Origin: Tenericutes bacterium ADurb.Bin239 | GTDB lineage: Bacteria; Bacillota_I; Bacilli_A; RFN20; CAG-826 | Assembly: GCA_002069815.1 (NCBI GenBank) | Contig: MWCB01000015.1 | Span: 1-34,621 of the forward strand | Direction: 5' to 3' | DNA length: 34,621 bases | Part shown: positions 1 through 34,621 of the stretch, piece by piece | Layout of the letters: every line of letters begins with the position of its first letter | Position numbering within the stretch: the first letter of the stretch is position 1 | Made by a program: the position numbers and the translations under genes | Notes under the pieces: generated by a model | Databases searched by the model: none | The model's input: only the letters and a program-made list of their open reading frames with translations | Told to the model about the DNA's origin: nothing

Positions 1-878
1 GACCCAACAGCATACCCCACTAGGAAATAAAAGAAAGCTTGGCCCCCTTCAGCGTAGCCAAAAGTAAAGTGCATATAGTTTTGGCCAAGGTTATTGAACA
101 TTGAACCACCTAAGTAATGAAGGACAATCGCTCCAAGCATCACTAAGAGCGGTTTATTTTTAAAGACGACTTTAAAGATATCTCTTACTTTAATAATCTC
201 TTCACTATCAACTTCACTTCGATCTCTTTCTTTACATAAGAACACGAGTAATAATTGCGAAAAAATTAAAATACTACCAATAATAATGCTTAAAGTGCGG
301 AACACTTGAATGGCGCGCCCTGGATATAAACTAGGAACTAGCCCGCCAACAGTAAAGGCGCCAATATTAATAGCAATCGCCATTAACATCGTTATTTGGT
401 TACGTTGTTTCGGATCACGAGTTAAACTAGGGACCATACCCCAGTATCCAATATCATTAAAGGTAAACGAAATCTCCCATAAAAGGTAAGTGACAATAAA
501 GAAGACGACATACCCCCACCCACCAAAAGGACGGAAACTAAAAAGAACCATCAATAGTAATCCATTTATAATCCCACCAAGTAAAATCCACGGTTTATAT
601 TTACCAAGTTTAAACCGCGAATTCTCAATGATCATGCCGATAATTGGGTCGTTTATAGCGTCCCATAAGTGAATGAGTAGCATCGTAATCATAATGACCA
701 TAATCATTAATTTATACTGCTGCGGATTACTTTCAGGCAAGGTTAATTGCAAGTAAATCATTAAAAATAAGTTAATCAACGTATAGGCTGCATCCCGTCC
801 AATCCCAGTAAAAGAATAGACATACTTCGTTAGCTTGGGAACATCATCGCCCTTATAAGTTTTAAATAAGTTCAGCAT
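1..878 (-). CDS. GPH-family sugar:cation symporter (MelB/XynB-like), C-terminus beyond the window
   Basis: Membrane symporter of the glycoside-pentoside-hexuronide branch of the major facilitator superfamily, which imports a glycoside or sugar with Na+ or H+. I translated 292 codons from an ATG at 876-878, and the frame stays open to base 1. The family signature between the second and third helices is clear (NDPIIG, then a basic stretch ending GKYKPW), as is the WGMVPSLTRDPKQRNQ segment in the N-terminal half. Several hydrophobic helices follow. An AAAGGA ribosome binding site precedes the start. The substrate cannot be read from sequence, and no sugar hydrolase lies beside it in the window. 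The missing C-terminal part is simply cut by the window edge. Confidence 0.9.
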   Translation of the reverse strand, partial: MLNLFKTYKGDDVPKLTKYVYSFTGIGRDAAYTLINLFLMIYLQLTLPESNPQQYKLMIMVIMITMLLIHLWDAINDPIIGMIIENSRFKLGKYKPWILLGGIINGLLLMVLFSFRPFGGWGYVVFFIVTYLLWEISFTFNDIGYWGMVPSLTRDPKQRNQITMLMAIAINIGAFTVGGLVPSLYPGRAIQVFRTLSIIIGSILIFSQLLLVFLCKERDRSEVDSEEIIKVRDIFKVVFKNKPLLVMLGAIVLHYLGGSMFNNLGQNYMHFTFGYAEGGQAFFYFLVGYAVG

Positions 879-895
879 ACTTAAATCCTTTCTTA

Positions 896-923
896 TTTAT
901 ATGTATATATGTAAATGATACAA
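896..923 (-). promoter_or_regulatory. Probable sigma-A promoter of the GPH symporter gene
   Basis: On the minus strand, TTGTAT (918-923), a 16-bp spacer and TATAAA (896-901) lie just upstream of the AAAGGA site and ATG. The spacer is an imperfect ATATATGTATATATGTAAA-type palindrome, which could be an operator; that is a guess. Confidence 0.5.
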
Positions 924-972
924 CATAATTTTGCTTTTATACTTTCAATTTAATAAAGATAGGCAAATTATG

Positions 973-1008
973 TTCACAAATAGATGATTTTGCTATTATT
1001 ATAAATGT
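973..1008 (+). promoter_or_regulatory. Promoter abutting the 1009 start codon (leaderless transcript predicted)
   Basis: TTCACA (973-978), an 18-bp spacer and TATTAT (997-1002) are followed by 6 nt and then the ATG at 1009. A sigma-A start 7 nt after the -10 box falls on the A of ATG. A second overlapping box, TGC+TATTAT (991-999), would leave a 3-nt leader. There is no ribosome binding site. Confidence 0.55.
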
Positions 1009-1962
1009 ATGGAGAAAAGATTACGTTTTGCGCTTTATCTTAAAATGCTCATTGGCTTCATGACAAGTTTTACAATTGCTTATTTACTGAAAATGCCCAC
1101 AAGTTACACCGCCGGCGTAATTGCGGTCTTAAATTTATGGTATAGCCGCGATAACGTCGTTAAAACAGCCCTGATTAGGATAATATCAAGTTTAATTGGT
1201 TTAGCGACAAGCGCACTTCTTTTTTGGTTACTTGGTTATAAAATTTATAATCTTTTCTTGATGGCTTTTATCGTTTTAGCCCTTCTTTATATTTTTAAAC
1301 TTGAATACGGGGCAACTCCGGCGCTTGTGCTCATTGGCCAGCAGTGGGCCCAACAAACGCCCGCGGCCCCTTTAAATGCCCTTTTAACGCTGGTAATTGG
1401 GGTCGTTCCCGCTTTATTATTAAACTTATTCACTTTCCGTAAATCAAAAATCTTACTTGTTAATCAACAAAAACTTGATATTGAGATTGCCCATATCTTT
1501 ACATATTTTGCAAAAGATGAACCATATGATTTCACAATCGTTGATAAAGTCTTAAAAGACACCCGTGCAAGTTTGCAAATCGCGCTTGATAATTATGAAG
1601 TTAAAAATATTATGCAAAACTTCCACTATATTAATATGCGCACTGATCAAATAAATGTATTAAGACGAATTGTAAATGACTTAAATGTTTTAGAAGATTC
1701 TCCCTATAAAAAAGAAATCACTACTTATCTTTTACAATTTAAAGACCGCATTGGTTTAGAAGATTATGCCAGTGACTTGCTCGTGAAACATGATGAACTT
1801 GTAACATTCTATCGCGGGCTTGATCTTCCCAAAACAAGATTAGAATTTGAACATCGCGCGCTATTATTTGCAATCTTGGAAGAAATTAAACTCTTCTTAA
1901 CGCTTAAACTTGATTATCATAAAATATATCCATGTAAAAGCCAACTTGAAGGTAAAGAATAG
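1009..1962 (+). CDS. Aromatic acid exporter family (ArAE_1/DUF939) membrane protein
   Basis: Integral membrane protein of the PF06081 (ArAE_1) type, with the family's C-terminal cytoplasmic domain (PF11728-like). The first 145 residues form hydrophobic helices, including the conserved start (KMPTSYTAGVIAVLNLW) and the LVLIGQQ and LLTLVIGVVPALLLNL helices. Residues of about 150-317 are soluble and mainly helical. By family analogy it may export weak organic acids; the substrate is unknown. Its length is usual for the family. No Shine-Dalgarno sequence precedes the ATG and a -10 box sits immediately upstream, so it is probably translated from a leaderless mRNA. It converges on the EF-G-like gene, with a shared terminator between them. 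Confidence 0.82.
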   Translation: MEKRLRFALYLKMLIGFMTSFTIAYLLKMPTSYTAGVIAVLNLWYSRDNVVKTALIRIISSLIGLATSALLFWLLGYKIYNLFLMAFIVLALLYIFKLEYGATPALVLIGQQWAQQTPAAPLNALLTLVIGVVPALLLNLFTFRKSKILLVNQQKLDIEIAHIFTYFAKDEPYDFTIVDKVLKDTRASLQIALDNYEVKNIMQNFHYINMRTDQINVLRRIVNDLNVLEDSPYKKEITTYLLQFKDRIGLEDYASDLLVKHDELVTFYRGLDLPKTRLEFEHRALLFAILEEIKLFLTLKLDYHKIYPCKSQLEGKE

Positions 1963-1985
1963 TAAACAATTAATCTCAATAAAAA

Positions 1986-2012
1986 AACCATCGGCAAGCC
2001 GATGGTTTCTTT
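1986..2012. terminator. Bidirectional rho-independent terminator
   Basis: AACCATCGG (1986-1994), loop CAAG, CCGATGGTT (1999-2007). A T-rich tail follows on the plus strand and a run of T on the minus strand. It ends the gene at 1009-1962 and the EF-G-like gene read from the other side. Confidence 0.85.
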
Positions 2013-2029
2013 TTCATAATACCTAAATA

Positions 2030-4099
2030 TTATTTATCTTTTTCAAGCCGAGAATTAGCGGCAATGACACCTTGGAGTAAGTTGGAGGGTACTTCTTGGT
2101 AACTATCAAATTCACTATTGAAGGAACCACTCCCTTGGCTTAAGACGCGTAACTTAATAGCGTAGTCTAATAGTTCAGCTTCGGGGACAAGGGCTGTAAT
2201 TTCTTGAGTGCCATATCCACTTTCATCCATACTTAAGACGCGGGCCCGACGTTGATTAAGGTCGTTCATCACGTTACCCGTAAATTCATTAGTAACACTG
2301 ATAGTGATTTTCATAATTGGCTCTAAAAGGGTCGGAGCACAATTCATATAAGCATCACGATACGCTAAGATAGCCGCCATGCGGAAAGCTTGTTCATTAC
2401 TATCAACACTGTGATACTTACCATCAAATAAGACTGCTTTCATGCCAATAACAGGGAAACCCGCAAGTTGTCCTTCTTGGACACTTTCAAAGAATCCCTT
2501 CTCAACCGCGGGGTGATAGTTTTTGGGAACAGTTCCGCCGAAGATTTCTTCTGTAAAGACGTTTTCATCACTACCACTTGGACCAAAACGCATTTCAACG
2601 ACACCATAAAATCCGCTCCCGCCTGATTGTTTAACGTAACGACCAACAGCACTTGCTTCTCGTTTTACCGTCTCACGGTAAATAACTTGGGGAGCCTCAG
2701 TCACCGCTTCAAATCCAAACGTATTTTTAACTTTATCTAACACAAAGTTTAAGTGACTGTCACTTAAGCCCCCGAGTAAGAGTTGTTTTGTTTCGGGAAC
2801 ACGGGTAATTTCAATTGTTGGATCTTCCGCGGCCACGCGATAGAGCGACTGGATAAGTTTTTCATCATCGCGACTATTTTTAGCACCAATAGCGCGCCGA
2901 TAAACAATCGTTGGATATTTAGCCCGCGGATAGGTAACTACATCGTTTTTATCACTTAATGTATGCCCAGTGGTAATACCATCTAATTTGGCAAAAGCGA
3001 CAATATCACCAGCGATAGCTTTAGGTACGTTATTTTGTTTAGCGCCTAAAAGACTAAACATTTGCGAAGCGCGCATCGTGCTATTTAGTTCGGCATTATA
3101 AACATCGCTTCCTAATTCAAACGAACCACTGACAATAAAGGCATAATTGGTAGTGCCTTTATATTGATCAAAGACAGTTTTAAAAACATAAGCACTAAAA
3201 GGTTCATTAACACTAATCTTACGAATGACTTCCGCGCCACTGCGGTCTTTACCTTTCATTTCCTTAATGAAAGCTGGGCTTGGTAAAAATTCAATCATCT
3301 TATCAACAAGGGTATTAACCCCGATGTTTTCGGTACTACTTCCAACTAAGACCGGAGCAATTTCTCCACTTAAAACCGCTTTTTTAAGACCTTTACTAAT
3401 TTCATCAGCGCTTAACTCTTCACCGCTAAAGAATTTTTCTAGTAGGGCATCATCAGTAAGGGCAACTTGTTCAATAAGGGCATTATTCATATCCGCAACC
3501 TTAGCTTTCGTTAAGTCATCAAGTTCGGCTTCTACCCGTTTATGACCATCAGCTTTAACTGCTTTTAAGCTAATAACATCAACAAAACCGTTAAAGGTTT
3601 TCCCGTCGTTAAGCGGATAAACAAAGCTAACACCTTTTTTTCCAAGGTCACTGGTAATTTGTTCAAGTAAAGCATCAAAGTTAATTAATTCTTTATCCAT
3701 TTTATTAACGAAAATAAAGGTAGGAACCCCATATTTCTTTAAAAGGTTAAAGTGTTTGACGGTCCCCACTTCAATTCGACGCGTCGCGTCAATGACTAAG
3801 ACGGCGGCTTTAACAAAATCAAGCACCCCGATAACATCAGCGATAAAGTCGTCATTTCCTGGGGCATCAAGTAAATTTAAACGATAACCGTTATAGTCAA
3901 GGCTTATCACGGACATTGAACATGAACTTAAACGGCTTTTTTCCTCGGGGGTAAAATCGCTAATAGTGTTTTTGCGATCAACAGTACCCGCTGGTTGTTT
4001 TAAAATATTACTCGCAATTTGTTCAACAAGCGAGGTTTTTCCCGCGCCTTGGTGGCCAAGGAATATAATGTTTCTAATTTTATCTGTGGTATAACTCAT
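2030..4099 (-). CDS. EF-G-2-like translational GTPase (elongation factor G paralogue)
   Basis: 689-residue GTPase with the EF-G domain order: G domain, domain II, then domains III-V with GTVPKNYHPAVEKGF in domain IV. The P-loop GHQGAGKT is at residues 15-22, G3 is DAPGNDDF (79-86) and G4 is NKMD (131-134). Canonical EF-G has DTPGHVDF at G3; here Asn82 replaces the GTPase-activating His. EF-G-2 paralogues such as that of Thermus also depart from His here, with an Asn/Tyr-type DAPG motif, so I assign it to that group rather than the essential FusA. Its cellular role is unclear even in characterised species. AAGGAGAAATT precedes the ATG. It follows the small kinase gene by 14 bp, so the two are probably one transcript. 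Confidence 0.88.
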   Translation of the reverse strand: MSYTTDKIRNIIFLGHQGAGKTSLVEQIASNILKQPAGTVDRKNTISDFTPEEKSRLSSCSMSVISLDYNGYRLNLLDAPGNDDFIADVIGVLDFVKAAVLVIDATRRIEVGTVKHFNLLKKYGVPTFIFVNKMDKELINFDALLEQITSDLGKKGVSFVYPLNDGKTFNGFVDVISLKAVKADGHKRVEAELDDLTKAKVADMNNALIEQVALTDDALLEKFFSGEELSADEISKGLKKAVLSGEIAPVLVGSSTENIGVNTLVDKMIEFLPSPAFIKEMKGKDRSGAEVIRKISVNEPFSAYVFKTVFDQYKGTTNYAFIVSGSFELGSDVYNAELNSTMRASQMFSLLGAKQNNVPKAIAGDIVAFAKLDGITTGHTLSDKNDVVTYPRAKYPTIVYRRAIGAKNSRDDEKLIQSLYRVAAEDPTIEITRVPETKQLLLGGLSDSHLNFVLDKVKNTFGFEAVTEAPQVIYRETVKREASAVGRYVKQSGGSGFYGVVEMRFGPSGSDENVFTEEIFGGTVPKNYHPAVEKGFFESVQEGQLAGFPVIGMKAVLFDGKYHSVDSNEQAFRMAAILAYRDAYMNCAPTLLEPIMKITISVTNEFTGNVMNDLNQRRARVLSMDESGYGTQEITALVPEAELLDYAIKLRVLSQGSGSFNSEFDSYQEVPSNLLQGVIAANSRLEKDK

Positions 4100-4113
4100 A
4101 ATTTCTCCTTTTT

Positions 4114-4665
4114 TTAATCTAAACTACCAATGAGTTTAAGGGCTTTTTCAAAAATCATCTCTTGATCACAATTAGTAGTATCAAGCATTTTGCGTGGCAA
4201 AATTTCGCGCTCATTGCGTAATTTTAAAATATAATTTTCAAATTCTTCTAAGGAACGAAGGGGATGTGTTAAATGTACTGGATGACGATTTTCATAATGT
4301 TCACGATATAAAAACCGTTCAAATAAGACATCTAAGTCACCCGTCAAATAAATAAGGTCAACTTTGTGATCCATAAATTCACAATCTTTTTTTATTTGTT
4401 CTAATTGGGCTTCATGAAAATTAGCTTCTAAAATAACACTGCCCTTAACTTGGGCAAAACGCCAGGCAACGTGAGTTAGTAAGTCATAGGATGATCGCGA
4501 AATACTTTTGTTTTGATCAATTCCTTCAAACTCAATTTTTTCGCCTAATATTTCTTTAAATTTCGCTTTCGAAAAATAGGGGATTTGGTAGTGACGGGAA
4601 AGCTTCTTTGCTAACACACTTTTACCAGAGGCGAGGTCACCTGAAATAATAATGATTTTGGCCAT
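4114..4665 (-). CDS. Small P-loop kinase (AAA_33/zeta-toxin-fold type), substrate unknown
   Basis: 183-residue P-loop NTPase. Walker A is GDLASGKS near residues 9-16, followed by ADKLSRHYQIP-like helix spacing typical of gluconate, shikimate or adenylylsulfate kinase folds. A central DLIYLTGDLDVLFERFLYRE segment is followed by an Arg/His-rich lid (ENRHPVHLTHPLRS), as in AAA_33 kinases. I cannot tell the phosphate acceptor. It is the first gene of a probable two-gene transcript with the EF-G-like GTPase. An AAAGGAAA site precedes the ATG. Confidence 0.7.
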   Translation of the reverse strand: MAKIIIISGDLASGKSVLAKKLSRHYQIPYFSKAKFKEILGEKIEFEGIDQNKSISRSSYDLLTHVAWRFAQVKGSVILEANFHEAQLEQIKKDCEFMDHKVDLIYLTGDLDVLFERFLYREHYENRHPVHLTHPLRSLEEFENYILKLRNEREILPRKMLDTTNCDQEMIFEKALKLIGSLD

Positions 4666-4697
4666 GCTTTATCGTTTCCTTTCTACTATGCACTATA

Positions 4698-4727
4698 TAA
4701 AAAGGCACCTTCAATTTAAGATGCCTT
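4698..4727 (-). terminator. Rho-independent terminator after the DUF2188 gene
   Basis: On the minus strand a 10-bp stem (4718-4727 with 4702-4711, one G-U pair) has a 6-nt loop and a short T-run. It separates the DUF2188 gene from the downstream kinase gene. Confidence 0.7.
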
Positions 4728-4736
4728 CCTAATTAG

Positions 4737-5621
4737 TTATTGAATAATGCGCCCTTTATTGGCGCCTTTTGAGGCGAAGACACGGACAACTCCATTGTTG
4801 TTGCTCGCTAAAATTTCAGCGTATTCAATCGCTTCTTTTTGGGTATCAAAAATTTTAATAGCTTTACGACTTTGCGCAATTTTAACAATCCAGCGATCAT
4901 CTTTCGCTCGCTTCATAATATGATAAATTCGATCGTATTCTTTTTCTTTTTTCACTTCTTCTTTTACTTCTTTCTTTTCTTCTTTTTTCGAAACAGTCGC
5001 TTTCGGTTTAGGTTTGGCTTTGGGCGCTGCTTTTGGTTTTTCGGCTGCTTTTCGTTCAGCGGCGCTCACTTCTTCAATATTATCTTCATCTTCCACTTCT
5101 TGGTCGCTATATTCAACCGGAGCGGGATGAGGACCACGGGTTGGTTCTTCAACGACTACTTCATAAACTTCGGATTCAAGTTCTTTTTGCGCCGCGCGTT
5201 GTTTCTTAGTCGGGAAAATCATATCGACAAACGCTAACACAAAGAGCACTAAGAAGAGCAAGACCACACCAGCAGCACCAGTAGTAAATACTAAACTTTG
5301 GGGCGCGGCCGTGGTATCAAGAAGTTCGGGCAGGGCGCGTGGTACTACCAGCAAGTAGGCAAGAATGGAAATAAAAAGCGCAAACGGAACAAGTTTACTT
5401 CCTTTTTTCGTTTTTCCTTTAACAATTAAGCTAATGAGCAATACTAAAAGCGCTACTGCTGGTGGTATGATTGCATACCATAATCCATTTTCAAATAATC
5501 CTAATAAGTTAGGAATGGCCGCTAAGAATAAATCTAACTGATAACCAAAATACGCAACAACTAGCGCAAGGATAGTTAAGGTTAGACAACTAAGGGCGGT
5601 ATAAAAAACACATTTCTTCAT
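4737..5621 (-). CDS. Membrane protein with Lys/Glu/Pro linker and C-terminal DUF2188 domain
   Basis: 294 residues. About four hydrophobic helices fill residues 1-140. A long highly charged linker follows (about 145-230: acidic first, then Lys-Pro-Ala and Lys-Glu repeats). The C-terminal 60 residues match the DUF2188 pattern: RWIVKIAQSRKAIKIFDTQK, a KEAIEYA helix, then GVVRVFASKG. DUF2188 is a small domain of unknown function. The linker would hold it away from the membrane, probably in the cytoplasm. AGGAGAATTT precedes the ATG, and a good promoter lies at 5656-5684. The role is unknown. Confidence 0.75.
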   Translation of the reverse strand: MKKCVFYTALSCLTLTILALVVAYFGYQLDLFLAAIPNLLGLFENGLWYAIIPPAVALLVLLISLIVKGKTKKGSKLVPFALFISILAYLLVVPRALPELLDTTAAPQSLVFTTGAAGVVLLFLVLFVLAFVDMIFPTKKQRAAQKELESEVYEVVVEEPTRGPHPAPVEYSDQEVEDEDNIEEVSAAERKAAEKPKAAPKAKPKPKATVSKKEEKKEVKEEVKKEKEYDRIYHIMKRAKDDRWIVKIAQSRKAIKIFDTQKEAIEYAEILASNNNGVVRVFASKGANKGRIIQ

Positions 5622-5655
5622 AAATTCTCCTTTTCCATTAAAAAACTACAATAGT

Positions 5656-5684
5656 ATTATATAAAAATAATACTTAGAAGTAAA
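5656..5684 (-). promoter_or_regulatory. Sigma-A promoter of the DUF2188 gene
   Basis: Minus strand: TTTACT (5679-5684), a 17-bp spacer and TATAAT (5656-5661), about 35 nt before the start codon at 5621. Confidence 0.7.
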
Positions 5685-5796
5685 CAAATAGGGCAAAAAG
5701 TCCGTATAAAAGCCCCGAAAATAACAGATTTGACCTTTTTGGTAAATGATAGACAAATGAAAAGTGTTAAATACTAAGATTAGTGTTTGTTGTTTC

Positions 5797-6474
5797 TTAA
5801 GCTGCTAAAGCATACGTCAACACGAGACCACTAACAATAAAAGCTTGGCCTAATAAATAAAAAAGCATGATGTAATAATCACGGCATTTAAAATCTTTAA
5901 TAAAGGTAGCTTGGACTAAGATCAAGTCACTAGCGAGGAAAGAAATACCGCCAATAATACCTAAAACCATATAGTTGGTAAATCCTTTCAAACAAGCAAT
6001 TAATGAAACAACCGAAACTAAGATTAAAACGGCAATATAAGTATTACCAACAAGTGTTAAATAACGGTCGCCACTGAGTTTCTTTGACATTGGATAAAAA
6101 GCTAAGACAAAGAGCAAAACCCCAAAAACTACGACAACATAAAACCACCACGCGAGTGGCTGTCCAGCAAACATGATATGAATGATTTCACTTATGTAGA
6201 ACATATGACCGACTAAAAAAGATGTTGCACCAGCTAAAAATAACTTTTTGTTTTTGGGCCACAGGAGAAATATATCCCCAATCATCCCTAAAAACGCTCC
6301 AATATAAATAAGGGGGTGATTGGGAAGGGCAATGATGGCGGCAATCGCTAAGAAAAACATGGAAAAAGGTTTCAAAATCATCCGTGGTTTTTCCCACTCA
6401 TTAAAAGCCATGACGAGTTCAGCAATTGTCACTAACACAAAAAGTCCAAAAAAGATGTACACAAATACGTTCAT
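5797..6474 (-). CDS. YhhN/TMEM86-family membrane protein (lysoplasmalogenase-like)
   Basis: About 225 residues with eight hydrophobic helices and YhhN-family marks: KPFSMF early, GMIGDIFLLWP, then GATSFLVGHMFYISEI. Characterised members (human TMEM86B, bacterial YhhN) hydrolyse the vinyl-ether bond of lysoplasmalogens, so a role in ether-lipid turnover is possible; activity here is inferred. I start at the ATG at 6472-6474 because GAGGAG lies about 10 nt upstream. The in-frame TTG at 6490-6492 would put that site inside the gene. It is transcribed alone, divergent from the SDR gene. Confidence 0.82.
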   Translation of the reverse strand: MNVFVYIFFGLFVLVTIAELVMAFNEWEKPRMILKPFSMFFLAIAAIIALPNHPLIYIGAFLGMIGDIFLLWPKNKKLFLAGATSFLVGHMFYISEIIHIMFAGQPLAWWFYVVVVFGVLLFVLAFYPMSKKLSGDRYLTLVGNTYIAVLILVSVVSLIACLKGFTNYMVLGIIGGISFLASDLILVQATFIKDFKCRDYYIMLFYLLGQAFIVSGLVLTYALAA

Positions 6475-6620
6475 AACTATATATCTCCTCAACTTATCTT
6501 AACATCTTTTAATAAAATAAACACCCCCATCTACCAAATAAAAGGCTAAATCATCATTTCACCAAAAATGAATTACCTCTAACTATATTTATTAATTAGA
6601 CATCTTTTGAGTTAGAAGAG

Positions 6621-6635
6621 TGGTAGAATATTATC
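6621..6635 (+). promoter_or_regulatory. Extended -10 promoter abutting the SDR start codon (leaderless)
   Basis: TG-G-TAGAAT (6621-6629) is followed by exactly 6 nt and then the ATG at 6636, so predicted +1 is the A of ATG. No ribosome binding site can fit. The -35 is weak, which an extended -10 tolerates. Confidence 0.6.
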
Positions 6636-7442
6636 ATGAAATATGCACTTATTACTGGCGCTAATTCAGGTCTAGCGCACCCCGTCATTGCAAGTATTAA
6701 AGATGACTATTTTTTAATATTAACCGATGTTAGTGAAGCACTAAACGGAGCATATACTGATATTCCTAATAAGCTTGTCATCGTTGGTGACTTAACGAAA
6801 AAAGAAACACTTTCACGTTTATTTGATCAAATTAAAAATATTACAAAAAAACTTGATTTGATTATTCACTTCGCGGGGATTTTGGAAATTGGTCCGCTGA
6901 TGGAAGTTCCCCTTGAAGCTTTCGAAAAATTAATGCGCATTAATTTCTTCGCTATATACACAGTCAACCAAAAGTTTTTCCCGTTTTTAAAGAAAGCAAA
7001 AGGGCGTATCATCCATCTAAGTAGTGAATATGGTGCCCTTTTAGCGCTCCCCTTCCACTCCTTCTACACTATTTCTAAACGCAGCGTTGAAGTTTATAAT
7101 GATAGTTTACGTCGGGAATTAAAGAGTTGGGGGATTAAAGTAATTAAAGTGCGACCAGGAGCGTTTAAAACCGCAATGCAAGCAAACGTTACGAAAAAGT
7201 TTGATAAAATTCTTGCTGCCACAAAAGACTTCCAGAGTCCATTGACTAAAATGCAGCAAATGATGCTCGCTGAACTAAAAAGGGCGAAAGATCCACGCAA
7301 AATTGTTAAAACCTTTCGAAAAGCCATCTATAAGAAAAGACCACGGACCACATACAACGTCGGCCAGTCTTTCAAAATGAAATTATTAAACATTCTCCCT
7401 GAAAAAATACAAGATTATCTTCTAGGTTTATTCTTTAGTTAA
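6636..7442 (+). CDS. Short-chain dehydrogenase/reductase (classical SDR)
   Basis: 268-residue NAD(P)-dependent oxidoreductase with a Rossmann fold. The cofactor motif TGANSGLA is at residues 7-14, close to the classical TGxxxGxG. Asn103, Ser129/130, Tyr144 and Lys148 (YTISK) form the usual catalytic set, and RPGAFKT follows as the conserved segment after the active site. The last 60 residues are basic and hydrophobic (RKAIYKKRPRTTYNVGQ onward), as in SDRs that sit at membranes. The substrate is unknown. It has a single-gene transcript with a predicted leaderless start and a terminator just downstream. Confidence 0.85.
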   Translation: MKYALITGANSGLAHPVIASIKDDYFLILTDVSEALNGAYTDIPNKLVIVGDLTKKETLSRLFDQIKNITKKLDLIIHFAGILEIGPLMEVPLEAFEKLMRINFFAIYTVNQKFFPFLKKAKGRIIHLSSEYGALLALPFHSFYTISKRSVEVYNDSLRRELKSWGIKVIKVRPGAFKTAMQANVTKKFDKILAATKDFQSPLTKMQQMMLAELKRAKDPRKIVKTFRKAIYKKRPRTTYNVGQSFKMKLLNILPEKIQDYLLGLFFS

Positions 7443-7463
7443 TTGATAATACTATGTTTTTAA

Positions 7464-7492
7464 AAAAAGTAGCAAATGCTACTTTTTCTTTT
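7464..7492. terminator. Bidirectional terminator overlapping the 3' end of tdk
   Basis: AAAAAGTAGC (7464-7473), loop AAAT, GCTACTTTTT (7478-7487), then T-rich sequence. It stops the SDR transcript and, on the other strand, tdk. The right arm contains the tdk stop codon (7479-7481) and its last Lys codons. Confidence 0.85.
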
Positions 7493-8069
7493 TACCAGGA
7501 ACTATGTGTTTAGCCCGACTGCGGGGTTCATAAGATTCTTCAGCGTCAATTAACACTAACGGGTCATCATAATGGGCTGGTTTCCCATCAATTATCCGCT
7601 GAGTTCTTGTGGCGGGATGACCACTTATTGGACAAATTGCTGTCAGTTTTGTGACGACTTCCGCTAGTGCAAGAATTTGGGGCATTGTTCCAAAGGGTTC
7701 CCCGCGGAAATTACGATCTAAACCACCAACGATAACGCGATACCCTTTATCGGCGAGATCATCAACAACTTCCGGTAATTCTTCATCAAAGAATTGGGCT
7801 TCATCAATAATCACAACATCAACTTCTCTATCTTTTAGATAAGCATAAATTTCCCGTGCCTTTTCAATATTAATGGCTTCACGACGATTATTATTATGTG
7901 ATTGAATGACATTATCACCATAACGTCCATCAATTTTAGGTTTAAAAATAATATATGCTTTCTTCGCATATTCTAAACGTTTGATTCTTCTTATTAATTC
8001 TTCGGTTTTACCGGCAAACATTGGGCCACATACGACTTCAATATAGCCACCATCAAAATTTTGGAACAT
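7479..8069 (-). CDS. tdk: Thymidine kinase (TK1 type), zinc-site cysteines mostly absent
   Basis: Phosphorylates thymidine to dTMP in the pyrimidine salvage pathway. 196 residues from the ATG at 8067-8069, which has AAAAGGGG 7 nt upstream. A start at 8105 would add 12 residues without a ribosome binding site. Walker A is GPMFAGKT (15-22), the DEAQFF segment contains catalytic Glu90, and the lasso region PATRTQRIIDGKPAHYDDP is intact. Bacterial TK1 enzymes usually carry a four-Cys zinc site. Here Cys146 remains, but the second position is Ser149, the third Ser184 (RSRAKH in place of RCRxCH) and the fourth Lys187. The tail ends in four Lys. It is a single-gene unit. Confidence 0.93.
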   Translation of the reverse strand: MFQNFDGGYIEVVCGPMFAGKTEELIRRIKRLEYAKKAYIIFKPKIDGRYGDNVIQSHNNNRREAINIEKAREIYAYLKDREVDVVIIDEAQFFDEELPEVVDDLADKGYRVIVGGLDRNFRGEPFGTMPQILALAEVVTKLTAICPISGHPATRTQRIIDGKPAHYDDPLVLIDAEESYEPRSRAKHIVPGKKKK

Positions 8070-8331
8070 AATGATACCCCTTTTCTCTCTTGTAATATTT
8101 CCCATAACTATCTTATCAAATTTAGTGTTCTTTGGGTATTATAAATAACATTCTGCTAAGAACATCTTTTAACAGCTTTTGTGGTAAGTGTAAATAACAT
8201 CAGTATAATTAAAAAGACAGAACTATTTAAATTCTTACAACAAAATTATTGGAAAAATAAAAAGATTTGGGTTTTGTTCATTCTTATATTTTTAAAACAT
8301 GATAGCATTTAGTTATTAGGAGAAATTTACT

Positions 8332-9528
8332 ATGAATCCACAAAAGCTAACCAATGATGTCATTAATGAAACGGCCACTATTATCGATAAGTTTGGCCCC
8401 CGTCTAGCGGGAACGAAAGCAGCACTTGCTGCCGCTGATTATTTATATGCCGATGCTAAGAATTATAGTGACGAAACGCATACCCAAGACTTTTATATCA
8501 ATCAAGGAGCGTTCCTAGGATGGATCAATCTTTTAGTCATCTTTTATCTTTTAGGATTAATCTTCTTTATGCTTCATTATCCAGTCGTAACGTTAGTGCT
8601 TCTTGCACTTAGTGTTTTAATTCTTTATTTACAATTTATTCGCTATTTACCAATTATTGATTTTTTATTTCCTAAACGCCAAGCGCGGAATGTTTATGGC
8701 GTAATTGAACCAAAAGGTGAAGTAAAACGTCAAATTATCATAAGTGGACACCACGATAGCGCCAATGTCTTTAACTTCTTCATCCATCAACCAAAACTTT
8801 ATAACTTGCGGGTGACAGGTTCAATTGTCTTTGTTATTTTAAGTTTACTGCTCGCCATTGCCAACTTGATTTTCCCTAATGAAATACTTCATTATATCTC
8901 TTTAGGCATTATTGCTTTCGGCGTTCTCCTTGTTGGCCAAATGTGGTTCTTTCGCAGTAAAAAAGCGACCCCAGGCGCTGGCGATAACCTTGCTTCCACC
9001 CAAATCGCGTTCCAACTAGGAAAATACTTCTATAACGCACGAGGAACGGATAAAGAATTAAAACACACGCGGATTATCTTTGCGTCTTTTGACGCCGAAG
9101 AGGAAGGTTTACGCGGTGCGCGCGCTTTTGTTAAAAAACATAAAGCTAAACTACTTGAAACGAAAACATATTTATTAAATATTGAATGTCTGTATGATGA
9201 AAATGAACTTTTCTTCTTAACTAGTGATATCAACGATAGTGTGAAGTTAAGCGACAATTTAGCGCTTGAACTTGTTAATATCGCTAAGGAATTAGGGATT
9301 CAAACCCATAAACAAAAAATTACCGTTCTCACTGGTGGGACGGATGCTGGCGAGTTTGGTAAAATAAACGTTGAAGCCACGACTTTGATGGGAATGCCGT
9401 GGACCAATGATACCCGCAGTAATGTTTATCACACTCCGCATGATACTATTGATAAAGTATCTAAAAAAGCTGTGGAACATACCATCACTATCTTTCATAC
9501 TTACATTGTTAATAAAGACAAAGAATAA
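8332..9528 (+). CDS. Membrane-embedded M28-family zinc metallopeptidase
   Basis: 398 residues. The di-zinc M28 aminopeptidase motifs are present in order: GHHDS (139-143), GAGDNLAS (215-222, bridging Asp218), DAEEEGLRG (254-261, catalytic Glu256 and ligand Glu257), GGTDAGEF (335-342) and YHTPHDT (366-372). Two hydrophobic hairpins interrupt the fold, one before the first motif (about 61-107) and one between the first and second (about 161-206), so the catalytic domain would be anchored at the membrane. The substrate is unknown; the family includes amino- and carboxypeptidases. AGGAGAAATT lies ahead of the ATG. It is a single-gene transcript. Confidence 0.85.
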   Translation: MNPQKLTNDVINETATIIDKFGPRLAGTKAALAAADYLYADAKNYSDETHTQDFYINQGAFLGWINLLVIFYLLGLIFFMLHYPVVTLVLLALSVLILYLQFIRYLPIIDFLFPKRQARNVYGVIEPKGEVKRQIIISGHHDSANVFNFFIHQPKLYNLRVTGSIVFVILSLLLAIANLIFPNEILHYISLGIIAFGVLLVGQMWFFRSKKATPGAGDNLASTQIAFQLGKYFYNARGTDKELKHTRIIFASFDAEEEGLRGARAFVKKHKAKLLETKTYLLNIECLYDENELFFLTSDINDSVKLSDNLALELVNIAKELGIQTHKQKITVLTGGTDAGEFGKINVEATTLMGMPWTNDTRSNVYHTPHDTIDKVSKKAVEHTITIFHTYIVNKDKE

Positions 9529-9547
9529 TCGTAGTTTGATATTTAAT

Positions 9548-9578
9548 AAAAAGCAGAGAATTTGGCGCTCTGCTTTTT
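9548..9578. terminator. Bidirectional terminator between the M28 peptidase and the pho block
   Basis: AAAAAGCAGAG (9548-9558), 9-nt loop, CTCTGCTTTTT (9568-9578), with T-rich flanks on both strands. It ends the peptidase gene and the minus-strand block that begins at pstS. Confidence 0.85.
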
Positions 9579-9616
9579 AATGTTTTCATTAGGTATAATC
9601 GGACTATTTTAAATGA

Positions 9617-10165
9617 TTAATTGCTTACTTCTTCTTTGGCACTATCACTTAATTCTTTGAATACTTTATAGTTTGCGTAAACATCAAAAATATTGGAAAA
9701 CATAAATTTAGCGGCTTGATTCGCAGTCACGGGGGTACTGATTGTGCCAAAAATAACCGTCCCTGTTCCTTTTTTAAGAAGCTTATCAATCACGGAAACA
9801 TTCACAGAAATATATTGAACAGCGTCGACGGGAATGCTTTCAAAGTCAATTCCTAATAAACCTTTTTGAATGATGAAGCGTTTGTTAGTAACGGTAAAAA
9901 ATTTATTGCGATGCGCGAGGATTTGACAAACTAATATGATTAAGTAAAGTAGTGTCCATCCACTTAAAATAAGGGTGGCAATAAGGGGCATGCGCGCAGT
10001 TTCTTCAAGAGTTTCACCGGGCACAAAATAAAGAATTGATAAGAAAACAGCAATAAACAAATAAACTAAAACACTCGTGATAATCGTTTTAAGTAAATAT
10101 GGTTTATAAGTATATAAGACCTTTTCATCTTTCATCAAGATCTTGCTAGTTTGGTTTCGATTCAT
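9617..10165 (-). CDS. Bacterial PH-domain membrane protein (bPH2/YdbS-like), copy 2
   Basis: 182 residues from the ATG at 10163-10165, preceded by AAGGAGG at 8-nt spacing. An upstream ATG at 10189 would place that site inside the gene. A short cytoplasmic N-terminus (ending KDEKVLYTYKPY) precedes two helices (about 27-47 and 62-82). A basic turn and the bPH2 core follow: FTVTNKRFIIQKGLLGID, then a VDAVQYISV strand. The function of such domains is not settled; they often occur in paralogous sets at membranes. It aligns along its whole length with the neighbour at 10228-10779, so the pair arose by tandem duplication. Confidence 0.8.
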   Translation of the reverse strand: MNRNQTSKILMKDEKVLYTYKPYLLKTIITSVLVYLFIAVFLSILYFVPGETLEETARMPLIATLILSGWTLLYLIILVCQILAHRNKFFTVTNKRFIIQKGLLGIDFESIPVDAVQYISVNVSVIDKLLKKGTGTVIFGTISTPVTANQAAKFMFSNIFDVYANYKVFKELSDSAKEEVSN

Positions 10166-10227
10166 GTTCTTTTCCTCCTTCTTCCTCATCTTAATTTTAC
10201 CATGGTGAAGTAGGAATACTTATTATT

Positions 10228-10779
10228 TTATGAACGCTTTACAGTTTCTTTACTTTCATCACTTAGCTTTTTAAAGAGTTTATAATTTTCATATACATTA
10301 GGGATACAAGTAAACATAAAACTGCCGCTTTGTTTGGGGGTTACTGGTGCACTTTTCGTGCCAAAAGTAATACTGCCCGTACCTTTGCGTAGCATTTTAT
10401 CAAAAACAGTAACATTAACGGCCATAAAGTCAACATCGGCAAGGGCTACACTCGCATAATCAATACCTAAGAATCCCTTTTGAATAATAAAGCGTTTATT
10501 AGTGACAGTGTAGAAACGATTACGATGACCAAGAATCTGCCCTATAAGAAGGATAAGAAAAAAGAGAGTAACTACTGCTACCATCCCATAGGGCATAATC
10601 ATAAAAGGTTTAAAAAATTCATCGTTAGGCACTCCTAAAATAAAAACCCAAATAAAAGAACTAAACACTAACCACATTAAAATAGTCGTAATAATTTGGG
10701 GAGCAATATAAGGTTTAAAGGTATAGAGCACTTTTTCCCCTTCTAATAATATATTTTCGGTTTTATTACGTGTATTCAT
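10228..10779 (-). CDS. Bacterial PH-domain membrane protein (bPH2/YdbS-like), copy 1
   Basis: 183 residues with the same plan as the gene at 9617-10165: charged N-terminus (LEGEKVLYTFKPY), two helices, HRNRFYTVTNKRFIIQKG and a C-terminal NVYENYKLFKKLSD helix. FYTVTNKRFIIQKGFLGIDY closely matches the paralogue. It starts 34 bp after phoR with no terminator between, so it may be read through from the pho operon. A TGATAAAAT sequence at the phoR end could also be its own promoter. Its ribosome binding site (AAGAGA) is weak. Confidence 0.8.
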   Translation of the reverse strand: MNTRNKTENILLEGEKVLYTFKPYIAPQIITTILMWLVFSSFIWVFILGVPNDEFFKPFMIMPYGMVAVVTLFFLILLIGQILGHRNRFYTVTNKRFIIQKGFLGIDYASVALADVDFMAVNVTVFDKMLRKGTGSITFGTKSAPVTPKQSGSFMFTCIPNVYENYKLFKKLSDESKETVKRS

Positions 10780-10813
10780 GCTTATTTATCTCTTAAATCA
10801 CCCTATTTTATCA

Positions 10814-12475
10814 TTATTTTGTCTCATTAAAGTCAATAGTAATCGTTGTGCCTTTCCCAATGTGCGAACTAAGATTTATTTTATAACTATAAAGTTCACA
10901 AATATGCTTAACGATGGCAAGCCCTAATCCCGTACCGCCCCGAGCTTTACTTCGCCCTTTGTCCACACGGTAGAAACGTTCAAAGACCCGTCTCTTATCA
11001 TCTTCGGCAATCCCAATTCCTGTATCACTGATAGCGAGTATTTTCTTCTTTAAGCTAACTTTAATACTACCTTTTTCTTTATTATATTTAATTGCGTTAT
11101 CAATTAAATTACGAACTAGTTCATCAATAAGTTTATACTCGCTATTAATCTCCGTCTTCTCTAAATCTAGCCGCAGGGCGACATCTTTTTCGTTCATCCG
11201 GTCTTCCATTGATTCAACAATATCCCGTACCACTAAATCAAGGCGGACTTTTTCTTCGTTTTTCTTATAATCTTGTTCCAGCATCGCTAAATCAAGCATA
11301 TCTAATAAGATATTCCGCATTCGGCTCGCTTCGCTTAGGGTCTTATATGCATAATCTCTAATTACGGGGAGATCAGTAGCGATACCTTCGGTAATCATCT
11401 GCTGATAACCAATAATACTCGTCAGTGGTGACTTTAATTCATGCGAAGCATTTTGGAAAAAGTCTTTCTTTGTTTTGTCCACATTATGTTCAATCGTAAT
11501 ATCTTCAAAAGTAACAATTAGACCCCCGCTGAGCCATGACATATCAACAGGTGTTAATAGACATTTAATTGCTTTACCATCATCGTAATATAAATACTTA
11601 CTATTAACTCTCTTTTTTAAGCCATCATCAATTAAATTTTGTAGTTTGACATCACGAATAATATTAACGTAATGACGATTAATTACATTTGATTCAATAT
11701 CAAAAATTCGCTTTAATTGCTCATTAATTAAAATTAAGCGCCCCGTTTTACTAATAAGGGCAATTCCTTGTTTTAAAGTATCAAGTACCGTGATAATTTC
11801 TTCATTTTTAGCGCTTATTTCATCGATTTTACGGCTTAATTTCTGTGAAATTAAATCCATAATTTCCGGAATTTCATCAGTGTCACTCACCTCTTGAACA
11901 TCACTATCAATTAAATCATAAACCTTATGCATTGCGGTGCTGATCGCGGTGGTTGATTTTTTATTAAGTAAATATATTAACAGGCTTGACACTCCGCTGA
12001 TTAAAAGAAAAGCTCCCACTCCCCATAAAATAATCATATTAATTTTAGTCCCCACGTTAAAGGGCAATGAAATTATCAAATAGTACCCATTATCTAACCC
12101 CGCCACATACATCATCATTTGTTTATTATCGGTGGCACGGCGAGTAATGATTTTACCGAGGTTTTCACTTTGTAATTCAGGTCGTTCTAATTGATTATTC
12201 GTGTTTGTTATAGTGGGATGAGTGTCAGCCACTACTTCGCCCGTTAGTGACACAATTGTTAAACGAACATCACTATTTGTGTTTCGAATAATATTTTTCG
12301 TTTCATCAAAGTTAGCACCTGTAAAGTAGGAAGAAGTTAATGATAAGAAATTATTCGCTCGTTCCGAATATATAGCGTATTCATGCTTATAAAGTACAAT
12401 TGACGAAGTTAAAATTACACTTACTACGGCAAGTAAAATAACGATCACATTAGTAAAGATTAACTTCTTCTTCAT
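10814..12475 (-). CDS. phoR: Phosphate-response sensor histidine kinase (PhoR-like)
   Basis: 553-residue membrane histidine kinase. TM1 is about 7-29, the extracytoplasmic sensor about 30-145 and TM2 about 146-170. A PAS-like region (about 225-330) follows, then HisKA with phospho-acceptor His345 in ASHELKSP, the N box around 456-464 (NLIDNAIKY), G1 DTGIG (484-488) and G2 GGTGLGLA (513-520). The ATG directly follows the phoP stop (TAAATG, no gap), so translation is probably coupled. As the last signalling gene of the pst operon it should sense phosphate limitation through PhoU and the Pst transporter and phosphorylate the adjacent regulator. Confidence 0.92.
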   Translation of the reverse strand: MKKKLIFTNVIVILLAVVSVILTSSIVLYKHEYAIYSERANNFLSLTSSYFTGANFDETKNIIRNTNSDVRLTIVSLTGEVVADTHPTITNTNNQLERPELQSENLGKIITRRATDNKQMMMYVAGLDNGYYLIISLPFNVGTKINMIILWGVGAFLLISGVSSLLIYLLNKKSTTAISTAMHKVYDLIDSDVQEVSDTDEIPEIMDLISQKLSRKIDEISAKNEEIITVLDTLKQGIALISKTGRLILINEQLKRIFDIESNVINRHYVNIIRDVKLQNLIDDGLKKRVNSKYLYYDDGKAIKCLLTPVDMSWLSGGLIVTFEDITIEHNVDKTKKDFFQNASHELKSPLTSIIGYQQMITEGIATDLPVIRDYAYKTLSEASRMRNILLDMLDLAMLEQDYKKNEEKVRLDLVVRDIVESMEDRMNEKDVALRLDLEKTEINSEYKLIDELVRNLIDNAIKYNKEKGSIKVSLKKKILAISDTGIGIAEDDKRRVFERFYRVDKGRSKARGGTGLGLAIVKHICELYSYKINLSSHIGKGTTITIDFNETK

Positions 12476-13141
12476 TTAGATCTTATACCCTACTCCATAG
12501 ACTGTTTTAATAAACACGCCTTTATCGTTTAGTTTATTACGTAATGCTTTAATATGCATATCAAGCGTCCGACTTTCAAAAGCTTGTTCCACTTTCCAAA
12601 TAATACCAAAGAGTTGTTCGCGCGATATCACATTTGGTGAATTTTTCATCAGTGTTTCTAAAATAGTAAATTCACGATTTGTTAATTCAATCTTTTTCCC
12701 TTTTTTAGTAACGGTTCGTTCTTTAGCGTTAAGCTCAACATCATCAATTTTAATAATGTCACTTTGATCAACACGTCGCATCTTCGCATCGACCCGCGCC
12801 ATAAGTTCTAATAAATCAAATGGCTTTTCAATATAATCATCAGCCCCTAAATCAAGGTTTTCCACCTTATCGGTTATTAAATGTTTCGCGGATATGATAA
12901 TAATTTGGATATTATCATTTATATAATCTTCGCGCACTTTTTTTAAAATTTCCGTGCCCGACATGTCTGGTAACATTAAGTCTAATAAGATTAATTGTGG
13001 TTTTTCCTTAGCAAAGGCTTCAAAGAAAGATTTACCATCACTAAAAGTTTTAACGGTGTAGCCTTGCTTGGTCAAAGTCTTATTGATAATTAAGGCAATA
13101 TCTTGATCGTCTTCAACTGAATAAATTAATTTTGGCATCAT
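12476..13141 (-). CDS. phoP: OmpR/PhoB-family response regulator of the Pho system
   Basis: About 221 residues. The N-terminal receiver has acidic pair Asp11/Asp12, phospho-acceptor Asp54 (LLDLMLPDMSG), Ser85 and Lys106 (EKPFD). A linker precedes a C-terminal winged-helix DNA-binding domain (TNREFTILETLMKNSPNVIS to VYGVGYKI). Two adjacent ATGs are possible; GTAGGAGAAG serves either. It lies 7 bp after phoU and abuts phoR. Phosphorylated PhoB/PhoP proteins bind repeated TT-A-CA elements, and matching repeats lie ahead of pstS at 17697-17724, so this regulator probably controls its own operon. Confidence 0.93.
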   Translation of the reverse strand: MMPKLIYSVEDDQDIALIINKTLTKQGYTVKTFSDGKSFFEAFAKEKPQLILLDLMLPDMSGTEILKKVREDYINDNIQIIIISAKHLITDKVENLDLGADDYIEKPFDLLELMARVDAKMRRVDQSDIIKIDDVELNAKERTVTKKGKKIELTNREFTILETLMKNSPNVISREQLFGIIWKVEQAFESRTLDMHIKALRNKLNDKGVFIKTVYGVGYKI

Positions 13142-13148
13142 TCTTCTC

Positions 13149-13784
13149 CTACATAATCATCTTATCTTTGTAATAGCCTGACTTAATATAAACGACCCAT
13201 TCGGCAATATTGACTGAGTGATCAGCGATCCTCTCTAAATATTTTACAACTAAAGTTGTATAAATGGCAAACTGCAGGTAATGAACATCCCCATCTTTCT
13301 TAGCGGCAAGTGATTCAATAATTTCAAGATATTTGGCGTCAACATAATCATCATCCGCGATTACTTCATTCGCTAAATCAACATCCTTATCAGTGTAAGA
13401 CTTAATGGAACGTTTAATCATATCAACCACAAAAAGAAGTAACGATTCAACTTCGGCATTTTTATTATCTTTATAGGGCACTAATTTTTGCGCAAACCGG
13501 AGAATATCTTCGGCGTGGTCACCAATACGTTCAAGGTCACTGACTAATTTTAAAATACCTGTTGTTTCCTTTAAATCACGGGCAAATAGGCGTTCTTTTA
13601 AGAGAATGTTGAGACACATCTCTTCAATCATGCGCTCATATTGATCAATTAAATCATCATTAATACTTTCAACTTGGCCTTTACCTAAATAAAAGTCTAT
13701 CGCCTCATTAATATTAACAATGACAGCATCACACATCCGTAATAATAATGTGCTTAACGTTTCCATTTCTGTTTCAATATTCAT
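13149..13784 (-). CDS. phoU: Phosphate transport system regulator PhoU
   Basis: 211 residues, all helical, made of two PhoU repeats. Each carries the metal-binding signature: DLERIGDHAEDI in the first and YLERIADHSVNIAEWV in the second. PhoU links transporter status to the PhoR kinase and restrains phosphate uptake when phosphate is plentiful. The start lies 2 nt after the pstB stop, and its GGAGG site is within the end of pstB, which fits coupled translation in the pst operon. Confidence 0.95.
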   Translation of the reverse strand: MNIETEMETLSTLLLRMCDAVIVNINEAIDFYLGKGQVESINDDLIDQYERMIEEMCLNILLKERLFARDLKETTGILKLVSDLERIGDHAEDILRFAQKLVPYKDNKNAEVESLLLFVVDMIKRSIKSYTDKDVDLANEVIADDDYVDAKYLEIIESLAAKKDGDVHYLQFAIYTTLVVKYLERIADHSVNIAEWVVYIKSGYYKDKMIM

Positions 13785-13786
13785 AA

Positions 13787-14536
13787 CTATCCAAACCTCC
13801 CTGTAATGTAATCTTCTGTGCGTTTATCTTTTGGATTAGTAAATAATTCTTTCGTTTTATTCATTTCAATGACTTCACCAAGCAAGAAAAAGGCAGTAAA
13901 GTCACTAATACGCGCCGCTTGTTGCATATTATGGGTTACAATTATTATTGTATAGTCTTTCTTTAATTCTTGTAATAGTTTTTCAATCGTTTGCGTCGCA
14001 ATTGGATCAAGAGCGGAAGTTGGTTCATCCGTTAAAATAACTTCTGGTTCCATCGCAATACAACGAGCGATACAAAGTCGTTGTTGTTGACCGCCCGAAA
14101 GACCGAGCGCTGAATCTTTTAACCGTCCTTTGACTTCTTCATAAAGACCAGCTTTTTTAAGCGAATCAAAAACAATTTTATTTAATTTTTCTTTACCTTT
14201 AATACCCGCACAACGGGGACCATAGGCAACATTATCATAGATTGACATTGGGAAAGGATTTGGCTTTTGAAAGACCATCCCGACGCGGGTCCGTAAGTCA
14301 ACTGTGTTTAAAGTTTTAATATCTTTGCCTTCAAAAGTAATATCGCCTTCAATTTTACAACTAGGGATTAAATCATTCATGCGATTTAAACAACGAAGTA
14401 AGGTTGATTTACCACATCCTGATGGACCAATAAAGGCCGTAACTTTGTTTTTGTAAATATCAAGTTTTACATTTTTTAAGGCATGCGTTTCCCCATAAAA
14501 TAAATTAAGATTTTCAATTTTAAAGATAGCTTCCAT
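13787..14536 (-). CDS. pstB: Phosphate ABC transporter ATP-binding protein PstB
   Basis: 249 residues, the usual PstB length. Walker [10 protein letters not shown] is at 37-45, followed by the PstB-typical [11 protein letters not shown]; the Q-loop lies in [24 protein letters not shown], the signature is LSGGQQQR and Walker B runs [13 protein letters not shown]. The His switch is in [11 protein letters not shown]. It energises phosphate import through PstC and PstA at the inner face of the membrane. GAGAGGAGT precedes the ATG, 3 nt after pstA. Confidence 0.97.
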
Positions 14537-14539
14537 AAT

Positions 14540-15739
14540 TTAAGAGACTCCTCTCTTTTTAGTGTAAAAATGCCATGTAATCTTCACGGAAATTGACATC
14601 AAGAACACGACTAATAAAATAATAATTGAAATGCTGCATGCCGCCCCAAAGTTTGGCACTTCCGCTTGTGTTAGCGACCAAATATGGAGTGACAAAGTAG
14701 TTGAACCATTGAATATACGGGGATAATCCTCAATTGATGTTCCCAGCACAAACATAAGCGCGGCTGATTCACCAATAATCCGTCCAATTGATAAAAGGAC
14801 CGCGGTCAATAGCCCTGGTAAGGCGTTTGGTAACACGACTTTAAAGATTGTTTGAGTCTTTGAAGCCCCGAGGGCAAGTGACGCTGCTAAATAATCATTG
14901 GGCACAACTTTAATTGCTTCGGAAGCTGTTTTAACGACGATTGGTAATAACACGATTGTCATCGTCAAAGCTCCCGCTAAAATTGAATACCCATTCCATC
15001 CCGAAAAAGTAGCGACAAACGGAATAAAAACGATCATGCCGACTAAACCAAAAATAATACTTGGGACCCCGCTAGTGGCATCGATCATATTCGTAACAAT
15101 GGTTTTAAATTTTCCCTCTTTGGCATAAAGTGTTAAATAAATAGCGGCGCCAATGCCAAGAGGAATAGAAAAAATTAACGTTAAGCCAATTACGTATAAA
15201 GTAGTAAATAATGATCCGCGAATTCCGCCACCACTATGAATAAGATGTAAATATGATACTTCCACGGCTCTATCAAGCGCAAGGGCAAACTTCTTCGCAC
15301 CATCTTTTTGGGAGGCAAAAACGTCAGTGTTTTCAGCACTTACTCCCATTAAAACATCTAAATTCTCCCCTACTTGGGCTGTATATGTGCCATTACGACT
15401 ATTTAGTGTTAAAAACGGCGAATTAACCGCAATGTAACTAATACGGACGCATGGATTGCCATCCACTGTTTTATCATCTTTAAGCCCAACCCCGTATCGC
15501 TCACTAAAATAAGTATCTTTGATGTGGGGGTTATCATAATCTTTACTCGCCGACTCAACATTGACAATATTTAATGTTTCTTTATAATCGCTCGTAATAA
15601 AGTTCCACGATAAATTACGAACTCCATTACTTAAAATATAAATAATAATGCCACTTAAAAGCAAGATTGAAAAAAAGGCACTAACATAAGTGGTAAGATT
15701 AGCAATAAAATCAATTGCCTTCCGCTTTTTATATTTCAT
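14540..15739 (-). CDS. pstA: Phosphate ABC transporter permease PstA with a large extracytoplasmic insert
   Basis: 399 residues, about 100 more than Escherichia coli PstA. TM1 is at about 17-36. Residues of about 40-180 form a hydrophilic extracytoplasmic insert before the conserved permease core, which starts with the LFTTLYVIGLTLIFSIPLGIGAAIYL helix. The core holds the ABC permease EAA-like loop (ASLALGASKTQTIFKVVLPNALPG). The insert lies on the side where PstS docks; its role is unknown. The start overlaps pstC by 11 nt, so the two are translationally coupled. Confidence 0.93.
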   Translation of the reverse strand: MKYKKRKAIDFIANLTTYVSAFFSILLLSGIIIYILSNGVRNLSWNFITSDYKETLNIVNVESASKDYDNPHIKDTYFSERYGVGLKDDKTVDGNPCVRISYIAVNSPFLTLNSRNGTYTAQVGENLDVLMGVSAENTDVFASQKDGAKKFALALDRAVEVSYLHLIHSGGGIRGSLFTTLYVIGLTLIFSIPLGIGAAIYLTLYAKEGKFKTIVTNMIDATSGVPSIIFGLVGMIVFIPFVATFSGWNGYSILAGALTMTIVLLPIVVKTASEAIKVVPNDYLAASLALGASKTQTIFKVVLPNALPGLLTAVLLSIGRIIGESAALMFVLGTSIEDYPRIFNGSTTLSLHIWSLTQAEVPNFGAACSISIIILLVVFLMSISVKITWHFYTKKRGVS

Positions 15740-16637
15740 GGCGACTTATCCTCTTCTTGACCGCATTTAATAATGCATTTGACACTAAGATAATAACAAT
15801 TAAAACGATACCAAGCGAAAAACGAATATCATAATTTAAACCAGCGGACTCATGAATCCCTTGCATCATCGTGCTCGTTAAGGTCGAGGTTGGGGAAAAA
15901 ATACCAAGCGACACACTTGTAGCGCCCCCACATACCATCGAGACAGCGGTAGCCTCGCCAAGCGCACGACCCACCCCTAAAATTAAAGCCGCAAAGATCC
16001 CTGATTTAGCCCCTACTATCACGACTTTAAAATTAGTTTGGGTCATCGTTGCGCCTAGCGCTAAGCTCGCATTAATTTGATCAGGCGCAACGGCTTGCAT
16101 AGCGCTGATTGAAAGGGTTGTTATCGTTGGAGTAATCATAATGACTAATACCAAAATAACCGATAACGTTGAAACCCCGCCCGCTGTTTGTAACCCAAAA
16201 ACAAAAGCTAAATCGCGAACAATCGGGTTAATCACTCCCATCCCAAATAACCCAAAAATAATGCTGGGAACAGCAGCGAGTAATTCAACGACAATTTGAA
16301 TAATTTGCCCTAATAGTTTCGGCGCAATCCGCACAATAAAAAGGGCCGTTAATACACTTAGCGGTAAGGCAATAAGGGCCGCGAAAAACACAATCACAAT
16401 GGTGTTAATAGCAACGCCTAAAGCCCCATAGACTCCCTTAACATAATGAAGGGAAAAAAGGAAAGAGACGAGGCTAGCTTTAACCCCGTCGTTATAGGGA
16501 ACAAGGAATGGCCTTGTTCCCTTGAGGAAGGTAATAGTTACAATTAGGACAATTGATAATGAACATATAATCGTTAGAATTAAGAAGATTGTATGTATGA
16601 TATTATCAACTACTAATTTCTTTTTAGAAGCGATCAT
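15729..16637 (-). CDS. pstC: Phosphate ABC transporter permease PstC
   Basis: 302 residues with six helices. The PstC core includes ALPLSVLTALFI, LAAVPSIIFGLFGM and the coupling loop ASLALGATMTQTNFKVVIVGAKSG, then GRALGEATAVSMVCG. It forms the membrane channel with PstA. It begins about 19 nt after the pstS reading frame ends. The ribosome binding site is poor, so coupling to pstS translation may matter, and a stop codon in pstS could then reduce pstC expression. Confidence 0.95.
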   Translation of the reverse strand: MIASKKKLVVDNIIHTIFLILTIICSLSIVLIVTITFLKGTRPFLVPYNDGVKASLVSFLFSLHYVKGVYGALGVAINTIVIVFFAALIALPLSVLTALFIVRIAPKLLGQIIQIVVELLAAVPSIIFGLFGMGVINPIVRDLAFVFGLQTAGGVSTLSVILVLVIMITPTITTLSISAMQAVAPDQINASLALGATMTQTNFKVVIVGAKSGIFAALILGVGRALGEATAVSMVCGGATSVSLGIFSPTSTLTSTMMQGIHESAGLNYDIRFSLGIVLIVIILVSNALLNAVKKRISRHEI

Positions 16638-16656
16638 ACACTAGTTAATTGCCTAT

Positions 16657-17631
16657 CTATGCCACTAGTTCTGACCATGTAATATTTTCTGTTTCGTAAA
16701 TTGTCTTTAATTGAGCGGCCGTTAAATCGCTAACCGCTGTATTTTTAACGTTTACAACCGCGACGATACCATCTTTACTAACTAGTCCATAACTTCCGAC
16801 CTTCGCTGGTTCATCGCCTGTCAATTTAATCTCCCGACTAAGGAAACCAATGTGCATTGAATTAACTCCGCCTTTTTCACTGCCTTATGTTCCTTTATAA
16901 GCCGCGCCACTACCAACGTGATTATGAACTGGTTTGAAGGCAGGACACTTTTCCGCAAAGGCGGAACTTAATCCTAAAGCTATTTTTTCAACAGAGGTCG
17001 AGCCCCCAAGTTTCATTTCAATTTGCGCGTGACCTTCGTCTTCACAAATTGCCTTTAAGGCAGCATTTTCAGCCTTATTTAAAATTGTTTCCCATGATTC
17101 GGCACTGGCAATTGGACTAACAAGAATGCCGTCTTTGGCCTTAATAATACCAAGTCCTTCTTTTGAACTCATAAATTGTCTAAATCCGTTTAATAAGACC
17201 CATTCATCAGCGCTACAATCAGCTTCTAAACGTGTAATATAATTAAAGTTACGGGACAAAGCATACGTTCCATCAACAATCCCTTCTTCACTAGCGGCGA
17301 CACCTTCATACTTAAGGGCTTTAAGTCCTGAAGTTTCAAGGGAAGCATATGAGATATAACCGATACCATACACGTCGTTATTCACAAGGGTAATCATGTT
17401 AGAGTTACCATTTGCTTGGATTGTTCCAGGAATTACGGTATCATCAGTAACTGCCGCTTTAAAACCAATCGCGGTAAAGAAACCATCTCTTGTTCCGGAA
17501 GTATTGTCGCGGGTATACCTTGTAATTTTTTTGCTAACGTCAAATGTATCTTTATCTTTACATGACGCTAATCCGACTGCGCCTACTAACGCTAAGGCAA
17601 GTAGACTAATTTTCTTTAAACTTTTTTTCAT
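16657..17631 (-). pseudogene. pstS: pstS, phosphate-binding lipoprotein, interrupted by an in-frame TAA
   Basis: Reads as a PstS substrate-binding lipoprotein of about 324 codons, from the ATG at 17629-17631 (AAGGAGAAAAATTG upstream) to the TAG at 16657-16659. It has a lipoprotein signal with lipobox LASC. The half containing SGTRDGF comes first and the half with GGSTSVEKIA and DGIVAVVN second, permuted relative to Escherichia coli PstS. I recall this order from clostridial gut PstS proteins. At 16885-16887 a TAA interrupts the frame in a glycine-rich loop (GSGAAYKGT, stop, GSEKGGVNSMHIGF). The frame and homology continue on both sides, so it is a point change (most simply CAA to TAA), not a frameshift. 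It could be a true null, a strain mutation or a base error. GGAG lies 8 nt before the ATG at 16855-16857, which could restart translation of the last 66 residues. Confidence 0.85.
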
Positions 17632-17682
17632 CAATTTTTCTCCTTTTCCATACATATCCAATATATAGGAAAAGAATTTACG

Positions 17683-17724
17683 AATATATCATAGTCACGT
17701 AAAAGATTGTAAAGATATTGTAAA
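17683..17724 (-). promoter_or_regulatory. Pho box and -10 region of the pst operon
   Basis: On the minus strand TTTACA (17719-17724), TTTACA (17708-17713) and TTACGT (17697-17702) are phased at exactly 11 bp, the arrangement of Bacillus PhoP boxes (TT(A/C/T)ACA repeats with about 5-bp spacers). An extended -10, TG-A-TATATT, has its hexamer at 17683-17688, 8 bp further on, so the repeats cover the -35 region as in activator-dependent Pho promoters. Confidence 0.65.
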
Positions 17725-17740
17725 TATAAATATTTGCAAT

Positions 17741-17884
17741 TTAATTATTCATTAACTCTTTAAGGAGTTTACTACCAAGTGGGGTCATTAATATCCGTTC
17801 ATTCTTGCTATTATTAGATAAAATTATGACTCCTTTACTCTTAATCAATATTAGTGTTAAACGTTCTAAATAAAAAAGATGCAA
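17741..17884 (-). pseudogene. Remnant ORF resembling the C-terminus of a winged-helix regulator
   Basis: An open stretch of 47 residues (TTG to TAA) reads YLERLTLILIKSKG, then NERILMTPLGSKLLKELM. The end resembles the wing and last helix of MarR-like regulators (LTxxGxxLL). There is no proper start or ribosome binding site, and its 5' end lies inside the terminator at 17872-17914, so it is probably a decayed gene. The match is by eye only and weak. Confidence 0.3.
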
Positions 17885-17914
17885 ATTAAGGTTTCAAGGT
17901 TAATCTACATCTTT
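17872..17914 (-). terminator. Rho-independent terminator of the LytTR-DUF3021 operon
   Basis: Minus strand: AAAGATG (17908-17914) pairs with CATCTTT (17875-17881). An inner ATTAA/TTAAT stem is separated from it by a small internal loop, and a run of T follows. It lies 26 nt after the stop of the DUF3021 gene. Confidence 0.75.
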
Positions 17915-17939
17915 AATAATTAATATTTCCTAAGATCTA

Positions 17940-18407
17940 CTACTTTTTTTCACTTAATTTAGCATTTATCGCTTTAATTTGTTGCCGGATAACGAAGTAA
18001 TTTAAAACCCAAACAACAGCGTATATAACGGTAAACATTAAAATAAAGAGTAAGACCGCGCCTATTTTAAGGGGAAACCAACGGAGAAATACACCCGCTA
18101 AAAACATTGGTATAATCGTGACAAAGTAATAGATAGCACTTCTTTTTAATAAACTCCACTCTTCTTTATTCCATACTTCACTAGCAAGGGCAAAACTCAT
18201 TCCAATAATGCCGTAAACTAGCGCCGCTATAAATGTGGCTAAAAGCTCATTTCCACCAAACATTGTAGTAAAGCTTGGCACAACTGGTCCGTAATTTGTG
18301 CCATCAATGAATAGGACAGCCGCTAGGATCGAGAATAAATGTCCAATCCCAATCCCACTAAAAAAGCCAAATGAACCTAACATTAATAATCTTTTTGTTT
18401 TACTCAT
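17940..18407 (-). CDS. DUF3021-family membrane protein, partner of the LytTR regulator
   Basis: 155 residues with four hydrophobic helices (about 10-33, 55-75, 90-108, 115-138) and a short basic C-terminal tail. The pattern (GFFSGIGIGHLF, then helices ending VLNYFVIRQQIKAINAKL) matches DUF3021. These proteins are typically encoded next to a LytTR-domain regulator and are thought to restrain it at the membrane. Here the pair is 13 bp apart, with AAGGAGG overlapping the regulator stop. The signal sensed is unknown. Confidence 0.8.
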   Translation of the reverse strand: MSKTKRLLMLGSFGFFSGIGIGHLFSILAAVLFIDGTNYGPVVPSFTTMFGGNELLATFIAALVYGIIGMSFALASEVWNKEEWSLLKRSAIYYFVTIIPMFLAGVFLRWFPLKIGAVLLFILMFTVIYAVVWVLNYFVIRQQIKAINAKLSEKK

Positions 18408-18420
18408 GATCTGCTCCTCC

Positions 18421-18861
18421 TTAAATCCCTAAGTAATTTTTAACATCTTTTAATTTTCGTCTAGAGACATAGACGGTGTCCCCATTAATTAATTCAACAC
18501 TGATTGTTCCAACAAATGAGAGATCAAAACTCTTAACATTGTTTAAATTAATAATGTCAGAGCGTGAAATCCTTAGAAAATTATGCTTATTTAATAATTC
18601 CTCTAATTCTCCTAGTGTTGACTTAGCTCGATATTCTTTTTCGCTTGTTACGATATAGACATTACCTAGACTAGCGTATACTCTTACGATGTCATCTTGA
18701 TTAATAAACTCAAGACGATACCCGCTAAAGCCAATAATCGCGTTTGGCTTAATATTAGCGATATTTTGTTGTAATTCATAAACTTCATCATCAAGTTCTT
18801 TCGCTAATATAATGATGGTTGTTTCCGTAATATTTTTATCTATTTTTACTTCTACCTTCAA
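18421..18861 (-). CDS. LytTR-family DNA-binding regulator without a receiver domain
   Basis: 146 residues. The N-terminal 45 are a short helical region. The LytTR domain follows: DIVRVYASLGNVYIVTSEKEYRAKSTLGELEELL, FLRISRSDIINLNNVKSF and DTVYVSRRKLKDVKNYL. There is no phosphorylation domain, as in the LytTR/DUF3021 two-gene systems. The start is TTG at 18859-18861 with AAAGGAG upstream. A good promoter and a matching LytTR repeat pair lie just upstream, which suggests autoregulation. Confidence 0.88.
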   Translation of the reverse strand: MKVEVKIDKNITETTIIILAKELDDEVYELQQNIANIKPNAIIGFSGYRLEFINQDDIVRVYASLGNVYIVTSEKEYRAKSTLGELEELLNKHNFLRISRSDIINLNNVKSFDLSFVGTISVELINGDTVYVSRRKLKDVKNYLGI

Positions 18862-18893
18862 TTCCCCAAGCTCCTTTCTGTGATCACAACTTT

Positions 18894-18921
18894 ATTCTAT
18901 ATAATCCCCATTTAATGTCAA
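18894..18921 (-). promoter_or_regulatory. Sigma-A promoter of the LytTR-DUF3021 operon
   Basis: Minus strand: a perfect TTGACA (18916-18921), 16-bp spacer and TAGAAT (18894-18899). A 10-bp palindrome, TGTGATCACA (18879-18888), sits at the predicted transcription start. Confidence 0.75.
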
Positions 18922-18931
18922 TAAAATGGTG

Positions 18932-18961
18932 ATGAATGGTCTTTATTCCCCAATGAACGGT
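18932..18961 (-). promoter_or_regulatory. Predicted LytTR operator (two direct repeats)
   Basis: Minus strand: ACCGTTCAT (18953-18961) and ACCATTCAT (18932-18940), separated by 12 bp, so 21 bp repeat to repeat. The first fits the published LytTR consensus [TA][AC][CA]GTTN[AG][TG] at every position; the second differs at one base. The proximal repeat ends 10 bp upstream of the -35, a usual activator position. Confidence 0.65.
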
Positions 18962-18971
18962 CTTTTTATAA

Positions 18972-19011
18972 GAAAAAACTGAACGATAGTTGTCGCCTTT
19001 TTCGTTCAGTT
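18972..19011 (-). terminator. Rho-independent terminator after the 19041-20750 gene
   Basis: Minus strand: AACTGAACG (19003-19011), 17-nt loop, CGTTCAGTT (18977-18985), then a T-run. Confidence 0.75.
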
Positions 19012-19040
19012 ATTTTAAAAAGTAAGGGTGCTAACAATGA

Positions 19041-20750
19041 TTAAACTTGAGTAAAGGTATGCTTTGAATTATCAACATTTAAGTATACTTGACAAGTAAA
19101 TTTACTAATGGATTTATTGAAAGAAACTTCTTCAATTTTAAACCAAGAATAGCGCACTCCATTTTTTACAAGGGAAAATTGTAAATCGTTTGTATATTTA
19201 TCGTTACCGTAATCAGATTTATAGCCCGCGCCCGTAAAGGATGTTTCAAAATAAACAACATCACTTTCCGTGTAAGTAATCGGAAGCGGCAAATACGTAG
19301 AAATTTGACCGTCAGTCCCAGCTTTATACCATTTAAAACTATAATCATTAACTTTAAATTCAGCATTGCAAACAAGATAAGGAATCGCTAAATCCGCTAC
19401 ATAATAATCAAAATTCCAGAGTCCTGAAGTATTCGCATTATTATAAATATTTTTTATCGCATTTCGGTTTTGATTTCCTTCACTATCAGTGACAGTCGCA
19501 TCCCCATTTGTACTTTGATCAGTGTAGATAAAAGCTTTATAGTATTTAAGTTGTGTAAAGTCTTCCCTAATTTGACTGACCTTTTTAAAAGAATTACTCG
19601 TAATTTTATCAAGATAAGTTTCAATAGTGCTATCTGAATATGTTCTTATTTTTTCATATTCGCCGATTGTGTCGACAAGAAGCTCGTAATAATGATTATT
19701 ATTAAGTTCTTTGCGAAGGGCTTGGGTATCATATCCGCTCCCTTCTAAGTCATTAATTAAGTCCGCAATCTCGTTATAGTTAGCATCATCATAATTCCTT
19801 AATAAATTTCTAACTTCCTCATAAATCTTTTCATAGCGCTTATTTTCCATTGCTTTAGGAACAAAAAGTGACACTGGAACAATTACCGCGATAGCAACCG
19901 CAGCAACGATTGCAAATATACCAATCTTTTTCCGCCTTTTCTTACGGGCAACAGCTTTTTCTTCTTCAATTCGCGCAAGAATAACAGTGTATTTTTCATT
20001 AATTTCTTTTGCATCTTTATAATTTTTAGAGCCTAAATAGCGCGATAAATTAACAACCTTTTTTAAATCACTAAGGTTGCTATTAATTTCATATATTTCA
20101 ACAAGACTGATAAGCTCATCATAGCGAGAAAGGAGTGTATCTTTCGGTTTTTCTTCGCTCTTAGGCTCAACTTTTGGTGAAACAACAACTTGATCAGCTT
20201 TAACTTCTTCACAAACGGCTTTTGGTTCTTCTTTGACAATCTTCTTTTCTTCAACCGCCACTTTCTTTTCAACAGCGACTTTCTTCTCTTCAGGTACAAC
20301 TTCGCGCTTTGGCGTTTGAGCAGAAGTGGGTTTTAATACTTTTGCGGTACCCGCTTTAATGTCTTTATCGACTTTAACGATCTCAAAAAGAATAATCAAA
20401 CCGGCTGGCAAGGAACATAATAGGGCACTAAGGGTCGCCCATATTTGAAGTTTTTGTTTACTTTTACTCGTATTAACCGTGTTAATAGTGACATAACACA
20501 CGGGGATTGTAACTAAAAAGAGTAACAAAAAGAGAAATATTGATGGTCTAAAGTTAATAATGGCTTGGCCTGTAAAAGGTAACATCGGAGTTAGAATAGC
20601 CCCGATAACTAACCAAATTTTAATGGCTTTCTTTTTCTTTTCCGATAAATTTACTTCATAATCGGGAGCCATCTCTACACCAAAGATGTTCTTTTTTGGC
20701 TCCTGCTTTTGTTCAACGTTTTGATTGTCATTGCGGTGTTCATCAGTCAT
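19041..20750 (-). CDS. Unknown multi-domain membrane protein with Lys/Glu repeat linker
   Basis: 569 residues; I do not recognise a family. A hydrophilic N-terminus (1-42) precedes three helices (about 45-123). A charged linker (about 150-205) contains a tandem KKVAVE repeat. A helical segment (about 207-270), a basic stop (RKKRRKK) and a fourth helix (about 275-300) follow. The C-terminal 270 residues are probably outside: first helical (NYDEIADLINDLEGSGYD-like), then beta-rich and aromatic (FKWYKAGTDGQIS, RYSWFKIEEVSF). The plan resembles surface-sensing or scaffold proteins with an internal and an external half. GGAGG precedes the ATG. It is a single-gene unit. Confidence 0.6.
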   Translation of the reverse strand: MTDEHRNDNQNVEQKQEPKKNIFGVEMAPDYEVNLSEKKKKAIKIWLVIGAILTPMLPFTGQAIINFRPSIFLFLLLFLVTIPVCYVTINTVNTSKSKQKLQIWATLSALLCSLPAGLIILFEIVKVDKDIKAGTAKVLKPTSAQTPKREVVPEEKKVAVEKKVAVEEKKIVKEEPKAVCEEVKADQVVVSPKVEPKSEEKPKDTLLSRYDELISLVEIYEINSNLSDLKKVVNLSRYLGSKNYKDAKEINEKYTVILARIEEEKAVARKKRRKKIGIFAIVAAVAIAVIVPVSLFVPKAMENKRYEKIYEEVRNLLRNYDDANYNEIADLINDLEGSGYDTQALRKELNNNHYYELLVDTIGEYEKIRTYSDSTIETYLDKITSNSFKKVSQIREDFTQLKYYKAFIYTDQSTNGDATVTDSEGNQNRNAIKNIYNNANTSGLWNFDYYVADLAIPYLVCNAEFKVNDYSFKWYKAGTDGQISTYLPLPITYTESDVVYFETSFTGAGYKSDYGNDKYTNDLQFSLVKNGVRYSWFKIEEVSFNKSISKFTCQVYLNVDNSKHTFTQV

Positions 20751-20994
20751 TATAAAAGTGCCTCCAACGTGTAAATATTAGTAATCTTATACGTATGTTC
20801 CATACTAAAATTATTTTAACACCGCTCTTTTTCAAAATATAGTCATTAAATAAGTGTTCCTTTTTATAAATTTTCAAATTTATAATACTTAATTAATAAA
20901 AAGTCTCATATATTCAATGTTATTTTAATATTATTTGCTGTTTCTCTAATTTCAATTATTTGTTATTATCGTTTTTCTAGCTCTAATAATTACG

Positions 20995-21642
20995 CTATGA
21001 GTAGTAATAGCCAAAATAGGTAACTTGACTATGTTCATTTGTTTTAATATCAAAATAGACTGGATCGATATGAAATCCGGGAAATCCCAAATAATACGAA
21101 TAATGATAGCCGCCAAATGCGGGTGGTTCGGTGGCTAATTCAATTGTTTTTTTAAAATCTGGTTCCCCAAGATGCTCCACAATCTTTTCATCATCAAATG
21201 TCTTTAAGTCGTACTTCTTCAAAAATGACTTCATATAAAGATAGCGTTCTTTAGGAAGAGCATTAGCCCACTTTTCAATTGTAAAACTATAATGAATTTC
21301 AAAAGCAACCTTATTGCCAACCACAAAAAGAATACTAATAAGAGCTAAACCTAAAACAACAAAACTTGGAATAAAGTTCTTCGCCTTCGTTGGTTTATTT
21401 TTCATTAAATAAATATTTAAAGATACAGTTACAGCCGCCACAAATCCAAGTAAAAGTATATTCGCTGGAATATAGAAAATGAGCAATAAAAAATATCCTT
21501 CCCAAATAATTGAATAACATAAATAAAGAAAGGATACAGTTAAGCCTAGGCATACCGCCAAGGAAATAATAAATAAAGCAACAAAGAGACTCCTTGAGTT
21601 ATTCTTTTTACTAACTTCTTCAATATTCACCGCATTTTGCAT
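20995..21642 (-). CDS. Unknown membrane protein with C-terminal extracytoplasmic domain
   Basis: 215 residues. A soluble N-terminus (1-18) and three helices (about 19-48, 52-75, 92-112) precede a domain of about 100 residues. That domain contains KWANALPKERYLYMKSFLKK, VEHLGEPDF and a Tyr/Phe-rich end (YYLGFPGFHIDPVYFDI). The LGEPDF, then hydrophobic-D-VYFDI pattern vaguely recalls SmpA/OmlA-like small domains; I would not assign it. There is no ribosome binding site. A perfect TATAAT lies 6 nt before the ATG and includes the stop codon of the upstream acyltransferase gene, so it may have its own leaderless transcript as well as reading through. Confidence 0.6.
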   Translation of the reverse strand: MQNAVNIEEVSKKNNSRSLFVALFIISLAVCLGLTVSFLYLCYSIIWEGYFLLLIFYIPANILLLGFVAAVTVSLNIYLMKNKPTKAKNFIPSFVVLGLALISILFVVGNKVAFEIHYSFTIEKWANALPKERYLYMKSFLKKYDLKTFDDEKIVEHLGEPDFKKTIELATEPPAFGGYHYSYYLGFPGFHIDPVYFDIKTNEHSQVTYFGYYYS

Positions 21643-21654
21643 GCTTTAATTATA
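21643..21654 (-). promoter_or_regulatory. -10 box abutting the 21642 start codon (leaderless)
   Basis: Minus strand: TATAAT (21649-21654), 6 nt, then ATG (21640-21642), so predicted +1 is the A of ATG. The -10 box contains the stop codon of the upstream gene. The -35 is weak. Confidence 0.5.
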
Positions 21655-22378
21655 CACTAGGCGCGACTGGTAACTCAGTATATAGTAAGGCATTCGTTCG
21701 TTTAAGAAGATAGTCGGCCATGTCGTTACGATTACTATGCATCTTCTTAAGTTCCGAATACATTATTGGCTTATCAAACATAAAAACATTTGTTTTTTCG
21801 CGTAAATAAGCAGCGTAAATTGGTAAATCAATTCCGCGCCTTAAAGCTATTTCACAAAAAAGGACAAAACCAGGATAAAATTCCTTTAATTGATCAAGAT
21901 ATCCATCTTCGGGATTCTCCGGAAAAATAACGATATTATTACCTTCATTAACAAGTTTAATACTTTCATTAATTGACGCTTTAAAACGTGAATCTTTATA
22001 GGTTGACACAAGCCGTAATCCTTTATAAAAGATATAAGTTAAAGGAGCGGCAATTAAGCAAAATAGTCTTGCTAAATGAATGTTCCATCGTAAAATTTCA
22101 TGGTAATAATCAACGGTCATGTGGCGCCACAGTTTACGAAAACTAGTGTTCATTTCATGTGTACCCCACATCCTAATTGGAAAATCTAAATAACACTCCA
22201 TCGTCAGGGGCACCCGCGCCCCGATGTGATTGACAAGAATAACACTTCCATCCGTGGGTTTTTCCCCTAAATACACAAACTGGGGCTTGCGATATTTTAA
22301 TCTAATCAACCCTTTCATCATCCGGAACCAGAGACGACGGTCTTGTTTGAATCTCTTCTTTTTTATCTTTTTGGCCAT
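21650..22378 (-). CDS. PlsC-like acyltransferase with degenerate active-site motif
   Basis: 242 residues from the ATG at 22376-22378, preceded by GAGGAAAT. Lysophospholipid acyltransferase layout: VILVNHIGARVPLT holds the His of the HX4D motif but without the Asp at the expected place. RMWGTHEM follows, then a membrane-associated helix (LARLFCLIAAPLTYIFY), and the motif-III-like NIVIFPENPEDGYL in place of FPEG. DLPIYAAY is the motif-IV region. It probably acts on phospholipids or a related acyl acceptor at the membrane, but loss of the HX4D Asp leaves activity uncertain. Confidence 0.65.
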   Translation of the reverse strand: MAKKIKKKRFKQDRRLWFRMMKGLIRLKYRKPQFVYLGEKPTDGSVILVNHIGARVPLTMECYLDFPIRMWGTHEMNTSFRKLWRHMTVDYYHEILRWNIHLARLFCLIAAPLTYIFYKGLRLVSTYKDSRFKASINESIKLVNEGNNIVIFPENPEDGYLDQLKEFYPGFVLFCEIALRRGIDLPIYAAYLREKTNVFMFDKPIMYSELKKMHSNRNDMADYLLKRTNALLYTELPVAPSV

Positions 22379-22569
22379 AAATATTTCCTCGTAATTAGTG
22401 ATGAACATTTAATAATGGTCGTAATAAAAGGGCAATATATTACAAAAATGAATACTATTGCCACGATATTCATTATAGCAGTGAAAAGAACTATGAATCC
22501 ACTAAAAAGAAAAAGTGCCTTAAAATGCGCTTGATTACGTTTTTTATTATAAAATTCTTCCTTGTCCAG
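22363..22569 (-). CDS. Possible small two-helix membrane protein, start unclear or 5'-truncated
   Basis: An open frame from a CTG at 22567-22569 (stop-bounded just before) to the TAA at 22363-22365, overlapping the acyltransferase start. It reads LDKEEFYNKKRNQAHFKALF, then two hydrophobic helices joined by a short turn and a basic end (ITRKYLWPKR). The charged start followed by a helical hairpin looks like real coding, but no ATG, GTG or TTG with a ribosome binding site precedes it, and the only ATG is internal. It may be the 3' end of a lost gene. Confidence 0.3.
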   Translation of the reverse strand: MDKEEFYNKKRNQAHFKALFLFSGFIVLFTAIMNIVAIVFIFVIYCPFITTIIKCSSLITRKYLWPKR

Positions 22570-22605
22570 ATTATTTTAAAATATGTAAATAATTAGTTTC
22601 ACTCG

Positions 22606-22896
22606 CTAAATCATAATCTGAAGTAAAAGAAGGGACACAAATAATGTTACTAAACCAACGATAAAGATATCTTTAATATATGTAAAAAAATTAAGTTTTA
22701 TATCGGCATTTTTTAATATACTCATCCACATTAATCCCGCTAGAGCACCTGCAGCGGTTAATAAAACCCCTAAATTACTCCCAATAACGCTTGCATACAT
22801 TGCCGGTAAGCGCACCCCTTCTTCAACATTTCCAAGCATAAAAAGAAGGTCCCTATGCTTAATATTATAACTAAAAACCATAATAAAAATGTCCAT
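22606..22896 (-). pseudogene. C-terminal fragment of an ArsB/SLC13-type ion transporter
   Basis: 96 residues. AMYASVIGSNLGVLLTAAGA, LAGLMWMSILKNADIKLNFF and a final hydrophobic helix match the C-terminal end of ArsB/NhaD/SLC13 permeases, which are normally over 400 residues. All upstream helices are missing. The apparent ATG at 22894-22896 lies inside the terminator hairpin of the upstream gene, without a ribosome binding site, so it is a dead remnant. Confidence 0.6.
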
Positions 22897-22908
22897 AAAA
22901 GGACATTT
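22882..22908 (-). terminator. Terminator after the YwaF-like gene
   Basis: Minus strand: AAATGTCC (22901-22908), loop TTTTAT, GGACATTT (22887-22894), then TTATTA. It lies 25 bp after the stop codon at 22934 and covers the first codons of the transporter remnant. Confidence 0.65.
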
Positions 22909-22933
22909 ATGATGATATTATATACCAAGCATT

Positions 22934-23731
22934 CTAATAACTAACAACGAGGGAACGCTTCTTCTTTCTTTTATCGGCTAATATTCGAAAAGCGTAAAAT
23001 AATACAATTAACAACACTAATAATCCCACAACCATAATCTTATAAAGAAGGCGATTTCCGTTAACCATATTACTAATAATAGAATAGGGGGTGCCATCAT
23101 CTCTTTCAAGAAACATATAATTGTATGGAATCGTTAAATTGGCAATTTGCGCTAAAAGAACGACCCCTAATAAAATAGCGCATGTAATCCCCATGTTTTT
23201 ACTTTTTAATGAAGCCATTCGTGTGATTCCAATAAAAAGTGAGGCAAAAGCTGAAATACAGTGTGTAATAGCACTAACTACATTATCAAACGATAAAACC
23301 GGATAAGTATTATAATTTTGGGCCGCACCAACCGTTCCCATTATTCCAGCAATAAATCCGAAAATTAAGATAAAATCTAACGCTGCTGCCTTTAATCTCC
23401 CTTTTGAAAAAGCGGCAAGCGGTAAAGCAATCAACATAATTGAACATAAAAAGAGTGGTAAAGTATGTAAGATTGTATCAATAACATCTCCGCTTCTAAC
23501 ACAAAGGATTATGATTTTTAAAACTTCAAATGCATCAATTGCAATGGCCGCTATCATAATCGTTCGATTTTTTAGTCTTTCATTATTTCGATATTTACGT
23601 CCTAAGAAAATCCCTAGAAAAATCATAATGGCAATCATAATCGAAGTAAATAAAATATGTTGCCAACTCCAAGCCCCTTCTGGTGTACGACGATAGCCAC
23701 CGATACCAAAGAAATCCGTTAAATATATCAT
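22934..23731 (-). CDS. YwaF/TIGR02206-family integral membrane protein (TMEM164-like)
   Basis: About 265 residues with seven or eight helices. The YwaF pattern is seen in SWQHILF near the N-terminus, LPLFLCSIMLIALP with its conserved Cys, and IPYNYMFLERDD late in the protein. Human TMEM164, a distant member, is an acyltransferase in ether-phospholipid synthesis; activity here is not shown. I chose the ATG at 23729-23731 (weak GAAG upstream). A TTG at 23744-23746 would add five residues. It is a single gene with its own terminator. Confidence 0.75.
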   Translation of the reverse strand: MIYLTDFFGIGGYRRTPEGAWSWQHILFTSIMIAIMIFLGIFLGRKYRNNERLKNRTIMIAAIAIDAFEVLKIIILCVRSGDVIDTILHTLPLFLCSIMLIALPLAAFSKGRLKAAALDFILIFGFIAGIMGTVGAAQNYNTYPVLSFDNVVSAITHCISAFASLFIGITRMASLKSKNMGITCAILLGVVLLAQIANLTIPYNYMFLERDDGTPYSIISNMVNGNRLLYKIMVVGLLVLLIVLFYAFRILADKRKKKRSLVVSY

Positions 23732-23820
23732 AATTTTTTTCTTCAAATATTAGTTAACTACTTTCACTCTTTAATTTCAACAAAAAGATAGGTTATAAGT
23801 CATTTAAAGTAATTTTATGT

Positions 23821-23850
23821 AAAAAAACAGGCTCGGATATACCTAGCCTG
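23821..23850 (-). terminator. Rho-independent terminator after the 23879-25243 gene
   Basis: Minus strand: CAGGCT (23845-23850), 11-nt loop, AGCCTG (23828-23833), then seven T. Confidence 0.8.
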
Positions 23851-23878
23851 CTTTTTAGTATTATTAGTCTTCAAATTT

Positions 23879-25243
23879 TTAGATAGTCTTCACTACTGGA
23901 TTTGAATATGTGACTGCATAACCTGCTTTCGGCGATCCATCAGCGTACCCATAGTTAACAGCTTGTAATTCGAAGGTTTCAAGCGAAAACGTTTCATCTG
24001 TATAGGTTGCAAGGATAGTATCAGTGTACACCCAGAACCCATTGATAAAGATTTTATACGTATTGCCACTGATTTGGAAGACGACATTAAAGAATGGTAA
24101 ATTAATCGCTTCATAAGCTTCTCTTAGCGTGGTAGTAGGATCATCAATTACCATTACAGTATCTGGATCTTGGAAAATATATTGATCAGGATATTCATCA
24201 AGAGCATCATAGGTGTAATTGGTAAAGAAACGTCCCGCCCAATATGGTTCATGGAGCGTATTCACGTTGCCGAGAGGGTCATAATTATCATTACCAATGT
24301 AAGTTTGTAAGTACGTTCGACTAGTTCGCGGGCTACCTGAATTAGATAAACTCATCCACGGCGCTACACAGAACCTCTCACTAGTGTCGTAGAAGACACT
24401 TGGATCAACAAAAGCGGTAACGCTAACTTCAAAGGATGAACTCCAGAAGTTGCCAAATCTAGTCGTGGAATAATCAGGAGTTTCTAAACTTCCACCATAA
24501 TTACGCATAGTGACACCATTCCACCGATACCAAGCATTAGGATAAATTGCGGGCGGAATAGCGGTCTCGCCTGAATAATTATTAGTCGTATCGGTCGGAT
24601 TAGTAATAAACGATACGCCCGAATGAACAACTACCACATTAGCGCCTAGTGAACGCGCCCCCGCACAAACATTAACTCCTGGTTCAAAAAAGAAAGCACC
24701 ATCATTATCGTGATTACAGAAGAAATGTATTTCGAGACTATCAATCGCTATCGGCGTTAGAGAATCGGTTAAAATCATTAAATAGCCGCCAACCGTTGCG
24801 TATTCTTTAGCGACTCCACTTGTCAAAAGATCGCTGGCAACGGGGGTAAAACGTTTAAATAACGTTTCGGTCACGATTGCGTAGAGGTTTCCACTTCCCG
24901 AAAAAGTTGCTTTTACTTTCGCAATTCCGTTAATTACGGTGGTGTTCATTAAAACCCCTGGCGTTTTAGAATCACTCGCCGATAAAATGATAAATTTTTC
25001 ATTGCTTTGCAAACTTGCAGTTGAATAGTAATAACTATCGTCATTAGCCGCAATCATTCCGCGTTGTGGCGCTCCTTCTCCTGGACCATCACTAGCGGTC
25101 AAAATTCGGCTATATGCTGGCGCAAGGGGATTAGCGCCAACCCCACCCGAAAGATCTTTGTCGCGAAGCGAATGGAATAATCCAATAACGCCTAACGCTA
25201 AAAAACTAATCAAAAGCAAGCCAAGTTCTTTTTTACGTTTCAT
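23879..25243 (-). CDS. Secreted or membrane-anchored surface protein, unknown family
   Basis: 454 residues. A basic N-terminus and one hydrophobic segment (about 8-25) form a signal or anchor; there is no lipobox and no LPXTG. The rest is beta-rich, low in Lys and high in Thr, Ser, Asn and aromatics. The end (QISGNTYKIFINGFWVYT, then an AVNYGYADG strand and YSNPVVK) resembles the closing strands of concanavalin-A-like/LamG folds, so carbohydrate or glycan binding is possible but unproven. Four Cys are present, including FFCNHDN and NVCAGARS. It diverges from the riboswitch-controlled surface operon and may act with it. AAGGAGATTC precedes the ATG, and it has its own TTGACA promoter without a riboswitch. 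Confidence 0.65.
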   Translation of the reverse strand: MKRKKELGLLLISFLALGVIGLFHSLRDKDLSGGVGANPLAPAYSRILTASDGPGEGAPQRGMIAANDDSYYYSTASLQSNEKFIILSASDSKTPGVLMNTTVINGIAKVKATFSGSGNLYAIVTETLFKRFTPVASDLLTSGVAKEYATVGGYLMILTDSLTPIAIDSLEIHFFCNHDNDGAFFFEPGVNVCAGARSLGANVVVVHSGVSFITNPTDTTNNYSGETAIPPAIYPNAWYRWNGVTMRNYGGSLETPDYSTTRFGNFWSSSFEVSVTAFVDPSVFYDTSERFCVAPWMSLSNSGSPRTSRTYLQTYIGNDNYDPLGNVNTLHEPYWAGRFFTNYTYDALDEYPDQYIFQDPDTVMVIDDPTTTLREAYEAINLPFFNVVFQISGNTYKIFINGFWVYTDTILATYTDETFSLETFELQAVNYGYADGSPKAGYAVTYSNPVVKTI

Positions 25244-25262
25244 AATGAATCTCCTTAACCTT

Positions 25263-25292
25263 ATAATATAAATTATTTACAAATTATGTCAA
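25263..25292 (-). promoter_or_regulatory. Promoter of the leftward surface-protein gene
   Basis: Minus strand: perfect TTGACA (25287-25292), 18-bp spacer, TATTAT (25263-25268), 20 nt from the start codon. Confidence 0.65.
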
Positions 25293-25374
25293 TAACCTTT
25301 TACCCCTAATATTAAGCCTGTTCATTACTTTAATAGCCAAAAGGATACTTTTTTCACTTTTTTCATTAAATATC

Positions 25375-25403
25375 TTGTATCCCAAAATATATTTTGATAG
25401 AAT
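25375..25403 (+). promoter_or_regulatory. Sigma-A promoter of the riboswitch-controlled surface operon
   Basis: TTGTAT (25375-25380), 17-bp spacer ending in TG-A (extended -10), TAGAAT (25398-25403). Predicted start near 25410, just before the aptamer. Confidence 0.75.
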
Positions 25404-25410
25404 GTCATTG

Positions 25411-25482
25411 ATAAAGGCAAACCTAGAGTAATCTAGCGACGCAAAGCTATAGGATCTTGACTATGAGATAGCCAGCTACCAA
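25411..25482 (+). ncRNA. Cyclic di-GMP-I (GEMM-I) riboswitch aptamer
   Basis: Conserved GEMM-I blocks occur in order and spacing: GGCAAAC (25416-25422); a five-pair stem CTAGA/TCTAG (25423-25427 with 25432-25436) capped by a GNRA tetraloop GTAA; GACGCAAAGC (25438-25447); a second stem GCTAT/ATAGC (25446-25450 with 25468-25472) enclosing a TAGGAT...TATGAG segment that could be the tetraloop receptor; and the 3' block AGCCAGCTACC (25470-25480). By my alignment with the Vibrio Vc2 aptamer, the ligand-contacting G20 is a G here, favouring c-di-GMP over cGAMP. The outer stem is weak. It sits between a promoter and a terminator ahead of the surface operon. Confidence 0.88.
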
Positions 25483-25506
25483 GCATTTAGCACGGTAGCT
25501 TTTTTA
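25474..25506 (+). terminator. Riboswitch expression platform: terminator sharing the aptamer 3' block
   Basis: AGCTACC (25474-25480), 13-nt loop, GGTAGCT (25494-25500), TTTTTT. The left arm is part of the aptamer's conserved 3' block, so ligand-bound aptamer and terminator should exclude each other. That predicts c-di-GMP turns the operon on; this direction is inferred. Confidence 0.8.
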
Positions 25507-25535
25507 TAAAATTGGCTATCAAAAAGTGAGTAAAA

Positions 25536-26276
25536 ATGGAAAATAGAAGCGAACTAAGAAAAGTCAAGATACCCAATCGAAAAATTAAGATTTTTTTGAC
25601 GTTATTTGGAACACTAGCATCAACAATTGCGCTTACGATTGTAACATTTTCCTGGTTTGCAACGATTCGCAAAGCGGGTATTGAAAATGACACCGTTCAA
25701 GTTGTTGATACGTACGCTCATTCTTTTTCCTGTGCGCTTGATGGTGTGGCTGTTGTCGGTGATGTTGTTGAATTTACACCTTTTTATCCTGGTCACGTCC
25801 ATCGTAAAACATTAACTTTTACTCTCACTAATTTAAGTGATGATGCTTTTTCGGCTGATTTATTCTTTGAACAACCAAGCACACTTGAAGAAATACCTTA
25901 TGTTGATACGACTGGTAAATGGGGTGCAGAAAACTACTACTACTATTTAGGTAGTCAAATTTCTTTGACTTCAATTTCGCTTTTGATTGATGGTGTTACT
26001 CCAAGTTATACAAGTGGAGACGGTCAATATTTAGTGCAAACAAGTAGTGCGGGGGTGACTAAAGGTCAAGTAAATGGGGTCGCAAGTGCTGTTACTTCAA
26101 TCCCGCGTCTTAACATCATCAAAAATGTATCTATTCCGTCTAATAAAACTCTCAACGGTACTTTAGAATTTACTTTTGTAGATAATGGTACCGATCAAAG
26201 TATGTATTTTGTAGATTGGCCTCAAGAAGGTGTCTCCCAACGATTACTCTATGCCTTCTTGCACCAAGGAGTGTAA
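25536..26276 (+). CDS. TasA/camelysin-like surface protein with SipW-type signal (operon gene 1)
   Basis: 246 residues. A basic start (KVKIPNRKIKIF) and hydrophobic segment (about 20-40) end in TFSWFATIRKAG, comparable to the TWAAF box where SipW-type signal peptidase cuts TasA. The mature part looks like one beta-sandwich domain: VEFTPFYPGHVHRKTLTFTL then TNLSDDAFSADLFF resembles the PG...k.f.l.N.s pattern of TasA/camelysin proteins. A Tyr-rich patch (ENYYYYLG) follows, and the end is LEFTFVDNGTDQ. The likely role is a subunit or minor part of an extracellular fibre; this is by analogy. The ribosome binding site is weak (AGTGAG). It is the first gene after the c-di-GMP riboswitch. Confidence 0.65.
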   Translation: MENRSELRKVKIPNRKIKIFLTLFGTLASTIALTIVTFSWFATIRKAGIENDTVQVVDTYAHSFSCALDGVAVVGDVVEFTPFYPGHVHRKTLTFTLTNLSDDAFSADLFFEQPSTLEEIPYVDTTGKWGAENYYYYLGSQISLTSISLLIDGVTPSYTSGDGQYLVQTSSAGVTKGQVNGVASAVTSIPRLNIIKNVSIPSNKTLNGTLEFTFVDNGTDQSMYFVDWPQEGVSQRLLYAFLHQGV

Positions 26277-26277
26277 T

Positions 26278-26976
26278 ATGAAAAAAAGGAACCGCGATGT
26301 CATTAGAATGCTGTGGCTTACTATTCTCTCGCTTGTGACCAGCGTTTCTGTTACCTATGCTTGGCATACTTCATTTTATAATTTTGGGAATATCGATAAT
26401 ATCCCTGGTGAACTTGATCCAACGATGTCACTTGCTTATTATGACTATGATAGCAGCGGTTGGCAAAGTAGTAGCGCTACGAATCCATTAGAAATTGATC
26501 TTGGGAAGATGACTAACATTGCCGAATTACCTGATAATAGCGATTGTTATTTAAAATTTAGAGTTAATGAAACTAGTGATGCCCAAACAAATTACAATGT
26601 TTTCGTTGATAATATCGTCATTACTATATCAAATACCGATGGGGTTCATACCGTTGAAGCGGTTAATTACTTTGCTGCTGATCAAGCGCAAAATGTCTTT
26701 GATTTTTACGTCTATACTTCAACAACGGATAATCTTAGTCCGTTGACCGTCTTTGCCAATTATCAATCAATGACATCGTTCAAAGTAACAACATTACCAA
26801 AAGCTTTACTTAGTGATAATATTTCGTTAGATGATTGGACTTACATCTTCCTAAAACCAAATCTTGAAAAAATTCAAAATATTATTCGCTTAGTCCCTGT
26901 TACATTATCGCCTTATCATATAACTTTTGAAATATCGCTGAGAGGGGAGGTTAAAACGCTCGATGAAATCGCATAA
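26278..26976 (+). CDS. Surface protein with SipW-type signal (operon gene 2)
   Basis: 232 residues from the ATG at 26278-26280, with AAGGAG 6 nt upstream inside the previous gene. A start at 26230 in the same frame has no such site. The basic N-terminus MKKRNRDV leads to a hydrophobic segment ending VTYAWHTSFYNFG, the same box type as its neighbours. The mature domain is beta-rich and acidic (YLKFRVNETSDAQTNYNVFV, then VDNIVITISNTDG) and ends in a strand-rich tail (ITFEISLRGEVKTLD). There is no wall-sorting motif. It overlaps gene 3 by 14 nt. Probably a fibre or envelope component; no family recognised. Confidence 0.6.
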   Translation: MKKRNRDVIRMLWLTILSLVTSVSVTYAWHTSFYNFGNIDNIPGELDPTMSLAYYDYDSSGWQSSSATNPLEIDLGKMTNIAELPDNSDCYLKFRVNETSDAQTNYNVFVDNIVITISNTDGVHTVEAVNYFAADQAQNVFDFYVYTSTTDNLSPLTVFANYQSMTSFKVTTLPKALLSDNISLDDWTYIFLKPNLEKIQNIIRLVPVTLSPYHITFEISLRGEVKTLDEIA

Positions 26977-29900
26977 ATTTAAAACTAAAATGAGTAAGTT
27001 GTGGATTTTAATCACCGTTTTTTGCTCTTTTGTATTAACGATTGCCTATCCAACATATGCTTTTTTCCGCGCTAATACCGAACGACAAGTTGAACCAACT
27101 CTCGAAATTGAAGTGCTTTTTGGTCGCTTACGGGAAGATCTTGTCAGTGGCGAATGGGGAACAGAGTACAATCCTTACTTAATCATGACAACGGAGCATT
27201 TATCAAACCTTTCAGTCTTACAAAATGGTGCTTATAGCAACTACATTAATGAAAATAGTGTGTTCCAAGTTTCTGATGAAAACGGTGATCCAATTTACGT
27301 TGGGGGAACGAGCGCTAATCAATTATTTGATATGCAATCAATCGGTACTGAAGACTTTCCATTCATATCAAAATTTAGAGGCATCACTACGACGGATCCT
27401 AATAAATATATTCAAAATATACCAACAGGCGAAGTCACGGATACGAGTGTTATTGGGAATATTCGAATAAACCCCTATCCGGGCCAAGTCGATATTGGTT
27501 TATTTGGGAATGTCGGGCCTGATGTTGAGGGTGATGAAATTCCAGAAAGTGATTACCAAGGCGAAATTTCTAATATACTTTTATATAATGTTCAAATTAG
27601 CACGAATGTCGTGGGGGTAGCACCCGCTGGTCATAATGGCTATGCTAAAATTAGCACCAAAGAAACAAACCACATTGGAATTTTAGCGGGCCACGTTCAA
27701 TTTGCTAATTTAGATCGCATCAGCGTCTATTATTCAGAAACAAATGGGGTGGCCCATGTTGATGCTTTTAATGTCAGTGCTGGTGATACCGCGAAATATA
27801 CTACTTCAGGCGGTATTATTGGCTACTACAAAGAAGTCATAGTTGATGGGGAAATTGATAATCCGATTACAAGTGATGGTACCGACCAAGGCGTTGGTAG
27901 CAGCGCGGCGGGTCTTGGTAAAGGCATTGTGTATGCACAAGATATCTGGACTTTTATGGAAGATAACACTAGTGTCGGTAAACCCGCCCCAAATACATCT
28001 TATGATTTGCAAGATACTTTTGGGGACGAACTTTATGATAGCGGCAATAATTCTTATTTCCATGTCGGCGTTTTTACCTTTGCTCATAGCCGGCAAGCGC
28101 GCGGAAAAGATCGGATTGCCAAAATTTGGACGGCCCAAAATCCAAATGCGTGGACCATTTCGACGGAAAATTCTAACCCTTATACCCAAACAACGCGTGA
28201 TGCTGGTCCAGCAACCCGTTATACCGCTACTAGGATTACCCGCTCACAAATAAACTGGACTTCTTCTGGTGGTTGGTGGCCAACTTATAGTGGTAGTCTG
28301 CTTAGTCCTTATAATAATAACGCTAATTATCGTTATATGCTTGTCTATGAAGATACAAGCTACACTCCTGCAAAACACTATGCCCTTGTGCGCTATGGTT
28401 CAACCGCTATTGGTATACAAATTGATCCCACTAACTTAGTCATTCCTGATGGCGAGCTTAAATATTTTACCTTTGAAAACTTAAACACGCGTACTGCTGA
28501 TATCACCTATCCACCGTATGAATCTGGCTTCTCCTATCGTTTTGAAGGACCGATTACTATGGATTTCCGTCAATACAATGCAAGTAGTGGTGTTTTACAA
28601 TATGCTGTTTATGGTGATATTATCTATGGCGAAATAAACGGAGAAACGAAAATAATTGAAGCACCGCGACCACTGCGAATTAATGCGCAAAGCGGCGCCA
28701 CTCCAACGGCAAGTTTCATGGCGACTGCTTCAACTGGTAGTACTCCGTATGTTGAAGGTCTGCGGATTAGTCCTATCTCAAATACTGATCCTAATTTTAA
28801 TAAGTTTTATATTTTACGAACTGGGTCTAATAGCAGCGGTAATAATTTCTCGCAATGGTTTATGACTTACTCAGCAGCCAATGGTTTTAGTGCGGTCCAA
28901 GCTTCACGACCAAATGCTAACACCACAGCCTTTTCGCTTTACGCCGTTCGCTATACTGACAATGCCAGTAACCCCAGCGAAAGTCCTGTTGCTACCCGCA
29001 ACATTCTTGAAGAATATATTCCAAATGGTACTACATCAACCATTAATACCGAAGAAAATGTGCTTTACTATACCGGTCAATATAATTCAAGCGTCAACAC
29101 AACCCGTTATAGCTATGAACTTAAAGAAATTAGTTCGCTCGGTTGGGTTGATAATAGCAATAAAGCAATTACAAAAGGCGATACGGCACTTATTATGGGT
29201 GATCCTACTTCCTATTACTATATTAGAAACTCCTCCGGCGTTGAGCGTTATTTCGGTGTGAACACCGGCATACCATCACCAATTGATGGACCTGATATTA
29301 ACGTGCCAGAAGGGAGTATTGGCTTTACGGTCAGTGCTAAAGAGCCTGGTTCGACGGAAACGACCGCGACTATTAATGTCATTGTCGCAACTGACCCTAG
29401 CCAAGGGGTTGAACAATTAATTACGGTTAGCCGCTTTGGCACTGGGACAACGCTTGTGGGGGATAGACAGTTAATAAGCGGATTTGTCCTGCCGCCGCCG
29501 CCAGGATCCACGATTATTGGCACTAAACAAATTTATTTAAAAACCGAGGCGGCTGGTCCAACTTATCCCGTCTATCCTAACTTTAATCGCTTATTAGTGG
29601 CCTACTCTTTTGAAGTTAATATTGAAACTGTACCAATTACTTATTTCCTTGAAGCTTCACGCGGGACAGCATGTTTCGTCTATTTATCAAGTGATCGGGT
29701 CGCGGCTAATGACAATAACCCGCTTCACGAAAATGATATTGTTTTCCCCTCGTTAGCCAATATTGACTATGTTTTTAAAACACAAACAAACTTTATTGCC
29801 ACAGTCGGCGGCACTGATTATATTCCTTCGCTTACCGTGCCTTATTTTGGAATTAGAAGCAATCCGGACTATGATAAAAACAATCCTACTTTACACGATT

Positions 29901-30196
29901 TTTTCCTTGTAACCGCGGTAATTGGGTTTGATTTCGTTTATAACATTGCCCGGCTCTATGATCCGAGCACTGATGAAAAGTGTTTCCTCTATATTCATAT
30001 TACCGCTAATGTTAATGGCAGTGGTTACACCGCGCCGATTAATGTCCAGCAATTAAATACCATTCAACAAAATATGAACTTTAACTTTACGGAAAATTCG
30101 CATCTTGACAGTTCAACTAATCTGTTCGTGCATAGCGATCGCGTTTATTTGAATATTAACGGCTATTTACTTGAAGATTGGTCCGTTATCGAATAA
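26963..30196 (+). CDS. Giant surface adhesin-like protein with SipW-type signal (operon gene 3)
   Basis: 1077 residues, starting 12 nt after GGGGAGG. The N-terminal hydrophobic segment (about 12-30) ends YPTYAFFRANTERQ, the same box as genes 1 and 2. A region follows whose opening, WGTEYNPYLIMTTEHLSNLS, recalls the GT..NPY.I.t.e.L..L. start of GLUG or right-handed beta-helix adhesins, with strand-turn units such as HIGILAGHVQFANLDRISVY and GGIIGYY. The middle and C-terminal parts are Thr/Ser/Asn/Tyr-rich beta domains with few charges. There is no LPXTG, SLH or C-terminal anchor, so attachment would be by the uncleaved N-terminus or through fibre partners. Likely an adhesin or matrix protein; this is inferred from composition and context. 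Confidence 0.65.
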   Translation: MKSHKFKTKMSKLWILITVFCSFVLTIAYPTYAFFRANTERQVEPTLEIEVLFGRLREDLVSGEWGTEYNPYLIMTTEHLSNLSVLQNGAYSNYINENSVFQVSDENGDPIYVGGTSANQLFDMQSIGTEDFPFISKFRGITTTDPNKYIQNIPTGEVTDTSVIGNIRINPYPGQVDIGLFGNVGPDVEGDEIPESDYQGEISNILLYNVQISTNVVGVAPAGHNGYAKISTKETNHIGILAGHVQFANLDRISVYYSETNGVAHVDAFNVSAGDTAKYTTSGGIIGYYKEVIVDGEIDNPITSDGTDQGVGSSAAGLGKGIVYAQDIWTFMEDNTSVGKPAPNTSYDLQDTFGDELYDSGNNSYFHVGVFTFAHSRQARGKDRIAKIWTAQNPNAWTISTENSNPYTQTTRDAGPATRYTATRITRSQINWTSSGGWWPTYSGSLLSPYNNNANYRYMLVYEDTSYTPAKHYALVRYGSTAIGIQIDPTNLVIPDGELKYFTFENLNTRTADITYPPYESGFSYRFEGPITMDFRQYNASSGVLQYAVYGDIIYGEINGETKIIEAPRPLRINAQSGATPTASFMATASTGSTPYVEGLRISPISNTDPNFNKFYILRTGSNSSGNNFSQWFMTYSAANGFSAVQASRPNANTTAFSLYAVRYTDNASNPSESPVATRNILEEYIPNGTTSTINTEENVLYYTGQYNSSVNTTRYSYELKEISSLGWVDNSNKAITKGDTALIMGDPTSYYYIRNSSGVERYFGVNTGIPSPIDGPDINVPEGSIGFTVSAKEPGSTETTATINVIVATDPSQGVEQLITVSRFGTGTTLVGDRQLISGFVLPPPPGSTIIGTKQIYLKTEAAGPTYPVYPNFNRLLVAYSFEVNIETVPITYFLEASRGTACFVYLSSDRVAANDNNPLHENDIVFPSLANIDYVFKTQTNFIATVGGTDYIPSLTVPYFGIRSNPDYDKNNPTLHDFFLVTAVIGFDFVYNIARLYDPSTDEKCFLYIHITANVNGSGYTAPINVQQLNTIQQNMNFNFTENSHLDSSTNLFVHSDRVYLNINGYLLEDWSVIE

Positions 30197-30575
30197 ATGA
30201 CCATTTGAATAATCCATAATATAATCACCTAAGCACTCTTGGAAATATTGTTATTTTTATGCATTAATATATCTGTTAATCTCTTTTAAAATTAACGAAC
30301 CCCAGGATTTGATTGTGATGATTTTCATATAAATGACGCAGAAACGGGAGTCAAGCTAGAAATTGGTGGATTTATTTACGAATACACATATGAAGAAATA
30401 ATGGTGCCAAAAGGGGCTAATTACGGCGATGATTCCTTCTTCGACCTAGCGGAATAGTCTTATAATTGATTGCTCTATCAATTTTTAAAAAAGGAAATTT
30501 AGCATCTAATATTGTTTTTTATTGCCCGCGTTAAAAAGACGCAATCCATTATATTTTTAAAGGTATAATTAATAT
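30197..30575. other. Intergenic region after the surface operon
   Basis: 379 bp of AT-rich sequence with no intact gene. It holds a GTTAAT/ATTAAC hairpin (30275-30280 with 30291-30296) lacking a T-run and the decayed ORF at 30296-30457. I see no strong terminator for either flanking gene. Confidence 0.5.
30296..30457 (+). pseudogene. Remnant 3' coding fragment
   Basis: 53 codons stay open after a TAA and end in TAG at 30455-30457. They read GFDCDDFHINDAETGVKLEI, then a strand and YEEIMVPKGANYGDDSFF. The composition is protein-like and balanced, but the only ATG is internal. It is probably the tail of a deleted gene. No family recognised. Confidence 0.4.
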
Positions 30576-31739
30576 TTATTTTGTGTAACTATCAATAAAG
30601 GTTCCCATTATATTTAAACCTTTTTGTAATTGCTCCTTCGAACAAGCAAAATTAAAACGAATAAACCCGTTACAATGTTGCGAATATCTTTTACCATCAT
30701 TAACCATAATCCCTAACTGCAATAGTTCTTCTTGCATCTTATGGCAGGGGATACCAAGAAAACTTAAATCTAACCACGCTAGGTAAGTTGCTTCTTGTTT
30801 GGTTACTCCTACTTTCGGATAATTCGTATTAAAGTATTTTTTTAATAGTTCATAATTATTTGACAAATGTTTATTTTGCAAGTCAAGCCATTCTTCCGCA
30901 TAATTATACGCGGCTTTTAAGGCTGTTAACCCAAACAAATTACCATAACTAAAAAAATTACTTTTTAAAAATAGTTGGAAATCATTAGCGATATCAACAT
31001 CTTTGATAATGATATTCGACGTTTTGAGCCCAGCGAGATTAAAGGATTTCGATACCGAATTAAAAACCATGATTTTATTATACATATCACTAAAAGTGTT
31101 TAGGGACGTAAATTTATTATTATTTAGCATAATATCACAGTGTATTTCATCCGATAAAATAAAGACATCATGTTTTTTCGCAAGTTCGACAATCTTTTTT
31201 AATTCATCATAACGAAACACACGTCCCGTTGGATTATGGGGATTACATAATAAGATAATCTTTTTATGGTCAATTTGTTGGGCTAACAATGCAAAATTGA
31301 TGGTGTAATAATTATCGTTATTAATTAAAGGATTTTCGATAATTTTGACATTATTATTTAATATTACTGAATAAAACGGATTATACACGGGTGTTTGAAT
31401 AATTACCCCATCCACATTGTCTTTTAAAAATTTGATGGCATAATAGAGCGACCCTACCACTCCATTTGCCGGTATTATATTATCTTTTACAATATCATAA
31501 CCATATCTTCGTTTAGTCCAACGAATGATACTATCAAAATATTCATCATCAGGATAAGTATAGCCAAAAACGGGATGTCTTGCCCGCTCCGTTAAACATT
31601 TAACTATAGCGGCCGCGGTCGCATAATCACTATCGGCAATGGAAAAAGGTAATATCTCATCTTCAAGTAAATCCCATTTAACGCAGTTAGTATTTTTTCT
31701 TGATACTTTTTTATTAAATCTATTCACAATAAATACCAC
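30576..31739 (-). CDS. patB: PatB/MalY-type PLP aminotransferase (cystathionine beta-lyase-like)
   Basis: 387 residues, fold-type I PLP enzyme of the MalY/PatB subgroup. The opening KNTNCVKWDLL matches the family's R.GT.S.KWD start, and LPFSIADSDYATA, NPHNPTGRVF (about 166-175), LSDEIHCDIM (Asp197 binds the cofactor) and SVSKSFNLAGLKTSN (Schiff-base Lys231) follow. The C-terminus has the substrate Arg in NGFIRFNFAC. Members cleave cystathionine or cysteine to pyruvate, ammonia and a thiol. The start is the GTG at 31737-31739: an extended -10 lies exactly 6 nt before it and no ribosome binding site is present. A second in-frame GTG at 31725-31727 is the alternative. Divergent from RidA, which detoxifies enamines made by such enzymes. 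Confidence 0.88.
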   Translation of the reverse strand: MVFIVNRFNKKVSRKNTNCVKWDLLEDEILPFSIADSDYATAAAIVKCLTERARHPVFGYTYPDDEYFDSIIRWTKRRYGYDIVKDNIIPANGVVGSLYYAIKFLKDNVDGVIIQTPVYNPFYSVILNNNVKIIENPLINNDNYYTINFALLAQQIDHKKIILLCNPHNPTGRVFRYDELKKIVELAKKHDVFILSDEIHCDIMLNNNKFTSLNTFSDMYNKIMVFNSVSKSFNLAGLKTSNIIIKDVDIANDFQLFLKSNFFSYGNLFGLTALKAAYNYAEEWLDLQNKHLSNNYELLKKYFNTNYPKVGVTKQEATYLAWLDLSFLGIPCHKMQEELLQLGIMVNDGKRYSQHCNGFIRFNFACSKEQLQKGLNIMGTFIDSYTK

Positions 31740-31754
31740 TTAATTATTATATCA
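31740..31754 (-). promoter_or_regulatory. Extended -10 abutting the patB GTG (leaderless)
   Basis: Minus strand: TG-A-TATAAT (31746-31754), 6 nt, then GTG. Predicted +1 is the G of GTG. A perfect extended -10 with a weak -35. Confidence 0.6.
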
Positions 31755-31817
31755 CCTTGCTCTTAACTTTTTCGGCTTTATTATTATGATAAAATAAAAA
31801 GCAGAAAGAGAGAGAAC

Positions 31818-32189
31818 ATGACAATAATTAAGACATTAAAAGCGCCCAAAGCCATCGGACCTTATAGTCAAGGTATTTTAGTTAAGGATACCTTATATGT
31901 TTCGGGACAACTTCCTGTTGAACTTGAAACTGGTGTAAAAATTGATGATGTTTATGCGGCAACCTTAAAATCACTAGCGTACATTCTAGAAATAGTTAAA
32001 GCCGCCGGTATGGTCAAAGAAAATATTTGCAAATGTACTGTATATTTAAAAGATTTAGGTGATTTTGCCACAATGAATAAAGCTTATAGCCACTTCTTTG
32101 GCGACCATAAACCAGCGCGCGCTGCTTTCGAAGTATCAAAACTACCTAAAGATGTTGTCGTAGAAATTGATTGTATCGCCGTTAAATAA
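31818..32189 (+). CDS. ridA: RidA-family enamine/imine deaminase
   Basis: 123 residues, the standard length. The family signature is present: APKAIGPYSQGILVKDTLYV, SGQLPVE, VYLKDLGDFATMNKAY, and the active-site Arg in KPARAAFEVSKLPKD. RidA hydrolyses reactive 2-aminoacrylate and related imines released by PLP-dependent lyases, as a cytoplasmic trimer. The divergent neighbour is a PLP lyase likely to generate such compounds, which fits. GAGAGAG precedes the ATG, and TATGATAAAAT upstream is a plausible -10. Confidence 0.93.
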   Translation: MTIIKTLKAPKAIGPYSQGILVKDTLYVSGQLPVELETGVKIDDVYAATLKSLAYILEIVKAAGMVKENICKCTVYLKDLGDFATMNKAYSHFFGDHKPARAAFEVSKLPKDVVVEIDCIAVK

Positions 32190-32254
32190 GCTTTTTAAAA
32201 TCCTGTTTTTCTAAACATTAATGTTATCAGTTTAGTCGTGTGCGAGATAATGAC

Positions 32255-32284
32255 AACAAAAAAGGCTTGCATGAGCAGGCCTTT
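32255..32284 (-). terminator. Terminator of degV
   Basis: Minus strand: AAAGGC-C-TGC, loop TCAT, GCA-A-GCCTTT (32261-32284, one mismatch), then a T-run. On the plus strand the hairpin has no T tail, so it mainly serves degV. Confidence 0.7.
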
Positions 32285-32302
32285 AACTATCTACAAGTTT
32301 TA

Positions 32303-33175
32303 TTAACGATGTTTAGCAAAGAAGAAAACACCGACCGTGCCTGGCCCAGCATGCGCGCCGATAACGGGACCGACATAGTTAATTAATGTTACTTGTAAGC
32401 CGATATCTAATTCTTCAATCATTTCCTTTAGTAAATTCGCCGAGTCTTCATCATCACCATGGGCGATATACACAATATTGGGAAGTTTGGGATCATATGT
32501 TTCTTTCACCTTATCAGCAATGATACGCAGGGCCTTTTTCCGGCCGCGCGTCTTTTCCATCGGAACAAGCCGTCCTTCTAAGTCAACGTGTAAGATTGGT
32601 TTAATGGCCAAAAGAGTTCCAAAAACGGCTGATACACCCCCTAACCGACCGCCGCGCCGTAAGAACATTAAATCATCAACGGTAAACCACGCTGCTACAT
32701 TGTATTTAATTTGTTCCACATATCTATAGGTCTCTTCAATGGTGGCACCTTCCTTACGTTTCATCGCCGCTGCGTAAGCAATTAATCCTTCACCGAGTGA
32801 AGCCGAAAGCGTGTCAATAAGATAAACTTTATTAGTAGCATGATCTTTAAACATATCCGCCGCAATACGGGCACTATTGTAATTACTAGAAAGAGCGCTT
32901 GATAAGGAAAGAATTAAAACATCATTTCCTTTTTTAAATTCGCTTTCAATAATTTCGACATATTCGACAATGTTTACTTGTAAAGTTGTCGCGACGACTC
33001 CTTCTCTTAGTTTTTGATAAAACTCTTTGACTCCTAACGTACGATAATCTAAATAGTTGATATATTCTTTGCCATTCATAATAAACTTGAGCGGGGCAAG
33101 CACTAAATCGAACTCTTGGCGTAACGCTTCCGTTAAGTCCACACTGGAATTAACAACAATACTAAATTTTTTCAT
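32303..33175 (-). CDS. DegV-family fatty-acid-binding protein
   Basis: 290 residues. The DegV pattern is seen in SIVVNSSVDLTEALRQEFDL, LSLSSALSSNYNSARIA (ligand-site Ser region), FMFLRRGGRLGG-like DLMFLRRGGRLGG and PVIGAHAGPGTVGVFF at the end. In Bacillota and Staphylococcus such proteins (FakB) bind fatty acids for phosphorylation by the FakA kinase, feeding phospholipid synthesis. No fakA is in this window. AAAAGGAGA precedes the ATG. A short stem-loop is predicted at the very 5' end of the mRNA. Confidence 0.93.
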   Translation of the reverse strand: MKKFSIVVNSSVDLTEALRQEFDLVLAPLKFIMNGKEYINYLDYRTLGVKEFYQKLREGVVATTLQVNIVEYVEIIESEFKKGNDVLILSLSSALSSNYNSARIAADMFKDHATNKVYLIDTLSASLGEGLIAYAAAMKRKEGATIEETYRYVEQIKYNVAAWFTVDDLMFLRRGGRLGGVSAVFGTLLAIKPILHVDLEGRLVPMEKTRGRKKALRIIADKVKETYDPKLPNIVYIAHGDDEDSANLLKEMIEELDIGLQVTLINYVGPVIGAHAGPGTVGVFFFAKHR

Positions 33176-33192
33176 AAATATCTCCTTTTACC

Positions 33193-33222
33193 GCTATTAA
33201 AAATAATAGCCTTTTAATTATA
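33193..33222 (-). promoter_or_regulatory. degV -10 box and 5'-terminal stem-loop
   Basis: Minus strand: TATAAT (33217-33222). The predicted start near 33210 coincides with the first base of a perfect GCTATTA/TAATAGC stem (33204-33210 with 33193-33199, 4-nt loop), just ahead of AAAAGGAGA. It may stabilise the mRNA or affect translation. Confidence 0.45.
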
Positions 33223-33531
33223 TACGAGATATATTTTTTTAGTCTACTTATTAACTTGCAATAATGAATATTATTATAGGGTGTTCACTATTGTTTCCGT
33301 CAAAATATATTGATTATATGCGAATAAAACACTTGATAAATAAGTGTTAACTACTTTTAATTTTTATGACACGATACAATTCAGATATCTATTCCCTTGA
33401 TATAAAACCGCTGGTGTAAAGCCCTTAAAACATTCGTTTTCTTTAAAAAGGACCTAACGTCATGAGTCCTTTTGTATCATCTTTTTAACGAAATATTATA
33501 TGAAGAAACTTATTTTCTTAAACGACAATCA
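33223..33531. other. Intergenic region between degV and the PF06541 gene
   Basis: AT-rich, no coding sequence seen. It contains a 7-bp hairpin AACACTT/AAGTGTT (33328-33334 with 33342-33348) without a T-run and the terminator at 33445-33473. Confidence 0.5.
33445..33473 (-). terminator. Probable terminator after the PF06541 gene
   Basis: Minus strand: AAAAGGAC (33466-33473), 12-nt loop, GTCCTTTTT (33445-33453). Short T tail. It lies about 60 nt after the stop codon. Confidence 0.55.
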
Positions 33532-34170
33532 TTATTTCGAATTTTTATCATGTTTTGTTCTGAGATTTTTGATTTTAGTCTTTAAAAACTTTTTAAATTC
33601 TTCAAATCTTAGATCTTGTAATTCTTTATATTGCTTTAATTTAGTGGCTAAATTAATTGAATAAGCAAAGTCGACCGCCATCGCCCCCATAACCGCACCC
33701 ACGAAATACGTATAAATAAGATTTTCACTAATCCAAGTAATTCCGTCAACAAAGAAAGGATTTACCAAGAAATAATATAAAGAACCTACCACTAACCAAA
33801 TAAGCGAGAAAAGAGGACAAATAATGCCCATAATATTTCCTTTTTGGTTAGAATAATCCCATAATTTGATCTTAAATCTTTTAATGAAGATTAGACCAGC
33901 AATAAATTCAATAAGAGTTATACCAACACCAATCATTATTATATGAACGAGAATATCAAGCCAAAGTATATTTATTCCTAAAGGCAAATTACTAATTGCG
34001 AAAAGGAAGACAACCCCAAAGCCATAAATCGGAAGGTAAGGACCAACAAGAAAACCTGGATTTGTCCACTTCTTTTGCGAAACAAAACGGCGAAAGAATA
34101 ACTCAATCACCCAACCCACTAATGAACCTGAGACAAATAATGTTGAAATAATAATTAAATATTTCATCAT
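33532..34170 (-). CDS. PF06541-family (CmpB-like) membrane protein
   Basis: 212 residues with five or six helices. The family motif is clear: SGSLVGWVIELFFRRFVSQ, then WTNPGFLVGPYLPIYGFGVV. A basic cytoplasmic tail rich in Lys and Glu follows (about 180-212). PF06541 proteins are annotated as putative type IV ABC transporter components; no function is established and no ATPase lies beside it. Two adjacent ATGs are possible after AGGAATTT. TG-T-TATAAT just upstream is a good extended -10. Confidence 0.8.
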   Translation of the reverse strand: MMKYLIIISTLFVSGSLVGWVIELFFRRFVSQKKWTNPGFLVGPYLPIYGFGVVFLFAISNLPLGINILWLDILVHIIMIGVGITLIEFIAGLIFIKRFKIKLWDYSNQKGNIMGIICPLFSLIWLVVGSLYYFLVNPFFVDGITWISENLIYTYFVGAVMGAMAVDFAYSINLATKLKQYKELQDLRFEEFKKFLKTKIKNLRTKHDKNSK

Positions 34171-34447
34171 AAATTCCTGTTTTTATTATAACAAATTTAC
34201 TTTTTTTACGATTTAAAAATCGTGCAACCCGCACGCTTCTAATTGTTTAGACAATAGGATTCATATAAAATAGAAGAAAAATGGTGCGGGAAACTCACAA
34301 TTTCAACCACCGTTTTCCACGAAATTATTATTCTAATTACATCTCTTCCTTTTTTACCACTATCAAATTTCTTATTACACTGCCACTTTATATTTACTTG
34401 CAGAGTGCAATATTTCTGAACTCATTAGTATGGTGATGTACTGATTA
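34171..34447. other. Intergenic region with inverted repeats
   Basis: No gene seen. It has a nearly perfect palindrome ACGATTTAAAAATCGT (34208-34223) and a nested set: CCCGCAC/GTGCGGG (34228-34234 with 34284-34290), CTTCTA/TAGAAG (34236-34241 with 34271-34276) and ATTGT/ACAAT around a TTAG loop (34242-34255). It could fold as a structured leader or small RNA; no known class recognised. Confidence 0.4.
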
Positions 34448-34621
34448 TTATTTACCGAGCAATAACAAATAACTATCAGCGGCTTCATTAACTAAATTAA
34501 GCACAAAATTAATGAAAAGAGTGTAATCTCTAGTGGTACTAGCCACTTCAAGAGCGTCATAATAATCAGCGCGATCTTCATTTTTAATAATCACAGGTGG
34601 ATAGCCATTTTTAATTAGTTC
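34448..34621 (-). CDS. Fic-family protein, C-terminal end only
   Basis: 57 residues are visible up to the TAA at 34448-34450; the rest lies beyond the window. LIKNGYPPVIIKNEDRADYY, then DALEVASTTRDYTLFINFVL matches the segment after the Fic core (L...GYPP..I...R..YY.AL), where AMP-transferring Fic proteins close their fold. The catalytic HPFxxGNGR motif is outside the window, so activity cannot be judged. Confidence 0.75.
   Translation of the reverse strand, partial: ELIKNGYPPVIIKNEDRADYYDALEVASTTRDYTLFINFVLNLVNEAADSYLLLLGK

Follow-up and report, generated by a model that had tools for sequence, protein, structure and literature searches.

The stretch of DNA analysed here, referred to as the window (34,621 nucleotides), is contig 15 of a draft genome that comprises 1.29 Mb in 68 contigs, is 94% complete and belongs to an uncultured relative of Bacilli with a small genome. 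Within it, a promoter, a c-di-GMP-I (GEMM-I) riboswitch aptamer and a predicted intrinsic terminator precede three genes for exported proteins, as compiled in Table 1. Genes 1 and 2 are near-touching, and genes 2 and 3 overlap by 14 bases. An initial annotation of this DNA had described three overlapping or near-touching genes for large secreted proteins; the layout and the export were upheld, but only protein 3 is large, proteins 1 and 2 both being small.

Table 1. Features of the riboswitch and the downstream operon in the window
Feature	Coordinates	Strand	Basis
Promoter: -35 TTGTAT (25375-25380), 17-nt spacer, -10 TAGAAT (25398-25403)	25375..25403	+	Comparison with aligned relatives
c-di-GMP-I (GEMM-I) riboswitch aptamer	25406..25483	+	RF01051 covariance model match
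Intrinsic terminator: stem 25474-25500, U6 25500-25505	25474..25505	+	Folding; 5' arm is the aptamer 3' strand
GGCTATC, complementary to aptamer 25467-25473 (GATAGCC)	25514..25520	+	Lies between terminator and ribosome-binding site
Gene 1: exported protein of 246 aa; TM at the N-terminus followed by an SWF motif; beta-rich ectodomain	25536..26276	+	Orthologues, model
Gene 2: exported protein of 232 aa; TM followed by a TYAWH motif	26278..26976	+	Orthologues
Gene 3: exported protein of 1077 aa; large, adhesin-like, BIG family	26963..30196	+	Order-wide profile

The covariance model RF01051 (c-di-GMP-I) matched the aptamer over model positions 1-87 with 61 bits against a gathering threshold of 35 (E 9.8e-10 over the window), and this was the single match in the whole genome. 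The window aptamer has a G before CAAA, an A after GACGC and a C in the 3' ACC, which we take to be the canonical ligand-contact residues. The first two of these, which presumably are the positions that set ligand specificity in GEMM-I aptamers, are widely kept in the lineage, with the A after GACGC found in 97 of 101 aptamers and the G before the C.AA block in 100 of 101. The aptamer would bind c-di-GMP, to which the GGDEF domains described next point indirectly.

Four GGDEF (diguanylate cyclase) and two EAL domains over the cut-off were identified in the genome of the window, so that the presence of a diguanylate cyclase, on which the initial annotation depended, was confirmed. Amongst 196 genomes sampled from the order, 75 carry the riboswitch and 87 carry GGDEF. 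A GGDEF domain was found in 72 of the 75 riboswitch genomes as compared with 15 of the 121 others (Fisher p ~2e-34, a value uncorrected for shared ancestry). Additionally, several relatives have a GGDEF gene and a riboswitch no more than a few kilobases apart.

The promoter of the window is weak and falls under the threshold of a sigma-70 consensus scan. The aligned columns hold TTGACA-17-TATAAT in two genus relatives and TTGCAA with TATAAT in a third, and the occurrence of a near-consensus promoter at the same place in relatives makes the window promoter credible. Further downstream, the terminator arms read AGCUACC...GGUAGCU, and the 5' arm contains the AGCU of the aptamer (25474-25477), for which the Rfam structure gives 25445-25448 as the pairing partner. 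When the leader was cut at 25484, the minimum free energy fold consisted of the aptamer helices; with the terminator added, the terminator replaced them, at -23.3 kcal/mol as compared with -14.7 when the aptamer pairs were enforced. Since the 5' arm of the terminator reuses the 3' strand of the aptamer, both folds are mutually exclusive, and an ON switch is predicted. At -11.6 kcal/mol, the window terminator ranks with the weaker members of the set; a simple terminator scan missed it, since the outer loop exceeds the length that the scan permits. Altogether, the RNA elements of the initial annotation (a sigma-A promoter, a GEMM-I aptamer, a terminator that uses the conserved 3' block of the aptamer, and switching on by c-di-GMP as reasoned from the shared strand) were sustained by these comparisons and predicted folds. 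As a separate observation, two of the other genus members share GGCTAT of the GGCTATC element, and the fourth does not.

Overlap between the terminator and the aptamer is a recurrent arrangement. Terminators of -8 kcal/mol or lower with a 5' arm that begins within the aptamer were found for 34 of 42 riboswitches, taken from the window, its relatives and a contig labelled Christensenella, as compared with 10-19 of 42 when the spacer was shuffled and the aptamer and U-tract were kept. Swapping the downstream parts between loci gave 23-31 of 42, with the mean energy weakening from -15.8 to about -10 to -12 kcal/mol. A hold-out set of 58 further riboswitches, retrieved after the first 42, showed overlapping terminators at -12 kcal/mol or better in 35 cases, versus 7-13 after shuffling. 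The minority of riboswitches that have no overlapping terminator indicates that other expression platforms also occur.

The riboswitch and the three genes are present in the same order in all four genomes of the genus, the other members being Tenericutes bacterium ADurb.Bin087, Bacillales bacterium UBA1361 and one uncultured Bacillales bacterium. A fifth copy, on the contig labelled Christensenella sp. UBA3944, adjoins an rpoB-like gene and retains the riboswitch (72.7 bits) and the genes, whose proteins are 28-42% identical, with no visible terminator. Either the RNA and the operon have thus apparently moved as a unit, or this contig is mislabelled. Orthologue identities were 63, 63, 37 and 32% for protein 1 and 70, 65, 41 and 28% for protein 2.

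In all three proteins, an N-terminal hydrophobic helix is followed by an aromatic SipW-like motif (SWF, TYAWH and TYAFF in proteins 1, 2 and 3), and AWF-type profiles match proteins 1 and 2 in their N-terminal regions. These motifs suggest that the three proteins carry SipW-type signal sequences. The helix and the aromatic motif are all that proteins 1 and 2 have in common with small proteins elsewhere in the order. No sequence family match was obtained for proteins 1-3 in Pfam, NCBIfam or PDB, a PHROG search gave no match worth following, and the TasA/camelysin profiles of Pfam and NCBIfam matched none of proteins 1-3 or of the related small proteins scanned. Protein 3 belongs to a family that we named BIG; a profile of its order-wide relatives, built without the genus, matched residues 1-715 with an E value of 5.7e-17 in a small target set. 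A GLUG-like beta-helix perceived by eye in the N-terminal part of protein 3 was unconfirmed by Pfam in five relatives and was dropped.

In the model of protein 1 (pLDDT 74.6), a helix at the N-terminus precedes a beta ectodomain. Comparison with the jelly-roll TasA fibre subunit 8aur_A aligned 139 residues, the most in the list, at an rmsd of 3.4 and a Z of 7.5, a score that pilin Ig-like domains equal and that lies in the noise range attained by unrelated models. Foldseek returned nothing significant for this model, and comparison with a viral fold library gave nothing meaningful; absence from the fold-match lists was given no evidential weight. The AlphaFold model of protein 3 had a pLDDT of 33. 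The description of the operon as TasA-like, which the initial annotation had proposed to examine by comparing the structures of the three proteins with TasA, is supported in part only: the sequences give no family match, and the alignment of protein 1 with most of TasA is equalled by pilin domains. Protein 1 is thus a possible TasA-like protein.

The genes downstream of 101 riboswitches were read across the order and sorted into operon classes with profiles derived from the first 42 loci; the following counts are accordingly approximate. Surface-protein or assembly genes follow 87 of the 101 riboswitches. Relatives of protein 3, or cargo of a similar kind, are encoded by 40 operons that have no AAA+ or DUF2357 genes, and AAA+/DUF2357 genes are present in 38 (35 together with surface proteins, 3 with no recognised surface protein). 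Recognised surface proteins only, often cut by a contig end, were read in 9 operons, and 14 were classed as other. Most of the AAA+/DUF2357 operons encode a SipW-type signal peptidase; its top hit in NCBIfam is SipW, at a score under the strict cut-off. An EAL phosphodiesterase is included in many, with EAL proteins recognised for 22 operons, and a nucleoside phosphorylase-like protein in some. The AAA+ protein is a membrane protein with an invariant P-loop, and together with the DUF2357 protein it forms a pair that we take to resemble McrBC-like systems. Searches of the 94% complete draft genome of the window found no SipW, AAA+ protein or other AWF-type proteins, and SipW is present in one genus member and in many relatives from the order. 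A TIGR02228 match on contig 8 was rejected as SipW, being a general signal peptidase beside housekeeping genes.

The operon in the window looks like one cargo unit of a surface-protein regulon under c-di-GMP riboswitches that is apparently undescribed, and the 40 cargo and 38 AAA+/DUF2357 operons strengthen the earlier idea of an undescribed c-di-GMP-controlled system. The same riboswitch, shared throughout a lineage-wide regulon, would also drive an assembly operon for the membrane AAA+ ATPase, the DUF2357 protein, the SipW-type signal peptidase and often the EAL phosphodiesterase, which would lower c-di-GMP again. We lean slightly towards a broader proposal in which the c-di-GMP-I riboswitch would serve, order-wide, as dedicated master switch for an as yet undescribed system of surface fibres, made of cargo operons and of assembly operons with a SipW-type peptidase, a membrane-anchored McrB-like AAA+ ATPase and its DUF2357 partner, many of them with negative feedback through EAL.

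Other readings of the RNA concern its ligand and the direction of its response. Like some GEMM-I variants, the aptamer could sense another ligand such as 3',3'-cGAMP. The variant model RF03167 (c-di-GMP-I-GGC) gave 55.3 bits on the window aptamer, under its own cut-off of 59, and this cut-off was narrowly passed in two genus members. However, the RF01051 score is the higher of the two, the presumed specificity positions are conserved in the lineage, and the co-occurrence of GGDEF with the riboswitch is very strong, all of which makes a different ligand highly improbable. By its sequence, the window aptamer keeps the residues that define the canonical class despite the near-threshold RF03167 score. 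It is also conceivable that c-di-GMP represses the operon, either through an OFF switch or through a bias from co-transcriptional kinetics. In Clostridioides difficile, riboswitches of class I act mainly as OFF switches (PMC6200980), so that the aptamer class alone does not indicate the direction of the response and the ON prediction rests on strand sharing, and the overlapping terminator is missing in some relatives. Repression nonetheless appears unlikely to us, as one and the same strand serves the aptamer and the terminator arm, no distinct anti-terminator was seen, the aptamer is shut out when the complete leader is folded, and the strand-sharing layout recurs in most relatives, above shuffles.

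A more serious contender, to which we give somewhat less than an even chance, accepts the riboswitch as described and holds that the proteins form an adhesin complex, an S-layer-like coat or a pilin-like assembly, not a fibre. It draws on the failure of the TasA and camelysin profiles to match, on the equal agreement of the protein 1 model with pilin backbone Ig-like domains, and on the large, adhesin-like size of the exported protein 3. Against it stand the operons with a SipW-type signal peptidase that the same riboswitch drives across the order; SipW is the enzyme by which TasA and BsaA polymers are processed (PMC7395162). A fibre role, which we prefer, would be in keeping with this peptidase.

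As a whole, a three-gene surface operon under a c-di-GMP-I ON riboswitch is the explanation that we regard as probable. Transcription would start just upstream of the aptamer core. At low c-di-GMP, the 3' strand of the aptamer (25474-25480) would pair with the downstream GGUAGCU and transcription would terminate at U6, whereas at high c-di-GMP the bound aptamer would retain 25474-25480, blocking the terminator and allowing the three exported proteins to be made. Once made, these proteins would probably contribute to a surface fibre or matrix, as building blocks or as decoration.

Matrix fibres of B. subtilis are controlled by protein repressors. If the present explanation is correct, a second messenger controls SipW-type surface proteins directly in cis via RNA, and does so throughout an order for which draft genomes are the main source of knowledge. 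The riboswitch class and the ON mechanism are already known; their use on such surface-protein operons is new. The recurrent pairing of a membrane AAA+ ATPase with a DUF2357 protein hints at a secretion or assembly machine that the literature searched does not describe. Checking whether the switch is ON or OFF would take one short RNA and no culture of the organism.

Judged by titles, abstracts and term counts in the open-access literature searched, no paper links TasA, SipW or camelysin to a regulating c-di-GMP riboswitch. The known systems each share a part of what is described here. The TapA-SipW-TasA operon of B. subtilis is likewise a multi-gene operon for exported proteins with an aromatic motif after the signal helix; a SipW-type peptidase is found in operons related to ours, and most of TasA is covered by the alignment with the protein 1 model, at the score given above, which pilin domains equal. 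It differs in that there is no sequence match, that SinR takes the place of the riboswitch, and that the operon in the window has no SipW gene. The SipW-BsaA system of Clostridium perfringens also combines a SipW peptidase with small exported polymer-forming proteins, but its expression needs a two-component system, with no riboswitch control reported in the part of that source available (PMC7395162). The C. difficile regulon resembles the present one in having several c-di-GMP riboswitches per genome and in controlling surface structures, whereas its class I riboswitches are mostly OFF and ON control of adhesins is exerted via class II riboswitches (PMC6200980). The nearest mechanistic precedent is the Bc2 RNA of Bacillus thuringiensis, a c-di-GMP-I ON riboswitch of the collagen adhesin gene cap (PMC4933901), which has the same aptamer class, a terminator platform, the ON logic predicted here and a surface adhesin as its target. 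Bc2 controls one adhesin gene, whereas the riboswitch described here precedes genes for three unrelated proteins with putative SipW-type signals and appears to belong to an order-wide regulon that includes dedicated assembly genes.

Upstream of the riboswitch in the window, about 290 nt separate the start of the divergent 454-aa protein gene, whose product was assigned to no known family, from the start codon of the riboswitch operon. The family name matched by the neighboring membrane protein comes from a eukaryotic protein. Beyond the terminator, a heptamer complementary to part of the aptamer is conserved in three genus members; it may act on read-through transcripts or on translation.

Features of the window (bare coordinates) and of loci in other genomes (L-numbers)
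Feature	Position	Strand	Remark
Membrane protein	22934-23746	-	Pfam TMEM164 match, E 2.5e-18
454-aa exported protein	23879-25243	-	Divergent from riboswitch operon
GGCTATC	25514-25520		3' of terminator; complementary to aptamer GATAGCC, 25467-25473
Riboswitch and three-gene operon	L081:4423-9255		Adjoins rpoB-like gene; contig labelled Christensenella
GEMM-I match	L048:5780-5869		81.5 bits, top score among relatives
Two GEMM-I aptamers	L061:3009-3087, L061:3500-3579		One operon downstream of both

Because of its neighboring gene and contig label, the L081 copy suggests a possible horizontal transfer in which RNA and operon moved jointly. The L048 locus is probably a mobile element or a contaminant, since its genome lacks GGDEF and its contig carries integrase-like genes. 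The L061 aptamers lie ~490 nt apart, and neighboring GEMM-I pairs also occur in a relative (G054:C1 and G054:C10).

A conserved operon also follows GEMM-I riboswitches in relatives (e.g., L056 from 9804, L050 from 1701 and L036 from 3347). Encoding AWF-type exported proteins (an N-terminal helix, then an aromatic SipW-like motif), a membrane AAA+ ATPase, a DUF2357 protein, a SipW-type peptidase, an EAL phosphodiesterase and, in some cases, a nucleoside phosphorylase, it is apparently an undescribed assembly system.
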